A DNA stretch of 64,000 bases, from the NCBI RefSeq assembly GCF_014489575.1, contig NZ_CP060789.1, positions 2,666,001-2,730,000 on the forward strand. The letters are read 5' to 3'. The position numbers and the translations under genes were made by a program. A model generated the notes under the pieces. It searched no databases. It saw nothing but the letters and a program-made list of their open reading frames with translations, and was not told the origin of the DNA. Positions 1-64,000 of this stretch are shown here, one piece after another; position 1 is the stretch's first letter, and each line of letters begins with the position of its first letter. Source of the DNA: Tessaracoccus defluvii (GTDB lineage Bacteria; Actinomycetota; Actinomycetes; Propionibacteriales; Propionibacteriaceae).

Positions 1-387
1 TTCATCGGGTCCCACCCCATGAACCTGCTCGACGGCATCGTCACCGGCGGCCGCATCGCCGTCCTCGGCACCACCATCGCCGTGCGGGCGGAGACCGCCG
101 CGCTTCTCAGCGAGGGCCAGAAGGTCGTCGTCGGGGCGCGGCCGGAGTACATCACCTGGAGCCCCACCCCCGTACCCGACGGCGTCGAGGCCGAGGTGTC
201 GACCATCGAGAATCTGGGTGCCTCCGCGCTGCTCACCGCCCGCGCCGGCGACGACCGGTTGCAGGCCGTCGTCGACGAGGATCCGCTGCCGGAGCCGGGC
301 CAGGTCGTCTGGTTCCAGATCCCGGTGAGCAAGACGATGGTCTTCGACGAGGAGTCGGGCCTCAGGATCGGCGGCGAGGAGCAGTGA
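1..387 (+). CDS. Sugar ABC transporter ATP-binding protein, C-terminal part (MalK/UgpC type)
   Basis: The reading frame is open from the first base, so the 5' part (the ATPase domain) lies outside the window. What remains is about 128 residues of a C-terminal regulatory OB/TOBE region. It begins FIGSHPMNLLDG, the usual junction after the ATPase domain in MalK/MsmX/UgpC proteins, and contains VGARPEYI, which corresponds to the conserved VGxRPE motif. The protein would energise uptake of oligosaccharides or sugar phosphates at the inner face of the membrane. Its stop codon overlaps the GTG start of the mannosidase gene by four bases, so the two are probably co-translated and the sugar imported may be a mannoside. 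The substrate is inference. Confidence 0.85.
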   Translation, partial: FIGSHPMNLLDGIVTGGRIAVLGTTIAVRAETAALLSEGQKVVVGARPEYITWSPTPVPDGVEAEVSTIENLGASALLTARAGDDRLQAVVDEDPLPEPGQVVWFQIPVSKTMVFDEESGLRIGGEEQ

Positions 388-3047
388 CCGATCCCCTCCC
401 CCGGGCGATGTGGATCGTCCCGCACACCCACTGGGACCGCGAATGGTACGAGCCTCACGACGTGTTCCGCGCCCGGCTGGTCAGCATGCTCGACTCGCTG
501 CTGACCATGCTGGAGCGTGAGCCGGGCTACCGGTTCACGCTCGACGGGCAGTCGGCCGCGATCGACGACTACCTCGAGATCCGCCCCGAGGAGACGGACC
601 GTGTGCGCGCGGCCGTGGCACGCGGCCAACTCGCGCTGGGCCCGTTCCAGATCCTGCTGGACGAGTTCTGCTGCGACGGCGAGACGATCGTGCGAAACCT
701 CGAACACGGCATCGCCTCGGCCCGCCGACTCGGCGGTGAGATGCGCGTCGGCTACCTGCCCGACATGTTCGGGCACGCCGCGCAGACCCCGCAGATCCTG
801 CGCGGCTTCGGCATCGCGGACGCCTCCCTCTGGCGGGGCGTTCCCGCCGCCGTCGACCGGCACGCCTTCCTCTGGGAGGGGCTGGACGGCTCCGCGGTGC
901 GGGTCGAGTACCTGTGGGACGGATACGGCAGCGCCCTGAAGCTGTTCGAACCGCTGGAGAAGCTGCCGGAGCTCGTCGACGCGTACGTCCGCGAGAACGC
1001 CGGCTGGTTCGGCGGCGAGGACGTCGCAGGCTGGTTCGGCACCGACCACATGGCGCCCCGCGCCGATCTCGTGCAGATCCTGCGTGCCTACGACGGGGAG
1101 GTGGAGCTGCGGATCGGCACCGTCGCCGACGTGATCGCCGCCCGCGACCACTCCCCCGCGGCGCTCGCGTCGCTGCCGGTCGTCCGCGGCGAGCTGCGCT
1201 CGCATGCCCGCGGCAACCTGCTCCCGGGGGTGTTCTCCATCCGCACCGACCTGAAGGCCGCCATGGCCGCGGCCGAGCGGGCGCTGACCACCGGGGAGCG
1301 GCTCGACGCCTTCGTCGGCGGCCCGTCCAGGACGGCGTTCTTCGAGCGGGGCTGGGGGCTGGTCATCGAGTCGACCGCGCATGATTCGGTCACCGGCTGC
1401 GGGGTCGACTCCACCGCGGACGAGGTCGAGTCCCGACTCAAGGTCGCGGCGCAGACCGCCGCGGGGGCGATCGACATCGCGCTCGCCCCGCTCGGGTCGG
1501 CCGCCCAGGAGGGGGCCGTCGCCGTGTTCAACCAGTCCGCCTTCCGGCGGCCGGTGCAGGCGGAGCTGGTGCTCGAGGCCGATCGGGCCGGGCTGCCCGC
1601 GAACGTGCAGTTGCTGAAGTCCCTGCCCACGGTGATCGGCGACGAGACCGTCTCCACCTCGGACCTGCCGAAGATCGTGCGCAGGATCCACGGCCAGGAG
1701 CTGTTCGGCAAGCACATCCGTTCCTGGACCTGGGAAGGCGACGAGCTCGTGTTCACCGTCGCCGACCACACGGCGGGCGACTTCGACCTTGCCGGCTTCG
1801 TCGCCGTCCTCACGCGGAAGTCGGCCGAGGGCGAGCGACTGTTCCGGGTCGTCACGCAGGTGCCGCCGACCAGCCGGGTCCTGGTGGCCGGTGAGGCGGA
1901 CGGGTTGTCGGCCGTCGCGCTGGATGCCAGGGCCGCGGCGGCGCCGTCGCATCCGGTCGCGGCGCGGGGCACCGCGCTCGACAACGGGTTGGTGCGGGTC
2001 GAGGTCGCCTCCGACGGCGGCGTCACCGTCGAGGATCTCCGCAGCGGCGTGGCCCTCAGCGACGCACTCCGGATCGTCGACGACGGCGACCGGGGCGACT
2101 CCTACAACTACGGGCCGGTGGACGGCCCGGTCACGGCCGCCGAGTCGGTCGAGGTCGTGACGGTGGAGGAGGGCCCCCTGCGGGGCCGGATCCTGATCCG
2201 CCGCGGCTACCGGCTACCCGTCGGGATCGATGCCACCGACAGATCCCGCCGCGCGGACGAGACGACGCTGCAGCTGGTCGAGACCCTGCTGGAGCTGCGT
2301 GCCGGCGAGCCCTTCGTGCGCGTCGACGTCACGCTGACCAACCACGTCCGCGATCACCGCCTCCGCGTTCTCGTCCCGACCCTCGGATCGGGGCTGACCG
2401 GCTCGACCTCGGTGGGCCAGTACGGGGCGACCGCCCGCGGCCGTGACGCCGAGGGCGGCTGGGGCGAGTTCCCGCTGCCCACCTTCCCGGCGACGCGGTC
2501 GATCACGGCCGGCGGCGTCGGGGTGCTGCTCGACAAGCTCGTCGAGTACGAGATCGTCGACGGCGGCGCCGGGCCCGACCAGATCGCGCTCACCGCGCTG
2601 CGCAGCGTCGGGATGATGAGCGTCAACGTGCACCCGCTGCGCGACGAGCCGGCCGGCTCCCAGTTCGAGGTCCCGGGGGCGCAGTACCTCGGGCGACGCA
2701 CACGCCTGGCGTTCGCGATCGACCTCGACGGGGAGCGGATCGTCCAGCACGCCGACCAGTTCCGGTTCACGCCGGTGACGGCGCCGGGGCGCGGCGGAGA
2801 GCCTCCGGTACCCGGTGTGGCGCTGCGGACGGAGGGGAGGGTCGCGCTCGAGTCGCTCCGGCGGGTGCCCGGCGGGGTCGAGGCGAGGTTCGTCAACTAC
2901 GCCGACACGCCGCAGCCGCTGCGGGTGGCGGCCGAGGGCACCTGGGTGCCCACCGACCTCACCGGCGCAGCTGTCGGCGGGCCGGTCGACCCGTGGTCAC
3001 TCGAAGTGGGCGCGGGCCGGATCATCACGCTACGGAGGGAGTTCTGA
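384..3047 (+). CDS. Alpha-mannosidase, glycoside hydrolase family 38
   Basis: 887-residue retaining alpha-mannosidase of GH38, expected to act in the cytoplasm on imported mannosides. The N-terminal catalytic barrel opens with PHTHWDREWY (residues 13-22), whose His and Asp bind the catalytic metal. GYLPDMFGHA carries the likely nucleophile Asp127. The later STAHDS motif is a further active-site segment. The C-terminal half is the beta-sandwich region usual in the family, and the length matches bacterial members. Start is GTG in a GTGA overlap with the upstream ATPase gene. The stop overlaps the ATG of the next gene by one base, so three genes are translationally coupled. Confidence 0.92.
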   Translation: MTDPLPRAMWIVPHTHWDREWYEPHDVFRARLVSMLDSLLTMLEREPGYRFTLDGQSAAIDDYLEIRPEETDRVRAAVARGQLALGPFQILLDEFCCDGETIVRNLEHGIASARRLGGEMRVGYLPDMFGHAAQTPQILRGFGIADASLWRGVPAAVDRHAFLWEGLDGSAVRVEYLWDGYGSALKLFEPLEKLPELVDAYVRENAGWFGGEDVAGWFGTDHMAPRADLVQILRAYDGEVELRIGTVADVIAARDHSPAALASLPVVRGELRSHARGNLLPGVFSIRTDLKAAMAAAERALTTGERLDAFVGGPSRTAFFERGWGLVIESTAHDSVTGCGVDSTADEVESRLKVAAQTAAGAIDIALAPLGSAAQEGAVAVFNQSAFRRPVQAELVLEADRAGLPANVQLLKSLPTVIGDETVSTSDLPKIVRRIHGQELFGKHIRSWTWEGDELVFTVADHTAGDFDLAGFVAVLTRKSAEGERLFRVVTQVPPTSRVLVAGEADGLSAVALDARAAAAPSHPVAARGTALDNGLVRVEVASDGGVTVEDLRSGVALSDALRIVDDGDRGDSYNYGPVDGPVTAAESVEVVTVEEGPLRGRILIRRGYRLPVGIDATDRSRRADETTLQLVETLLELRAGEPFVRVDVTLTNHVRDHRLRVLVPTLGSGLTGSTSVGQYGATARGRDAEGGWGEFPLPTFPATRSITAGGVGVLLDKLVEYEIVDGGAGPDQIALTALRSVGMMSVNVHPLRDEPAGSQFEVPGAQYLGRRTRLAFAIDLDGERIVQHADQFRFTPVTAPGRGGEPPVPGVALRTEGRVALESLRRVPGGVEARFVNYADTPQPLRVAAEGTWVPTDLTGAAVGGPVDPWSLEVGAGRIITLRREF

Positions 3048-4306
3048 TGCGTCACAGCGTGTCCAGGAGGGTGACTCTGGCGGACCAGTCGGCCGACCGG
3101 TACCAGCGGATCCCGTTCGAGGTGCCGGAGGGCGCCGGGTCGTTCGAGGTGTGGCTGGAGGTCGACGGCGGCCCGGAGGCCGTCGTCGACCTCGGCTGCG
3201 AGGGCCCGGACGGCTGGCGCGGCTGGTCGGGCGGCGCCCGCCGCACGTTCATCGTCGCCGAGGACGACGCGACCCCCGGCTACCTGCCCGGCAACGTCGT
3301 GGCCGGCACCTGGCATGTGATCGTCGGCCTGCACACGCTGCCGGGCAGCGGCGCGGAGGTGACGGTCACCGTCGAGACGCCCGCCCTCGGCCGCCCCGAT
3401 CACGGGCCGGTCGAGCCGCCGGTGGCGCGTGCCGTCCGCGGCAGCGACCGCGACCTGCCGGCCCCGCCCGGGATGCGCTGGTACGCGGGCGACCCCCACT
3501 CGCACTCGCTGCACTCCGACGGGGCGCTCAGCCTGTGGGAGCTGGCCAACGAGGGGGTCCGCTCCGGCCTGGACTTCCTGTGCGTGACCGACCACTGCAC
3601 CACCAGCCACCACGCCCACCTGCCCGCAGTGGGTGAGCGGCACGGGATCACGCTGGTGCCAGGGCAGGAGATCACCACGCATGCGGGCCACTCCAACGCC
3701 TACGGAGACATCGGATTCATCGACTTCCGCCGCCCCGCGCAGGACTGGGTCGACACCGTCGCGGAGCGCGGCGGCTTCATGTCGATCAACCACCCCGTCT
3801 CCGGAGACTGCTCCTGGCTGCACCGGCTGGACAGGGAGCCGGGTGGCGTCGAGCTGTACCACTCGTCCTGGTACGAGGAGCCCATCGCGACCTCCTGCCT
3901 GGCCTGGTTCCAGCGGTGGAGGCGCGACGTCGTCCTCATCGGCGGCGGCGACTTCCACAACCGCTCGAAGCCGTTGCGCCCCGGCCTGCCGACCACCTGG
4001 GTCGCGGCCGAGGAGTTGTCGCCCGACGCGATCCTCGACGGCATCCGCGCGGGCCGCACGGCGATGACGGGCAGCGGCCGGTTCGTGAGCGGAGACGAGG
4101 CGCGCCCCGTGCTCGACACGGCACCGATCCTGCTGCGTGAGGGCGAGGAACTGCTGGCGTTGGCCGCGACGGGCCTCGTGCTGATCTCCGGCGGAGGCCG
4201 GCGGCTGGTGGTGGAGTCCGACGCGCAGCGGATCGCGGCGCCGAAGGGCGACGCGCCGTACCGGCTCGAGGACTCACACCGGACGGTGCTGGCACTGTCG
4301 GCCTGA
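3047..4306 (+). CDS. PHP-domain metallohydrolase, CehA/McbA-like
   Basis: 419 residues. The N-terminal 130 residues look like a beta-rich domain. A PHP phosphoesterase fold follows, with metal-binding motifs DPHSHSLHSDG, VTDHCT, GQEITT, INHP and GGDFHN in the canonical order of the CehA/McbA group. Members hydrolyse phospho- or carboxylic esters; the substrate here is unknown. Start: the ATG at 3047 overlaps the mannosidase stop (TGATG) and has GGAGGG about 8 nt upstream. An in-frame GTG at 2993 is possible but lies inside the mannosidase and lacks such a site. Context suggests processing of products of mannoside breakdown. Confidence 0.82.
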   Translation: MRHSVSRRVTLADQSADRYQRIPFEVPEGAGSFEVWLEVDGGPEAVVDLGCEGPDGWRGWSGGARRTFIVAEDDATPGYLPGNVVAGTWHVIVGLHTLPGSGAEVTVTVETPALGRPDHGPVEPPVARAVRGSDRDLPAPPGMRWYAGDPHSHSLHSDGALSLWELANEGVRSGLDFLCVTDHCTTSHHAHLPAVGERHGITLVPGQEITTHAGHSNAYGDIGFIDFRRPAQDWVDTVAERGGFMSINHPVSGDCSWLHRLDREPGGVELYHSSWYEEPIATSCLAWFQRWRRDVVLIGGGDFHNRSKPLRPGLPTTWVAAEELSPDAILDGIRAGRTAMTGSGRFVSGDEARPVLDTAPILLREGEELLALAATGLVLISGGGRRLVVESDAQRIAAPKGDAPYRLEDSHRTVLALSA

Positions 4307-4413
4307 CCACAGACCGCGGCCGGGCGGAGGGGGGCACAATCCCACCGCTCGGCCGCCGCAGCAATGTCGCATTCCTGCCAGATCGACGGCCATCCCTGCG
4401 CCATGCTAGAGGC

Positions 4414-5904
4414 ATGTACACCGACCGCGACGCCTGCCTCCGGGCCATCCGGGCCAAGGATGCGCGCTTCGACGGCCGCTTCTACACCGGGGTGCTGACC
4501 ACCGGCATCTACTGCCGCCCCTCCTGCCCCGCCCGCACCCCGCTCCCCGCCAACGTGCAGTTCTTCCCGACGGCCGCGGCCGCCCAGCAGGCGGGATTCC
4601 GGGCCTGCAAGCGCTGCCTGCCGGGCGCCACCCCCGGCTCCCCCGACTGGGACGTCCGCGGCGACGCCCTCTCCCGCGCCGTCCGCCTCATCGACGACGG
4701 CGTCGTCGACCGCGACGGGGTCCCCGGCCTGGCCGCGAGGCTCGGCTACTCGATCCGGCAGCTCCAGCGGCTGCTGGCCGACGGCGCCGGCGCGGGCCCG
4801 CTCGCCCTGGCGCGGGCACGCCGCGCCCAGACCGCCCGCACGCTGCTCGAGGCGACCTCCCTGCCCCACGCCGACATCGCCTTCGCCGCAGGCTTCAGCA
4901 GTGTCCGTTCCTTCAACGCGACGATGCGCGAGGTCTACGCCGCCACCCCCACCGAGCTGCGTGGCCGCGGTCCCGGGCGACACTGCCGCCCCGGCGGGTC
5001 GGGGCTCACGTTCGTCGACCTGGACCTGGCCGTCCGCCGTCCCTTCTGCCCCTGCAACGTGTTCGGCCACCTCATCGCCACCGCGATCGACGGCGTCGAG
5101 GTCTTCCGCGATGGCGTCTACCACCGCACGCTGCGGCTGCCCGTCGGGTTCGCCGTCGTGTCGCTGGCCCCGGGCGCGGCAGGGGTCTCCGCCCGCCTCG
5201 GGCTGAGCGACCTGGGCCAGCTGCCGACGGCGGTGGCCCGGATCCGCCGGCTGCTCGACCTGGACGCTGATCCCGTCGCGATCGACTCGTTCCTCGGCGA
5301 CGACCCGCGCCTGGCCCCGCTGGTGGCCGCCCATCCCGGCCGCCGCATCCCCCGCGGGGTCGACGGCGACGAGATCGCGCTACGCATCCTGCTCGGCCAG
5401 CAGGTCTCGACCGCGGCGGCCCGCACGCACGGCGCCCGCCTCGTCGCCGCGGTCGGGGAGCCTGTCGAGACGCCCCTCCCCGGGCTGACTCACCTGTTCC
5501 CCACCGCCGAGCGGGTGCTCGACGCCCCCGATGCCGTGTTCGCATTCCCGGCGGGGCGCCGCGACACGATCCGCCGTACGGCGCTGGCTCTGGCGGACGG
5601 CACCCTCGACCTCGGCGTCGGCGCCGACCGCGACGAGGCCCGCGCGAAGCTCCTGGCGATGCGAGGCATCGGTCCGTGGACGGTGGAGATGATCGCGATG
5701 CGGGGGCTCGGCGATCCCGACGCGTTCCCGGCCACCGACCTCGGCCTCGTCCGGGCCGCGGAACGCCTCGGCGTGCCGGACCTGGCCGCGACATCCGCCG
5801 CCTGGCGCCCCTGGCGGTCCTACGCCACCCAGCACCTGTGGGCCCTGACCCCGCACGCCGTCAACACCATCCCGGGCGTCCCGGGCTGTGAGGAGAGATC
5901 ATGA
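4414..5904 (+). CDS. Ada/AlkA fusion: methyl-phosphotriester sensor and 3-methyladenine DNA glycosylase II
   Basis: 496 residues, three modules. Residues about 1-75 form an Ada zinc domain with Cys34, Cys38, Cys65 and Cys68; Cys34 is the expected methyl acceptor. Residues about 85-180 are an AraC-type helix-turn-helix region. Residues about 190-490 are an AlkA glycosylase, with the helix-hairpin-helix (LLAMRGIGPWTVEM) and catalytic Asp in FPATDLGL. It should excise alkylated bases and also activate the adaptive response, probably its own operon. The stop overlaps the ogt start in ATGA. This fusion architecture is common in actinobacteria. Confidence 0.93.
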   Translation: MYTDRDACLRAIRAKDARFDGRFYTGVLTTGIYCRPSCPARTPLPANVQFFPTAAAAQQAGFRACKRCLPGATPGSPDWDVRGDALSRAVRLIDDGVVDRDGVPGLAARLGYSIRQLQRLLADGAGAGPLALARARRAQTARTLLEATSLPHADIAFAAGFSSVRSFNATMREVYAATPTELRGRGPGRHCRPGGSGLTFVDLDLAVRRPFCPCNVFGHLIATAIDGVEVFRDGVYHRTLRLPVGFAVVSLAPGAAGVSARLGLSDLGQLPTAVARIRRLLDLDADPVAIDSFLGDDPRLAPLVAAHPGRRIPRGVDGDEIALRILLGQQVSTAAARTHGARLVAAVGEPVETPLPGLTHLFPTAERVLDAPDAVFAFPAGRRDTIRRTALALADGTLDLGVGADRDEARAKLLAMRGIGPWTVEMIAMRGLGDPDAFPATDLGLVRAAERLGVPDLAATSAAWRPWRSYATQHLWALTPHAVNTIPGVPGCEERS

Positions 5905-6377
5905 CCTGGTCCACCGTCGACTCCCCCATCGGGGAACTCACCGTCGTCGCCGAGGACGGCGCCCTCGTCGGCCTGTACATGACCGGCCACCGGCCGGCCC
6001 CGGACCCGGAGAGCTTCGGAGAGCGGGTCGACGACGCGCTCCCTGCCGCGACCGCGCAGCTGACCGAGTACTTCGCCGGGGAGCGGACCGCCTTCGACCT
6101 GCCACTCGCCCCGCGCGGCACGGCGTTCCAGCAGGCCGTGTGGGCCGCGCTCCGCGACATCCCCTACGGCGAGACCCGCTCGTACGGGGAACTCGCCGCC
6201 GCGCTCGGCAGGCCGGGGGCGTCGCGGGCCGTGGGGCTCGCCAACGGGCGCAACCCGATCAGCATCGTGGTGCCGTGCCACAGGGTCGTCGGCGCGGGAG
6301 GCAAGCTGACGGGCTATGCGGGCGGGATGGAGCGCAAGTCGTGGCTGCTGGCGCTGGAGCTGAGCGGCGGGGCCTGA
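5901..6377 (+). CDS. ogt: Methylated-DNA--[protein]-cysteine S-methyltransferase
   Basis: 158 residues. Single-use suicide repair of O6-methylguanine and O4-methylthymine. The active-site loop is IVVPCHRVV, with acceptor Cys126; the DNA-binding helix region GTAFQQAVWAALRDIPYGE is also present. The length is typical of Ogt. The ATG overlaps the alkA-type gene stop by four bases (ATGA), so direct-reversal and base-excision repair of alkylation damage are made from one transcript. Confidence 0.94.
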   Translation: MTWSTVDSPIGELTVVAEDGALVGLYMTGHRPAPDPESFGERVDDALPAATAQLTEYFAGERTAFDLPLAPRGTAFQQAVWAALRDIPYGETRSYGELAAALGRPGASRAVGLANGRNPISIVVPCHRVVGAGGKLTGYAGGMERKSWLLALELSGGA

Positions 6378-6406
6378 GTCGTCGCCGTCGACGGCCGACC
6401 AGGCTG

Positions 6407-6784
6407 CTACCCGGCGAGGCGGCGGAGCAGGGACAGTGCGTCGTCGAGCCGGTCGACGGGCACGAGCAGGTGGTCGTGGAAGTAGCCGGCCAGCATGTTG
6501 CAGCTGATGCCGGCCTGTGCCAGCGTCGTCGACACGGCCGCCGTCAACCCCACGGCCTCGAGCGACGAGTGCACCTCGAGGGTGATCCAGCCGAAGACGG
6601 CGTCGTAGGCGAGACCCTCGGCGTCGGCGACGGCGCGAGGCAGCACGAGCGTCGTGCCCTCGGACTCCGTGATCCGGGCCACGGCGGGAAGGTCGCGGTC
6701 GGTGCAGACGAAGACGTAGTCACCGTCGCGCACGGCGGGGCTGAGCGACCGGAGCAGCAGGTCGAGGTCGGCGATGGCAGGCAT
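6407..6784 (-). CDS. ACT-domain protein, COG3602-like
   Basis: 125-residue small protein resembling the two-ACT-domain family (ACT_3/ACT_7). The second half, GWITLEVHSSLEAVGLTAAV followed by GISCNMLAGYFHDHLLVP, is the signature region. ACT domains bind amino acids, but the ligand and target are unknown. The gene faces ogt and ends 29 bp from it. A TAGCAT -10 box ends 6 nt before the ATG and no ribosome-binding site is visible, so the message may be leaderless. Confidence 0.75.
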   Translation of the reverse strand: MPAIADLDLLLRSLSPAVRDGDYVFVCTDRDLPAVARITESEGTTLVLPRAVADAEGLAYDAVFGWITLEVHSSLEAVGLTAAVSTTLAQAGISCNMLAGYFHDHLLVPVDRLDDALSLLRRLAG

Positions 6785-6790
6785 GCCGCC

Positions 6791-6796
6791 ATGCTA
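6791..6796 (-). promoter_or_regulatory. -10 box of the ACT-protein gene (leaderless type)
   Basis: Reads TAGCAT on the minus strand, 6 nt upstream of the ATG at 6784. This spacing places the transcription start at or next to the start codon. Confidence 0.45.
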
Positions 6797-6818
6797 AGCG
6801 ACTGGTCCGCGCATGAAA

Positions 6819-6845
6819 GAGCCCCCGGTCAGGGACCAGGGGCTC
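6819..6845 (-). terminator. Terminator hairpin downstream of tRNA-Ser(GCU)
   Basis: Nested inverted repeat: outer arms GAGCCCC/GGGGCTC, inner arms GGTC/GACC around a 3-nt loop. On the minus strand it is followed by CTTTC. It begins 10 nt past the encoded CCA end of the tRNA. Confidence 0.7.
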
Positions 6846-6857
6846 GATCACGACTGG

Positions 6858-6948
6858 CGGAGGTGGCGGGATTTGAACCCGCGATGGGGTTGAAGCCCCA
6901 AACCCGCTTAGCAGGCGGGCGCCATAGACCGTACTAGGCGACACCTCC
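6858..6948 (-). tRNA. tRNA-Ser(GCU)
   Basis: Class II tRNA. Acceptor arms GGAGGTG/CACCTCC, anticodon stem CCCGC/GCGGG with loop CTGCTAA (anticodon GCU), long variable arm with stem GGGG/CCCC, T arm GCGGGTTCAAATCCCGC. A G discriminator and an encoded CCA follow at 6855-6857. Reads AGC/AGU serine codons. A TAGTCT -10 box lies 11 nt upstream (6960-6965). Confidence 0.96.
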
Positions 6949-6959
6949 AGTGCCGGACC

Positions 6960-7008
6960 AGACTAGCCGAGCAACCGGATCGGCGCCAAAACGCGAGCGG
7001 GTTAGACT
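6960..7008. promoter_or_regulatory. Divergent -10 boxes: tRNA-Ser(GCU) (minus) and LCP gene (plus)
   Basis: TAGTCT on the minus strand at 6960-6965 sits 11 nt before the tRNA. TAGACT on the plus strand at 7003-7008 precedes the LCP gene. No convincing -35 element is seen for either. Confidence 0.5.
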
Positions 7009-7027
7009 TGACGGGCAGGAGGCCCAC

Positions 7028-8965
7028 ATGACAGAAGCCCCGCGGCCGCGCCGCGCCTTCAACCCGGACGATGACGTACCGTCGCGGGAGCCGATGTCAT
7101 CCCCCGCGGACGATCCGGAGGCGACGGTCGAGAGGCCCGATCTGGGGCTGGGGTCGCCGGGCTGGTTCCGCGCCCGTTCGACGAGCTCAGGACCCGACCC
7201 TTCGACAGGCTCAGGACCCGGAGGGTCCCTGAGGAGCCCGAGGGACGAGGGCGTCTCGAAGGGGACCGACGGGACCGACGGGACCGAAGAGGGCGTCTCG
7301 AAGGGGACCACTGGCCCCGTCGACGGGACCGATCACGTCGTCGCCGCAGCCGCCCTCTCCCTCTTCCGTGACCCGCCCGCCCCCGGCGCCGGCGGCGCGC
7401 ACGCCCAGCCCGCCTCCCTCGCCGAGTCCCAGCGCCGCGCCCACCTCCGCACCTCACTCGGCCTGACCGCCGCCTCGACGGTGCTCCCCGGCGTCGGCCT
7501 GCTCGGCGCCAAGCCCATCGGGCTCAAGCTCCTCGGCGCCCTCACCTCGCTCGCCACCCTCGGCGGCCTCGGCTACCTCGCCTACCGGGCCCTCACCGAT
7601 CCGAACATCCTCGGCGCCGTCGCGAACCCCGCCTACCTGCCGGTCATCAGCGGGGCCGCGATCGCGATCGGCCTCGTCTGGGTCCTCCTGATCCTGGTGA
7701 CCCACCTCGCCACCCGCCCCCAGGGGCTCAGCGGCGGCAAGCGCCTCGTCAGCGCCATGCTGGTGACGAGCCTGACGTTCCTCGTCGCCGCGCCGACCGC
7801 CGTCGGCGCCCGCTACGCCAGCGATGCCTCGGCGGCGCTGAACACCGCCATGAAGAAGCGCGAGGACATCACGGCCAACGGCCAGGTCACGCTCGCGCCG
7901 CCGGAGGTCGCCGTCGACCCGTGGCAGGACGTGCCCCGCCTGAACATCCTGTTGCTCGGCGCCGACGGCAACAAGGGCCGCGAGCAGATGGTGGCCCAGT
8001 ACGGCATCCGGACCGACACCATCATGGTCGCGTCCATCAACACGGCGACCGGCGACACCATCCTGATCCAGATCCCCCGCAACGTCCCGACGACGCCGTT
8101 CCCCGAGGGCAGCGAGATGGACAAGGAGTTCCCGCGCGGATTCCGCGGTGAACCCGCCGCCGACTGGATGGTCAACGGCATCTGGGCCGAGGTGGAACTC
8201 AACCGCCCCCACGTGCTCGAGGGCAAGACCTTCCGAGGCGCAGAGGCCCTCAAGCAGGGCATCCAGGGCATCACGGGCCTGGAGATCAACTACTTCCTCA
8301 TGCTCGACACCGACGGCCTCTCGGAACTCGTCGACGCCATGGGCGGCGTCACCGTCAACATCAACGAGCGGATCCCGATCGGCGGCAACACCGACAAGAA
8401 GATCCCGCCGTCGGGTTGGCTGGAGGTCGAGAAGGACGCGCACCTGGACGGCGTCGACGCCCTCTGGTTCGCCCGCGGCCGCTACGGCAGCGACGACTAC
8501 CACCGGATGGCCCGCCAGTCGTGTCTCGTCGACGCCATCATCAAGCAGGCGAACCCGACGAACCTGCTGAGCCGGTTCGAGGCGATCGCCTACGCCGGGG
8601 CGAAGATGATCCAGACGGACATCCCGCAGGAGGACCTGTCGGCGATGATCACCCTGGCGCTGCGGGTCAAGGACGCCTCGACCACCCGTGTCGTGTTCAC
8701 GCCCGGCCTCAACGGCTACAGCTCGTCGAACCCGGACTACGACGCCATGCACGCGGCGGTCGCCGCCGCCGTGGACGCGTCCGACAACCCGGTCTCCCCG
8801 GCCCCGGCCACCAGCGCCCCGGCGGCGACGGGATCAGCCACCTCGACGGCGACGTCGTCGTCGGCAGACCCGTCGGCCCCCGTCACCAACGAGGCGGGTG
8901 TCGCCGAGGGCAACCAGGATGTCGCGAACGCGTGCGCCTGGCGGGGTGACACCGAGGAGGAGTAG
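7028..8965 (+). CDS. LCP (LytR-CpsA-Psr) family glycopolymer ligase
   Basis: 645 residues. Attaches lipid-linked glycopolymers to peptidoglycan on the outer face of the membrane. A long cytoplasmic N-terminus (about 140 residues) is followed by several hydrophobic segments (about 145-270). The extracytoplasmic LCP domain starts NILLLGADGNKG and has RTDTIMVASI, IQIPRN and WFARGRYGSDDYHRMARQ, the Arg/Asp residues that bind the polyprenyl pyrophosphate. The C-terminus is a Pro/Ala/Ser/Thr-rich tail. The start ATG has AGGAGG 5 nt upstream; a frame-open extension to 6950 would run into the tRNA. Residues about 49-94 are encoded by repeat elements (see 7173-7309). It probably anchors the product of the nearby polysaccharide locus. 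Confidence 0.9.
   Translation: MTEAPRPRRAFNPDDDVPSREPMSSPADDPEATVERPDLGLGSPGWFRARSTSSGPDPSTGSGPGGSLRSPRDEGVSKGTDGTDGTEEGVSKGTTGPVDGTDHVVAAAALSLFRDPPAPGAGGAHAQPASLAESQRRAHLRTSLGLTAASTVLPGVGLLGAKPIGLKLLGALTSLATLGGLGYLAYRALTDPNILGAVANPAYLPVISGAAIAIGLVWVLLILVTHLATRPQGLSGGKRLVSAMLVTSLTFLVAAPTAVGARYASDASAALNTAMKKREDITANGQVTLAPPEVAVDPWQDVPRLNILLLGADGNKGREQMVAQYGIRTDTIMVASINTATGDTILIQIPRNVPTTPFPEGSEMDKEFPRGFRGEPAADWMVNGIWAEVELNRPHVLEGKTFRGAEALKQGIQGITGLEINYFLMLDTDGLSELVDAMGGVTVNINERIPIGGNTDKKIPPSGWLEVEKDAHLDGVDALWFARGRYGSDDYHRMARQSCLVDAIIKQANPTNLLSRFEAIAYAGAKMIQTDIPQEDLSAMITLALRVKDASTTRVVFTPGLNGYSSSNPDYDAMHAAVAAAVDASDNPVSPAPATSAPAATGSATSTATSSSADPSAPVTNEAGVAEGNQDVANACAWRGDTEEE
7173..7309 (+). repeat. 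REP-like repeat cluster embedded in the LCP coding sequence
   Basis: Two similar units, CCCGTTCGACGAGCTCAGGA (from 7173) and CCCTTCGACAGGCTCAGGAC (from 7198), lie next to GGGTCCCTGAGGAGCCCGAG (from 7223). They resemble the mobile-looking intergenic palindromes found in many actinobacterial genomes. An exact 21-bp unit occurs at 7247-7267 and 7289-7309, 42 bp apart and in frame, so the protein carries EGVSKGT twice. The region encodes a Gly/Ser/Thr/Asp-rich linker with no predicted fold. Confidence 0.7.
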
Positions 8966-8968
8966 TCC

Positions 8969-9411
8969 TCAGTCGCGGAAGCGGGCGGCGTCGAGCCGGC
9001 CCCGCACGTCGGCGATGACGTCGTCAATCTGCGAGTTCTGCGCGATCGGGAAGACGAGGTTCGTGCGGCGGTCATCGTGATGGTGGATGGTCAGCCGTTC
9101 ACGTTCCTTCGTGGCCGTCACCCGGGTCACCTCGCGCCACGCACCCTCCAGGCGGGTCCCGTTGCCGGTGACCGCGTAGCCGTCCTCCCTCAGCGTCAGG
9201 CGCAGCGTCGCCTGCCGCATGACGTAGAGGGCCAGCGCCGTCAGTGCGAGCCCGGCCACCAGCAGCACCCCACCGATGACGGCGAACGCGACGTGCCAAC
9301 CGGACGACAGCGACACCACGAGTAGAAGTGCCCCAGGAGAGCCGCGACCGCCGCGACCGCGAAGGCCCGCACGGGCGGCGGGGGCTGGATGAGGTACGAC
9401 GTAGCTGCCAT
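8969..9411 (-). pseudogene. Small membrane protein with PH-like C-terminus, interrupted by a one-base frameshift
   Basis: Reads as one 147-residue protein if a single G is added to the GGGG run at 9331-9334 (minus strand). The N-terminus MAATSYLIQPPPPVRAFAVA, from ATG 9411, is in one frame. From GTG 9319 the other frame continues with a second hydrophobic segment (residues about 45-70) and a soluble part, LRLTLREDGYAVTGNG to DVRGRL, resembling a bacterial PH-like domain. The intact downstream frame alone (8969-9319, 116 residues) could be called a gene, but it would lose the first membrane segment. Function unknown. The gene faces the LCP gene and ends 3 bp from it. Confidence 0.65.
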
Positions 9412-9473
9412 GACGGCAGCCTACCGGCGCCCCGCTGCGGCGTGGTGGCTGCGGTCGGCGTCGGCGGAGGCGC

Positions 9474-9479
9474 TAGAGT
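9474..9479 (+). promoter_or_regulatory. -10 box of tRNA-Ser(UGA)
   Basis: TAGAGT ending 11 nt before the tRNA, the same spacing as for the other serine tRNA in this window. Confidence 0.5.
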
Positions 9480-9490
9480 TGCCCCCGACT

Positions 9491-9575
9491 GGCGAGGTCG
9501 CATAGTGGACTAGTGCAGCCGCCTTGAAAGCGGCCGAGGGGCAACTCTCCGTGGGTTCGAATCCCACCCTCGCCG
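9491..9575 (+). tRNA. tRNA-Ser(UGA)
   Basis: Class II tRNA. Acceptor GGCGAGG/CCTCGCC, anticodon stem GCCGC/GCGGC with loop CTTGAAA (anticodon UGA), extended variable arm, T arm GTGGGTTCGAATCCCAC. G73 and an encoded CCA follow (9576-9578). Reads UCA and other UCN serine codons. Confidence 0.96.
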
Positions 9576-9599
9576 CCACCGGACCCGGAGGGGAGACAG

Positions 9600-10520
9600 A
9601 TGCCGCCCCGCTCGCCACTGCCGCCCCGTCACGGGCTGCAGGCCGCCTGGGTCCGCACACCTGACCGGGACCCGGCCGACCCGCTGCCCTGGCCCACGAT
9701 GCGCGACTGGCTCGTCCACAAGCTCGCGCCCTCGCCCGAGGATGTCGACGCCATGCTGGCCGCCGGCGCCTTCGTCGACGACGCCGGTCTCCCGTGGACC
9801 GGCAGCGAGCCGTACCGGCCGCACACGTTCGTCTGGTTCCACCGGACCCTGCGGGACGAGCCGGAAGTCCCCGGCGAGCTGACCGTCCTGTACCGCGACG
9901 ACCGCATCGTCGTCGTCGACAAACCGCACTTCCTGTCGACGATCCCCCGCGGCAGGCACATCGTGCAGAGCGTCGTCGTCAAGGCCAGGACGATGCTCGA
10001 CCTGCCCGAACTCTCCGCCGCGCACCGGCTCGACCGGGCCACCGCCGGCGTCGTGCTGCTGACCACCGAGAAACGGTGGCGGGCGCCGTACCAGGGCCTC
10101 TTCGCCGACCGCAGGGTCACGAAACGCTACGAGGCCATCGCCCCCTTCGACCCCGCATGCGTGTTCCCGCTGCGCGTCGAGTCGCACCTGACGAAGCGGG
10201 TCGGCACGCTGCAGGCGGAGACGCTGGACCTGCCGCCGAACGCGTTCACCGACATCGACATCCTGGAGGTCCGGGGGCGCTGGGCCCGCTACGACGTCGT
10301 GCCGTTGACCGGAAAGACGCACCAGATCCGGGCCCACTTCAACTCGCTGGGCCTTCCCCTCCACGGGGATCAGCTGTACCCCGAGGTGCTCGACGAACCC
10401 GTCGACGACTTCGGGACCCCGCTGGGGCTGCTGGCGCGGTCGCTGACCTTCGACGATCCCGTCGACGGGACGCGGAGCACCTTCACCTCCCGGCGGGTGC
10501 TCCGCATGCCGGAGGACTAG
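9600..10520 (+). CDS. RluA-family RNA pseudouridine synthase
   Basis: 306 residues. Converts uridine to pseudouridine in rRNA or tRNA. The catalytic motif HRLDRATAG gives Asp145. YRDDRIVVVDKPHFLSTIP and GKTHQIRAHFNSLGLPLHGD are the standard flanking RluA motifs. An N-terminal 90-residue extension (MRDWLVHKLAPS...) resembles the S4-less lead seen in actinobacterial members. GGAGG lies upstream of the ATG. Its TAG stop shares a CTAG palindrome with the stop of the convergent gene. The exact target uridine cannot be read from sequence. Confidence 0.88.
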   Translation: MPPRSPLPPRHGLQAAWVRTPDRDPADPLPWPTMRDWLVHKLAPSPEDVDAMLAAGAFVDDAGLPWTGSEPYRPHTFVWFHRTLRDEPEVPGELTVLYRDDRIVVVDKPHFLSTIPRGRHIVQSVVVKARTMLDLPELSAAHRLDRATAGVVLLTTEKRWRAPYQGLFADRRVTKRYEAIAPFDPACVFPLRVESHLTKRVGTLQAETLDLPPNAFTDIDILEVRGRWARYDVVPLTGKTHQIRAHFNSLGLPLHGDQLYPEVLDEPVDDFGTPLGLLARSLTFDDPVDGTRSTFTSRRVLRMPED

Positions 10521-12321
10521 GAAGCGCAGTCCGCGACAGCCTGGAGCGTCGACTCGGGAACGACCCCGACACCGCCCAGCGCGACCACGCGCCGCGGCTT
10601 GGTCTGCTTCACGTACGCGCAGACCTCCGGGGTCGGCCCGGCGGGCTTGGTCAGCAGGATCGGACCATCGGTGACGGTGCCGCCGGCGATGGCATCGACG
10701 AAGCTGTCCCCGTTGGCGACATAGACGGAGGTGGCCCCGGACGGGAAGGCCCGCTTGGCGATCTCGACGGCCGTCTCGTACCGGGTGGCGCCGAACAGCT
10801 TCCCTTCGAGGGATGGCCGACCGCGGCGCCGCCCAGCGCGAACACCGAACCGGCGCCGAGTCCCTTGAGCCGCTGGATCTCGGCACGGACCTCCGGCGAT
10901 ACGCCGGAGCGGGGATTGACCAGGAGGACGGGGCCGTCGGTGAGCACGCCGCCGACCACGCCGTCGGGACCGCCGTTCCCGTCCGGGCCGAAGCCGTCGG
11001 TCAGGTAGACGCTCCTGGGCGACGAACCAGCGGGGAACGCGTACCGGGAGACGGCGATCGAGGTGTCCGCGCGGCTGTCGCCGGCGAGGCGCGTATACGC
11101 CCTGCCCCCGGAGTAGTAGGTCGCGACGGCGTCGGAGACGGCCCCGGTTCCACCCACGACGACGATCTCGGGGTTGCCCAGCCGCTGGATCTCCGCGCGG
11201 ACCTCGACGGCGGCCGAGCGCGGGTTGGTGAGCAGGATCGGCCCGTTGGTCAGGATGCCGGCGACCTGGGCGTCCGCGGCGATGTCGGCCCGGGCGATGT
11301 AGACCTTCTTGGCGGTGGCGGCGCTCCACTGCTCCTGGGAGATCATCAGCGAGGTGTCGACCCGGTCCTGGCCGCCCCAGCGGAGGGTCACGGGGGCCTC
11401 GTCACGGATGAGCGCCTCCGGGAAGTAGCCCTTCATGACCGTGTAGAACAGCCTGTTGCTGCTGATCCACGGGGTGTAGGTGTACAGGGAAGCCGTGGCC
11501 ATCGACTTCGGCACGAACGCCTCGGCGCCGGCATCGAGAGGCTTGGCCGGAGGGCCACCGAGGTAGGCCCTGATGAACGGGTAAGTCGTCCAGGTCTGGT
11601 AGGCGTAGAGCCGGTCAGCGGCGAAGTAGAGCTGCTTCTCGAACCCGGCGAACTTCTCACTGCAGGTGCCGCCGTCGGGGCAGCCCATGCCCATCATCTT
11701 GTTCCACTGCGCGGGCGTCTTCGCCTGCGCTACACCCGACGACTCCTTCTGGATCGTCGTCAGGAGCACCTTGGGACTGATGCCACACGCCTTCGCCACC
11801 ATGTCGATGGCCGTCCAGGACCTCGTCCCCGCCGGGAAGTCGACGGGCTTGCAGCCGACGCTCCGGTCACTGCGGAGGCTGGTCACGGGCAGCACCAGAT
11901 CCTTGAGGCACGTCTTGTCCGCCGTGGTCGTGCAGGCGGCGCCCTTGGCCTGGATGAACTGCTGGATCTGGGTCGCGTTCAGCGCGTCGGCGCGGTAGAA
12001 CTCGTAGTCGGTCATGACGAAGGTGTGGTCGAACGGCGGCGCCGTCACGACCGCGCTCGCCCTGGCCATGGCCCCTGGCCCGTCCTCGATCCCCGCGAGC
12101 ACCTCTGCGGGGTCCGTCAGGAACTCGGCACTGGGTCGCTCCTCATCGAGCAGGAGCTCTCCGCTGAGGTCCGCCGGCTCCGGCGTCTCGTCCGCGTAGG
12201 CGGGGCCCGCCACCAGGCCCAGCGAGACCACGAGCGCGGCGGCGATCCCGCACCGACCGAGCTTTCCCGGCATTGACACCACGGCGATGTACCTCTTCCT
12301 GCCGGACACACGACCAGCCAC
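10517..12321 (-). pseudogene. Secreted cell wall-binding repeat protein with lysozyme-like domain, frameshifted
   Basis: One 601-residue protein if one base is restored near 10815 (GGCC read as GGGCC). Signal peptide (residues about 1-42, ending AYA), then a domain of about 250 residues with LTTIQKESSG, reminiscent of a transglycosylase glutamate. Three cell-wall-binding type 2 repeats follow (KVYIARADIAADAQVAGILT; SVYLTDGFGPDGNGGPDGVV; SVYVANGDSFVDAIAGGTVT). The break lies at the start of the third repeat, after FALGGAAVG; the other frame resumes SLEGKLFGATRYET. The GTG at 12321 is preceded by TAGAAT with 6 nt spacing, suggesting a leaderless start. A GTG at 12282 with AGGAAGAGG upstream is an alternative. 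Likely anchored in the envelope and remodelling or binding wall polymer. Confidence 0.75.
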
Positions 12322-12327
12322 GGCCGC

Positions 12328-12372
12328 ATTCTACGTAGTGATGTGCCATCCGTCTCGACCGACCGGTAGCTT
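12328..12372. promoter_or_regulatory. Divergent leaderless -10 boxes
   Basis: Minus strand TAGAAT at 12328-12333 ends 6 nt before the GTG at 12321. Plus strand TAGCTT at 12367-12372 ends 7 nt before the ATG at 12380. Both divergent genes would be transcribed from their start codon. Confidence 0.45.
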
Positions 12373-12379
12373 GGGTGCC

Positions 12380-13351
12380 ATGCGTGCAGTTCTCGTCGAT
12401 TCCCCTGGTGGCCCGGAGTCCATGCGTGTCGGCGAGGTCGACACCCCCACCCCCGGCCCTGGCGAGGTGCTGGTCAAGACGGTGGCCTCCGGCGTGAACC
12501 GGGCCGATGTCCTGCAACGCCAGGGCCACTACCCGCCGCCCCGCGGCACCACCGACATCATCGGCCTCGAGGCCTCAGGCGTCGTGGCGGCCGTCGGCGA
12601 CGGCGTCGACCAGTGGCGCGAAGGCGACGAGGTCGTCGCCCTGCTCGCCGGCGGCGGCTACGCCGAGTACTTCGTGGCGCCGGCCGGGCAGCTGATCGCC
12701 CCGCCCTCCTCCGTCGACCTGGTCACCGCGGGCGGACTGCTGGAGGTCGCGGCCACCGTCGTGTCCAACCTGGACGTGGCCGGCCTGGCCGCAGGCGAGG
12801 TGTTCCTCGTCCATGGCGGCGCGGGCGGCATCGGCACCTTCGCCATCCAGTACGCCAAGGCGCTCGGGGCGACCGTCATCACGACGGCGGGCACCGCCGA
12901 GAAGGTGCGGCACTGCCTCGACCACGGCGCCGACCACGCCATCGACTACCACGACGACTGGCCCGCGGCCGTCGCTGAGGCCACCGGCGGAAAGGGCGCC
13001 GACGTCATTCTCGACATCATGGGCGCCAAGTACCTCGAGGCCAACGTGAAGTCGCTGGCCCGCCGGGGCCGGATGGTCGTCATCGGGCTGCAGGGTGGCG
13101 TCAAGGGCACCCTGAACCTCGGCCTGCTGCTGGCCAAGCAGGGCACGATCACCGCGACGTCGCTGCGGTTCCGCCCCGCGGCCGAGAAGGCGGCGATCTG
13201 TTCCCGGGTGGCGGAGACCGTGTGGCCGCTCATCGACGCGGGCACCATCGCGGTGAGCCCCGAGACCCGGTTCCCGTTCGCCGAGGTGCAGGCGGCCCAC
13301 ACCCACCTCGTGGGCGGCGACAACGTCGGAAAGATCGTCCTGGTGCACTGA
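12380..13351 (+). CDS. NAD(P)H-quinone oxidoreductase, PIG3/QOR type (MDR superfamily)
   Basis: 323 residues. Zinc-free medium-chain reductase that uses NADPH to reduce quinones or enones. VASGVNRADVLQRQGHYPPP near residue 35 is the PIG3 signature. The Rossmann segment is VFLVHGGAGGIGTFAIQYAK (about 143-162). The length is normal. The ATG at 12380 was chosen over upstream in-frame starts because it begins the conserved MRAVLVDSPGGPE and follows the -10 box by 7 nt. Confidence 0.9.
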   Translation: MRAVLVDSPGGPESMRVGEVDTPTPGPGEVLVKTVASGVNRADVLQRQGHYPPPRGTTDIIGLEASGVVAAVGDGVDQWREGDEVVALLAGGGYAEYFVAPAGQLIAPPSSVDLVTAGGLLEVAATVVSNLDVAGLAAGEVFLVHGGAGGIGTFAIQYAKALGATVITTAGTAEKVRHCLDHGADHAIDYHDDWPAAVAEATGGKGADVILDIMGAKYLEANVKSLARRGRMVVIGLQGGVKGTLNLGLLLAKQGTITATSLRFRPAAEKAAICSRVAETVWPLIDAGTIAVSPETRFPFAEVQAAHTHLVGGDNVGKIVLVH

Positions 13352-13376
13352 CCCCGGGCCGGGGCCGGGCAGCCGT

Positions 13377-14633
13377 TCAGCGCCTGCGGCCTCCCCGTCG
13401 CAGCAGCGCGACGGCGCCGAGCGCGGCGCCCGCGACGGCTCCGATCTTCAGCCAGCTGCGCCTGCGGGGCATGGCCGCGGCCGCCTCGAGCGTCTCCTGC
13501 AGCGACGCGGCCGCACTTGTCCGCGAGAACCGGTCGAGCAGCGCCACGGCATTGTCGGCCCACGCCTGCCTGGTCGCCTCGTCGGCGTCGCGGACGCGCG
13601 TGATGCCCTCGACCAGCTCCTCGGGCCCGACCATCGCGCCCACCTCGCCGTCCGCCGCGACGCGACGCAGCGGGTGAGCCGCGTTCGACACGACCGGCAG
13701 CCCGGCTGCGAGGTAGTCGAACAGCTTGTTGGGGCTCATGCCCTTGTCGAGCACCTTCAGCGGCGCGATGACGTGCAGGCCGACGTCACAGGCCCGCAGC
13801 AGCCGTGGCAGCTCGGCCTTGGGGATGGGGTCGCGGAACTCGACGTTGCCCAGGCCACGGCGGCCCGCCTCGTCGATCGCCCACTGCTTCTCCGAGCCGG
13901 ATCCGATCATGAGGAAGTTGACGTCCGGCAGCGCCTCCGCGGCATCCAGCGTCAGGTCGACCCGGTTGGCGGGGCCGTGCGCGCCGGCGTAGACGGCGGT
14001 GTAGCCGGAGATGCCGTACTCGCGGCGGAGCGTGTCGCGGTCGTCGGAGACGACGAAGTCGGCGGCCTCGGTACCGTTGGAGATGGCGACGACCCGCGAC
14101 CGGTCGACGCCGAACGCCTCGAAGTGGTCCTCCCAGCCGGGGGTCACGACGACGATCCGGTCGGCGCCGCGGTACAGCGTGCCCTCCAGACCCATCAGGA
14201 TCCGGTGCACGAGCGATCCCTCCCGCAGATGCCCCATCGCGACGATGCTCTCGGGCCAGAGGTCACGGACCTCCATCACGAACGAGGCGCCCTTGAGCCG
14301 CGCCACCAGCAGCGCCGCCGCCGCGGCGAGCAGCTGCGGGGACGACCCGTAGACCACGTCGGCAGGCTTGGTCAGCGACGCCACCGTCGCCTCGGCGGCG
14401 AAGACGCCCCAGCCCAGCATCCGCATGACGCCGTTGCCGGAGTACGTCGGGATCGGCACGAGCACGAAGCGCGGATCGCTGGTCGTGTACGGCTTCTGCG
14501 TGTAGTGACTCACGTTGCTGGCGACGAAGGTCGTCTCCCAGCCCTGCAGCCGATCGAACAGATCAACGTGTCGCGTGCCGCCGCCCTGGTCTCGGGGCTG
14601 GGCGTAGTGCTCGATCACGATGGCCTTCGACAT
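13377..14633 (-). CDS. Glycosyltransferase family 4, membrane-anchored
   Basis: 418 residues, GT-B fold. Acceptor-side N-terminus MSKAIVIEHYAQPRDQGGGT, then AVYAGAHGPANRVDLTLDAA at the donor domain and KVLDKGMSPNKLFDYLAAGLP, the nucleotide-sugar-binding loop. The last 25 residues form one hydrophobic helix ending in RRGGRRR, which should tether the enzyme to the inner membrane. The ATG has GGGAGG 7 nt upstream. First gene of the polysaccharide locus. WbuB-like by general appearance; donor and acceptor are unknown. Confidence 0.87.
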   Translation of the reverse strand: MSKAIVIEHYAQPRDQGGGTRHVDLFDRLQGWETTFVASNVSHYTQKPYTTSDPRFVLVPIPTYSGNGVMRMLGWGVFAAEATVASLTKPADVVYGSSPQLLAAAAALLVARLKGASFVMEVRDLWPESIVAMGHLREGSLVHRILMGLEGTLYRGADRIVVVTPGWEDHFEAFGVDRSRVVAISNGTEAADFVVSDDRDTLRREYGISGYTAVYAGAHGPANRVDLTLDAAEALPDVNFLMIGSGSEKQWAIDEAGRRGLGNVEFRDPIPKAELPRLLRACDVGLHVIAPLKVLDKGMSPNKLFDYLAAGLPVVSNAAHPLRRVAADGEVGAMVGPEELVEGITRVRDADEATRQAWADNAVALLDRFSRTSAAASLQETLEAAAAMPRRRSWLKIGAVAGAALGAVALLRRGGRRR

Positions 14634-14662
14634 GGACCTACCTCCCACGGGTTGACCCGGAC

Positions 14663-14717
14663 AGTCTAGGCCCCCGCGCCGCGACCCCCGGGCACGCTCC
14701 GGTCCAGGCACTAGACT
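14663..14717. promoter_or_regulatory. Divergent -10 boxes for the glycosyltransferase and the decarboxylase/ATP-grasp operon
   Basis: TAGACT on the minus strand at 14663-14668 and TAGACT on the plus strand at 14712-14717: identical hexamers facing outward. Confidence 0.5.
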
Positions 14718-14746
14718 CCCGGGTGATCAGTTACCAAGGAGTCCGA

Positions 14747-15943
14747 GTGAGCGAGACCATCGTCACCCCCGCGTTCGTCGTCGACGAGCCGGCGCTGCGC
14801 AGGCAGGTGGAGTCGTTCACCGACGCGATGGCCGACGTCTGGCCCGGCGGCATCGTCAGCTACTCCGTCAAGACCAACTCGCTGCCCTGGGTCGTCGCCT
14901 GGATGGAGCCGGCGGGCGTCTGGGCCGAGGTCGTCTCTGACGACGAGTACGAGCTGGCCACCGCGCTCGGACACACCCCGGAGCGGATCGTCTTCAACGG
15001 CCCCGTGAAGTCCCGCGCCGCGCTGGCCCGCGCCATCGACGGGGGATCCCTGATCAATCTCGACTCACAGCGCGAGTTGCGCTGGGCCACCGAACTGGCG
15101 GCCGAGCGTCCCGCGGGCTCCGTCAAGGTGGGGGTCCGGGTCAACTGGAACGTCGACGCGGAGTGCCCCGGCGCGACGGCGAGCGGACCGGACGGGCTGC
15201 GCTTCGGCTTCCACGTCGAGGGCGGAGACCTCACCGAGGCCCTGCAGTACCTCGCTGCAGGGGGCGTCGAGGTGGTCGGCCTGCACCTGCACGTCACCAG
15301 CCTGAGCCGCGGCATCGACGTGTACCGCTCGGCGGCCCGCACGGCCGTCGGCGTGATCCGTGACCACGCGCTGCGCCTCGACTACCTCGACATCGGCGGC
15401 GGTTTCTTCGGCGGCGACAACCCGGATTTCCCCACGCCCACGCAGTATCTGACGGCGATCCGCGACGTCCTCGTCGACGCGGTCGATCCCGCTGTCACCC
15501 GTCTGATCATCGAGCCGGGGGCCGCGCTCATCGCCGTCCCCGTCGACTTCCACACCAGCGTCATCGACGCCAAGCAGGTCCAGGACCACGTCATCGTCGT
15601 CACCGACGGTTCGCGCACCAACCTCGACACGTTCTTCCGCAAGACGGGCTACGCACACGACCTGATCACCGCCGGGGAGCCGACCGCGACGCCGCAGGTG
15701 ATCTCGGGCTTCACCTGCCTCGACAACGACCGGCTGATGACCCTGGTCGACGCGCCGCGGCTGCGCGAGGGGGATCAGGTCATCTACCTCCGGGTCGGGT
15801 CGTACACGATGGCCTTCAACCCGCTGTTCATCAACTATCTGCCCGCCGTCTACGCCCGCCGCGACGACGGCCGCCTGCAGCTGGTCCGGCGCCGCTGGAC
15901 GGCGGCGGACTACCTGGCCGGAAACGATTGGAGCCTCTCGTGA
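14747..15943 (+). CDS. PLP-dependent fold-III decarboxylase (diaminopimelate/ornithine decarboxylase-like)
   Basis: 398 residues. Alanine-racemase-type barrel followed by a C-terminal beta domain. The PLP lysine is Lys42 in SYSVKTN. The phosphate-binding DIGGGF, LHLHVTS, EPGAALIA and the cysteine of GFTCLDNDRL match the order in LysA-type decarboxylases. It is not an obvious LysA, and its context is a sugar-polymer locus, so the substrate is probably an amino acid used as a decoration. The GTG at 14747 was chosen because AAGGAG lies 5 nt upstream; an ATG-like start at 14723 lacks this. The stop overlaps the next start in GTGA. Confidence 0.8.
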   Translation: MSETIVTPAFVVDEPALRRQVESFTDAMADVWPGGIVSYSVKTNSLPWVVAWMEPAGVWAEVVSDDEYELATALGHTPERIVFNGPVKSRAALARAIDGGSLINLDSQRELRWATELAAERPAGSVKVGVRVNWNVDAECPGATASGPDGLRFGFHVEGGDLTEALQYLAAGGVEVVGLHLHVTSLSRGIDVYRSAARTAVGVIRDHALRLDYLDIGGGFFGGDNPDFPTPTQYLTAIRDVLVDAVDPAVTRLIIEPGAALIAVPVDFHTSVIDAKQVQDHVIVVTDGSRTNLDTFFRKTGYAHDLITAGEPTATPQVISGFTCLDNDRLMTLVDAPRLREGDQVIYLRVGSYTMAFNPLFINYLPAVYARRDDGRLQLVRRRWTAADYLAGNDWSLS

Positions 15944-16920
15944 ACGTCCTCATCCTCAGCGCAGGAAGCCGCGGCAAGCTCGTTTCCTACTTCCAGCGGG
16001 CCCTGGCCGGCCGCGGCAACGTCGTCACCACCGACAGCAGCGAGCTCGCCCCGACGCTCTACCTGGCCGACCGGCACTACGTCGTCCCCAGGATCACGGA
16101 CCCGGACTACCTGCCGACCATCCTCGACATCTGCCGCCGCGAGTCGATCGACACCTGCCTGTCGCTCATCGACCCTGAACTGGCGCTGCTCGCCGACCAT
16201 GCCGACGAGTTCCGGGCCGTCGGCGTGACCCCGATGATCTCCCCCGCCGAGGCCGTCCACCGCGGCTTCAACAAGTGGGACATGTACCGCTTCTGCGTCG
16301 ACAACGGCATCCCCACGCCGCGGACGTGGGCCGATGCGGCCACGCTCCGGGCCGACCTCGAGGCCGGCGTCGTCGCTCTGCCGCTGTTCGCCAAGCCCGC
16401 GACGGGCTCCGCCTCCGCGAACATCCGCACCGTCACCGACGCGGCCGAACTGGCCGAGGCGTGGGCGCTGGCTCCCGACATGATCGTCCAGGAGCTGATG
16501 ACGGGCGAGGCGATCGACGTCGACGTCTACATCGACCTCATCACCGGCGAGGTCATCTCGCTCTTCGCCAAGAAGAAGCTGCGGATGCGGGCGGGAACGG
16601 CCGACAAGTCCGTCTCCTTCAAGGACCCGGCGCTCGACCGCTTCGTGATCGACTTCTGCCGGGTCGCCGGCTTCCGGGGCGCCATCGACATCGACCTCTT
16701 CGTCACCGACGACGGCTACTCGCTCCTGGAGGTCAACCCCCGGTTCGGCGGCGTCTACCCGCACGCCTATGAGTGCGGCGTCGACTTCCCCTCGATGCTG
16801 CTGCGCAACGTGGCCGGCGAGGCGAACGAGCCGAACATCGGCGCCTACGAGGAGGACTGGGCGATGCTCGCCTACGAGGAGGTCGTGATGACCCGCATCG
16901 AAGGCCTGTCGCGGAACTGA
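15940..16920 (+). CDS. ATP-grasp carboxylate-amine ligase (CarB-like)
   Basis: 326 residues. N-terminal Rossmann-like domain MNVLILSAGSRGKLVSYFQR, central ATP-grasp with PLFAKPATGSAS and DMIVQELMTGEAIDVDVYID, and the metal-binding end SLLEVNPRFGGVYPHAYECG. Such enzymes activate a carboxylate as acyl phosphate and join it to an amine. It is translationally coupled to the decarboxylase gene (GTGA overlap) and ends 4 bp from the convergent sugar transferase gene. It could acylate an amino sugar with an amino-acid-derived group; that role is inference. Confidence 0.8.
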   Translation: MNVLILSAGSRGKLVSYFQRALAGRGNVVTTDSSELAPTLYLADRHYVVPRITDPDYLPTILDICRRESIDTCLSLIDPELALLADHADEFRAVGVTPMISPAEAVHRGFNKWDMYRFCVDNGIPTPRTWADAATLRADLEAGVVALPLFAKPATGSASANIRTVTDAAELAEAWALAPDMIVQELMTGEAIDVDVYIDLITGEVISLFAKKKLRMRAGTADKSVSFKDPALDRFVIDFCRVAGFRGAIDIDLFVTDDGYSLLEVNPRFGGVYPHAYECGVDFPSMLLRNVAGEANEPNIGAYEEDWAMLAYEEVVMTRIEGLSRN

Positions 16921-16924
16921 CCCG

Positions 16925-17548
16925 TCAGGGGCGGACCTGCTCGTCGGGCGCGCCCTCGAAGTCGGTCATGGTCGCCTGACCCTCCTCCGAGATCCCCTCC
17001 CGCCGCAGCACCACCGCGACGGAGTCGAACAGGATCCGCAGGTCGAGCGCCAGGGAGCGGTGCTCGACGTAGTAGGCGTCCCAGGCCAGCCGGGTCCCCC
17101 ACGAGACGGTGTTGCGCCCCTTGACCTGCGCGAGGCCGGTCACGCCGGGGCGCACGTCGTGGCGGGTGGCCTGCCGGGGCGTGTACAGGGGGAGGTACTC
17201 GGGGAGCAGGGGCCGCGGTCCCACGATGCTCATGTCCCCCTTGAGGACGTTGAGCAGGCTCGGCAGTTCGTCGAGGCTCGTCGCGCGGAGGAGGGCGCCC
17301 AGCCGGGTCATCCGCTCGTCGTCGGTGATGTGGGTCTCGTCCTCCACGAGCATCGTGCGGAACTTGACCATCTCGAAGACGCGACCGCCGCGGCCGGGCC
17401 TGGCCTGCCGGAACAACACCGGCGACCCCATCCGCAGCCGCACGGCGAGCGCGACGACCAGTTGGATCGGCAGGGTGACGATCAGCAGCGTCCAGGCGAC
17501 GACGAGGTCGATGGCGCGCTTGACCGGGTCGTAGGGGCGCCTCCTCAC
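16925..17548 (-). CDS. Undecaprenyl-phosphate sugar-1-phosphate transferase, PglC-like
   Basis: 207 residues. Monotopic phosphoglycosyltransferase that loads the first sugar phosphate onto undecaprenyl phosphate. One N-terminal hydrophobic segment (about 12-35) is followed by FEMVKFRTM, DELPSLLNVLKGDMSIVGPR and PGVTGLAQV, the family core. The size is that of the small PglC type, lacking the large N-terminal region of WbaP. The GTG start overlaps the stop of the upstream aminotransferase gene (GTGA). Probably uses the product of the PglF/PglE-like enzymes encoded nearby. Confidence 0.9.
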   Translation of the reverse strand: MRRRPYDPVKRAIDLVVAWTLLIVTLPIQLVVALAVRLRMGSPVLFRQARPGRGGRVFEMVKFRTMLVEDETHITDDERMTRLGALLRATSLDELPSLLNVLKGDMSIVGPRPLLPEYLPLYTPRQATRHDVRPGVTGLAQVKGRNTVSWGTRLAWDAYYVEHRSLALDLRILFDSVAVVLRREGISEEGQATMTDFEGAPDEQVRP

Positions 17549-18693
17549 GCCGCGGCCCTGAAGAAGTCGCCGACGGTGTCGAGCACCCTCGCGACCTCCT
17601 CATCCGTGAGCACCGACCCGCTGGGCAGGCTGACGCCCTGCTCGAAGAAACGGTCAGAGGTACCGTCGACGTACGAGTCGAGGTGCTGGAACACCGGCTG
17701 CGCGTGCATCGGCTTCCAGAGCGGCCGGCTCTCCATGTTGTGCCCGCTGAGGTGCGCGATCAGCTGGTCCCTCGTGACGCCGGCGACCGCGGGGTCGATC
17801 AGGATCGAGGTCAGCCAGAAGTTGTCGTGATCGACGCCGCCGTCGGCACCGTCGGGCTGCGCGAAGAACGTCACGCCCGGCACGTCCGCCAGGAGCGCCT
17901 TGTAGGCGAGCCGCAGCTGGCGGCGCCGCTCCATCATGGCGGGCAGGCGTTCCAACTGCGCGCGACCGAGGGCGGCCAGCAGGTTGGAGAGACGGTAGTT
18001 GTAGCCGATGTCCTTGTGTTCGTAGTGGAGCACGGGGAGGCGCGCCTGGGTGGCCAGATACCGGACGTGCTGCGCGAAGTCTCCGTCGTCGGTCAGTAGC
18101 GCGCCGCCGCCCGACGTCGTCATGATCTTGTTTCCGTTGAACGAGACGGCTGCCGCCTCCCCGAAGGAGGCCGACGGTCGGCCGCTGTGGACCGCGCCGA
18201 ACGACTCCGCGGCGTCGCTGAGGATGCGCAGCCCGCTGGCCTCGGCGAGTTCGGCGATGGCCTCGTGGTTGACGACGTGGCCCAGCAGGTCGACGGGGAC
18301 GATGGCGCGCAGGTCCGCGCCCTTCGCCCGCTGATCCTCGATCGCGCGCGCCAGGAGCTCGATGGAGATGGCCCCCTCGGCGTCGGCGTCGATCAGCACG
18401 GGCGTGGCGCCGGTGTATGTGATGGCGTTGGTGGTGGCTGCGAAGGTGAAGCTCGACGTCAGCACCACGGAGCCCGGCCCGATGCCCATCGTCAGCAGGG
18501 CGAGGTGCAGCGCGGCGGTACCGGAGGAGAGGGCGACGGCATGCTCACGGCCCGCGTACGCGGCGAGCTCTGCCTCGAACGCGTCCACCTCCGGCCCGAG
18601 GGGCGCGATCCAGCCGGTGGCCATGGCCCGCTGGAGCGCAGCGGACTCCGCCGCCGTCACATCGGGCGAGGAGAGGTTGATTCGAGCGTTCAC
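17545..18693 (-). CDS. DegT/DnrJ/EryC1 sugar aminotransferase, PglE-like
   Basis: 382 residues. PLP enzyme that aminates a nucleotide-linked keto sugar. ALSSGTAALHLALL (cofactor phosphate site), LSDAAESFGA and the catalytic lysine in SFNGNKIMTTSGGG are present; the sequence continues with HDNFWLTSILID and the HNMESRPLWKPMH motif typical of 4-keto-sugar aminotransferases. The GTG at 18693 is preferred, with AGGTAGAG about 9 nt upstream. Co-transcribed with the PglC-like gene. With the PglF-like dehydratase it should make UDP-4-amino-4,6-dideoxy-GlcNAc or a close relative. Confidence 0.88.
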   Translation of the reverse strand: MNARINLSSPDVTAAESAALQRAMATGWIAPLGPEVDAFEAELAAYAGREHAVALSSGTAALHLALLTMGIGPGSVVLTSSFTFAATTNAITYTGATPVLIDADAEGAISIELLARAIEDQRAKGADLRAIVPVDLLGHVVNHEAIAELAEASGLRILSDAAESFGAVHSGRPSASFGEAAAVSFNGNKIMTTSGGGALLTDDGDFAQHVRYLATQARLPVLHYEHKDIGYNYRLSNLLAALGRAQLERLPAMMERRRQLRLAYKALLADVPGVTFFAQPDGADGGVDHDNFWLTSILIDPAVAGVTRDQLIAHLSGHNMESRPLWKPMHAQPVFQHLDSYVDGTSDRFFEQGVSLPSGSVLTDEEVARVLDTVGDFFRAAA

Positions 18694-18783
18694 GACCGCA
18701 ACTCTACCTGCCGCGCAGGTTCGGTCCCTTCGGCTCGCGCGGCACCAAGCCACGCCCTGCCGCGCCTGGCAAGGCACCCGTAT

Positions 18784-18789
18784 TAGACT
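18784..18789 (+). promoter_or_regulatory. -10 box of the wbpD-E-B-like operon
   Basis: TAGACT, 29 nt upstream of the ATG at 18819, identical to other -10 hexamers in the window. AGGAG lies at about 18808-18812. Confidence 0.45.
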
Positions 18790-18818
18790 GACGCACGATC
18801 CAAGCTAGGAGTGACTAC

Positions 18819-19424
18819 ATGGCAGAGGCCAGAATTCTCCCATCCGCCGACCTCGACGACGGAGTCACCATCGGTGACGGCTCCTCCGTCTGGCACCTCG
18901 CCCAGGTGCGCGGAGGCGCGGAGATCGGAGAGAACGTCATCGTCGGCCGCGGCGCGTACATCGGAAGCGGTGTGCACGTCGGCGACAACTGCAAGATCCA
19001 GAACTACGCGCTGGTCTACGAACCGGCCTACCTGGAGAACGGGGTCTTCATCGGCCCCGCCGCCGTTCTGACCAACGACACGTTCCCCCGCGCCATCAAC
19101 CCTGACGGCACCAGCAAGAGCGCCCACGACTGGGAGCCCGTCGGCGTCACGCTGCGCGAGGGCTGCTCCGTCGGGGCCCGCGCCGTCTGTGTCGCCCCCG
19201 TCACCATCGGCCGCTGGGCCACCGTCGCCGCCGGGTCGGTCGTCACCAAGGACGTGCCCGACTTCGCACTCGTGGCCGGCGTCCCTGCCCGGCGCATCAA
19301 GTGGGTGGGCCGCTCGGGCTTCCCGCTGGAGCAGACCGGCGACCTTACTTTCATCGATCCCCACACGGGGGACACGTTCGTGCAAGAGGGCGAGACCCTT
19401 TCACTCACCGAGGAAGCGAAATGA
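18819..19424 (+). CDS. UDP-2-acetamido-3-amino-2,3-dideoxy-glucuronate N-acetyltransferase, WbpD/WlbB-like
   Basis: 201 residues. Left-handed beta-helix acetyltransferase built of hexapeptide repeats (TIGDGS, EIGENV, YIGSGV, KIQNYA, SVGARA, TIGRWA). GVFIGPAAVLTNDTFPRA is diagnostic of the WlbB/WbpD group. Uses acetyl-CoA to acetylate the 3-amino group. AGGAG upstream of the ATG. The stop overlaps the aminotransferase start (ATGA); gene order D-E-B with tight coupling supports the pathway assignment. Confidence 0.87.
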   Translation: MAEARILPSADLDDGVTIGDGSSVWHLAQVRGGAEIGENVIVGRGAYIGSGVHVGDNCKIQNYALVYEPAYLENGVFIGPAAVLTNDTFPRAINPDGTSKSAHDWEPVGVTLREGCSVGARAVCVAPVTIGRWATVAAGSVVTKDVPDFALVAGVPARRIKWVGRSGFPLEQTGDLTFIDPHTGDTFVQEGETLSLTEEAK

Positions 19425-20512
19425 CAGAATCCTTCATCCCGCCGGCCAAGCCGATCATCGGCGACGAGGAGCGAGAGGCCGTCGACCGCGTGCTGCGCTC
19501 GGGCATGATCGCCCAGGGCCCGGAGGTCGCCGCGTTCGAGACCGAGTTCTCGGAGCACTTCGGCCTCGGCCGCGCCTGTGTCGCCGTCAACTCCGGCACG
19601 TCGGGCCTGCACCTCGGCCTGCTCGCGAGCGGCGTGAAGGCCGGCGATGAGGTCATCGTCCCGAGCTTCACCTTCGCCGCGACGGCGAACTCCGTCGCGC
19701 TGACCGGCGCCACCCCCGTCTTCGCGGACATCGCCCTCGACGACTTCACGCTCGACCCGGCCTCCGTCGAGGCCGCGATCACGGACAAGACGGTCGCCAT
19801 CATGCCCGTCCACCTGTACGGCCACCCGGCCAAGATGGACCAGCTCCGCGCGATCGCCGACAAGCACGGCATCCAGCTCTTCGAGGACGCCGCGCAGGCC
19901 CACGGCGCCTCGCTCAACGGCACCCCGGTCGGCGCCTTCGGCACGTTCGGGATGTTCTCGCTGTACCCCACCAAGAACATGACGTCGGGCGAGGGTGGCA
20001 TGGTGTCCGCCGCCGACGAGCACATCGAGCGCAACCTGCGGCTCTACCGCAACCAGGGCATGCTGCAGCAGTACCACAACGAGGTCGTCGGCCTGAACAA
20101 CCGCATGACCGACATCCACGCGGCCATCGGCCGTGTGCAGCTGACGAAGGTCGGCGCCTGGACCAAGCAGCGTCAGGACAACGCCGCGTTCCTGTCGAGC
20201 AACCTCGAGGGCGTCGTCGTCCCCCAGGTCGCCGAGGGCGCCGTGCACGTATACCACCAGTACACGGTCCGCGTCGCCGAGGACCGCGACGGTCTCTCGA
20301 AGGCGCTGAAGGAGGAGTACAACATCGGCTCCGGCATGTTCTACCCGGTTCCGAACCACCGCCTGAAGCCGTTCCAGCGCGACGTGCACCTGGCGAACAC
20401 CGAGCAGGCGGCCCTCGAGTGCCTGTCGCTGCCCGTCCACCCCTCGCTCAGCCAGGGCGACCTCGAACGCATCGTGACGGCCGTCAACGCCCTCACGAAG
20501 GCCGGTGCATGA
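19421..20512 (+). CDS. UDP-2-acetamido-2-deoxy-ribo-hexuluronate aminotransferase, WbpE/WlbC-like
   Basis: 363 residues. DegT-family PLP enzyme forming the 3-amino group. AVNSGTSGLHLGLL binds the cofactor phosphate, FEDAAQAHGA the pyridine ring, and the Schiff-base lysine is in SLYPTKNMTSGEGG. YNIGSGMFYPVPNH is usual for WbpE. The ATG at 19421 (ATGA with the previous stop) was chosen; an upstream in-frame start at 19301 would lie inside the acetyltransferase. Its own stop overlaps the next gene. Confidence 0.88.
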   Translation: MTESFIPPAKPIIGDEEREAVDRVLRSGMIAQGPEVAAFETEFSEHFGLGRACVAVNSGTSGLHLGLLASGVKAGDEVIVPSFTFAATANSVALTGATPVFADIALDDFTLDPASVEAAITDKTVAIMPVHLYGHPAKMDQLRAIADKHGIQLFEDAAQAHGASLNGTPVGAFGTFGMFSLYPTKNMTSGEGGMVSAADEHIERNLRLYRNQGMLQQYHNEVVGLNNRMTDIHAAIGRVQLTKVGAWTKQRQDNAAFLSSNLEGVVVPQVAEGAVHVYHQYTVRVAEDRDGLSKALKEEYNIGSGMFYPVPNHRLKPFQRDVHLANTEQAALECLSLPVHPSLSQGDLERIVTAVNALTKAGA

Positions 20513-21500
20513 TGGCGAACCTGCGCGCGGGCCTCATCGGCCTCGGAATGATGGGCCGTCACCACGCCCGTAACCTCCGCGCGATCGACGGCGTCGACCT
20601 CGTCGCCGTCGCCGACGCCCTGGGGATCCTCACGGCGTCGCCGGCCCGCTGGACGTTCTGCCCAACGTGGACGCGCTGATCGAGGCCGGCATCGACTACG
20701 CCGTCGTCGCTCTCCCCACGGAGTACCACGAGGAGGCGGGGCTGAAGCTTGCCGCTGCGGGCATCCACGCCCTGATCGAGAAGCCGCTGGCCAAGACGAC
20801 GGAGGCCGCCCGCGCCCTCGCCACCGCCTTCGAGGCGGCAGGTGTGATCGGCGCGGTCGGCCACATCGAGCGGTACAACCCCGCGCTGCAGAGCCTGCGC
20901 GCGCGCCTCGAGGCGGGTGACCTGGGCGACCTGTACCAGATCTCCACCCGCCGTCAGGGCCCGTTCCCGAACCGCATCGCCGACGTCGGCGTGGTCAAGG
21001 ACCTCGCCAGCCACGACATCGATCTGACGGCCTGGGTGACCCAGCGTCAGTACGAGTGGGTCGGCGCCCGCACCATGTACAAGTCCGGCCGCGAGCACGA
21101 GGACATGGTGTCGGCCACCTGCACCCTGTCCGGGTCGCTGATGAGCAACCACCTGGTCAACTGGCTGACGCCGACCAAGGAGCGCCTCACGATCGTCACC
21201 GGCGAGAAGGGCATGTTCGTCGCGGACACCCTGACGGCCGACCTGACGTTCTACGCGAACGGCCAGAGCCTGCACGTGTGGGACGACCTGGCACAGTTCC
21301 AGGGCGTCACCGAGGGCGACGTGACGAAGTTCGCGATCGCCAAGCCGGAGCCGCTGCGCGTCGAGCACGAGAACTTCCGTGACGCCGTCCTGGGCAAGGA
21401 CAACGACATCGTCACCCTCGAGCAGGGCGCCCGCGTCGTCGAGGTCTGCGAAGCCATGATCACCTCCGCCCAGACGAACGAGTTCGTCCGCATCCGGTGA
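20509..21500 (+). pseudogene. Gfo/Idh/MocA nucleotide-sugar dehydrogenase, WbpB/WlbA-like, frameshifted by one base
   Basis: 330 residues if one G is added to the GGGG run at 20622-20625. The first frame gives LRAGLIGLGMMGRHHARNLR, the NAD-binding start, to VAVADAL. The second resumes GDPHGVAGPLDVLPNVDALI and runs to the end with LIEKPLAKT, GHIERYNPAL and VKDLASHDIDL, all WlbA/WbpB motifs. The enzyme oxidises C3 of UDP-GlcNAcA. The ATG at 20509 overlaps the upstream stop. The rest of the frame has no further damage, so a read error is plausible. Confidence 0.82.
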
Positions 21501-23010
21501 CACTGACCCCCACGCCGGCACGGCGCAGGATCGGCATCGCGTCCGTTCTTCTTGCGAGCCTGCTGGCGTGGGGGCTTCTGCACCGCCACTGGTTTCTGTC
21601 GGGCGATGACTACCTGTTCATCGCCGACCCCTCCTCGTCCGGGGGCAGGTTCAGCGCTGCCTACTGGTGGGCCTCGCTGGCCGACGACTGGGGCAACCGG
21701 AATGGCCGCCTCGCCGACGGGGTGCTGAGACTCGTCCTGCGGCCCGGGCCGTGGTTCTACCCGCTCTTCGCCCCCGTCATGCTGACCGCCGTGGGCACCG
21801 CACTGGCGCTGCTGCTGCGCACTGCCGCCGGCCTGCGCAGGATGCCGGTGTGGCTGCTCGCCGCCGGCCTGAGCGTGGTGCCGATGATCTGCTGGCTGGT
21901 GCCCGCACTGACCGGCGACGTCATCCTGTGGACCGCGGCCGCCATCAACTACACGCTCCCGCTCGGCATGCTTGCCGGCTCGCTGGCTCTCCTCCTCACG
22001 CTGCTGGGGGTCGTGACCTTCCCTGGTGGGCGGTCGGGCTCGGCGCGGTGCTCGTCGTCCTCACCGATGCGCTGCAGGAGGTGACCTCCAGCGCCATGTT
22101 CCTGGCGGCGCTGGCCGTCGTCGTCGCACTCGCGGGCCGCCTCGGAGCGAAGCTCTGGACCCTGGTCGGTGCCGCCGCGGCCGCCTTCGCGGTCCACATG
22201 TCGGCGGGAGGGCTGTGGAACCGGTCCAGCCTCGTGGTGGACAACAGCGGCGACGGCTTCCTGCTGGCGACGCTGCGCGGCATGGCCACCTCCGTGCCCG
22301 GCCTCTGGACCCGGGCCTGGCCCGTCTGGCTGGTCCTCATCGCGGCCCTCGCCCTGCACGGGCTGCAGCCGGGGACCGAGAGGCCCGTTCGTCGCGCGCT
22401 GTTGACCGGCTCCGGCACGATGCTGGCGCTCGCCCTCGTCTGCGGCGCCTACCGCAACCGGTACGCCACCCTGGAGATCGCCGCACTGCGATGGGTGCTG
22501 CTCGTCGATGTCGTGACGGTGATCGCCTTCCTCGCCGTCGGGTTCGCCCTGCTGAAGGCCTCGAAGTCGCTCGGTCATGGCCCGCTGCTCGTCTGGGTCG
22601 CCTTCGTCGGGTCGGGCCTGTTCCCCTTCGCCAGCGGCTCGCTGAGCCGGACCCAGTTCGTCCCTCTGGCGCTGCTGACGCTTGCCGCCCTCACGCTGGC
22701 CGTCCCCTGGCTGTCGCGGAGGTCCTCCACCGAGGCCTCGGCCCTCGTCGCGCTCGCCCTGGTCACCCCGGCGCTGCTGTGGTTCGATCTGGCCCGGGTC
22801 GGGGCTGCGCAGAACCGCCACTTCGTCGACACTCGCATCGTCGCCCCGTTGGAGGCGGCGGCCGCCACCGGCGCCCTCGAGGTCCAGATCCCCGAACTCC
22901 TGCCGCACCCGTCCATGGCGTATTCGCGGGCCTTCTATCTGGAACGCTACGAGCAGGCCATCGCGGACTACTACGGTCTCGCCGACGGCGCGAGGATCGT
23001 CAACCCGTAG
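21497..23010 (+). pseudogene. DUF6056-like polytopic membrane protein, frameshifted by one base
   Basis: 504 residues and about ten hydrophobic segments if one C is restored at the CCC run 22021-22023 (alternatively a G in 22006-22010). Before the break: HWFLSGDDYLFIADPSSSGG, then WTAAAINYTLPLGM. After it: WWAVGLGAVLVVLTDALQEV onward. The SGDDY motif and the W-x3-INY-x-LP segment fit DUF6056, a family of GT-C-like membrane proteins found in glycan loci. The GTG start overlaps the wbpB-like stop (GTGA). Possibly a lipid-linked sugar transferase; this is inference. Confidence 0.65.
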
Positions 23011-23024
23011 GCGGGCCGTCCGCT

Positions 23025-23072
23025 GAAAGAGCCGGGGGCGGCGACCGATCGGTCGCCGCCCCCGGCTCTTTC
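23025..23072. terminator. 48-bp perfect palindrome, bidirectional terminator
   Basis: Arms of 24 bp with no loop, outer sequence GAAAGAGCCGGGGGCGGCGA and centre GACCGATCGGTC, ending in CTTTC on both strands. It lies between the convergent DUF6056-like and L,D-transpeptidase genes, 14 bp from each. Confidence 0.85.
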
Positions 23073-23086
23073 GCCTGTGCGATGCG

Positions 23087-24672
23087 TCAGTAGACGATCA
23101 CCTTGTCGCCCACCCGGGCCAGGTCGAACAGCTTGCCCGTCATCTCGTAGTCGCGCGTGTTCACGCAACCGGCCGAGGTTCCGGCCCAGCCGAACTCGTA
23201 GAAGGACCGGGAGTAGTGGACCGCGCGGCCACCGTCGAAGAACAGCGAGAACGGCATGGCGGAGCCGTAGATGCTCGAGACGTGGTTGCGGGACTTCCAG
23301 GTGACCTTGAACGAGCCGTTGCGGGTCGGCAGCTTGGAGGAGCCGAAGCGGGCGTCGAGCACGAACTGGATCTGGCCGTTGACCACCCACGACAGCTTGT
23401 TCTGCGCCTTGGAGATGCAGATGACGCGGCCGGTCTTGCAGCGGGCGTCGAGTGTCATCGTCGGCGGCACGTAGACCGTCGCCGTAAGCGGCACCGCAGC
23501 GGTCTGCCACCCGTCAGAGGTGCGGGTGTCAGGGTTGTGGCCGCTGCTGGCGGCGAACTTGAACTGCGCGGCGCTGCCGATCGGCATGACCACGCGGTAG
23601 AAGCCATCGGCCGCGGCCCTAGTCGTGGCGAAGACGCGCCAGTTCCTGAAGGGGGCGGCATCCCACCAGATGGTCACGGGCATACCCGGCGTGGTGCGGC
23701 CGGTGAAGACATAGTTGTGGCCGACGTAGAACCCCGACGGCGAGGAGGTGACCCCCAGGACGCCCGGGATGGTGCCCGGCAGGACCGCGTTCACGTAGCT
23801 CGGGTTCGTCTGCCAGGCACCGGGAGCCCCGGCGTCAGGCTGGCTCCCCGTGGTCGCCGTGAAGCGGAACCTACCCGTGCTTCCGAGGGGAACCACGATG
23901 CGGAAGTCGCCCGTGGCGTCGGCGGTGGTGGTCCCGAAAACGCGCCACCCGCCGTAGGGCTGCACATCCCAGAAGACGGTGACCTTGCTCCGCGGGGTCG
24001 CGGTGCCGGTGAAGACATAGTGCGAGCCGACGGCGAAACCGGTCGGAGACGAGGTCACCCGGAGGACGCTGGAGGAGCCGGCGTTGGCGTAGGCCACCTC
24101 GGAGGTCCAGCCGTCGGCGTCCGGCACGTTGCCCCCAGTCGCGACGAAGCGGAAGGCTGCGACGCTGCCGATGTACCGATCGAGGCTCCACGCGCCGTCG
24201 GCGTCGGCCGTCGTCGTTCCGAAGACCCGCCAGCCACCGGACGGCTGGGCGTCCCACCACACCGTCACATCAGTGCCGGGGTCAGCGGTTCCCGTGAAGT
24301 GGTACGTCCCCCGCAGAGGGAACCCTGCCGGCGACGAGCCGAGCTCCATGGTTCCCGAGCCAGCGACAGCGACGGCGGCCGGCGCCACCGGGACCTGCTC
24401 GACGGCAGGAGGAGCGGCCTCGGCCTCGGGCGTCTCCACGGCGGGTGTCTCCACGGTGGGTGTCTCAGTAGCGGGAGTCTCTGTGGCGGGAGTCTCCGTG
24501 ACCGAGGGGGGCCGCTCGGCGACTCCGTCCCCGGCTCAGAAGGCTCCGTCGCGGGTGGCGCCGATGGCGAGGCTGCACTCGGCGGTGTCGTCTCGTCAGC
24601 GATACCTGCCAGCGGCATCATGGTCAAGGCCAGGCCGAGGGCGATCGCTGCCCTCCACGAGCGTGTGCTCAT
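23087..24672 (-). pseudogene. Secreted L,D-transpeptidase (YkuD) with three tandem sandwich repeats, frameshifted
   Basis: 528 residues if one base is added to the six-base G run at 24506-24511. The N-terminal frame encodes a signal peptide (MSTRSWRAAIALGLALTMMP) and a Pro/Ser/Thr stretch. The other frame continues with ETPATETPATETPTVETP-type repeats (imperfect 15-bp units). Three repeats of about 90 residues follow, each starting SSPxGF and containing TVWWDAQPSGGWRVFGTT or a variant. The C-terminal YkuD domain has the active site HYSRSFYEFGWAGTSAGCVN, with Cys about 503. It would form 3-3 peptidoglycan cross-links or attach wall components. AGGAAC precedes the ATG. Confidence 0.8.
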
Positions 24673-24766
24673 ACAGTTCCTCCCGAGCGTATGCGGCGGG
24701 CCTTACAGCCTCACGCAGGCCCATCATGGCACGACACGCGGACTCTTCGCCCAACCACCCGGGGAG

Positions 24767-25825
24767 TCAGGCTCTCCGCCCCAGCAGTGCGGCCGTCGCG
24801 GCACTGGCTGCGTGGCCGTCGCCATAGGGGGTTCCGCGGTCCTGCGAGGGCCGCGGACGCACAGCGAGTTCGGCCACCCTGGCGGCCTCCGGGTCGAGGA
24901 TGTTCCAGCCGTTCTCCAGCGTCTCGACCCACTCTGTCTCGGTCCGGACGGTCAGGCAGGGGGTCTCCAGCAGGAAGGCCTCCTTCTGCAGGCCACCCGA
25001 GTCGGTGACGACGCCGGCGGCGGCCGCGAGGGCCCCGACCAGCACCGGGTACGGCAGCGGTTCGACGGTGCGGATGTTCCCCTGCTCGAGGCTGAGCCCC
25101 GAGGCTGCGGCCTTCGCGGCGAGTCGCGGGTGCACGGGAAGGATGACGGGCACCGGCACGCCGGCCAGTGCCTCGACGATGGTGCGCAGCCGGGCGGGAT
25201 CGTCCGTGTTCTCCGCGCGGTGGATGGTGGCCAGGACGAACGGCTCGCCGTCCGCCACAGGAACCTCGAGGGGCCGGCCCGCCACCGCATCGCGCACCTG
25301 GAGACACACGTCCACCATCACGTCGCCGACGACGACGGAGCGGTCGGCGAGTCCTTCCGCCGCGAGATGCCGCAGGGCGACCTCGGTCGGGGCGAGGCAC
25401 AGGTCGGCCGCGTGATCGGTGAGCACCCGGTTGTGTTCCTCGGGCATGGCCCGGTTGAACGAGCGGAGGCCTGCCTCCAGGTGGGCCAGCGGAATGTGCA
25501 GCTTCACCGCGGCGAGGGCCGCGGCCACCGTGGAGTTGGTGTCGCCGTACACGAGGACCCAGTCCGGGCGGATCTCGTCGAACACCGGATCGAGCTGGGC
25601 CAGCATGGCGCCCGTCTGGGCCCCGTGGGAGCCGGAGCCGACGCCCAGGTGGATGTCGGGATCCGGGATGCCGAGATCGGTGAAGAAGGCGTCCGACATG
25701 TTGATGTCATAGTGCTGCCCCGTGTGCACGATGACGTGCTCGACGCCGGCAGCCGCGAGCGCCTTCGCCATGGGGGCGAGCTTGACGAACTGGGGCCGGG
25801 CCCCGACGACCGAGAGGACCTTCAC
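24767..25825 (-). CDS. UDP-N-acetylglucosamine 2-epimerase family (WecB/WbpI-like)
   Basis: 352 residues. GT-B-like fold, cytoplasmic. VLSVVGARPQFVKLAPMAKA at the N-terminus, VHTGQHYDINMSD, YGDTNST, HLEAGLRSFN, TIHRAENTD and VTDSGGLQKEAFLL are the family motifs in order. In this locus it most likely acts as WbpI, inverting C2 of UDP-2,3-diacetamido-glucuronate to the manno form, though plain UDP-GlcNAc to UDP-ManNAc is possible. The GTG at 25825 lies 2 bp after the stop of the upstream dehydrogenase gene, so the two form an operon. Confidence 0.88.
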   Translation of the reverse strand: MKVLSVVGARPQFVKLAPMAKALAAAGVEHVIVHTGQHYDINMSDAFFTDLGIPDPDIHLGVGSGSHGAQTGAMLAQLDPVFDEIRPDWVLVYGDTNSTVAAALAAVKLHIPLAHLEAGLRSFNRAMPEEHNRVLTDHAADLCLAPTEVALRHLAAEGLADRSVVVGDVMVDVCLQVRDAVAGRPLEVPVADGEPFVLATIHRAENTDDPARLRTIVEALAGVPVPVILPVHPRLAAKAAASGLSLEQGNIRTVEPLPYPVLVGALAAAAGVVTDSGGLQKEAFLLETPCLTVRTETEWVETLENGWNILDPEAARVAELAVRPRPSQDRGTPYGDGHAASAATAALLGRRA

Positions 25826-25827
25826 CG

Positions 25828-27126
25828 TCAGAACCCCTTGCCGACGACGAGCCGCGTGACGCCGGCCCAGTTGGCGGGTCGGGTGGCGTTGCGTCCGTCG
25901 ACCAGCACCGCGATCCCGGGCAGGTCCGCCGGCGTCAGCTCGACGTACTCCGGGTGGTCGGCCTGGAGGATCGCCGCGTCCACGCCCTCGCCGAGGTGGT
26001 ACGGCGTGAACCCGTACGCCGCGAGCTCCTCGTCGGTGAACATCGGGTCGTGCACGAGGACCTCGGCCCCGCGGGCCTTCAGGGCGTCGACGGCGGTGAA
26101 GACGCCGGAGAACGCCGTCTCCTTGACCCGGCCGCGGTACGAGGCGCCGAGCACGACGACGCGGCGACCCGCGAGCGAGCCGTCGAGGGCCGACTCCACG
26201 AGCGACACGGTGTAGTCGGGCATCTGCATGTTGGCCTCGCGGGCGGTGCGGACGATCGTGGCGTCCGGATCGGTCCACAGGTACAGGCGGGGGTAGACGG
26301 GGATGCAGTGGCCGCCGACGGCGATGCCGGGCCGGTGGATGTGGCTGAAGGGCTGCGAGTTGCAGGCGTCGATCACCTTGTAGATGTCGATCCCGTTGCC
26401 AGCCGCGAACCGGCCGAACTGGTTCGCGAGGCCGATGTTGACGTCGCGGTACGTGGTCTCGGCCAGCTTGGCCATCTCGGCCGCCTCCGCTGTACCCATG
26501 TCCCACACGCCGTTGGGCTGGTCAAGGTCGGGCCGGTCATCGAAGTCCAGCACCTGCTCGTAGAACGTGACGCCCGCGGCGGTGCCGGCGTCGCTGAGGC
26601 CGCCGACCAGCTTGGGGTACTTGCGCAGGTCCTCGAAGACGCGGCCCGTGAGGACACGCTCCGGGGAGAAGATCAGGTGGAAGTCGGTGCCCTCGACCAG
26701 TCCGGAGACCTCCTCGAGCATCGGCTTCCAGCGGTTGCGGGTGGTGCCGACGGGCAGCGTGGTCTCGTAGGAGACCAGGGTGCCGGGGGTCAGGTGCTCC
26801 GCGAGCGAGCGGGTCGCCGCCTCCATCCAGCCGAAGTCCGGCTCCCACGTCTCATCGTTGACGAACAGGGGGACGACAAGGACGACGGCGTCAGCGCCCG
26901 GAATGGCCTCGGCGTAGTCAGTGGTGGCGCGCAGCCGTCCGGCGGGCACGAGCTCGCTCAGCTTGTCCTGGAGGTACGCCTCTCCCGGGAAGGGTTCCAC
27001 GGCTTCGTTGATGAGGTCGACGACGCGCTGCTGGACGTCCACCCCGACCACGTCGTGCCCCTTCGATGCGAACTGCACGGCAAGGGGCAGCCCGATCTTT
27101 CCCATCGCGACGACGGCGATCTTCAT
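25828..27126 (-). CDS. UDP-N-acetyl-hexosamine 6-dehydrogenase, WbpA/WecC-like
   Basis: 432 residues. Two-step NAD-dependent oxidation of C6 of UDP-GlcNAc (or UDP-ManNAc) to the uronate. N-terminal Rossmann MKIAVVAMGKIGLPLA, SYETTLPVGTT, FSPERV, the conserved lysine region in EMAKLAETTYRDVNIGLAN, and catalytic cysteine in GGHCIPVYP; the C-terminal domain begins VVVLGASYRG. Supplies the uronate for the WbpB/E/D/I-like steps. ATG with AAGGAG about 7 nt upstream. Transcribed divergently from the Wzz-like gene. Confidence 0.9.
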   Translation of the reverse strand: MKIAVVAMGKIGLPLAVQFASKGHDVVGVDVQQRVVDLINEAVEPFPGEAYLQDKLSELVPAGRLRATTDYAEAIPGADAVVLVVPLFVNDETWEPDFGWMEAATRSLAEHLTPGTLVSYETTLPVGTTRNRWKPMLEEVSGLVEGTDFHLIFSPERVLTGRVFEDLRKYPKLVGGLSDAGTAAGVTFYEQVLDFDDRPDLDQPNGVWDMGTAEAAEMAKLAETTYRDVNIGLANQFGRFAAGNGIDIYKVIDACNSQPFSHIHRPGIAVGGHCIPVYPRLYLWTDPDATIVRTAREANMQMPDYTVSLVESALDGSLAGRRVVVLGASYRGRVKETAFSGVFTAVDALKARGAEVLVHDPMFTDEELAAYGFTPYHLGEGVDAAILQADHPEYVELTPADLPGIAVLVDGRNATRPANWAGVTRLVVGKGF

Positions 27127-27171
27127 GTAGTACTCCTTCGGCGGGCAAGGGCCACGTGTCTCTCCGTGGAG

Positions 27172-27237
27172 AGTCTAGTGCTTCCGCCCTCAGCCGCCGC
27201 GCCACGCCCCGCCCGGCCCCGACGCGCTCGGTATAGT
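27172..27237. promoter_or_regulatory. Divergent -10 boxes between wbpA-like and wzz-like genes
   Basis: TAGACT on the minus strand at 27172-27177 and TATAGT on the plus strand at 27232-27237, each upstream of a gene with a ribosome-binding site. Confidence 0.5.
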
Positions 27238-27275
27238 TCGGCTGGGCGCGCTGGCCCGCATTCGAAGGGACACAG

Positions 27276-27908
27276 ATGAGCGAACAGAGCGACGTGAACA
27301 CCCGGCGGATCGACCTGTGGGGCGCCGTGCTCCAGTTGTGGGCGCACAAGTGGGTCTGGCTGGCAGTGTTCGCCGTCGTCACCGCCCTCGGCGCCACCTA
27401 CGCGTTGACGCGCCCCACGAACACCATCGCCACCCAGTGGGTCCACCTGACGCTCGCGGACACCGAGAGCGAGGCCGACGCGCTGCAGCAGACCGCGCTC
27501 CTGAGTCCCCTGGCCCTGACCTACGTCGAGTTCGCCTCCACGCCGCCCTACACCGACCGGTTCGTCGAGCAGCACCCTGAGCTGTCCACGCCCGAGGCGG
27601 TCAGAGGTGCGGTCCGGGTGCAGCTGCGCAACGTGACGCTCATGGAGTTCATCGCCACCGGCGAGGACGCCGAACAGCAGGCGACCCTCGCCCGCGACCT
27701 CGCCGCCAGCTTCGTCGAGACGCTCAACGAGACAGAGGACGACCATCTCGTCATGCGTGGCACGCTGCACGGCGATCCGATGCTCGCCGCGTCCTCCTCG
27801 AACAGGAGCATGCTGCTGGGCGGCTCGGTGTTCGGGGCCGCTGCGCTGGCGACGGCAGTGGTCGCCGTCCTCGCGATCCGACGCAGGGACGGACAGCCGG
27901 CCTCGTGA
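27276..27908 (+). CDS. Wzz/YveK-like polysaccharide chain-length regulator
   Basis: 210 residues with two membrane spans (about 25-45 and 178-200) flanking an extracytoplasmic helical region, the layout of Wzz/CapA co-polymerases. No tyrosine-kinase domain is attached, as is common in Gram-positives. Sets the modal length of the polymer together with a Wzy. The stop overlaps the GTG of the polymerase gene (GTGA), supporting joint function. The sequence itself is poorly conserved, so assignment rests on topology and context. Confidence 0.72.
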   Translation: MSEQSDVNTRRIDLWGAVLQLWAHKWVWLAVFAVVTALGATYALTRPTNTIATQWVHLTLADTESEADALQQTALLSPLALTYVEFASTPPYTDRFVEQHPELSTPEAVRGAVRVQLRNVTLMEFIATGEDAEQQATLARDLAASFVETLNETEDDHLVMRGTLHGDPMLAASSSNRSMLLGGSVFGAAALATAVVAVLAIRRRDGQPAS

Positions 27909-29143
27909 CGACGCAGGGGGCAGAGCTGGGCACGAAGTCGCCTCCTCGCCGGGGGCTGCCCGCCACCGCGATCGTGGCGACGCTCCTCGCCGCCGCCGTC
28001 GTCGTCCTCGTCTTCCGCCTCCCGGGTGCGGTGGTGGTCTCCGCGCTGCTTCCTGTCGCGGCTCTCCTGTGCGTCGGGGTGTACCGGCCGCGACGGGACT
28101 CGGCCCCGCTGTGGGTGTTCCAGGGCTGCGCCATCGTCTGCGGCGGCATCGGCCTGGTGTTCGCGCCGGGCACCCCTCCCGCCGTGAACTACGCCACACT
28201 CGCCGTCATCTTCACCCTCTTCGCCCTCGCGCTCCTGGCGACGGGCACGGAGATGGCCGCCGGGCGCGCCGTGATGGGCGCGTTCTACTGGGCCTTCGGC
28301 GCCACGATGCTGATCGGCTGGGCCGAGGTCATCACCGGCTTCAAGCTGCAGTCGATCCTGTACCCCGACGCGGGCAACCTGCTGTACCCGGGACGGTTCT
28401 ACGTGGCCGCCTACTTCCCCAACATCAACGACTTCGGCGTCGTCGTGGCGATGTTCTCGATCATGGCGGTCGCGCGCTTCCTCTTCGACGTCCGTGGCCC
28501 TGTCCGTCAGGTCGCGCGCCTCGCAGCAGCCGCAGCCGGCGCGGTCCTGATCTTCGGCGGCGGGTCGCGCGGCTCCCTGGTGGCCATGCTCGTCGGCTGG
28601 GCCCTGCTGCTCCTCGTCAGCCTGCGGCAGACGCGACGGCGGGCGCTCCCCGCGGCCCCCATCATCGTTGCAGGCTTCCTGGCCATGGCTGTGGCCCTGT
28701 ACGTGTGGTCGCTGCCCGTGATCCAGGACTCCTCCACCAAGGTCCGCGGCGACATCCTGCGCAACACCATCTCTCTGTCCATGGAGTATCCGGCCAGCGT
28801 CTGGTTCGGCTGGGGGCACAACGCCGCCTTCCAGACCGCGGTGAAGGCCGCGTACGCGAACCAGTTGATGGACCCCCACAACGTGCTGCTCGAGATCTAC
28901 TCCTGGTACGGGCTGCCGACGCTGCTCGCCTTCCTGGCGCTGCTGGCAGTCATCGTCTACCGGGGCGTGTGGCTCATGGAGCTGCGCGACCACTGGACCG
29001 CGGTGGTCGCCGTCGTCCTGTTCAGCCTCACCCCCGTGCTGGGGATCGTTCCCTCCAGCTCGCTGCGGTACTACTACCTCTTCGTCCTCGCGGCCTGCGC
29101 CATCGCCGCCCTGTCACCCCGCCAAGGAAGGAACAGCCCGTGA
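27905..29143 (+). CDS. O-antigen polymerase/ligase family membrane protein (Wzy-like), copy 1
   Basis: 412 residues with roughly 11 hydrophobic segments and a larger outer loop around residues 270-310 (YPASVWFGWGHNAAFQTAVK, then DPHNVLLEIYSWYGLP). The H-N-x-x-L-E motif after a G-x-G/N segment is typical of Wzy_C/O-antigen ligase proteins. Would polymerise or ligate undecaprenyl-linked repeat units at the outer face. Coupled by four-base overlaps to the Wzz-like gene before it and the glycosyltransferase gene after it. Confidence 0.8.
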   Translation: MTTQGAELGTKSPPRRGLPATAIVATLLAAAVVVLVFRLPGAVVVSALLPVAALLCVGVYRPRRDSAPLWVFQGCAIVCGGIGLVFAPGTPPAVNYATLAVIFTLFALALLATGTEMAAGRAVMGAFYWAFGATMLIGWAEVITGFKLQSILYPDAGNLLYPGRFYVAAYFPNINDFGVVVAMFSIMAVARFLFDVRGPVRQVARLAAAAAGAVLIFGGGSRGSLVAMLVGWALLLLVSLRQTRRRALPAAPIIVAGFLAMAVALYVWSLPVIQDSSTKVRGDILRNTISLSMEYPASVWFGWGHNAAFQTAVKAAYANQLMDPHNVLLEIYSWYGLPTLLAFLALLAVIVYRGVWLMELRDHWTAVVAVVLFSLTPVLGIVPSSSLRYYYLFVLAACAIAALSPRQGRNSP

Positions 29144-30240
29144 GCCCCCGCATGATCTTCCACGTCCCGTTCGTGCTCGACGAGAATGCCGGCTCGGCAT
29201 CCGGGATCCGGCCCGTGCAGATGCGCAACGCCTTCCGCGATCTGGGCTACGACGTCACCGTCGTGTCCGGACACTCGAAGGAACGGGGCGCCGCCATGCG
29301 CGCCGTGCGCGAGGCCGTGCGTCGGGGCGAGACGTTCGACTTCTGCTATTCGGAGTCGTCGACGATGCCGATGAGCATGACCGACCCGAACCACCTCCCC
29401 CTGCACCCGCTGCAGGACTACGCCTTCTTCCGGGAACTGCGGCGTGCCGGGATCCGCGTCGGCCACTTCCTGCGCGACTTCTACTGGGCGTTCCCCGAGT
29501 ACCGCCGCAGCAACAAGTTCCCCAAGCGCGAGGTCGCCCTGGCCGGCTACCGCTGGGACATGCTGAACTACCCCAGGCACGTCGACCGGCTCTACCTCCC
29601 GTCCGCGGGGATGGGCGCCTACCTGAACCTCCCCGCGTCGCTCCTCGACGAGCTGCCGCCGGGACAGGGCTGGACCGAGCCGACCCCCGGCCCCACCTCC
29701 GGCGTCCACCTCTTCTACGTCGGCGGCGTGGGCCCCCACTACCGGCTCCACCGGTTCGTGGAGGCGGTCCACCTGGCCCGCTCCGGCGGCGTCGACGTCA
29801 CCCTGACGCTGTGCACACCCGTGGACCAGTGGAACGCGGCGCTCCCCGAGTACGCGGAGTGGATCTCCGACGGGATCCGCGTCGTGCAGGGCCACGGCGC
29901 CGCGCTGCGCCCCTACTTCGAGGCCTCCAACGTGGGCGCGCTGATGGTGGAGCCTGAGGAGTACCGGAGCTTCGCCGCCCCGGTGAAACTCTTCGACTAC
30001 CTCGGCGCGGGCAAGCCCGTGCTGGCTTCCGAAGGGACGCACGCCGCCGCGCTGGCCGCCCGCGAGGGCTGGGGCTGGAGCATTCCCTACGACACCACCG
30101 CCATCGCCGACTGGCTGACCCGGGCCGCCGCCGACCCCACCGTGTTGACGGACAAAGCAACCGCCGTTGCCGAGGGACGCCGTCGGCACACGTGGCGGGC
30201 CAGGGCTCAGAAGGTGGCGTCCGACCTCAGCCCGAGGTAG
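29140..30240 (+). CDS. Glycosyltransferase, GT4-like
   Basis: 366 residues. N-terminal IFHVPFVLDENAGSASGIRP fits the acceptor-binding start of GT-B enzymes, then LFYVGGVGPHYRLHRFVEAV at the donor domain, and FAAPVKLFDYLGAGKPVLAS, the typical nucleotide-sugar loop. The GTG at 29140 has AAGGAAGG about 8 nt upstream and overlaps the Wzy stop. The last 34 bp overlap the end of the convergent glycosyltransferase gene. Donor and acceptor sugars unknown. Confidence 0.82.
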   Translation: MSPRMIFHVPFVLDENAGSASGIRPVQMRNAFRDLGYDVTVVSGHSKERGAAMRAVREAVRRGETFDFCYSESSTMPMSMTDPNHLPLHPLQDYAFFRELRRAGIRVGHFLRDFYWAFPEYRRSNKFPKREVALAGYRWDMLNYPRHVDRLYLPSAGMGAYLNLPASLLDELPPGQGWTEPTPGPTSGVHLFYVGGVGPHYRLHRFVEAVHLARSGGVDVTLTLCTPVDQWNAALPEYAEWISDGIRVVQGHGAALRPYFEASNVGALMVEPEEYRSFAAPVKLFDYLGAGKPVLASEGTHAAALAAREGWGWSIPYDTTAIADWLTRAAADPTVLTDKATAVAEGRRRHTWRARAQKVASDLSPR

Positions 30241-31271
30241 CCCGCCAGCGCGTCGGCCGCGGCGCGTCCGTCATGCCAGCGACGGACGAACTCCACGTTG
30301 CGGACCGCCGTCTCCCTGGCCGCGGCCCGGTCGTCGAGGATCCTCTCCATGACCTCGTTCAACGTGTCGGGATCGGCGTCGAACAACGCGGGAGCCTCCG
30401 TCATTCTGGCCCGGACCTCGGGGGCGATGCCTCCCACCAGGATCCGGCCCGCCGCCATGGCCTCGACCGCGGTCACGCCGTAGGAGCCGGTCAGGATCTG
30501 GTCCACGACGATGTCACAGGACTGCACGAGCGCCTTCATCTCGCTGTGGGGCACCGACTCCGGCGACACGTACTCGATCGCGCCGGCAGCCTCGAGCCTC
30601 CGCATCACCGGGTCGACGTACTGCGTCCCCTTGATCGGGGGATTGCGGCGGCTCGGGATGTGGAGGACGCGGGGCACTGCCCGCTCGAGCGCATCGTGCG
30701 GGGCGGCCCACCGGGTCGGATCCATGCTCAGCGGAAGCCACGTCGCGGACGGCTGGTCGAGCAGCAGGTCGGGTGTCGACACGAACAACGGGTAGCCGAG
30801 CCGGTCCGCGGTGTCCCGGTTGAGGCGCGTGGAGGCCGTGAGCGCGTCGCGCCACTCGGCCGGGCCCTCGTTGAAGAACGACCACTTCATCCGCTCGCGG
30901 TGGGCGACGGGATCGCGGACATCGCTGCCGTGGGCGATCAGCGCCATCGTGAAGCCCTGCTTCGCGAGCCACGTGGCGTCCTTCCCGACCGTCGTGGCGC
31001 GGGGCCTGCGGTAGTACGCCTCGTATCCGTCCAGCGCGACATGCGTCACTCCGCGGAGGAGCAGCTTCGAGCGCCACCCCCTCCCGGGCGAGAAGTAGAA
31101 GTCGAGCGGGTGGATGATGCGATGGGCAGGGAAGCCGTAGTGACGCCGACGCACAGGGCCCCGCATGAACGCCCACGCGGACGCGGACGTGTGCCGGTTG
31201 ACGGCCTCGGCCCATTCGTAGGCCTGGCCCGCGTAGTTGGCGGGGCCGATCGCCAGCACCGGGGCGCTCAC
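30207..31271 (-). CDS. Glycosyltransferase, paralogue 3 of a tandem family
   Basis: 354 residues, GT-B-like. Shares with the two upstream genes the start LAIGPANYAGQA, the middle VALDGYEAYY/ALIAHGSDVRDP and the core HIPSRRNPPIKGTQYVDP, followed by DQILTGSYGVTAVEAMAAGR and EFVRRWHDGR near the end. Divergence among the three suggests different acceptor specificity. The GTG start overlaps the previous stop (GTGA). Most diverged of the three in the N-terminal 70 residues. Confidence 0.82.
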   Translation of the reverse strand: MSAPVLAIGPANYAGQAYEWAEAVNRHTSASAWAFMRGPVRRRHYGFPAHRIIHPLDFYFSPGRGWRSKLLLRGVTHVALDGYEAYYRRPRATTVGKDATWLAKQGFTMALIAHGSDVRDPVAHRERMKWSFFNEGPAEWRDALTASTRLNRDTADRLGYPLFVSTPDLLLDQPSATWLPLSMDPTRWAAPHDALERAVPRVLHIPSRRNPPIKGTQYVDPVMRRLEAAGAIEYVSPESVPHSEMKALVQSCDIVVDQILTGSYGVTAVEAMAAGRILVGGIAPEVRARMTEAPALFDADPDTLNEVMERILDDRAAARETAVRNVEFVRRWHDGRAAADALAGYLGLRSDATF

Positions 31272-32317
31272 GACTCCTCCCCTGCGAGTCCCAGGAAGCC
31301 GGAGAGCCGGGCCGCCGATTCCCGCCCGTCATGCCAGCGGCGCACGAAGGCCAGGTTCCGTTCCGCCGACTCCCGCATCGCGTCGCGCTCCTCCACGATC
31401 CGGAGGATCGCGTCCCGTACCCCCGAGGGCGTCGTCTCGACGAACTCGGGTGCCTCCTCCAGGAGGTCCCGCACGTCGTCGAGCGAGCCGACGACGACCC
31501 GCCCGGCAGCCATGGCCTCGACGGCGGCGACCCCGTAGGAGCCCATGAGGATCTGGTCGACGACGACGTCGACGGACTGGACGAGCGCCCGCATCTCGCT
31601 GTGCGGAACCCCTTCCGGCGAGACGTATTCGATCACGCCTGCGGCGTCGAGTTCCCGCAGCGGCGGCTCGATGTACTGGGTCCCCTTGATCGGGGGGTTG
31701 CGCCTGCTGGGCACGTGCAGCACGCGTGGCCGCCGTCGCTCCAGGAGCGGCTGGTCGGAGCGCCACCCGTCGACGTCGATGGTGGTGGGCAGCCACCGGC
31801 CGGACGGCAGGTCGTGGGCCAGGTCGGGTGTGGAGTAGAACAGCGGCAGCCCGCTGCCCTCTGCGATGGCGCGGGTCTCGGCGGTCGACGCCGTCAGCGC
31901 GGCCCGCCAGGCGTCGTCGCCCTCGCGGAAGTAGGAGTGTCCGACACGCGCCAGGTGCGCCTGCGGGTCACGGGTGTCGGAGCCGTGCGAGATCAGCGCC
32001 ACCTGCTTCCCCGCGCGGCGGAGCTGGCGCAGGTCACCGGCCAGCTTTCCCCTGCGCTTGAGGTGGAAGAAGACCTCGAACCCGTCGACGGCGACATGCG
32101 TGGTGCCCCTGAAGAACCGGTTGGACCGGACGGACCTGAGCACGGGGTTGCGGTTGGCGAGGGGGCCGAGCCTGCGGTCGACCGCGAAGTTGAACCCCCC
32201 ACGGTCAGGGGCGAAGGACCACGCATCGGCGGGCAGGTGATCCCGCACAGCCTGGGCCCAGGCGTGCGCCTGTCCCGCATAGTTCGCCGGGCCGATGGCC
32301 AGCCGGGGTCGAGACAT
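31268..32317 (-). CDS. Glycosyltransferase, paralogue 2 of a tandem family
   Basis: 349 residues. Same layout as its neighbours: LAIGPANYAGQAHAWAQAV, THVAVDGFEVFFHLKRRGKL, LISHGSDTRDPQAHLARV, HVPSRRNPPIKGTQYIEPPL, GSYGVAAVEAMAAGRVVVGS and FVRRWHDGRESAARLSGFLG. The ATG has GAGGAGGGG 4-8 nt upstream. Middle gene of the tandem; coupled to paralogue 3. Confidence 0.83.
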   Translation of the reverse strand: MSRPRLAIGPANYAGQAHAWAQAVRDHLPADAWSFAPDRGGFNFAVDRRLGPLANRNPVLRSVRSNRFFRGTTHVAVDGFEVFFHLKRRGKLAGDLRQLRRAGKQVALISHGSDTRDPQAHLARVGHSYFREGDDAWRAALTASTAETRAIAEGSGLPLFYSTPDLAHDLPSGRWLPTTIDVDGWRSDQPLLERRRPRVLHVPSRRNPPIKGTQYIEPPLRELDAAGVIEYVSPEGVPHSEMRALVQSVDVVVDQILMGSYGVAAVEAMAAGRVVVGSLDDVRDLLEEAPEFVETTPSGVRDAILRIVEERDAMRESAERNLAFVRRWHDGRESAARLSGFLGLAGEES

Positions 32318-32376
32318 CCGCCCCTCCTCTCGGGTCAGGGGTCAAGTTAGCACGCACCCCGAAACGGCCCGCGGCG

Positions 32377-33441
32377 TCAGGCGACGGGGGCGCCGGGGAC
32401 CCCGAGGAAGCCCGCCAGCCGCGCCGCCGACTCGCGGCCGTCGTGCCAGCGACGGACGAAAGCCTGGTTGCGCCGCGCCGCCGCCCGGAGCGCCTCCCGG
32501 TCCTCCAGCGTGCGCAGAACCGCCTCCCGCACCGTCGCCGGGGTCGCCTCGACGAGTTCCGGCATCTCCGGCATGAGGCCCTGGACGTCCTGCAGTCCCC
32601 CGATCACGACGCGGCCGGCGGCCATCGCCTCGACGGCCGCCACACCGTAGAAGCCGGCCAGCACCTGGTCGATCACGACGTCGGAGCCCCGCACGAGGTC
32701 GCGCACCTGGCTGTGCGGCACGGCGGACGGCACCTGCACCCGCTCGATGATCCCGGCCTCGTGGAGTTCGTCCAGGACGGGCTCGATGTGGCGGCTGCCC
32801 TTGATCGGCGGGTTGCGTCTGCTGGGCAGGTGCAGCACGCGGGGCCGCTCCCGCTCCAGCAGTTCGCCGTCCCACTCCCAGGCATCGACGTCGATGCACA
32901 CCGGAAGCCAGGTCCCGAACGGCAGATCGTGGCCCAGGTCGGGGGTCGAGTAGAACACCGGCACTCCGCTGCTCTCCGCGTACTCGCGGTTCGCCCGGCT
33001 CGACGAGCTGACGGCGGCAAGCCAGTCCGCGTCCCCCTCCCGGAAGTACGAGTCGGCCACCCGGTCCCGGTGTCCCTCGGGGCTGCGGGTGTCGGTGCCG
33101 TGGGAGATGAGTGCGACCCGCTTCCCTGCGCGCGCCAGCTGGGCGACGTCGCCCGCCAGCTTGCCTCCCTGGCGGAGATGGAAGAAGGGCTTGAAGCCGT
33201 CGACGGCGACGTGGCTGGCGTCGGCGAAGAACCTTCTGGTGCGGAGCCGGCGCAGCAGGGGGTTGCGGTAGGAGTAGCGGCCGACCATCACGTCGACGTC
33301 GAACTGGAAGCCCCCGGGCCGCAGCGGCTGGTGGGAGAACGACCACGACCGGGCCGGGAGGTGGCGGACCACGGCGCCGGCCCACGCGTGGGCCTGCCCT
33401 GCATAGTTGGCTGGGCCGATGGCCAGAGACGGGGTCGGCAC
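32377..33441 (-). CDS. Glycosyltransferase, paralogue 1 of a tandem family
   Basis: 354 residues. SLAIGPANYAGQAHAWAGAV, SHVAVDGFKPFFHLRQGGKL, LISHGTDTRSPEGHRDRV, HLPSRRNPPIKGSRHIEPVL, GFYGVAAVEAMAAGRVVIGG and FVRRWHDGRESAARLAGFLG match paralogue 2 closely. The GTG at 33441 was chosen over a start at 33510 because AGGAGG lies 5-6 nt upstream and the conserved family start follows directly. A 59-bp gap with its own ribosome-binding site separates it from paralogue 2. Confidence 0.83.
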   Translation of the reverse strand: MPTPSLAIGPANYAGQAHAWAGAVVRHLPARSWSFSHQPLRPGGFQFDVDVMVGRYSYRNPLLRRLRTRRFFADASHVAVDGFKPFFHLRQGGKLAGDVAQLARAGKRVALISHGTDTRSPEGHRDRVADSYFREGDADWLAAVSSSSRANREYAESSGVPVFYSTPDLGHDLPFGTWLPVCIDVDAWEWDGELLERERPRVLHLPSRRNPPIKGSRHIEPVLDELHEAGIIERVQVPSAVPHSQVRDLVRGSDVVIDQVLAGFYGVAAVEAMAAGRVVIGGLQDVQGLMPEMPELVEATPATVREAVLRTLEDREALRAAARRNQAFVRRWHDGRESAARLAGFLGVPGAPVA

Positions 33442-33511
33442 GGCTACCTCCTGCTCGCGTGGGCACAAGCTATCACGCGTCCTCGGGGCCCGACCGGCCG
33501 AGGGCCCCACC

Positions 33512-33517
33512 TATACT
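33512..33517 (+). promoter_or_regulatory. -10 box of wzy-like copy 2 (leaderless type)
   Basis: TATACT ending 6 nt before the GTG at 33524, with no Shine-Dalgarno sequence between them. Confidence 0.5.
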
Positions 33518-33523
33518 GAGCGG

Positions 33524-34840
33524 GTGCCTGAACCCCTCCCTTCGCCCCCCGCTGCCACAGCGGAGGATCGGCTGTCCAGGGTGACGAGGCTCCTTCTCTT
33601 TCTGCTGCCGAGCCTGGCGACGGTGGCCCTGTACCTGCCCGGCGGCCTCCTGATGCCGGCGCGACTCGTGATCCTCGCCCTCGCTGGGCTGGCGGTGGCC
33701 GACCTCGTCCGGCGGCCCGGGCTGCTGCGCTCCCCCGTCCTGCTCGTCGCCGTCGGCGCCAGCGCGGTGATCGGACTCTTCGGCGTCATCGGGCTGCTCC
33801 GCTACGGCGGGCACGCCGCCTCGCTCGCGCAGTGGGGCTTCGCGTTGCTGGGCGTCTGCGCCGCGGCCGTCCTCGGCAGGGAACGGCGCGCGGTCAGGGC
33901 GCTGCTGTGGGGCTGGCTCGCGTCCGCCGGCCTCGCGGCGGTGGTCGGGTTCTGGGAGATCGCCACGGCCCGACACCTGCCGGGCAATGCACCGGCCCGC
34001 GAGTACGCCGGCGTGGTCCCGGGCTGGAACGTCATCTCGTCGTTCTTCGACAACCCCAACCTGTATGCCTACCACTGCGTCGTCGTGATTCTGCTGCTGC
34101 CTGCCCTGGGGATGACAGCGCGGCGGCCGCTGACGCGTGCGCTGCCGATCGTGGCTGCGCCGGCGCTCGCGGTGCTGCTGCTGTGGACGTCGGGACGCAT
34201 GGCGATCATCGCCGCGGCCGTGGGCCTTGCCGTCTGTGCCCTGACGCGCCGCTGGTCACGCTGGGTGCTCGCCGCCGCGGTCGCCGCGCTGGCCGCCACG
34301 ATCGCCCTGGATGTGCCGCCCGGCAGGCAGGTGTCCGCCGCGGCGCGGATGCTGATCGAGAACCTCCAGTGGGGCGAGCTGACCTCGTCCGGGGCCCGGC
34401 TGCAGCTGATCAGGGCCGGCGTCTGGATGACGGAGCAGAGCCAGTTCCTCGGGGTCGGTCCCGGCCGATTCGCCGATATGGCCCGCGACCCGGCGAACCC
34501 CCACGTCGCGGAGTTCACCAACCCGCATTTCGGGCTCGTCGAGTTGCTCGCCGAGTACGGGGTCGTCTCGCTGCTCGCCCTCGTCGCCGCCCTCACCGCC
34601 GGAGTGGTCCTCGTCGTGCGGGTCGTACGCAGACCCCTGCCGGCCGACGCGGAGCCCGAGCAGCGTGAGGACCGCACCTTCGCGCACGCCGCGCTGGCGC
34701 TGATCGTCGTCACGCCCCTCCTGTCGGCGATGCACTCGACGTGGCTCTCGCAGCCGCTGACGGCGGTGCAGCTGGGGACCGTCGCGGCCCTTCTCGCACT
34801 GGTCGGTACCTGCTCCTCCCGCAGCGAGGTCGAACCGTGA
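33524..34840 (+). CDS. O-antigen ligase/polymerase family membrane protein (Wzy/WaaL-like), copy 2
   Basis: 438 residues, about 11-12 hydrophobic segments. The periplasmic-loop region has LQLIRAGVWMTEQSQFLGVG, GPGRFADMARDPANPHVAEF and NPHFGLVELLAEYGVVSL; this N-P-H-x-x-L-V-E-x-L-x-E-Y-G block is the Wzy_C signature. The GTG start is leaderless by appearance. The stop overlaps the Wzx start (GTGA). It shares little with the first Wzy-like protein, so one may polymerise and the other ligate. Confidence 0.82.
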   Translation: MPEPLPSPPAATAEDRLSRVTRLLLFLLPSLATVALYLPGGLLMPARLVILALAGLAVADLVRRPGLLRSPVLLVAVGASAVIGLFGVIGLLRYGGHAASLAQWGFALLGVCAAAVLGRERRAVRALLWGWLASAGLAAVVGFWEIATARHLPGNAPAREYAGVVPGWNVISSFFDNPNLYAYHCVVVILLLPALGMTARRPLTRALPIVAAPALAVLLLWTSGRMAIIAAAVGLAVCALTRRWSRWVLAAAVAALAATIALDVPPGRQVSAAARMLIENLQWGELTSSGARLQLIRAGVWMTEQSQFLGVGPGRFADMARDPANPHVAEFTNPHFGLVELLAEYGVVSLLALVAALTAGVVLVVRVVRRPLPADAEPEQREDRTFAHAALALIVVTPLLSAMHSTWLSQPLTAVQLGTVAALLALVGTCSSRSEVEP

Positions 34841-36180
34841 TCGGCCGACTCCGCCAGAAGCTGGCCAACCACGAGTTCCTGCGCCACGTCCTGACGCTGA
34901 TGTCGGGCACGGCCGTGGCCCAGCTCATCCCGATCCTCGCCTCGCCGATCATCTCGCGCCTCTACACACCGGCTGAGATGGGTGTCTTCACCATCTGCAT
35001 GTCGGTCGTGGCGGTCGTCGTGACCATCTCAGCCGGCCGCTACGACCTGGCCATCGTGTTGCCCCGCAAGGAAGAGGACGCGCGGGGGCTGGTCAAGCTG
35101 GCCACGCGCTTCAACACCGTTGTCTGCACCGTCGTGGGCCTGCTGCTCCTCGTGTTCGCCGAGCCCCTCGCGGAACGGATGGGCATCCCAGGCTTCCGCT
35201 GGTGGCTGGTGGCGACGGCGGGCATTTCGTGGGCCTTCGCGCAGGCCTCGGTCTTCAGCTACTGGTGCAACCGTCACAAGGGGTACGGCCTGCTCGCACG
35301 CAACAAGCTCGGGCAGGCTGTGGCCACCACAGGCACCCAGCTCGGGCTGGGTGCGTTGTCCTGGGGCCCGGCCGGGCTGCTCGTCAGCACCTTCCTGGGA
35401 CAGGCGTGGTCGACGGTGAACCTCTTCCTCCGCAGCCGCAAGGAGATCTACAGGCTGCCCCACACCTCCACCCGGCAATTGATGCGCGAGCACAGGAAGA
35501 TGCCGCTGCTGAATGCGCCGACGGCGCTCATGGACAGCGTGCGCACCAACGGGGTCACCCTGCTGATCGGCAACCTGTTCGACAGCGTGGCCGTCGGCCA
35601 CTTCGGCCAGGCCTGGAAGCTGCTGCAGACCCCGGCGGCGCTGATCAACTCGAGCCTGTCGCAGGTCTTCTTCCAGAAGCTGGCGACCGTGGAGCGGGGC
35701 GGGATGCTGCGGATCGTCCGACAGTCAGCGGTGCGGTCCGCCCTGATCGGAGCCGTTCCCTTCACTCTGATCTACTTCCTGTCCCCGCCCCTGTTCCCGA
35801 TCGTGTTCGGCGAACCGTGGGCCATGTCGGGTCTCATCGGCGCGGCGCTGGTGCCGTGGCTGTTCATGAACTTCATCACCTCGCCCATCTCGACCGTCTT
35901 CATCGTGACGCAGCGCCAGGGGACACTGTTCTGGTTCAGCCTGCCCTTCACCGTCACGCCGCTGCTCGTGCTCTGGGCCTACCACCCGACCGTGCTCGGC
36001 GCCGTCACAGCGCTGTCGCTGACCATGACGGTCATGCTGGCGGCGTTCCTCGTGCTGGCACTGTGGGTGTCGTGGGGCTACGACCGTGGTGTCGGCAGGA
36101 AGGCGGACGACGAGGCCGCCGCGGAGGCCGAGGCGGAGGCTGCGGCCGAGGCCGAGCAGCTGGGCGGCCCTACGACGTAG
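34837..36180 (+). CDS. Wzx-type lipid-linked oligosaccharide flippase
   Basis: 447 residues with 12 or so hydrophobic segments of the MATE/MOP superfamily. LMSGTAVAQLIPILASPIIS and RLYTPAEMGVFTICMSVVAV at the N-terminus are standard for polysaccharide flippases. Moves undecaprenyl-linked repeat units from the inner to the outer leaflet. The cytoplasmic C-terminal tail is an Ala/Glu repeat (about 430-443), unusual for the family. Coupled to the wzy-like gene. Confidence 0.87.
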   Translation: MIGRLRQKLANHEFLRHVLTLMSGTAVAQLIPILASPIISRLYTPAEMGVFTICMSVVAVVVTISAGRYDLAIVLPRKEEDARGLVKLATRFNTVVCTVVGLLLLVFAEPLAERMGIPGFRWWLVATAGISWAFAQASVFSYWCNRHKGYGLLARNKLGQAVATTGTQLGLGALSWGPAGLLVSTFLGQAWSTVNLFLRSRKEIYRLPHTSTRQLMREHRKMPLLNAPTALMDSVRTNGVTLLIGNLFDSVAVGHFGQAWKLLQTPAALINSSLSQVFFQKLATVERGGMLRIVRQSAVRSALIGAVPFTLIYFLSPPLFPIVFGEPWAMSGLIGAALVPWLFMNFITSPISTVFIVTQRQGTLFWFSLPFTVTPLLVLWAYHPTVLGAVTALSLTMTVMLAAFLVLALWVSWGYDRGVGRKADDEAAAEAEAEAAAEAEQLGGPTT

Positions 36181-37965
36181 CCGGGTCCGCCCCGTGCTGG
36201 CGGGTCAGCTGGTCCATGGACTCCGGGTCCGCACCGTCGACCTTCGCGAGCTCCGCCGGGTTGAGCGACGGCACGCTCACGCGGCTGATCAGCGGGTGCA
36301 CCGTCTCTGAGCGGGACTCGTCGTCGGAGAACAGCACCTCGTGCAGCTTCTCGTTGGGGCGCAGGCCGGTGAAGACGATCTCGATCGGCTTGTTGGAGCG
36401 GGCGATCAGGTTGCGGGCGACGTCGATGATCTTGACGGGCTCCCCCATGTCGAGCACCAGCACGTCGGACGGCTGGCCGATGGCGCCGGCCTGGATGGTC
36501 AGCTCGCAGGCCTCGGGGATCGTCATGAAGAAGCGAGTGATGTCCGGGTGGGTGACGGTGAGCGGGCCCCCGCGTCGATCTGCTGCGTGAAGGTGTGCAC
36601 CATGGAGCCGCGGGAGCCCAGCACGTTGCCGAACCGGACGGAGAGGAAGACTCTACCTGTCGTCTCGGCGAAGTACGAGGTCAGCTCCTCTGCGAGCCGC
36701 TTGGTCTTGCCAAGCACCGACGTGGCGTCGGCGGCCTTGTCGGTGGAGATGTTCACATACCGCTGCACCCCGTGCCTGACGGCGGCCTCCAGCACGTTGA
36801 GGGAGCCGAGCACGTTGGTCTTCCACCCCTCGAGCGGGTACTGCTCGAGCAGGGGGAGGTGCTTCAGGGCCGCGGCATGGAAGACGACGTCGGGCTTGTG
36901 CAGCTCGAAGATCCTGTCGACGGCGTCCGCGTCGCGGATGTCGCAGAGCACCATGTTCGGGGTGTCGAGCAGACCCTGCTTGAAGATCGACAGCTGCACC
37001 CCGTGCAGTCCGGACTCGTCGCGGTCGAGCATGACGAGTTCCTTGGGCCCGAACCGGTACACCTGACGGGCGATCTCCGAGCCGATGGAGCCGCCGGCGC
37101 CGGTGACCAGCACCACCTTGCCGGAGAGGTAGTCCGAGATGGATCCGAGGTCGGTCTCGACCTGGGCCCGGCCCAGGAGGTCGGTGACGTCGAGTTCGTG
37201 GAGATTCGACAGCTGCACCTTGCCGCCCACGATGTCGCGGGTCGGGGGCATCACGAGGGTCTTGAGGCCAGCCTCGTCGGCGACCTTGGACACGTCACGC
37301 ATCAGCTGCCGGTCGGCCGTCGGGATGGCCACGATGATCGTGCTGACGTTGCGGGCCCGGGCGGCCTCGACGAGGTGCGTCCGGTCGCCGAGCACCCTCG
37401 CCCTGGCGATGTGCAGGTTCCGCTTCGCGGGGTCGTCGTCGATGTAGCCGACGATGTCGAACGGTGCGTCGGGGTCGAAGGCGAGGAGCCGGCCGAGCTG
37501 CTGGCCGGCGTTGCCTGCGCCGTAGACGATGACGGGTTCGGTGTCCTCGCCGTTGCGCATCGACTGGCTGATCGTGCGGAGGATGAAGCGACCGGCCGCC
37601 ATCAGGACGAGCGCGACGATGGGGGCTGTCACCGTCAGCGCACGCGGGTAGCCGGGGGGCGTGGCGATACCGATGACGACGGCGAGGGCGAGGCCGACGC
37701 CGAGGGTGAGCGCGGCGAGCGACAGCGCCTCTTCGAAGGAGGCGACGCTGTGCCTACCGCGGTAGATCTTGGTGACGTAGCCGATGCCGACCTGCAGCAC
37801 GATGGCGGCCAGCGAGTAGACCAGCACGAACCGCACGTGTTCGGGGCCCAGGGACAGGTCGTAGCGGGTGAGCACCAGGCCGATGACGGCGAGGGTCCAG
37901 GAGAGCGCGTCCCACAAGGCCAGGCCGGCCCGTACCAGGTTGACTCGTGATCGGCCTACAGCCAC
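36170..37965 (-). pseudogene. Membrane-bound UDP-sugar 4,6-dehydratase, PglF/CapD-like, frameshifted by one base
   Basis: 598 residues if one base is restored to the five-C run at 36567-36571. N-terminal four hydrophobic segments, a Rossmann domain (VIVYGAGNAGQQLGRLLAFD), then an SDR domain with VLVTGAGGSIGSEIARQ, LDRDESGLH, HAAALKHLPLLE and NISTDKAADATSVLGKTKRL. The C-terminal part resumes DITRFFMTIPEACELTIQAG in the other frame. Converts UDP-GlcNAc to the 4-keto-6-deoxy sugar, the substrate for the PglE-like aminotransferase. The GTG at 37965 has GGAGG 6 nt upstream. Its end overlaps the end of the Wzx gene by 11 bp. Confidence 0.85.
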
Positions 37966-38002
37966 GTGGATCCTCCGCCTCGATAGTCGAACGGGGGTCA
38001 GT

Positions 38003-40610
<2,608 letters not shown>

Positions 40611-40623
40611 GTACCACCTGACG

Positions 40624-40650
40624 AAGAGGGCGCCTCCGGGCGCCCTCTTT
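40624..40650 (+). terminator. Rho-independent terminator of argG
   Basis: Inverted repeat AAGAGGGCGC/GCGCCCTCTT with a 6-nt loop, followed by TTCG; 14 nt after the argG stop. Confidence 0.8.
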
Positions 40651-40885
40651 CGCGTTCCCGGCCGTGTGGTGAGTACTCAGCCGACGCACCTAGGTACACC
40701 CTGGGAGGCTCACTTCACGCTCAATCACGGCGTCCAATAGGCACAAATACTTAGATGAACTCCCGCCGATACCCAGGAAAGTCGGGTAGCACCCCCCACC
40801 TTTTCCGCTCCCTCCAGGGGTCGTGACCCGTCACTCTTGTATAGAGGCACAGCCCATCCGGGCTCGAGACGAAAGCAGGGAAAAG
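40651..40885. other. Intergenic region with probable whiB-like promoter
   Basis: About 235 bp without an open frame worth calling. It contains TATAGA at about 40850, a possible -10 element about 30 nt upstream of the whiB-like ATG. No further hairpins or repeats are seen. Confidence 0.35.
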
Positions 40886-41422
40886 ATGACTGAGGCAGCG
40901 ACCCCGTGCGTCACCTACGCGAATGTCTTTCTGCATCCACTTCTGGAGGACGGCACCACGCCCACGAACCGTGGCGAGCGCCGTGAGCAGCAGATGCTGC
41001 GCAGCCAGGCCGAGAAGATGTGTGGCGGATGCCCGCTTCTCACCCAGTGCCTGAGCGATGCCGTCACCCGGTTCGACGTGGCTGGCTTCGTCGCCGGCAC
41101 CACCCGCCGTCAGCGGCAGGAGATCAGGGCCCGGCTGGGCGTCCAGGTCGCCCCCGAGGACCTCGACACCTTCGCGGGCGTCAACTCCGGCCGCCAGTTC
41201 GACCGCTACGAGATCCACCGGATGCGCACCGCCAACCCGGACCAGCCGCTGAGCGTGATCGCCGCGAAGGTCGGCTGCTCCGTGTCGACGGTGAAGCGCC
41301 ATCTGCGTCGCATCGAGGACGAGGTCGGCGTCCCCCGCCCGGTGAAGAAGGCCCCGCCGAGCCCCTCCCGGGTGCTCGCCGTCGCGATCGAGGTCCGCAA
41401 CGGCATCAGCCGAGCCGCCTGA
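40886..41422 (+). CDS. WhiB-family iron-sulfur regulator with C-terminal helix-turn-helix
   Basis: 178 residues, longer than most Wbl proteins. The four cluster ligands are Cys8, Cys46, Cys49 and Cys55 (C-x37-C-x2-C-x5-C), expected to hold a [4Fe-4S] cluster. The usual G[VI]WGG turn is replaced by GFVAGTTRRQR. Residues about 125-150 (PLSVIAAKVGCSVSTVKRHL) form a helix-turn-helix, a second DNA-contact candidate. ATG chosen with AGGGA upstream; an in-frame start at 40823 would add 21 unconserved residues. Function unassigned among Wbl classes. Confidence 0.82.
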   Translation: MTEAATPCVTYANVFLHPLLEDGTTPTNRGERREQQMLRSQAEKMCGGCPLLTQCLSDAVTRFDVAGFVAGTTRRQRQEIRARLGVQVAPEDLDTFAGVNSGRQFDRYEIHRMRTANPDQPLSVIAAKVGCSVSTVKRHLRRIEDEVGVPRPVKKAPPSPSRVLAVAIEVRNGISRAA

Positions 41423-41429
41423 TCCACAC

Positions 41430-41477
41430 GACATGGCACGAGGCCCAGCGCAGTTGCGCTGGGCCTCGTGCCATGTC
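41430..41477. terminator. Long palindrome, bidirectional terminator
   Basis: Arms of 23 bp (ACATGGCACGAGGCCCAGCG... and its complement) with a 2-nt centre, between the convergent whiB-like and HAD genes. Confidence 0.8.
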
Positions 41478-41490
41478 CGCCGGGATCGCC

Positions 41491-42297
41491 TCAGGTGCCG
41501 TCCGTGGCGGGGAACCAGCGGTTCAGTTCCGCCACCGTCCCGAGGTCGTCGAAGTCGCCCGTGACGACGTCGGCCGCAGCCTTCACCTCGTCGGGCGCGT
41601 CACCCATGGCGACACCGCGACCGGCCCACTCCAGCATCTCGATGTCGTTGCGCCCGTCCCCGATCGCGAGCACGTCCGCGGGGTCGACGCCGAGTTCGTC
41701 GCAGACGATCTGCAGGCCGTGTGCCTTGTCGACGCCGTCCGGGGCGATGTCGAGCCACGCCGACCAGCCCACGAAGTACGACACCTCGTGGACACCGAGC
41801 TGGGCCACCATCCCGTTGAACTTCTCCTCGGAGCTGTCCGGGTCACGCACGATCACGCGCGTCACCTCACGCGAGGCCAGCTCCTCGAGCGACTCGATGC
41901 TGACCTCTCCCTGCAGCTCCCCCTCGGGGAACTCGCGGCTGACCCGCCAGTCGAGGCCGTCCTGGACGGCGATGCGGGCCTCGGGCGCCAGCTCGGCGAC
42001 CCGGCGGATCACCTCGGCGGGATCGAAGCGCGTCTCGTCGTGGACGACGAAGGGCGGGTAGGTCAGGACCATGGCGCCGTTCGACGCCACCGCCCAGCCG
42101 GGCGGCAGGTCGAGCTGGTCGAACACCGGCTGCGTCCCCAGCCACGACCGCCCCGTGGACAGCACCACGGGGACGCCGGCGTCGACGATGCGGCGGACGG
42201 CGGAGCGGACCTCCTCCGGCATCACCCCGGCCCCGTCGACCAGGGTGCCGTCGATGTCGAGGGCGACCAGTCGGGGCCGGAACGCGGCGTCGGTCAC
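41491..42297 (-). CDS. Cof-type HAD-IIB phosphatase
   Basis: 268 residues. Motif [16 protein letters not shown] with the nucleophile and acid aspartates, motif [10 protein letters not shown], a C2B cap, motif III lysine near [10 protein letters not shown], and motif [14 protein letters not shown]. Substrates of this class are sugar phosphates and similar metabolites. The GTG start overlaps the serS stop by four bases (GTGA). Confidence 0.88.
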
Positions 42298-43568
42298 CGG
42301 ATCGGCTCGAGCCGCTCGCGACCCCCGAGATAGGGCCGCAGCGCCTCGGGCACACGCACCGACCCGTCGGCCTGCTGGTGGTTCTCCAGCAGCATGATGA
42401 TGATGCGGGTCATCGCGCACAGGGTGCCGTTCAGCGTAGCCACGGGGCGGACGCCGTCGGCGAAGCGGCCACGGATGTTGAGACGACGGGCCTGGAACTC
42501 GGTGCAGTTCGACGTCGACGTCACCTCGCGGTAGCGGTCCTGCGTCGGCAGCCAGGCGTAGCAGTCGAACTTCCGGGCGGCGCTGAGGCCCAGATCGCCG
42601 GAGGCGACGTCGAGCACCTGGAACGGCACCTCGAGGGCCTCCAGGAACTGCTTCTCGAAGCCGAGCAGCCGCTGGTGCCAGTCCTCGGCGTCGACCGGAT
42701 CGCAGTGGACGAACATCTCCACCTTGTCGAACCAGTGAACGCGGAAGATGCCGCGGGTGTCCTTGCCGTAGCTGCCCGCCTCGCGGCGGAAGCAGGGCGA
42801 GTACGCGACGTACTGCCGCGGCAGGGTGGCGGCGTCGAGGATCTCGTCGGAGTGGTAGGCGGCCAGCGCCACCTCGGAGGTGCCGACGAGGTACAGGTCG
42901 TCGGCGGGGAGGTGGTACACGTCCTGCGCGGCCTGGCCGAGGAAGCCCGTGCCCTCCATGGCGGACGGCTTCACGAGCGCCGGCGGGATCATCGGGGTGA
43001 AGCCCCACTCGGTGGCCTTGGTCATGGCCAGGTTCAGCAGCGCGATCTCGAGCTGCGCGCCGACACCGGTCAGCACGTAGAACCGCGAGCCGGAGATCTT
43101 GGTGCCCCGCTCCATGTCGATGGCGCCCAGCGCCTCGCCGAGCTCGAGGTGGTCCTTCGGGGTGAAGCCCTCGGCGGCGAAGTCGCGCGGGGTGCCGACG
43201 GTCTCGATGACGACGCCCTCGTCCTCGCCGCCCTCGGGCACGCCGTCGAGGACGAGGTTGCCGAGCTGGCTCATCAGGCCGGAGAAGCGGGCCTCTGCCT
43301 CCGCTGTGGCCGCTGTCGCCTCCTTCACCTGGGCCGACAGGTCCTTGGTGCGGGCCAGGAGCGCGGCCTTCTCGTCGCCGGACGCCCTGGCGACGTCCTT
43401 GCCGATGGATTTCTGCTCGGCGCGCAGGGTCTCGGAGGTCAGGATGGAGCTCCGGCGGGCCTCGTCGGCGGCGAGCAGGTCGTCGACCAGGTCGACGGAG
43501 GCGCCACGGGCAGCCTGGGAGCGTCGCACGCGGTCGGGATCGACGCGCAGCCACTTCGGATCAATCAT
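42294..43568 (-). CDS. serS: Serine--tRNA ligase
   Basis: 424 residues. Charges the serine tRNAs, two of which are encoded in this window. N-terminal coiled-coil arm (about 30-105), then class II motifs: [36 protein letters not shown] (motif 2) and [19 protein letters not shown] (motif 3). The ATG at 43568 begins [12 protein letters not shown], as in other SerRS. A TAAGGT -10 box ends 7 nt upstream, suggesting a leaderless message. The frame stays open far upstream, but that is antisense to other genes. Confidence 0.96.
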
Positions 43569-43575
43569 GGGCCCA

Positions 43576-43640
43576 ACCTTACCGACCGCGGTGCCCCGCG
43601 GCCGCGCCACACCGGCGCCACCTCGGCCCGGCGGTAGGGT
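43576..43640. promoter_or_regulatory. Divergent leaderless -10 boxes between serS and MFS genes
   Basis: TAAGGT (minus, 43576-43581) 7 nt before the serS ATG and TAGGGT (plus, 43635-43640) 6 nt before the MFS ATG at 43647. Confidence 0.5.
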
Positions 43641-43646
43641 GGCCGG

Positions 43647-44834
43647 ATGCGACGCACGGGGCGGCCGCCGGTCCCGGCGGAAATCTGGGTGCTCGTGGCG
43701 GCGGCGTTCCTGATCGCACTGGGCTACGGGCTCGTCGCACCGATCCTGCCGCAGTTCGCCCGCTCCTTCGACGTCGGCGTCATGGCCGCGTCCGCGATCG
43801 TGTCGATCTTCGCGTTCGTCCGGCTCGTGTTCGCCCCCGCCGGCGGCGCCCTCATCGGGCGGTTCGGCGAACGTCGCATCTACCTGGTCGGGCTGCTGAT
43901 CGTGGCGACGTCGTCGGCGCTGTGCGGCATCGCCGACACGTACTGGACGCTGCTCCTGTTCCGCGGACTCGGCGGCATCGGCTCCGTGATGTTCACCGTC
44001 TCCGCCATGGGCCTGCTCGTGCGGCTCGCGCCCACGTCGCAGCGCGGGCACGTGTCGTCGCTGTACGGCAGCGCCTTCCTGATCGGCAACATCCTCGGCC
44101 CCATCCTCGGCTCGCTGCTGGGCGGGCTGGGCATGCGGCTTCCGTTCTACATCTACGCGGTGGCCGTCTACATCGCCGCCGCCGTCGTGTTCCTGTTCCT
44201 CCGCGGCGGCATCGGCGCGGCGCCGGACGCCGACCAGACGCAGGCGACCTTCTCGCTGGCCGAGGCGCTGCGGATCCCGTACTACCGGGCGCTGCTCGTC
44301 ACGGGTCTGGCGAACGGCTGGTCCAACTTCGGGGTGCGGATCGCGCTGGTGCCGCTGATGGCGGCCGCCGTCCCGGCCATCGGTAAGGAGGCGGCGGGCA
44401 TCGCGCTGACGCTGTTCGCGCTCGGCAGCGCCGTCACGCAGCAGTTCAGCGGCCGGCTCGTCGACCGGCACGGCCGGCTCCCCTTCCTCATGCTCGGCCT
44501 GCTGATCTCCGCGGCGGCGACCATCGGCTTCGGCTGGCTCGACTCGCTGCCGTGGTTCCTGGCGCTGTCCGTGCTCGGGGGCGTCGGCGGCGCGTTCGTC
44601 GGCCCCGCCTCCCAGGCCCTGCTCGCCGACCTGATCGGAGCCAACCGCAACGGCGGCCCCGCGCTGGCCACCTACTCGATGGCCACGGACCTGGGGTCCA
44701 TCGCCGGCACCCTGGTCGCCGGCTGGGTCGCGGACCAGGTCGGCTTCGGGTGGGCCTTCGGCACCACCGGCATCGTCCTGGCTGTGTCGATCATCCCCTG
44801 GCTCCTCGTCCGCCGCCGTCCCTCCCCCGCCTGA
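43647..44834 (+). CDS. Major facilitator superfamily transporter
   Basis: 395 residues, 12 hydrophobic segments. [17 protein letters not shown] between segments 2 and 3 is the MFS loop motif. Segments 4-5 contain a [11 protein letters not shown] stretch like motif C of drug/H+ antiporters, so an exporter is likely. The substrate cannot be read. Leaderless-type ATG. Confidence 0.85.
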
Positions 44835-44844
44835 TCGGAGCGCC

Positions 44845-45365
44845 ATGCCCCCCACCTTTGCGCCCGCGTTCGCGTCGTTCTGGCTCGACCGGTTCCCCGT
44901 CGACACGGCTCCCGACGGCGGATGGCTCGTCGGCGTCAACGACGCGCTCCAGGCCGACCGGTCGCTGCAACTGATCGACGTGCACGACGGCCGCAGGCTG
45001 CTCACGACGACGCCGCCACGTTCGCGGCGTTCGCCGCCGGCTGCTCCGCGGAGGAGGTCGACGAGGCCTACGTCGAGGTCGACCACAGGGTCGCGTTCGG
45101 GGCGTTCGACGGCGACGCCATCGTCGCCGCGAGCAGCGCCTACCCGTGGGGCGACGGGGCCGCGGTCGCCGACATCGGCGTCATCACCGCGCCGACGCAC
45201 CGGGGCCGTGGCCTGGGCAGGGCCGTCGTGCGGGCCACCGCCCGACACATCCTCGGCGAGGGGCTGAGCCCGCTGTACCGCTGCCAGGCCACCAACGTCG
45301 CCTCCGCCGCGACGGGTCGCGGCGCCGGGTTCACGCTGTTCGGGCGCTGGGACGTCGCCGTCTGA
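44845..45365 (+). pseudogene. GNAT-type acetyltransferase, frameshifted by one base
   Basis: 173 residues if one base is restored near 45003-45012 (for example reading CTCGACGACG). The N-terminal frame gives [20 protein letters not shown] to [10 protein letters not shown]; the second frame continues [20 protein letters not shown] to [20 protein letters not shown], the acetyl-CoA-binding motif, and ends [18 protein letters not shown]. Acetyl acceptor unknown. GGAG upstream of ATG. Of the seven frameshifts in the window this is the only one not in a homopolymer. Confidence 0.75.
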
Positions 45366-45387
45366 TCCCGGAGCGACCCGGACCCGC

Positions 45388-46917
45388 GTGAGAGAATCGG
45401 CTGTGCTCCGTCGCGCCGTCCCGTCCCTCGTCACGCTGCTGACAGGCGTCTTCGTGGCGGCCTGGACGCTGGCACTGCCCACCGTCATCGACGTGTGGTG
45501 GCCGTGGCCGGCGCCCGTGGCAGGCGCCAGGGCGGGAACCGTGGCGCTCGTGTGGGGCATGGTGCTGCAGCCGGTGGTGGCCTACCTGGCGATGCTGGGG
45601 CTGGTGGTCGTGCTGGTGCGTCGACGGTGGCGCGAGCTCGCCGCCTCCCTGCTGCTCGCGGGCGTGTTGACGGTGACGCTCACGACGGTGGTGAAGCACG
45701 TGGTGGCGCGGCAGCGGCCCGTCACCGACTGGCTGGGCGGCCTGCACGCCGACGCCTCGTTCCCGTCCGGCCATGCCTCCGCCGCCGTGGCGCTGGCGAT
45801 CGCGGCGACCCAGTTCACCTGGGCGGTCACCAGGCGCCGCCGGCCGACGGTGGTCGCGGGCGTCGTCGGCGGCCTGATCGCCGCGGCCGTCATGGCGGGG
45901 CGGCTGGTGCTGGGCGTGCACCACGTGAGCGACGTCCTGGGCGGCGGCCTCGTGGCCGCGTTCTGCGCCCCGCTGGCCGGCGTGCTGACCGGCGCGTGGC
46001 GCACCGGCGCCCCACCGGCGGGCCGCCCGCGACGCCTGGTCGTGGTGTGGCACCCGGACCGGGTCCGCGGCCGCGTGGGCCTCGAACGCTTCCTCGCCTC
46101 CGAGGCGGCCCGGCGTGGCTTCCCGGCCCCACGCTGGGTCGCGACGAGCCCCGACGACCCCGGTGCCGGACCCGCCGCGGCTGCGCTCGCGGACGGCGCC
46201 GACGTCGTGGTCGCCCTGGGTGGCGACGGCACCGTCCGCGAGGTGCTGACGGCGCTCGCCGGCTCCCCGGCCGCGGCCGCCGTCCTCCCCGCAGGGACCG
46301 GCAACCTGCTCGCCAAGAACCTGGGCATCCCGCTCGACGCGCCCCGAGCCTGCCGGTTGGCGCTGGATGCCGCGGCCCGCCCGCTCGACCTGCTGCGCGT
46401 CGAGGTCCCCGGCCACACTGCCCGGCTCGCCGCCGTCCTCGCCGGCGCCGGGTCGGACGCGGCCGTGTTGGAGGACACCTCGGAGCGGGCGAAGACCGCC
46501 GGTGGCCCGCTTGGCTACGTGCTGGCGGGGTTCCGCCACCTGCGGGCGGCCCCGTTCACGGCGACGGTCACCGTCGACGGCGAGCTGAGCGTCGTGGAGG
46601 CGTCACTTGTCGCGGTGGGCAATGTCGGGCTGCTGCACCCCGGCGTCGCGCTGCTGCCGGCGGCCGACCCCTCCGACGGACGCCTCGACGTGCTGATCGC
46701 CTCCCCGCGGGGGCGCGGCGACGTGCTCGCGATGATCGGCGGGGTGCTGGCGGGCCGCCGGACGCAGCAGCGGGTGACGCGGCTGAGCGGCACGAGGCTC
46801 CGCTTCGAACTGTCGGCGCCGACCCCGTTCCAGGTCGACGGCGACGTCGTCGGCCACGTCACCGCGGCCGAGATCGCGGTCGTTCCCGGCGCCGTCTCCG
46901 TGATCCGTCCGGCCTGA
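45388..46917 (+). CDS. PAP2 phosphatase fused to diacylglycerol/sphingosine kinase-like domain
   Basis: 509 residues. N-terminal half: six hydrophobic segments with PAP2 motifs [17 protein letters not shown] and [14 protein letters not shown]-terminal half: a DAGK/YegS-like lipid kinase with [29 protein letters not shown] and FQVDGDVVG. The two act on lipid phosphates in opposite directions (or on either side of the membrane), so the fusion may recycle undecaprenyl or diacylglycerol phosphates. Start uncertain: GTG at 45388 or 45403; the latter begins LRRAVPSLV. Confidence 0.82.
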
Positions 46918-46924
46918 GGAGCGG

Positions 46925-47830
46925 TTACCCGCCGAACAGCCCGTCGACCCAGGCGGCCGCGGCGTCGAACTCCTCGTCGCTGAAGCCGACGGCGATCGAC
47001 GGCCGTCCCCCGTCGGCCCGCGGGTAGGAGCCGAGGAAGTGGACGGTCGGGCACACCCGGTGCAGGCCCTCGAGCGCCTCGCCGACGCGCTTGTCCTGCA
47101 CGTGGCCCTCGGCGTCGATGGAGAAGCAGTAGGAGCCGAGCGTCGTCTTCGTCGGCCTGGATTCGATGCGGGTGAGGTTCACGCCGCGGACGGCGAACTG
47201 CTCGAGGATTTCGAGCAGGGCGCCGGAGTGGTCCGCGCGCATGAAGGCCACCAGCGTCGTCTTGTCGGCGCCGGTGCGTTCGGGGACGCTGCCCGCGGGG
47301 CCGACCTCGACGAAGCGGGTGACGGCGCCCGGGTTGTCCTCGATCTGGTAGGCGAGTTCGTCGAGTTCGTACAGCTGGCCGGCGACGCGGGCGCAGACGG
47401 CGGCGTCGTAGCGCGACCCGGGCCGGGCCACCTCGGCCGCGGCACCCGCCGTCGAGCCGGCCTCCGTGACGGCGGCGGCGGGCAGCTGCGTGACGAGCCA
47501 TTCGCGGCACTGGGCCGCGGCGTGGCCGTGCGTCAGCACCTGGCGCACGTCCTCCAGCCGGGTGCCGGGGCGGGCGTAGAGGCCGAACTCGACGGGGATC
47601 ACGATCTCGCCCCGGATGGCGAGCGGCGAGCTGGCGATCAGCTCGTCCAGCGTCGCGGAGACACCGCCCTCGACGGAGTTCTCGATGGGGACGACCGCGC
47701 CCCGGATCACGCCGGCGCGGACGGCGTCGAGGGCTTCCCGGACGCTCGCGAAGGCCAACGCCTCCTCCTGCGTGACGGTGCGGAGGGCCTGATGCGTGAA
47801 CGTCCCTGCGGGACCGAAGTATCCGAGCAC
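46925..47830 (-). CDS. pheA: Prephenate dehydratase
   Basis: 301 residues. Converts prephenate to phenylpyruvate in phenylalanine synthesis. GYFGPAGTFTHQAL at the start, PIENSVEGGVSATLD, the catalytic AVTRFVEV (Thr-Arg-Phe), and a C-terminal ACT domain with NLTRIESRPTKTTLG for phenylalanine feedback inhibition. A monofunctional actinobacterial type, without chorismate mutase. The GTG at 47830 begins LGYFGPAG; a GAGACT box 6 nt upstream is a weak -10 candidate. Confidence 0.93.
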   Translation of the reverse strand: MLGYFGPAGTFTHQALRTVTQEEALAFASVREALDAVRAGVIRGAVVPIENSVEGGVSATLDELIASSPLAIRGEIVIPVEFGLYARPGTRLEDVRQVLTHGHAAAQCREWLVTQLPAAAVTEAGSTAGAAAEVARPGSRYDAAVCARVAGQLYELDELAYQIEDNPGAVTRFVEVGPAGSVPERTGADKTTLVAFMRADHSGALLEILEQFAVRGVNLTRIESRPTKTTLGSYCFSIDAEGHVQDKRVGEALEGLHRVCPTVHFLGSYPRADGGRPSIAVGFSDEEFDAAAAWVDGLFGG

Positions 47831-47908
47831 GGGCCCAGTCTCCCCCGTCGAGGTGCCAGGTCGCCACCCCTGGCGTCGGGATCCGTTGGTCGTGGACTTC
47901 GCCGCGAC

Positions 47909-47914
47909 TACCCT
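47909..47914 (+). promoter_or_regulatory. -10 box of mycP-like gene (leaderless type)
   Basis: TACCCT ending 7 nt before the GTG at 47922; no ribosome-binding site between. Confidence 0.45.
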
Positions 47915-47921
47915 GGCACCC

Positions 47922-49229
47922 GTGAAGCACAGAGGATGGCGGGCGGTCGCGGCCGCGCTGACGCTCGGGCTGCTGTGCTCCCAGGTAACGATCAACGCGG
48001 CCGCCGCACCCGCGCCCCTGACCATGACCGACTGCCGCTTCTCGACGGCGACCCCCGATGCGTCGCTGGTCAACGCCTGGCACCTGCAGCGGCTCAACAT
48101 GGACACCGTCTGGCCCATGGCCACCGGCAAGGGCATCAAGGTGGCGGTGATCGACACCGGCATCAACACCGTCGGCTCGCCCTATCTGAGCGACACGATC
48201 ACCGGGGACGACGGCGCGACGCGGCGCCGGATCACCGCCGTCGACCTCATGGACGGCCCCCGGCCCGACGACAACGACGGCATGCTCGAATGCGACCACG
48301 GGACGCTGGTCACGTCGCTGCTCGCCGCAGGCAGACAGCGCGACGGCAGCCCCTGGAGCAACCGCACCAACTTCGCCGGCATCGCGCCCGACGTCGAGGT
48401 GATCGCCTACCGGACCCTCACCGTCGTCGCCGACGGCGAGGAGCAGCGCGAGGGCGATCCCCTGTCCGCCACGATCGAGGCGGTCCGGCTCGCCACGGCT
48501 GAGGGCGTCGACATCATCAATCTGTCGCAGACCGTCGTCGAGGATCCGGCGCTCAAGGAGTACGAGGCGGCCATCGCGGACGCCATCGAGCAGGGAATCG
48601 TCGTCGTCGCAGCGGCCGGCAATGCCGGTGCCGTGCGGGACCGGGCCTACCCGGCGGCGTTCCCTGGCGTGATCTCGGTGGGGTCGTCGACACAGGGCGA
48701 TGCGGGGGCGCAGAGCAGCGCCCTCGTCGGCAACAACGTGACGATCGGCGCGCCGGGCGAGAACGTCGTCGGGCTGCGGTCGTCGCAGGCGATCGACGCG
48801 GCCGCCGTCTCCAACCAGGCCTTCGAGCTGAAGGGGACCGGCACGTCGTTCGCGACGCCGATCGTCTCCGGTGTCGTGGCGCTGCTGCTCGAGTACGAGC
48901 GCCGGCACGGCGTCGACCTCAGCCCCGCTGAGGTCAAGGAGCGGCTGGTGGCGACGGCTGATCCGCCGGGGCACCAGGTGCCGGACCTGCGGCTGGGGGC
49001 GGGCATCGTCAACCCCCTGCGCGCGCTGCTGAACCTGAAGCGGGACCCGCAGGTCGAGCCGACGGAGGTCGCGTCGCCCCCGGCGACGGTGGCCCCGGCG
49101 CCGACGCCGACGGAGCAGGCGCTGCCGGTGGCCGCGCTGGCGATCGGGGTGGGGTCGGTGATCGTGGTGCTGCTGGGAGTGGTCGCTGCGATCGCGATCC
49201 CGGCGGCGCGCCGCTCGTCAGCCTCCTGA
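47922..49229 (+). CDS. Type VII secretion mycosin (subtilisin-like S8 protease, MycP)
   Basis: 435 residues. Signal peptide (about 1-29, ending NAAAA), S8 catalytic triad Asp78 (VAVIDTG), His126 (CDHGTLV) and Ser309 (GTGTSFATP), an extended Pro-rich linker (about 380-400) and one C-terminal membrane span followed by RRSSAS. This matches the membrane-anchored mycosins that stabilise the ESX complex on the outer face. The GTG at 47922 gives the signal peptide directly; an in-frame start at 47796 lies opposite pheA. First gene of the type VII locus. Confidence 0.9.
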   Translation: MKHRGWRAVAAALTLGLLCSQVTINAAAAPAPLTMTDCRFSTATPDASLVNAWHLQRLNMDTVWPMATGKGIKVAVIDTGINTVGSPYLSDTITGDDGATRRRITAVDLMDGPRPDDNDGMLECDHGTLVTSLLAAGRQRDGSPWSNRTNFAGIAPDVEVIAYRTLTVVADGEEQREGDPLSATIEAVRLATAEGVDIINLSQTVVEDPALKEYEAAIADAIEQGIVVVAAAGNAGAVRDRAYPAAFPGVISVGSSTQGDAGAQSSALVGNNVTIGAPGENVVGLRSSQAIDAAAVSNQAFELKGTGTSFATPIVSGVVALLLEYERRHGVDLSPAEVKERLVATADPPGHQVPDLRLGAGIVNPLRALLNLKRDPQVEPTEVASPPATVAPAPTPTEQALPVAALAIGVGSVIVVLLGVVAAIAIPAARRSSAS

Positions 49230-49289
49230 CCGCGTCCCGGCACCCCCGTCCCGGCCCCGAACACAAATCTCCCGTCACGCCCCGTCCGC

Positions 49290-49393
49290 TGGCCCCCCGA
49301 ACACAAATCTCCATGGAGCCGCCGCTACGCGCATATGCACACAGCCGCCGCCCCAACCAGCACAATGCACGCCAAGGCCAGATTCATGCACGG
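49290..49393 (+). repeat. Long direct repeat, copy 1
   Basis: About 104 bp, from GGCCCCCCGAACACAAATCT to GCCAGATTCATGCACGG. Matches copy 2 at a constant offset of 146 bp with about six mismatches, including a shared CTACGCGCATATGCACACAG core. Confidence 0.88.
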
Positions 49394-49435
49394 GAACCCG
49401 GACGGCCCCAGGATCGACCCCCAGAACACCGTCCC

Positions 49436-49539
49436 CTGGCCCCCGAACACAAATCTCCATCAAGCCGCCGCTACGCGCATATGCACACAGCCGCCGCCCC
49501 AACCAGCACACTGCCCGCGAAAGCCAGATTCATGCACGG
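49436..49539 (+). repeat. Long direct repeat, copy 2
   Basis: Second copy of the 104-bp unit. On the minus strand both copies could encode the peptide MCWLGRRLCAYARSGG followed by MEICVRG, but there is no support for expression. Confidence 0.88.
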
Positions 49540-49562
49540 TGAGGCCGCTCGGAGCGCGCAGA

Positions 49563-49618
49563 GCCAGATTCTGCACGCAGAGCCAGATTCCTGCACGCGG
49601 AGCCAGATTCATGCACGC
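49563..49618 (+). repeat. Short tandem repeat, three units
   Basis: GCCAGATTCTGCACGCA, GCCAGATTCCTGCACGCG and GCCAGATTCATGCACGC at 49563, 49582 and 49602 (spacing 19-20 bp). The same 16-mer ends each long repeat, giving five copies in all. Confidence 0.85.
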
Positions 49619-49648
49619 CAAGCCCGGACACAGGTCCCCGAGCCCGGC

Positions 49649-52600
49649 CTACTCCTCCGTCTTCGGCAGGTGCGCCATCTGGATCAGGCCCTTGAACGTT
49701 CGCGTCACCAGCGTGCCGCGGCCGGGGGGCATCGGCGAGCCCTTGATGTCGCCGTACAGCGCCCCCTCCTCCTTGTTGCCGCTCATCACGAGCGCAGGAT
49801 TCACGGAGTCCTTCATCCGGCTGATCAGCGGATCGCCGAAGACCGCGCGGCTCGCGCCGCCGAAGGCGCGGGTCATGATGATGTGCAGGCCGATGTCGCC
49901 GGCCTGGTTCACGAGGTCTCCGAACACGGCCATCGGGTTGCCCGACGGCGTCGCGACCAGTTCGTAGTCGTCGACGATCACGAACACCTCGGACCCGGTC
50001 CACCAGGAACGGTCGCGCAGCTGCTGCTGCGTCACGTCCGGCCCTGGCAGGCGGGCGCGCACCGCCTCGGCCGTCTGCTGCAGCATCGGGCCGGCCGCCG
50101 AGGCCGACGGGTAGTACCCAATGAGGTGTTCCGACTCCACCTCGCCCAGCAGCGACCGCCGGTAGTCGACGATGATGATCTTGGCTTCCTTCGCCGTGAA
50201 CCGCGTCGTGATGCCCTTCAGCAGCAGGCGCAGCAGGTTCGACTTGCCCGACTCGGGGCCGCCGATCGCGACGAAGTGCGGCTCCGTCATCGTCTCGAGC
50301 CACACCGGCGCCAGCTCCATCTCGTCGATGGCGAACGGGATCCTGCGGTCGGCCGGGTCGTGGACGATCGCGGGCAGCGCGGCATGGTCGAGGTTCTCGG
50401 GCAGCAGTCGCACCTCGGCGGCCCGCGGCCCCTTCCAGGCCTGGTTGACGGCGGCGATGAAGCCCCGCTGGCCGGCCGCCACGTCGACGGCGTCCTCGAC
50501 GGAGTCGATCCGCGGCAGGCCGATGAGCGTGTGCAGACCACCCAGGGTCAGGCCACGCCCCGGACGACCGGTGGGGACGATCGCCTGGATCTTGCGGTCG
50601 ATCTCTGAGTCGAACGGGTCGCCCAGCTTCAGCTCGATCCTGGACTGCAGCGCATCCTTCGTGGCGGCCCGGATCTCGGACCACTTCGCCGCGCCGATCC
50701 ACAGGTGGATGCCGAAACCGAGGCCGCCGTTCGCGAGCGCCTGGATCTGCGGCTCCAGGGCTTCGAACTCGGTCTTGAGGGTGGCCCAGCCGTCGATGAC
50801 GAGGAAGATGTCGGTCGGGAACCGGTCGGCGGGGATGCTGCCGTCCCGGCGCCCCTGCCGGTAGGTCGTCATGGAGTCGATGCCGAGCTCTGCGAACTGG
50901 AGCTCGCGGGACGCGCGCAGCGACGTGATCTCGGCGACGGTGCGGCGGACGCGGTCGACGTCGAGGCGGCCCGTCACAGAACCGATGTGGGCGAGGTTCC
51001 GCATCGAGGTGAGCGCGCCACCGCCGAAGTCGAGGATGTAGAAGCCCACCTCCTGCGGCGTGTGCGTCAGGGCGAGGCCGGCGATGCCTGCACGCATGGC
51101 CATCGACTTGCCCGCCTGCGGGCCGCCGGCGACGGCGAGGTTGCCGCCGGAGCCGGCGAAGTCGATCCACCACGGATCACGACGCTGGTGCCGGGGCCGG
51201 TCGATCAGCCCGAAGGGGGCGCGCAGCGTGCCGCGCAGAGCCGGGTCGGCCGCCTGCAGGCCACGTCCCTCCACCTCAACGAGGCCGCCGAGGAGCTGGT
51301 CCATGGTCGGTGGATCGTCGAGCGGGGGCAGCCACACCTTGTGCGCGGGCCACCCGTGCCCCTTGAGCCGACCGACGGCGATCGACAGGAGCGTCTCCTC
51401 CTCGTCCTCTTCCTCCTTCTCCGCCACCGCCTCTTCCGGCTTGACCGGCGCAGCGGCGCGGGCCGGCAGCACCGTCGGCTCGGGCTCCGGCGGCTGGACG
51501 GGTGCCACGTAGTCGGCCAGGAACTCCAGCACCGGAGGCGTCCAGCCCTTCGACTCGACGACGACGTCCTCGATCGGGCTCAGCTGCTCGGGCGCCGTCG
51601 CCGCGGTCCCGTGCCACGGGCCGGAGACGTAGGCCGCCTTGAAGCGGGTCATGCCGGTGGTGTCGAACTTGAGGTAGCCATTGCCGGGCGGAGTGGGCAG
51701 CTCGTAGGCGTCCGGGACGCCGATGACGGTGCGGGACTCGGCCGGCGAGAACGTGCGCAGCGCGATCCGGTACGACAGGAACGTGTCGAGGCCACGCAGC
51801 TTGTTCTCCTCAAGCCGCTGCGACGCCAGCAACTGGTGGACGGCGATCGACCGGCCGACGCGGCCGATCTGGACGAACAGGTCGATGAACTCGGGGCGGG
51901 CCGACAGCAGCTCGGAGAACTCGTCGACGACGATGAACAGGCTGGGCATCGGTGGGATGTCCGCACCGGCCTGGCGCGCCGCCTCGTAGTCCTCGCGGTT
52001 CTTGAAGTTGCCAGCGGACCGCAGCACCTCCATCCGTCGGTCGAGTTCGCCGCCGATCGCGTCGGCCATGCGGTCGACCAGCGACAGCTCGCCCTCCAGG
52101 TTCGTGATGACGGCGGACACGTGCGGCAGCCCGTCCAGGCCGAGGAACGTGGCGCCGCCCTTGAAGTCGACGAGGATCAGGTTCAGCTGCTCGGTGGAGT
52201 GGGTCATCGCCAGGCCGAGCACCAGGGTGCGGAGGAACTCCGACTTGCCGGAGCCCGTCGCCCCGATGCAGATGCCGTGCGGGCCCATGCCGCCCTGCGC
52301 CGACTCCTTGATGTCGAGCTCAACGGGGGTGCCGTCCTCGGCGGTGCCGAACGGGATGCGGAGGTGCTGCCGCAGCGGGCGGGGCCGCCAGGCGATCCGC
52401 GGATCCATCGTGAGGGGATCGCCGGTGCCGAGCATCGCCGGGTAATCCTTCGGCGGCTCGAACACCACCTCGGTGGCGCCGGACTCATCGGAGCCGGCCA
52501 CCAGCTCCGGCATCCGGTACGGGGCCATGGCCCGCGACAGCATCTCGCAGTAGACCATCGGCACCTGATCCGGCCGACCGAACGGGGTGCGGGCATGCTG

Positions 52601-53710
52601 CGACTTGGCGGTGCGGCGGTGCAGGATGACGGTGTCGCCGCTCACCTCGAAGACGGCGACGCCGGACTCGAGTGTGCGGGGCACGTCCTTCCTGCCCGTC
52701 ACCTCGATGGTCACGGCCTGCGTGGTGGGGGTGACGAACTGCTGCGAGTTCACGCCCTCGACGCCGTCGGAGACGATCACCGTCAGCGACGGCGCCACCT
52801 CGGCCCCCTGCGCGGAGGTGCCCAGCTGCGACAGCTCGCTGGCGCCGGTGGCGAACATGCGGACCGGGCCGACGCCGTCGGCCTCGGTGGGGTGCTGGAG
52901 GTGCGGCAGCCACTTGACCCACTGCCATGACTGCTGGTTCGCCTTGCCGGCGGCCACCATCAGCGACACGTCGGTGGGCGCATGCCACGTCACGAGCTGC
53001 GCCACCATCGCGAACGCCACTTTGCGGCACGCCTCCTCGTCACCGACGAGGTGGACGGCGCGGAAGCCGCGCAGGTCGACGGCGAGCGGAACAGACTGGA
53101 TCACCCGGTGGGTGCGGATGAAGCGACGCAACGCGCCGGTGGTCAGCGGCTCCAGGTCCTCGATGGGCTGCGATTCGGGCGGGGTGATCCGTTTCGCCGA
53201 CTGCTGGCGGCCGACCGAGAGCCGGACGGAGCCGAAGTCCTCCGCCTCGGGGCGCCGCTCCCACATGCGCATCCCGCCGACGACGGTCCACAGGCTGTCG
53301 GGGGCCGGGTGCCGGTAGGCGACGCTGGCGCGCTGCTCGTCCGCAGTCTTGGCGAAGTTGCGTCGGGTCTGGGCGAGGTAGCGGAAGTAGTCACGCCGGT
53401 TGGCGTCGAGTTGTGCCGACTGGTCGTCGTTCTGCCGCCCCACCTGCGACAGCATCATGCCCATCATGGAGACGGCGTAGAGCCCGCTGACGACGCCCTG
53501 CATCACGCCCCTACCCGCCATGCCACCCGAGGTGAGCATCAGTCCCATCGCGAGGCCGCCCGCCATCATCGGCAGCATCCTCAGCACGTTGCCGAACGGC
53601 TTCGAGGCTGCGGGCGGCGGGATCTCCGGTGGCGACTCCAGCAACAGGTCGCCTCGTGGCATCGCCGGCGGATTGACCCGCTTCGGCCGATGGAACGTGA
53701 TGAGACCCAT
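49649..53710 (-). CDS. eccC: Type VII secretion ATPase EccC (fused EccCa-EccCb)
   Basis: 1353 residues. Two membrane spans at about 40-85, then three FtsK/SpoIIIE-type ATPase domains. P-loops: GATGSGKSE (about 487), GGPQAGKSM (about 865) and GGPESGKSN (about 1153). Walker B of the first is FIVVDEFSE; the second reads LVIDGWA, lacking the catalytic acid, and the third VIVDDYE. It recognises substrates such as the WXG100 pair and powers export. ATG with GGAGGG about 10 nt upstream. Full-length single-chain form, as in Firmicutes and non-mycobacterial actinobacteria. Confidence 0.95.
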   Translation of the reverse strand: MGLITFHRPKRVNPPAMPRGDLLLESPPEIPPPAASKPFGNVLRMLPMMAGGLAMGLMLTSGGMAGRGVMQGVVSGLYAVSMMGMMLSQVGRQNDDQSAQLDANRRDYFRYLAQTRRNFAKTADEQRASVAYRHPAPDSLWTVVGGMRMWERRPEAEDFGSVRLSVGRQQSAKRITPPESQPIEDLEPLTTGALRRFIRTHRVIQSVPLAVDLRGFRAVHLVGDEEACRKVAFAMVAQLVTWHAPTDVSLMVAAGKANQQSWQWVKWLPHLQHPTEADGVGPVRMFATGASELSQLGTSAQGAEVAPSLTVIVSDGVEGVNSQQFVTPTTQAVTIEVTGRKDVPRTLESGVAVFEVSGDTVILHRRTAKSQHARTPFGRPDQVPMVYCEMLSRAMAPYRMPELVAGSDESGATEVVFEPPKDYPAMLGTGDPLTMDPRIAWRPRPLRQHLRIPFGTAEDGTPVELDIKESAQGGMGPHGICIGATGSGKSEFLRTLVLGLAMTHSTEQLNLILVDFKGGATFLGLDGLPHVSAVITNLEGELSLVDRMADAIGGELDRRMEVLRSAGNFKNREDYEAARQAGADIPPMPSLFIVVDEFSELLSARPEFIDLFVQIGRVGRSIAVHQLLASQRLEENKLRGLDTFLSYRIALRTFSPAESRTVIGVPDAYELPTPPGNGYLKFDTTGMTRFKAAYVSGPWHGTAATAPEQLSPIEDVVVESKGWTPPVLEFLADYVAPVQPPEPEPTVLPARAAAPVKPEEAVAEKEEEDEEETLLSIAVGRLKGHGWPAHKVWLPPLDDPPTMDQLLGGLVEVEGRGLQAADPALRGTLRAPFGLIDRPRHQRRDPWWIDFAGSGGNLAVAGGPQAGKSMAMRAGIAGLALTHTPQEVGFYILDFGGGALTSMRNLAHIGSVTGRLDVDRVRRTVAEITSLRASRELQFAELGIDSMTTYRQGRRDGSIPADRFPTDIFLVIDGWATLKTEFEALEPQIQALANGGLGFGIHLWIGAAKWSEIRAATKDALQSRIELKLGDPFDSEIDRKIQAIVPTGRPGRGLTLGGLHTLIGLPRIDSVEDAVDVAAGQRGFIAAVNQAWKGPRAAEVRLLPENLDHAALPAIVHDPADRRIPFAIDEMELAPVWLETMTEPHFVAIGGPESGKSNLLRLLLKGITTRFTAKEAKIIIVDYRRSLLGEVESEHLIGYYPSASAAGPMLQQTAEAVRARLPGPDVTQQQLRDRSWWTGSEVFVIVDDYELVATPSGNPMAVFGDLVNQAGDIGLHIIMTRAFGGASRAVFGDPLISRMKDSVNPALVMSGNKEEGALYGDIKGSPMPPGRGTLVTRTFKGLIQMAHLPKTEE

Positions 53711-53821
53711 GCGTGCGCTTCCCTCCGGAGATCGTCGACGCCTAACTTAACCGACGACCCGTCCGCCACCGCGGGCTTCGGGGCACGCGCAGACATGCTG
53801 GGTCATGCGCCCCGCTGCCGT

Positions 53822-53827
53822 TAGGGT
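53822..53827 (+). promoter_or_regulatory. -10 box of eccD (leaderless type)
   Basis: TAGGGT, 7 nt before the GTG at 53835. Confidence 0.5.
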
Positions 53828-53834
53828 GAGCGGC

Positions 53835-55271
53835 GTGAGTACCCCGTCCGAAGAAGACCTCTCGCGCGTCACGATCATCTCGACGAGCCGCCGCGTCGAC
53901 CTGGCCCTCCCCGGCTCCGTGACGCTGAGTGAGCTGATGCCGAGCATCCTGAGGTTCTCCGGGCTCGAGTCAAACACCCCGACCGAGGCGGTCCACGCCT
54001 GGGTGCTGCAGCGCTTCGGCTCCGACCCGTTCGACCTGTACTCCCCCATCTCCAAGCTGAACATCCGCGACGGCGAGACCCTGCACCTCCGTCACCGCGA
54101 GAACGCCATCCCCGACGCGGCCTTCGACGACGTCGTCGACGCCGTGGCGGGTGCCACCAACTCGCGTCCCTCCTGGGCGCCCGTCCACTCGCAGCGGGTC
54201 GGCATCACGCTGATGCTGCTGTTGCTGATCGGCACCCCGCTGCTCGGGATCCTCGGCTGGCCCCGTCCCCGCTCCGAGGTGATCGCGGCCGACCCGATGT
54301 CGATGCTGCCGCTCGGGCTGGTCCTCGGCGGGACCGCGTTCCTCGCGCTGGCCTGCGCCATCGCGTCGATCGCGCTGGCCAGGGCCGCCCGCGAGACGGT
54401 GACGGCGACGGCGCTCGCCTGGGCGAGCGTGGCGCTGGCGGGGATCACCGGCTGGTTCGCCGCCGACCCGATCTCCGCTCCCGGCGTGCCCGTCTACCTG
54501 CGCCTGCTGCTCGCCGGCGCCTTCGTGCTGGTGGCCTCGGCAGCCTGCGCACTGGCCGCCCGGGTCAGCGCACTCGCCCTGTTCGCCGCGGCGCTGGCCG
54601 CGCTGTTCACCGTCATCGCGGCGAGCGCCATGACGATCTTCCAGGGGAAGATCGTCGACGTCGCCGCCATCACCATGGTGGCGATGGCGTTCCTGACGAC
54701 ATTCCTGCCGACACTGAGCTACCGCATCGCCGGCATCGCCCTGCCGAACCTGCCGATGACCACCGAGGCGATGCTGGCCGACGAGACCCCGGTGCAGTCC
54801 GACATCGTCAACAGGGCCCTGCTCGCCGACCGCCTGCTCGGGGCGATGCTCGCCGCCACATCGCTGACGGCGGCGCTGGCGGCCATAGTCGTCGTCTTCC
54901 CCACCCGGGGCCTGTGGCCGACGCTGCTGACGCTGTGCGTCGGGCTGGCGTTCCTGCTGCGGGCCCGCGCGTTCGTGGGCCTCGGCCAGCGCCTGGCGCT
55001 GCTCGTCGGCGGTGTCGTGTGTGTAGGCGTCGCCCTCGGCTCGGCGGGTTTCGACGCGACCCGCTCCGGCCTCGGGCTCGTAGCGGTCTTCCTCGGCCTG
55101 CTCGTGCTCGGCTACGGGCTGGCCCACTACTCGGCACGCACGTTCAGCAAGGTCCTCTCCCCCACCTGGGGCCGCTGGGGCGACGTGTTCGAGTGGCTCG
55201 CCATCATCGGCGTCATCCCCACCCTGCTGGGTGTGCTCGACCTCTACAGCTACTTCGCCAGCCGCTTCTGA
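53835..55271 (+). CDS. eccD: Type VII secretion membrane protein EccD
   Basis: 478 residues. N-terminal ubiquitin-like (YukD) domain of about 90 residues (VTIISTSRRVDLALPGSVTL to GETLHLRHRE), then about 11 hydrophobic segments forming the channel-lining part of the ESX membrane complex. The GTG at 53835 is the leaderless-type start. Convergent with the unassigned T7SS gene that follows; divergent from eccC. Confidence 0.9.
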   Translation: MSTPSEEDLSRVTIISTSRRVDLALPGSVTLSELMPSILRFSGLESNTPTEAVHAWVLQRFGSDPFDLYSPISKLNIRDGETLHLRHRENAIPDAAFDDVVDAVAGATNSRPSWAPVHSQRVGITLMLLLLIGTPLLGILGWPRPRSEVIAADPMSMLPLGLVLGGTAFLALACAIASIALARAARETVTATALAWASVALAGITGWFAADPISAPGVPVYLRLLLAGAFVLVASAACALAARVSALALFAAALAALFTVIAASAMTIFQGKIVDVAAITMVAMAFLTTFLPTLSYRIAGIALPNLPMTTEAMLADETPVQSDIVNRALLADRLLGAMLAATSLTAALAAIVVVFPTRGLWPTLLTLCVGLAFLLRARAFVGLGQRLALLVGGVVCVGVALGSAGFDATRSGLGLVAVFLGLLVLGYGLAHYSARTFSKVLSPTWGRWGDVFEWLAIIGVIPTLLGVLDLYSYFASRF

Positions 55272-55284
55272 CCCGTCCGGGGCC

Positions 55285-55944
55285 TCAGCCGCCGAACAGG
55301 ATCCGGTACTCGGTCGGCGACGGCGGCGCCTGCACCCGGGCGATGCGCCGCACGCCCGCGACGATCACCTCGGACTCGTCGAGATCCGTGACAGCCCTCA
55401 CCTGGGCCGGGCCCAGCGCATAGGCCCGCCGCAGATGCTCCCCGCCCCTGGTGTCCAGCGGCGCGATCAGCGCCATGTCGCAGGCCCGCAGGTCGCTGAT
55501 CGCCTTGCTTGCCGCGGGATCTCCGATGACTGCGAGAGCCTGCCAGGCGCCGAGGCGGTCCCCCGTGCCGACGGCGCCGACCTCGTCGATGACGAGGCTG
55601 GGCCGGTAGGGCCGGCCCTGGCCGGGAACGGCTTCCGCGTCGCGCAGCACGTCGATGGTGCCGCCGCAGGCGCGGACGGCGTCGGCCAGCGCCAGCCAGC
55701 GTCGATGGTCGGAGGCGATGACGGACAGGTGGGCCCCGATACACATGGCGCGGAAGGCGAGCAGCCACGACAGGTACTCGGGGACCGCAAGGTAGACGCG
55801 GGTCGGCTGGCTGCGGAACAGGCGGAGCGTGACGGGCCCGCCTGCGCCGTGGCCGAGCAGCAGCCCGGACGGGCCCGTCGCGACGACGGGCAGTTCCTGG
55901 TCGGGGCTGCCGGGCGCGAGCGCCTGGAATGTGATCTCGGTCAC
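55285..55944 (-). CDS. Unassigned protein encoded in the type VII secretion locus
   Basis: 219 residues, not recognised. No signal peptide or membrane span. Begins TEITFQALAPGSPDQELPVV; the middle has RAMCIGAHLSVIASDHRRWL and the end PSPTEYRILFGG. The pattern of a beta-rich first third followed by alternating helix and strand loosely recalls the soluble domain of EccE. The GTG start overlaps the eccE stop by four bases, so it is made together with EccE and is a candidate cytoplasmic accessory of the secretion system. Confidence 0.75.
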   Translation of the reverse strand: MTEITFQALAPGSPDQELPVVATGPSGLLLGHGAGGPVTLRLFRSQPTRVYLAVPEYLSWLLAFRAMCIGAHLSVIASDHRRWLALADAVRACGGTIDVLRDAEAVPGQGRPYRPSLVIDEVGAVGTGDRLGAWQALAVIGDPAASKAISDLRACDMALIAPLDTRGGEHLRRAYALGPAQVRAVTDLDESEVIVAGVRRIARVQAPPSPTEYRILFGG

Positions 55945-57119
55945 GCGGGGACCTGCCTTCCGAGGGGGATCGTGGCGAGCAGGCCGGGGACCTGGACGCC
56001 GCCACGGGGCCCGAGGCGCAGCCCGCCGGGCAGGTTGGCCAGCACATACTCGTCGGCCTGGCTCGCCTGTTCGGGGTTCGACGTGACCAGCCGGAGGGCG
56101 CCCGCGGCCGGCTCCCCAGGAGAGACGGTGAAGGACGAGCAGGCGAACAGCACCGGGGTGCGGTTCAGCACGTCCAGGAGCCGCTGATAGGCGGTGTTGG
56201 GTTCGTCGCCCAGCCCGCCGATGCTGCGCGACCCGTGCACGAGCCCGTCGCAGACCCAGGATTCCCACTGCTCGTGGCTGCGGTCGGGGTCGGTCACCTC
56301 GGTGGCGCCAGTGGTGAGGGCGAGCACGTCGGCGATGCCCAGCGGGTCGAGGGGCTCGGTGACGACGCCGAGCCGTTTCAGCGTGGTCTGGGCGCGGTGC
56401 AGCCCGAACCGCAGGGTGGCGAAGACGCCGACCTGGCCGGAGCCACGGCGGCCGACAGCCTCCAGACACAGCCGGGGGTCGAGCCGCAGCGCGATCCATG
56501 TGCGGCGCAGCGCGGGAGGGGTGCGCTCCCCCAGCACCTCCCGGTAGGCCTGGAGCGCGGGTGAGTTGGCGGGCAGCAGGGCCCCCGACGGTGCCGGCAC
56601 CGTGCACGTGATCACCTGGATGCCCGCGAAGACGACGTCGTCGTGGCGGGTCAGTGCCGCCAGCGCGGCGAGGTCGAGCTTGGCGCCGCGGTCGGTGAAC
56701 AGCGAGTTGTCGGCGCTGACCTCGAGGATGCCGGCCCACGAGTCGCCGTCGGCGACGACGCCGATCTCGCCGTCGTGGGCGTCCTTGATCTGGGTGACCT
56801 CCAGGCGCGGCAGCCACTGGCCGAGCGGAACCAGGTCGGGGGCGAGGTCGGGGAAGGGGACGCGGCTCCCCGCCCGGACGCGGAATCCGCGCCGGACCTG
56901 CAGCGAGGCGAGCAGCGTGCGCCCGTTCACGGGGATGGTGAGGAGCATGGCGGTCAGCAGCAGCAGCGCGGCGAGAGCGACCGACCAGATCTGCCACTGC
57001 AGGACCAGCACGATGGCGACCACCACGACGACCTGCCAGGTGACGACAAGCGGGATGAACCGGGTAGAGCGGATCCGCCTGGGCATGGCGCCCCGGGCGG
57101 GCATGGTTCTTCGCGCCAT
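55941..57119 (-). CDS. eccE: Type VII secretion protein EccE
   Basis: 392 residues. Two N-terminal membrane spans (about 22-42 and 45-64), then the large cytoplasmic domain (LLASLQVRRGFRVRAGSRVP onwards) with DSWAGILEV, typical of EccE. Forms the outer rim of the ESX membrane ring. ATG with GGAGGA 4-8 nt upstream. Its stop overlaps the unassigned gene start. Confidence 0.88.
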   Translation of the reverse strand: MARRTMPARGAMPRRIRSTRFIPLVVTWQVVVVVAIVLVLQWQIWSVALAALLLLTAMLLTIPVNGRTLLASLQVRRGFRVRAGSRVPFPDLAPDLVPLGQWLPRLEVTQIKDAHDGEIGVVADGDSWAGILEVSADNSLFTDRGAKLDLAALAALTRHDDVVFAGIQVITCTVPAPSGALLPANSPALQAYREVLGERTPPALRRTWIALRLDPRLCLEAVGRRGSGQVGVFATLRFGLHRAQTTLKRLGVVTEPLDPLGIADVLALTTGATEVTDPDRSHEQWESWVCDGLVHGSRSIGGLGDEPNTAYQRLLDVLNRTPVLFACSSFTVSPGEPAAGALRLVTSNPEQASQADEYVLANLPGGLRLGPRGGVQVPGLLATIPLGRQVPA

Positions 57120-57142
57120 CGGTCCTCCTTCGCGACGGGCCC

Positions 57143-57222
57143 ACTCTATGGGGTGGGACGGACCAGACCCGGGGGTTCCGGCCCCCGACGCCGACGGCCT
57201 GCCCCGGCCTGCGCACTAGAGT
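57143..57222. promoter_or_regulatory. Divergent -10 boxes for eccE and eccB
   Basis: TAGAGT on the minus strand (57143-57148) and TAGAGT on the plus strand (57217-57222), identical hexamers facing outward. Confidence 0.5.
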
Positions 57223-57261
57223 GGCCCCGTTGCAGCGGACCCGGAGCGACCAAGGAGGGCC

Positions 57262-58638
57262 ATGGCCACCCGCAAGGACCTTCTCAAGGCGCAGGCCTTC
57301 ACATCGCGGCGCATGATCGCCGCGTTCGTGAACCGGGATCCCGACGACCCCACCCCGCCGCTGAAGAGGGTGGGCACGGCCACCTTCGTCTCTGTGCTGC
57401 TGGGCGTGGTGCTGCTCGCAGGCACCGCACTGCTGGGGATCATCAGCGGAGGCGCCAGTAAGGACCAGTGGGCCGGTGAGGACAATGTCGTCCTGTCGGA
57501 CCCGAAGTCGGGCGCGCTGTTCGTGCAGCTCGAAGGCAAGGTCATTCCCGTCACCGACGTGGCGTCGGCGCGGCTGCTGGCCGCCGGTCCCGATGCCACG
57601 TCCATGCCGCGGGTCATCGACATCGCCACCAACTCGATGGAGGGGCAGAAGGTCGAGCCGATGCAGGGCATCCCCGGCGCGCCGCGGCAGCTTCCCGACG
57701 CCAAGACGCTGGAACAGTACCCCCTGCGGCTCTGCTCGACTTCCGACCGCTACCTGACCCTCGAGTTCGGCCGCAGCGACACCACCACCAACGCGGCCAT
57801 CGTCGTGCGCGGGCACGACGAGTCGGAATATCTGCTGGTCGACGGGCGCCTCCACCAGCTGTACTCGCGGCCCGGCCAGCCCTCGGGCCTGGCGCAGAAC
57901 CTGCCTGTCGCGGAGCTGGGCGCGTCGTGGATCTCGGCGATCCCCATCGGCGCCTCCATCGACGAGAAGGAGGTGCCGGGCTATGGCGAGCCCGCCGATT
58001 TCAGCAGCCTGAAGTTCTCCATCGGACAGATGGCGGTGGTGCGGCAGAGCGACGGCATGGACCGCTACTACATCCAGCTCAACGACGGTCTGGCCCGCAT
58101 CGCCTACCTGGACATGAAGCTGATCCAGCAGCAGGAGAACGACCCGCTCGAGCCGTCCGAGATCACTGACCTGGACGTCGTGGAGAACCAGAGCGAGACG
58201 GAGAACTTCTCCGACGAGGGCGTGCCCATGTTCGAGCCGAGGCCGCCGGAGGGGTACACGAGCCTGCGGGACGTCGCCATCTGCGCCACGTTCGAGGAGG
58301 GCGACGCGACCCGCGTGAAGCTGAGCATCGGGCAGACGACACCGACGATCCCCGGCGACATCGGCGTGCCGAGCGGCGGTATCGACCTGATCAGCTCGCC
58401 GCCCATGCGCGGCGCCCTGCTCCGCAATGCGGACATCACGGACCCGGACGCCGCGGCGACCGTGCTGCTGCTCAACGGCCGCAGCTACCCCATCCCGACG
58501 GCGTCGGACCGGGCGGCGCTGGGCTACGGCGACGTGAAGCCCATGGCCGTCCCCGGCAGCCTGATCAGCCTCTTCCGGCCGGGCCTCGGCGAACGGCTCG
58601 CGCTGTCGCGTGAGTCCGTGATCCCGGTCGGCCGCTGA
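57262..58638 (+). CDS. eccB: Type VII secretion protein EccB
   Basis: 458 residues. MATRKDLLKAQAFTSRRMIA is the conserved EccB start; one membrane span at about 38-62; the rest is the periplasmic repeat domain with ASWISAIPIG and the Cys pair region (RLCSTSDRY, ICATFEEGD). EccB is the extracytoplasmic ATPase-like part of the ESX membrane complex. AAGGAGGG about 4 nt before the ATG. Confidence 0.92.
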   Translation: MATRKDLLKAQAFTSRRMIAAFVNRDPDDPTPPLKRVGTATFVSVLLGVVLLAGTALLGIISGGASKDQWAGEDNVVLSDPKSGALFVQLEGKVIPVTDVASARLLAAGPDATSMPRVIDIATNSMEGQKVEPMQGIPGAPRQLPDAKTLEQYPLRLCSTSDRYLTLEFGRSDTTTNAAIVVRGHDESEYLLVDGRLHQLYSRPGQPSGLAQNLPVAELGASWISAIPIGASIDEKEVPGYGEPADFSSLKFSIGQMAVVRQSDGMDRYYIQLNDGLARIAYLDMKLIQQQENDPLEPSEITDLDVVENQSETENFSDEGVPMFEPRPPEGYTSLRDVAICATFEEGDATRVKLSIGQTTPTIPGDIGVPSGGIDLISSPPMRGALLRNADITDPDAAATVLLLNGRSYPIPTASDRAALGYGDVKPMAVPGSLISLFRPGLGERLALSRESVIPVGR

Positions 58639-58720
58639 CCGGCGCGTCAAGGCCCCCACGCCGGCTAGGTACTCCTACTCTTTTCCGGCCCCGGCTCTGG
58701 GAAGTGAGCCACCAGCCGCA

Positions 58721-58726
58721 TAGTGT
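58721..58726 (+). promoter_or_regulatory. -10 box of the WXG100 operon
   Basis: TAGTGT in the 169-bp gap between eccB and the first WXG100 gene, giving an untranslated leader of about 75 nt with AAGGGA before the ATG. Confidence 0.4.
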
Positions 58727-58807
58727 CTTGCACGACAGCACAGCAGCCCGAGACATCGAAGTTGCTGATCCACGAGCCTCGTGGCTCATCGTCGAAGGGA
58801 ACACGAA

Positions 58808-59116
58808 ATGGGCGACAAGTCCGTTGACCGCGCTGCTATGCAGAAGGCGACGCAGCAGATCGAGACCAAGCACCAGCAGATCCACACGCTGCAGACGCGC
58901 CTCCAGGGCCAGATGACCGACCTGTCGTCCCGCTGGCACGGCAACGCCTCCACGGCGTTCCAGCGCGGCTACCAGCAGTTCGACTCGGAGTTCGAGAAGG
59001 TCAAGCAGGGGCTCGACAAGATCCACACCTCGCTCGTCGAAACCCTCCGTGAGTACGGCACGCGTGAGGAAGAGAACCAGGCCACCGCCAACCAGATCGC
59101 CGGGCTCATCGGCTGA
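58808..59116 (+). CDS. WXG100 family secreted protein, first of pair (EsxB/EsxA-like)
   Basis: 102 residues, two helices around the central WxG turn (SSRWHGNAS). The C-terminal YGTREEE gives Y-x3-E, close to the YxxxD/E secretion signal read by EccC. ATG at 58808 with AAGGGA upstream; an in-frame start at 58781 adds nine unconserved residues. Forms a heterodimer with the next product. Confidence 0.88.
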   Translation: MGDKSVDRAAMQKATQQIETKHQQIHTLQTRLQGQMTDLSSRWHGNASTAFQRGYQQFDSEFEKVKQGLDKIHTSLVETLREYGTREEENQATANQIAGLIG

Positions 59117-59148
59117 CCGCCGATCGACCGACTTCACAGGAGAATCAC

Positions 59149-59439
59149 ATGAGCGACTCAACCATCTACTCCGCCTCGGGTCTCCAGGAGGGCATCTCGG
59201 CTCTGTCGAACGCCCACAAGGAGCTCACCGACCTGCTGGAGACCCTCAAGGCCGAGCTGTCGACCTCGCTGGGCCAGTGGGAAGACAACGCCCGCAACTC
59301 GTACCAGGAAGTCCAGCGCTCCTGGGATGCCTCGGCCGCCAAGCAGCAGGACATCGTGCAGCGCATGCCCGTGCTCCTCGGCAACATCGCCGACGGCTAC
59401 AACGCCACCGAGTCCCGCAACGCGGGCATCTGGGGCTGA
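59149..59439 (+). CDS. WXG100 family secreted protein, second of pair, variant turn
   Basis: 96 residues of the same helix-turn-helix build. The turn reads GQWEDNARNS, so the glycine of WxG is replaced by aspartate. The C-terminus SRNAGIWG lacks a clear YxxxD/E signal, so export would depend on the partner. AGGAG before the ATG; followed by a strong terminator. Confidence 0.87.
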   Translation: MSDSTIYSASGLQEGISALSNAHKELTDLLETLKAELSTSLGQWEDNARNSYQEVQRSWDASAAKQQDIVQRMPVLLGNIADGYNATESRNAGIWG

Positions 59440-59454
59440 GTACCAGCAACGCGT

Positions 59455-59484
59455 GAAGGGGTCCGGCTTCGGCCGGGCCCCTTC
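59455..59484 (+). terminator. Terminator of the WXG100 pair
   Basis: Stem GAAGGGGTCCGGC with its complement around a TTCG tetraloop, 15 nt after the stop; one G-U pair. Confidence 0.85.
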
Positions 59485-59517
59485 CTGCGTTTCCGGGTCT
59501 GCGTGGCCTGGGCCGGC

Positions 59518-60702
59518 TCAGGCCCCGATCGTCAGCGTCTCGTCCGCGGCGACGGCGACCAGGGTTCCCGCCGTCAGGTCAAGGACGACGTCGCAGGCCT
59601 GCTCCCCCGCCGTGATCCGCCAGGCGAGTCGTTCGTTGGCGCGCGCTGTCACCTCGACGGCCCCCGAGGCCAGCCACGGGTGACGGCGGCGGAACCCGAT
59701 GGCGTCCCGGTAGGCCTGGTGGATCGGGGCCCCGAGCGGGCTGAGGTCGGCTGGTGAGGGCGGCAGGAGGGGCCGGACGTCGTCGTCTCCGCCCAGCTCG
59801 TCGCGCTTGATCCCCGCGTAGCCCTGTTCGTCGCCGTAGTACACGCTGGGCGAGCCGGGCAGCAGCATCAGGATCCCGGCGGCCAGTGCCGCCCGCGCCG
59901 ACCCGACCAGCGAGGCGATGCGGGTCACGTCATGGTTCCCGACGAACGTCTGCGGCAGGAACGAACGGCAGAACGCGGCGTGACGTTCGATGGCATGGGC
60001 AAGCTCCCACAGATTCGTGTCCTTCAGTGACGACCAGATCGCCTTCCACAGCTCGTACTGGGTCACGGTCGTCAGCCCCGCATCCGCCACGAAGGCGGGG
60101 TAGTCGCCGTGGATCACCTCGCCAAGGAAGACGGTTTCGGGGAACTCGGCACTGACCCGGGAGGTGACGTCGCGCCAGAAGGCGGCCGGGACGGCGTAGG
60201 CGACGTCGAGGCGCCAGCCGGCGATGCCCCGGCGGAGCCAGTGGCCCATGATGTCGACGACCAGGTCGGCGACGGCCGGGTTGGCGTGGTCGAGTTCCAC
60301 GAGCGAGTCGTGGCCCTCCCAGGCGCGGGGGACGCCGTCGTCGTCGTGGGCGATGAGGTCGGGGCGGGCCAGCACCCACGGATGCTCGCGGGCCACATGG
60401 TTGAAGACGCCGTCGAGGACGATCAGCATCCCGCGGTCGCGGCACTGCGCGATCAGGCGGTCCAGGTCGGCGTCGTCGCCGAGCCGCGGATCGACGCGGT
60501 AGTAGTCGAGCGTGTCGTAGCCGTGGCTGACGGAGGCGAAGACAGGGTTGAGCAGCAGCCCGTTGCAGCCGAGTTCGACGGCGTAGTCGAGCCAGGCCTC
60601 CAGGCGCCGCAGCCGAGGGGCGGGGTCGCCGTGCTCAGTGCGTATGGGGGCCCCGACGGCGCCGAGGGGATAAACGTGCCACCAGATGGCGTGCTCCAAC
60701 AT
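59518..60702 (-). CDS. GH13 alpha-amylase family glycosidase
   Basis: 394 residues. (Beta/alpha)8 barrel with GWRLDVAYAVP (nucleophile Asp), FLGEVIHG (acid/base Glu) and FVGNHDVTRI (transition-state Asp), and VLDGVFNHV of conserved region I. Acts on alpha-glucans or maltodextrins in the cytoplasm (no signal peptide); exact specificity unclear. A TAGGCT box 6 nt before the ATG suggests a leaderless start. Confidence 0.87.
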   Translation of the reverse strand: MLEHAIWWHVYPLGAVGAPIRTEHGDPAPRLRRLEAWLDYAVELGCNGLLLNPVFASVSHGYDTLDYYRVDPRLGDDADLDRLIAQCRDRGMLIVLDGVFNHVAREHPWVLARPDLIAHDDDGVPRAWEGHDSLVELDHANPAVADLVVDIMGHWLRRGIAGWRLDVAYAVPAAFWRDVTSRVSAEFPETVFLGEVIHGDYPAFVADAGLTTVTQYELWKAIWSSLKDTNLWELAHAIERHAAFCRSFLPQTFVGNHDVTRIASLVGSARAALAAGILMLLPGSPSVYYGDEQGYAGIKRDELGGDDDVRPLLPPSPADLSPLGAPIHQAYRDAIGFRRRHPWLASGAVEVTARANERLAWRITAGEQACDVVLDLTAGTLVAVAADETLTIGA

Positions 60703-60708
60703 GCCCCG

Positions 60709-60714
60709 AGCCTA
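60709..60714 (-). promoter_or_regulatory. -10 box of the GH13 gene (leaderless type)
   Basis: TAGGCT on the minus strand, 6 nt from the ATG at 60702. Confidence 0.45.
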
Positions 60715-60745
60715 GGGCGTCGCGGCACGGCCCGCGGCGCCGTGC

Positions 60746-61609
60746 CTACTTGAGCAGCTTCGACATGCGGCGGTCGGCCAGCGGTTTGCCGCCCGTCTGA
60801 CACGTCGGGCAGTACTGGAGCGACGAGTCCGCGAACGAGACCTCCGCCACCGTCGTGCCGCATACCGGGCACGGCTGACCGGTGCGTCCATGGACCCGCA
60901 TGCCGGAGCGTTTCGCGTCCTTCAGTTGGTCGAAGGGGACCTCCCGGGCGGTGGCCACCGCGTCGCCCAGCACCCCGCGGACGTGCCCGTACAGGTCGGC
61001 GGTGGCGTCGTCATCCAGCCCGTCGGCGGGCTTGAACGGGCTGAGCCGCGCCGCGTGCAGGATCTCGTCCGAGTAGGCGTTGCCGATGCCGGCCAGCACC
61101 CGCTGGTCCCGCAGCACGCCCTTCAGCTGGGCGCGCCCGGCCCGGCGCAGGATGGCGCGGAAGTCGTCGACGGTGAAGTCGTCGGCGAGCGGATCGGGCC
61201 CCAGCGCCGCCACGCCCGGCACCGCGGCGGGGTCCTCGACCAGGTAGACGGCCAGGTGCTTCTGCGTCCCCGCCTCGGTCAGCGAGAAGCCGGACCCGTC
61301 GTCGAGCACGATCCGCAGGGCGAGGCCCGACCGGCCGGTGCGGGCCGGCACCTTCGGCGCGACGTCGTGCCACGTCACCCAGCCCGCGCGGGCCAGGTGG
61401 AAGATCAGGTGGAGGCCCTGGGCCGCGACGTCGATGAACTTGCCGTGGCGTGTGACCCCGTCGACCTCCAGCCCGGCGAGGGCATCCAGGGGCGGCGCAT
61501 ACGTCTTGAGGGCGGCGAACGAGGTGAGGTGGCCCGCGGCGATGGCCTGCCCGCGCAGCTTCGTGTCCAGGCCCGCGGCGAGGGCCGCGACCTCCGGCAA
61601 CTCCGGCAT
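60746..61609 (-). CDS. Fpg/Nei-family DNA glycosylase/AP lyase
   Basis: 287 residues. MPELPEV start supplies the catalytic Pro and Glu; RHGKFIDV and the helix-two-turn-helix (VLAGIGNAYSDEILHAARLS) follow; the C-terminal zinc finger is CPVCG and YCPTCQ. Excises oxidised bases. The ATG at 61609 was chosen because it creates the MPELPEV terminus; GAGGAG lies upstream. An in-frame start at 61654 would add 15 unconserved residues. Confidence 0.92.
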   Translation of the reverse strand: MPELPEVAALAAGLDTKLRGQAIAAGHLTSFAALKTYAPPLDALAGLEVDGVTRHGKFIDVAAQGLHLIFHLARAGWVTWHDVAPKVPARTGRSGLALRIVLDDGSGFSLTEAGTQKHLAVYLVEDPAAVPGVAALGPDPLADDFTVDDFRAILRRAGRAQLKGVLRDQRVLAGIGNAYSDEILHAARLSPFKPADGLDDDATADLYGHVRGVLGDAVATAREVPFDQLKDAKRSGMRVHGRTGQPCPVCGTTVAEVSFADSSLQYCPTCQTGGKPLADRRMSKLLK

Positions 61610-61669
61610 GTCGACTCCTCGGGACGGGGCGGCCCCGACGCCGCCTCCAGTCACGCTAACAGAGAGTGA

Positions 61670-62377
61670 TCAGGCCTGACGGACGGCGCCCCACTCGGCC
61701 AGGAGTCGCTGGCCGCCCATCCTGTCGGGACGTTCCCACGGCCGGGTCGGCCGCTCGAGCGCGGCTGTGAGGCGACGCAGATACTCCTCGCGGGGAACCT
61801 CGTAGGCCCCCAACGACCCGAGGTGCTCCGTCAGCCACTGCACGTCCAACAGGTCGACCTCGACGGCGGCCAGCTCGACCGCCAGCCGCAGCAGGGCCAC
61901 CTTCGACGCGTCCCGCCCCCGCACCGGGTCGTGGAACATCGACTCGCCCGCGAAGAGCCCGCCGGTGTGCACGCCGTACAGCCCGCCGACGAGGACGTCG
62001 CCGTCCCACACCTCCACGGAGTGCGCCCAGCCTGCGTGGTGCAGCGCGGTGAACGCGGTGCGGATCCTGGTGTCGATCCAGCCGTCGGGGCGGGCCGGGT
62101 CGGCGCAGCGGGCGATGACGTCCGGGAAGGCCGCATCCACGGTGGTCGTGTATCTCCTGGCCGACTGCCGCAGCGAACGGGTCACCCGCAGGCCCCGGGG
62201 CGGGAGCAGCCCGCGGCGCATCGGCGACCACCAGCCCATGTCGACGCCGTCGAGCGGCATCGGGAACACGCCGCAGCGGTACCCCTCGAGCGCGAGCGGG
62301 GCGGCGAACTCGTGCGAGAAGCCGATCAGGTCGTGCCGGGGCCAGTCCCCCGGGCTCCCGAACAGCGTGCCCACCAT
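61670..62377 (-). CDS. aat: Leucyl/phenylalanyl-tRNA--protein transferase
   Basis: 235 residues. Transfers Leu or Phe to N-terminal Arg/Lys for the N-degron pathway. GYRCGVFPMPLDGVDMGWWS is the usual N-terminal motif (FPM...WWSP), then HSVEVWDGDVLVGGLYGVHTG and GESMFH. Spans only the GNAT-like core, as usual. A CAGACT box 6 nt before the ATG is a weak -10 candidate for a leaderless start. Confidence 0.93.
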   Translation of the reverse strand: MVGTLFGSPGDWPRHDLIGFSHEFAAPLALEGYRCGVFPMPLDGVDMGWWSPMRRGLLPPRGLRVTRSLRQSARRYTTTVDAAFPDVIARCADPARPDGWIDTRIRTAFTALHHAGWAHSVEVWDGDVLVGGLYGVHTGGLFAGESMFHDPVRGRDASKVALLRLAVELAAVEVDLLDVQWLTEHLGSLGAYEVPREEYLRRLTAALERPTRPWERPDRMGGQRLLAEWGAVRQA

Positions 62378-62514
62378 CGGGCCAGTCTGGCAGTCGCCGC
62401 CGCCGGTTCCGTCGCTCCGCGCCGATTCGCCCTGAATCGTCCCCTCCTCAACCCTGAGAACGCTCGATCCCGCTTGGCTCGTGTGACACTCTGGATGCCT
62501 GAGAGGAGGCCGCC

Positions 62515-63198
62515 GTGAGCGACAACACCAACCAGGCCCTCGCCGTGGCTGAGGGGCTGACCGCCAGCGCGTTCCATGAGATCCTCGACCTCGCGATCGA
62601 GGGGCGCGGCAAGCTGCCCGGCGCCAAGCACACAGCCAAGCAGCTGCTGCTGCAGAAGAACGACGTCGAGGACGCCATCAGCCGCATGGTCACCTCCCAC
62701 GTGGCGATGGCCGGTGGCCAGGGGTTCGCGACGAACTGGGGCGGCTTCTTCGTGTCGCTGCTCACCATGCCCGTCAACGTCGCCGCCGCCTCGTTCCTCC
62801 AGGCCCGCCTCGTCGCGGGCATCGCCCACCTGCGCGGCTACGAACTGTCCGACCGGCGGGTCCGGACGGCGATCCTCATGGTGATGCTCGGCCCGTCCGG
62901 CAACGCGGCGCTGATCTCCAAGGGCGTCCTCCCCGCGTCCCCGCTCGTGGTGGCCACCGCTCCGGTGTTCGACGCCCGCCTGGACGGGCAGGTCTCGAAG
63001 GCGCTGCTCGACCGGGCCCTCAACCAGCTCGGCGGCAAGCGGCTGGGAGTCTGGGTGGGCAAGCGGATCCCGTTCGTGGGCGGGGGCGTGGGCGCCGCCG
63101 TCGACGGCTGGTCCACCCTGTCCATCGCCCGGCATGCCGAGGCCGAGTTTCCCAGCAGGCGCCCGAAGCTCACGGGCGTCGTCGTCGAGGCCGGCTGA
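62515..63198 (+). CDS. EcsC-family-like protein
   Basis: 227 residues. Central hydrophobic part (about 75-165) with FFVSLLTMPVNVAAASFLQA and LRGYELSDRRVRTAILMVML resembles the EcsC family. One potential membrane-associated stretch but no signal peptide. Function unknown. The GTG start has GAGGAGG 6-7 nt upstream. Confidence 0.65.
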   Translation: MSDNTNQALAVAEGLTASAFHEILDLAIEGRGKLPGAKHTAKQLLLQKNDVEDAISRMVTSHVAMAGGQGFATNWGGFFVSLLTMPVNVAAASFLQARLVAGIAHLRGYELSDRRVRTAILMVMLGPSGNAALISKGVLPASPLVVATAPVFDARLDGQVSKALLDRALNQLGGKRLGVWVGKRIPFVGGGVGAAVDGWSTLSIARHAEAEFPSRRPKLTGVVVEAG

Positions 63199-64000
63199 TC
63201 AGACGTAGTCGCGGGGCACCCGCGCAGTGATCAGGCACGTCACCTCGTAGGTGATGGTGCCCATCAGCTCGGCCAGTTCCTCGACGCCGATGCGTTCGTC
63301 TCCGCTGCTGCCCATGAGGACCACCTCGTCGCCGACCTGCACGGTCGGCGTGGCGGGGCCGAGGTCGAGCATGGTCTGGTCCATGCAGATCCGCCCGACG
63401 ATCGGGTACGAGGCGCCGTCGATGAGCATCCGGCCCCGCGACGACAACAATCGCGAGTACCCGTCCCCATAGCCGACGGCGACCGTCGCGATCCAGGTGT
63501 CGCGGGGCGCGGTCCAGGTGCGGCCGTAGCCGACCGTCTCCCCCGCGTGGATGCGCTTGATGAACGTGACCCGGCTCGTCCAGCGGCCGACGTCGCGCAA
63601 CTGCCCGCCGCCCGCCGTGAGCGGGTCGGGCGCGGAGCCGTAGATCATGATGCCGGGCCGCACCATGGTGGTGCCGGACAGGTCGTGGCCGAGGACGGCG
63701 CCGGAGTTGGCGGCGTGGATCAGCGGCAGCGGACCCAGCACGGCGGTCAGATCGTCGACCACTGCCCCGAAGGCGTCGAGCTGGGCGCGGGTGAAGGCGG
63801 CGCCGTCCGGCACGTCGCTGACGGGCAGGTGGGTGAAGGCCCCCGTGGCCCGCAGGTTCGGGCTGGCCAGCACCGCGGCCGCCAGTGCGCCCGCCTCCCC
63901 CGGCTCTGCGCCGACTCGCCGCATCCCCGTGTCGATCTTGAGGTGGACGTCGACGGTGCGGCCCGCCGCGGCGGCCGCCTCCTGGAGGCTGCGCACGGCG
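63199..64000 (-). CDS. alr: Alanine racemase, C-terminal portion (5' end beyond window)
   Basis: About 267 residues remain; the N-terminal part with the PLP lysine lies outside. Visible: HLKIDTGMRRVG, MVRPGIMIYG, the C-terminal beta domain with GYGRTW (catalytic Tyr), VGYGDGYSR and GRICMDQTMLDLG. Makes D-alanine for peptidoglycan. Ends directly against the stop of the convergent EcsC-like gene. Confidence 0.93.
   Translation of the reverse strand, partial: AVRSLQEAAAAAGRTVDVHLKIDTGMRRVGAEPGEAGALAAAVLASPNLRATGAFTHLPVSDVPDGAAFTRAQLDAFGAVVDDLTAVLGPLPLIHAANSGAVLGHDLSGTTMVRPGIMIYGSAPDPLTAGGGQLRDVGRWTSRVTFIKRIHAGETVGYGRTWTAPRDTWIATVAVGYGDGYSRLLSSRGRMLIDGASYPIVGRICMDQTMLDLGPATPTVQVGDEVVLMGSSGDERIGVEELAELMGTITYEVTCLITARVPRDYV

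Follow-up and report, generated by a model that had tools for sequence, protein, structure and literature searches.

What would a decarboxylase do beside a ligase among the genes for a bacterial surface polysaccharide? The question is raised by two overlapping genes in the stretch of Tessaracoccus defluvii DNA analysed here ("the window," 64,000 nucleotides; all coordinates are counted from its first letter), which a preliminary description had read as a module that may attach an amino-acid-derived amide to a sugar amine. Judged from sequence comparisons, the pair probably serves to decorate a rare sugar of the surface polymer with a trimmed amino acid in place of acetyl.

The gene pair and its neighbours

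The first gene, DEC (14747..15943, forward strand; 398 aa, GTG 14747 to TGA 15943), follows a likely ribosome-binding site, AAGGAG (14736..14741, forward strand), and encodes a PLP decarboxylase of the alanine-racemase fold (fold III) that matches Orn_Arg_deC_N in Pfam at 1.8e-33. The second, GRASP (15940..16920, forward strand; 326 aa, GTG to TGA), encodes an ATP-grasp carboxylate-amine ligase with a PylC-like N domain (PylC-like_N, 2.3e-34; ATP-grasp_3, 1.7e-11), and passes the NCBIfam cut-off for the PRK12767 family (NF009406, PRK12767.1-5; 404.8 versus 271 bits). The enzyme classes first assigned to the pair are thus borne out, as is its translational coupling: stop and start overlap in the four bases GTGA (15940..15943, forward strand), as read in the sequence. 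AlphaFold2 models of the two proteins have mean pLDDT values of 91.0 (DEC) and 93.9 (GRASP). In current annotation, DEC-type decarboxylases appear as diaminopimelate decarboxylase or hypothetical proteins, and GRASP-type ligases only as "carbamoyl phosphate synthase-like."

To the left of DEC lies a GT4-type glycosyltransferase gene (13377..14633, minus strand; likely start ATG 14633), and the intervening gap of 113 bp (14634..14746) had been taken to hold a promoter divergent from that gene. The divergent arrangement stands; the promoter itself is putative, a scan of 13300-17700 for sigma-70 consensus sites having returned 0. Downstream, on the minus strand, are a small PglC-type phosphoglycosyl transferase of the Bac_transf family (PGT, 16925..17548) and a nucleotide-sugar aminotransferase of LegC-family/PglE type (LegC, 17545..18777; start codon unsure), which matches its top model, TIGR04181, below the cut-off. 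The next three genes, all on the forward strand, encode a hexapeptide acyltransferase that is WbpD-like by position and matches the PglD/NeuD model only partially (18819..19424), a DegT-family aminotransferase that is WbpE-like by context (19421..20512), and a Gfo/Idh oxidoreductase that is WbpB-like by context, with its frame broken near 20622 (20509..21500). Further away on the minus strand are a UDP-sugar 6-dehydrogenase (UDPG_MGDP_dh; 25828..27126), WbpA-like by context, and a 4,6-dehydratase of PglF/CapD type (36170..38520) with its frame broken near 36541-36577; an open PglF-type gene, 50% identical to the interrupted one, is present elsewhere in the genome.

Among NCBIfam models, the highest-scoring for DEC is that of LysA (TIGR01048), which DEC matches at 151.2 bits where 297.9 are required. 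Aligned with its relatives (82 copies), DEC keeps the catalytic residues, which are K42, the PLP lysine, together with E256, C324 and Y353 (numbering from GTG 14747). The position after the catalytic Cys is M, L, I or V and never an acid in 82/82 copies, a column partly selected by the motif pattern used to find these relatives, and the column aligned with the carboxylate-binding Arg of DapDC holds P, A, S, H or T. Three substrate residues of LysA, namely the acid after the Cys, the Arg for the distal carboxylate and the Arg of EPGR (the last of which we take to have a substrate role), are all replaced in 82/82 copies. The acid after the catalytic Cys and the Arg binding the distal carboxylate are named as substrate residues in the available part of PMC7857480. 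Given the low score, these replacements and a second fold-III, LysA-like gene elsewhere in the same genome, we reject the reading of DEC as LysA.

Distribution of DEC and GRASP, and the absence of PglD

Relatives of DEC were picked by two peptide motifs, D[ILM]GGGFFG and GFTC[MLI][ED]xD[RH][LI], so that conservation inside these motifs is partly built in; the best 80 of 185 relatives define the DEC loci considered here, which come from Actinobacteria and Firmicutes. The loci were surveyed with six-frame profiles; as the one named "legc" also picks up DegT aminotransferases of other kinds, the LegC counts are based instead on tblastn matches of >200 bits with the window's LegC. Among these best 80 of 185, an ATP-grasp gene lies within 300 bp of DEC in 61 loci and anywhere in the fetched stretch in 71, and the 61 paired loci are mostly set among genes for 4-amino sugars, either LegC with a PglC-type PGT or the genes for pseudaminic acid. 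Both the polysaccharide setting and the co-occurrence that the preliminary description proposed to look for are therefore found; its view of the decoration as uncommon for an actinobacterial wall polymer proves too narrow, since the pair is also present in many Firmicutes loci. Across 197 genomes of the window's family, GRASP occurs in nine, all within the 10 that have DEC. The pairing of DEC and GRASP exceeds chance.

LegC and PGT are found together in 30 of the 57 non-pseudaminic loci of the best 80, and in 22 of the 80 they lie close to DEC (LegC within 4 kb, PGT within 3 kb); in L040, L044, L045, L049, L053, L054, L057, L058 and L063 the genes follow one another without interruption as PglF-LegC-PGT-DEC-GRASP. 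The ATP-grasp partners of DEC belong to several subfamilies. Two genomes run counter to these associations: G165, a draft of 180 contigs, has DEC and GRASP, no LegC and only a weaker PGT match, and G040 has DEC with its sole ATP-grasp match (32%) at a distance of 113 kb.

LegC is found in 41 genomes of the family. Wide stretches were obtained for 20 of them (12 members of the genus, excluding the window's own genome, and 8 other members of the family), and the PglD counts cover these and the window, the remaining LegC-positive genomes, with flanks of at most 1.5 kb, being left out. On this basis the acetyltransferase PglD is present in 0 of 9 LegC loci with DEC in the genome versus 10 of 12 without it. 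In the window's genus, all eight genomes with LegC, DEC and GRASP are without a full-length PglD/NeuD match (best partial match, 65.9 bits), and all five with LegC and no DEC carry PglD after PGT; with the cut-off at 160.8 bits, the PglD scores of four of the latter are 197.7, 190, 184 and 152.1, and in the fifth the gene is in two separated pieces. Nor was a full-length PglD found in any of the 80 fetched DEC stretches (best of 185 relatives). In two of the eight genomes a distance of 250-350 kb separates DEC-GRASP from LegC-PGT, and in three more the two pairs are on different contigs, so that the exclusion of PglD is not a mere matter of position.

These comparisons are not independent of descent. 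The eight genomes form one clade in the LegC tree (100/98) and in the PGT tree (97/99), and two changes of the DEC label are needed on the trees; with one clade behind most of the genus contrast, Fisher values overstate independence, and the contrast between PglD and DEC-GRASP there is mostly a single event. One locus, L128, has neither PglD nor DEC. A PglD/NeuD match above cut-off was found elsewhere in 4 of 15 Firmicutes genomes with bacillosamine-type DEC loci (G017, G021, G028 and G029): in these, PglD is absent from the locus, not from the cell.

A corresponding replacement of PseH by DEC-GRASP in the pseudaminic loci is unsupported, as a PseH-like match is present in all 16 searched genomes that have such loci (61-94 bits, two over the cut-off). 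Such weak matches mean little, since 13 of 14 control genomes also give one; some non-pseudaminic genomes reach equally high scores, and only 2 of the 31 genomes searched in all pass the curated cut-off.

A predicted acylation route and its alternatives

On balance we favour a reading in which the two enzymes together make an amide and so stand in for PglD (EpsM), the acetyl-CoA-dependent acetyltransferase of a bacillosamine-type pathway. The PglF-type dehydratase and the LegC-type aminotransferase would make a UDP-2-acetamido-4-amino-2,4,6-trideoxyhexose; GRASP would spend ATP to link the sugar 4-amine with one of the carboxylates of an amino acid, most likely that in the side chain of aspartate or glutamate; DEC would remove the alpha-carboxylate of the attached amino acid, leaving an omega-aminoacyl amide; and the PglC-type PGT would transfer the modified sugar phosphate to undecaprenyl phosphate as the first sugar of the polymer. 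That GRASP, with DEC, N-acylates the 4-amine is likely in view of the folds and residues, the co-occurrence of the pair, its link to LegC-PGT, the exclusion of PglD and the PGT-ATP-grasp fusions described below. If it does, ligation would rather probably precede decarboxylation, by analogy, and analogy also allows a guess that the product is beta-alanyl or 4-aminobutyryl.

The genes beyond LegC suggest another use for the pair: DEC might turn an amino acid into an amine, with which GRASP would amidate a uronic acid supplied by the WbpA/B/E/D-like neighbours, at its carboxylate. The hexapeptide gene lies within 3 kb of DEC-GRASP in 9/9 genomes of the genus with both genes, adjoined by a WbpE-like aminotransferase and, where the stretch is long enough, accompanied by Idh and often by UDP-sugar dehydrogenase; the window has all of these. 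This proximity also fits an action of DEC-GRASP on the second sugar of the polymer. We nevertheless consider the uronic amide unlikely, as UDP-sugar dehydrogenase was seen in only 12 of the 57 non-pseudaminic DEC loci and in none of the 23 pseudaminic ones (best 80 of 185) and as both the absence of PglD and the fusions are left unexplained; with a dehydrogenase in just 12 of those 80 loci, it fails as their common denominator.

Doubtful, too, is a route in which GRASP acylates the 4-amine with a free acid, much as PglB2 attaches a glyceroyl group, and DEC acts beforehand on a free amino acid, supplying the acid or its precursor. It would suit L131, where the slot after PGT is filled by an ATP-grasp alone in a locus without PglD and without DEC, and the variety of ATP-grasp subfamilies that accompany DEC; against it stand the tight DEC-GRASP link, which suggests a shared intermediate, and the polyamine-unrelated relatives FigC, SbnH, AcsE, MccE and BtrK, which act on conjugated amino acids according to the available part of PMC7857480. 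Very improbable is a LysA working with a peptide-type ligase in unrelated metabolism, the outcome set beforehand as telling against the amide reading: the rank of LysA as top model speaks for it, and the score far short of the requirement, the replaced residues, the other LysA-like gene and the recurrence of amino-sugar neighbours speak against it.

If the favoured route through a 4-amide is correct, an acylation step can be named for a large set of amino-sugar loci, which should then be read as lacking acetyl at C4; the surface polymers that bacteria of the gut and the environment make are predicted to hold a cationic or zwitterionic sugar, and two enzymes become available for amine-tagged nucleotide sugars. 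More tentatively, the pair could exemplify a carrier-free module that ligates and then decarboxylates, building an omega-aminoacyl amide on the 4-amine of a nucleotide sugar in many actinobacterial and gut-Firmicute polymers, with DEC also serving pseudaminic pathways and working with at least three ATP-grasp subfamilies; the polymer's first sugar would thereby gain a free, positively charged arm.

Comparison with known systems

No paper on a decarboxylase/ATP-grasp pair in sugar loci was found by title or beginning of abstract among open-licence PMC texts, and searches of PMC13317340 and PMC4431377 for a few words each gave nothing on it. The butirosin enzymes BtrK and BtrJ, BtrJ being the ATP-grasp partner in that system, had been put forward as nearest precedent. 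The likeness lies in a fold-III decarboxylase and in a product logic leading from Glu to 4-aminobutyryl; it does not extend to the profile, to which BtrK scores only 117 bits, compared with 200 for N-citrylornithine decarboxylase (FigC/FslC) and 176 for plant DapDC, nor to the carrier of the BtrJ/BtrK/BtrI system. A profile of four ACPs, of limited sensitivity, matched in 4 of 80 loci, 8.5-9.0 kb from DEC, and nowhere in the window; with no ACP match near DEC, dependence of DEC-GRASP on a carrier protein is not supported. The closest solved relative of DEC, by profile and by Foldseek E-value, is FigC/FslC, which with SbnH, AcsE and MccE belongs to the alanine-racemase-fold decarboxylases of conjugated amino acids; FigC, DapDC and BtrK are near ties in structural comparison; FigC acts on an amide-conjugated amino acid and has Met at +1 of the catalytic Cys (PMC7857480, in the part available), as have most DEC copies.

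In favour of the 4-amide, sugar amines carrying amino-acid amides are on record from Clostridia: according to the available part of PMC5207245, the flagellin of Clostridium botulinum has a legionaminic acid that bears N-methyl-glutamyl in gamma linkage, and in the flagellin of C. difficile Fuc3N bears taurinyl-Ala-Gly. With EpsC-EpsN-EpsM-EpsL of Bacillus subtilis and PglF-PglE-PglD-PglC of Campylobacter (PMC10653937, in part), the window shares the kinds of dehydratase, aminotransferase and PGT, whereas the acetyltransferase (EpsM/PglD) is missing from its locus, which has DEC-GRASP.

A better precedent for GRASP than the butirosin system is PglB2 of Neisseria, a PGT fused to an ATP-grasp that makes 4-glyceramido-2-acetamido-2,4,6-trideoxyhexose (PMC11130364 and PMC6959607, in the parts available). 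There too an ATP-grasp takes the acetyltransferase's place beside a PglC-type PGT, with a 4-amino UDP-sugar of the same type, and natural fusions of relatives of the window's PGT (N end) and GRASP (C end), 19 among the 120 proteins listed, have the layout described for PglB2. The pattern of ATP-grasp present and PglD absent recurs in the genus (8/8 versus 5/5) and, at locus level only, in Firmicutes; together with the fusions, this exclusion is the best evidence for the amide on a sugar amine that the preliminary description envisaged. The window differs from PglB2 in that PGT and GRASP are separate, convergent genes, not a single chain, and in having a decarboxylase, none being mentioned for PglB2 in the available parts of those papers; the acid joined to the sugar is glyceric acid for PglB2, whereas for GRASP it is predicted to derive from an amino acid.

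The gene pair and its polysaccharide locus

The fold-III PLP decarboxylase gene (DEC; 14747-15943, plus strand; Orn_Arg_deC_N domain match) and the ATP-grasp ligase gene (GRASP; 15940-16920, plus strand; PylC-like_N and ATP-grasp domain matches) share the GTGA overlap noted in the preliminary description, which could be read in the sequence, and we infer a promoter in the gap between DEC and the minus-strand GT4-type glycosyltransferase gene to its left. Each protein gave a confident AlphaFold2 model; the nearest structure to GRASP is 2pn1 (Exiguobacterium), with PylC, PurT, biotin carboxylase and other ATP-grasp enzymes ranking behind it, and the nearest named relatives of DEC by identity are from Tessaracoccus, Arachnia and Pseudopropionibacterium.

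To the right of the pair, domain or model matches identify a PglC-type phosphoglycosyl transferase (PGT) and a LegC-family aminotransferase (LegC), both on the minus strand. Beyond them lie a hexapeptide acyltransferase, a DegT aminotransferase, a WbpB-like Gfo/Idh oxidoreductase (20509-21500, plus strand) and, further right, a UDP-sugar dehydrogenase; taken together, these four resemble a WbpA/B/E/D set. Next come two Wzy_C proteins, a flippase and a PglF-type dehydratase (36170-38520, minus strand), and a LytR-CpsA-Psr protein is encoded left of the pair. The arrangement resembles that of a Wzy-type polysaccharide locus, its polymer presumably attached to the wall. Six-frame profiles place the WbpB-like and PglF-like genes of the window each in two frames, with open copies in relatives, which may reflect sequence or assembly error or genuine decay; elsewhere the genome (one contig, 3.86 Mb) carries an open PglF-like gene with 50% identity to the split one.

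Pairing of decarboxylase and ligase across genomes

In GTDB species genomes, 185 relatives of DEC were found by a scan. The best 80 loci, from Actinobacteria and Firmicutes, went into a neighbour census by six-frame profiles, limited to the stretch retrieved round DEC. An ATP-grasp gene lies within 300 bp of DEC in 61 of these 80 loci (45 downstream and 9 upstream on the same strand, 7 on the opposite strand) and anywhere in the stretch in 71; three of the nine loci without one (L038, L047, L080) have a contig edge beside DEC. In 65 loci the ATP-grasp closest to DEC matched the main profile; in 4 and 2 others it came from a second and a third subfamily, respectively. The DEC-GRASP pair is genuine, widespread and conserved.

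Pseudaminic acid genes occur in 23 of the best 80 loci; the other 57 hold LegC with PGT (30), LegC alone (1), PGT alone (16) or neither (10), and a UDP-sugar dehydrogenase is found in 12 of these 57 versus none of the 23. The exact order PglF-LegC-PGT-DEC-GRASP is seen in nine Firmicutes loci (L040, L044, L045, L049, L053, L054, L057, L058, L063). The Eisenbergiella order is PseG-PseF-DEC-PseI: in L062, L064, L069, L071, L072, L075, L077 and L080, DEC follows PseG-PseF and precedes PseI where the contig continues, and in L064, L071 and L075 the ATP-grasp is of another subfamily, several kb from DEC. A PseH-like match was present in each of the 16 genomes searched that carry pseudaminic DEC loci, so a replacement of PseH there is not supported.

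Several loci are more elaborate. Ancrocorticia populi has two tandem DEC-GRASP pairs (L007, 9998-14314), possibly for two acyl groups, and in Micrococcales (L012, L013, L015, L017, L019) the stretch round a single DEC holds two ATP-grasp genes, in some loci one on either side of it. A FemAB/GNAT-like protein (Acetyltransf_6), which could add a further aminoacyl unit, is encoded about 6 kb or less from DEC in L009, L010, L011, L014, L018, L032 and L042. In L044 (16922-21054) genes for a second, different fold-III decarboxylase, an acyl carrier protein and a DegT-family aminotransferase are found close to one another, a GtrII-like protein sitting among them; related genes occur in L045, L054 and L059. 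The best models for this decarboxylase, TIGR03099 (193 bits) and LysA (181 bits), were both under cut-off, and a carrier-dependent, BtrK-like module within the same polysaccharide locus is possible.

Absence of PglD where the pair is present

Among 197 genomes of the window's family searched, LegC was found in 41, DEC in 10 and GRASP in 9, all 9 of which also have DEC. LegC accompanies DEC in 9 of 10 genomes. Two genomes fit poorly: G165, the exception, has DEC and GRASP and lacks LegC, and in G040, which has DEC, the only ATP-grasp match is 113 kb off on the same contig.

Wider stretches were taken from 20 of the 41 genomes that carry LegC. PGT adjoins LegC in 19 (6 kb apart in L127), and a PglD/NeuD-type acetyltransferase directly follows PGT in 10; in L125 only a piece lies there, the remainder being 6 kb off on the other strand, and L128 has neither PglD nor ATP-grasp after PGT. 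None of the eight of these loci that come from DEC genomes has a PglD/NeuD-type gene after PGT, nor does the window. In L131 (6708-7667), of the same family, an ATP-grasp alone occupies the slot after PGT, with no PglD or DEC at the locus. Genome-wide searches of the window's genus with TIGR03570, the PglD/NeuD model (cut-off 160.8 bits), gave only partial hexapeptide matches in the eight genomes with LegC, DEC and GRASP (best 65.9 bits), and 197.7, 190, 184 and 152.1 bits in four of the five with LegC and no DEC, the match in the fifth being split. In those eight genomes DEC-GRASP lies within 8 kb of LegC-PGT in three, 250-350 kb away in two and on another contig in three.

Simple exact tests on the PglD/DEC contrast gave 7.8e-4 and 2.2e-4, with kinship ignored; LegC from the eight genomes falls into a single clade (100/98), as does PGT (97/99), and the DEC label requires two changes on these trees, so the window's family offers about two independent contrasts. 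Full-length PglD was found in none of the stretches round the best 80 of 185 DEC loci, and the Firmicutes modules without local PglD give additional support to its replacement; the argument is weakened by a search of 15 Firmicutes genomes that carry bacillosamine-type DEC loci, 4 of which have a PglD/NeuD match over cut-off elsewhere. In all nine genomes of the window's genus that have the pair, it lies within 3 kb of the hexapeptide gene, so DEC-GRASP may instead act on the second sugar.

Proposed reaction and relation to known systems

DEC is not LysA, given its 151.2 bits against the 297.9 required by the LysA model and another LysA-like gene at 965121 in the same genome (28% identity to DEC). 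A profile built on 16 DEC proteins found N-citrylornithine decarboxylase (7kh2) as top structure with 200 bits, ahead of plant DapDC (176) and BtrK (117), the precedent named in the preliminary description. Residues were surveyed in 82 copies from the 80 loci and the window, in columns aligned with solved relatives. The PLP lysine, E256, Y353 and R290 never vary; 81 copies keep the catalytic Cys, conservation around the Cys being partly selected since the search motifs span that region. No copy retains the Arg of EPGR, and the column of the DapDC carboxylate-binding Arg is P in 75 (A, S, H or T in the others). Every one of the 82 has M, L, I or V beside the Cys, never the acid that ODC and DapDC are described as using for the substrate side-chain amine (PMC7857480). 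The same source reports this acid as likewise lost in FigC, the N-citrylornithine decarboxylase, which has Met there, and groups FigC, SbnH, AcsE, MccE and BtrK, acting on amino acids joined to citrate, nucleotide-peptide or carrier protein, with DapDC and D-ornithine decarboxylase (PMC7857480); by analogy, given this shared loss and grouping, a conjugated amino acid would be a reasonable substrate for DEC.

The favoured reading of DEC-GRASP is a module that N-acylates 4-amino sugars with a group other than acetyl. In the simplest option GRASP would form an amide at the 4-amine, the position otherwise acetylated by PglD. The donor would be expected to be a dicarboxylic amino acid, since joining needs a carboxylate besides the lost alpha-carboxylate; at a guess, aspartate would give a beta-alanyl amide or glutamate a 4-aminobutyryl amide, and either order of ligation and decarboxylation would yield the same omega-aminoacyl amide. 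By analogy with the decarboxylases of conjugated amino acids, ligation may come first. Amides between amino acids and sugar amines are described in Clostridia: the flagellin of C. botulinum is reported to carry a gamma-linked N-methyl-glutamyl group, and that of C. difficile taurinyl-Ala-Gly (PMC5207245).

The canonical acetyl route is described for EpsN/EpsM/EpsL and PglE/PglD/PglC (PMC10653937), and the Neisseria ATP-grasp/PGT fusion PglB2 is reported to make the 4-glyceramido sugar GATDH instead of diNAcBac (PMC11130364, PMC6959607). A query concatenating PGT and GRASP of the window matched 6689 proteins under E 1e-20; 19 of the 120 listed are fusions, all with PGT N-terminal and ATP-grasp C-terminal, the layout of PglB2 by its published description. 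L131 is the nearest arrangement to PglB2, and DEC-GRASP resembles the PglB2 kind with an extra decarboxylase.
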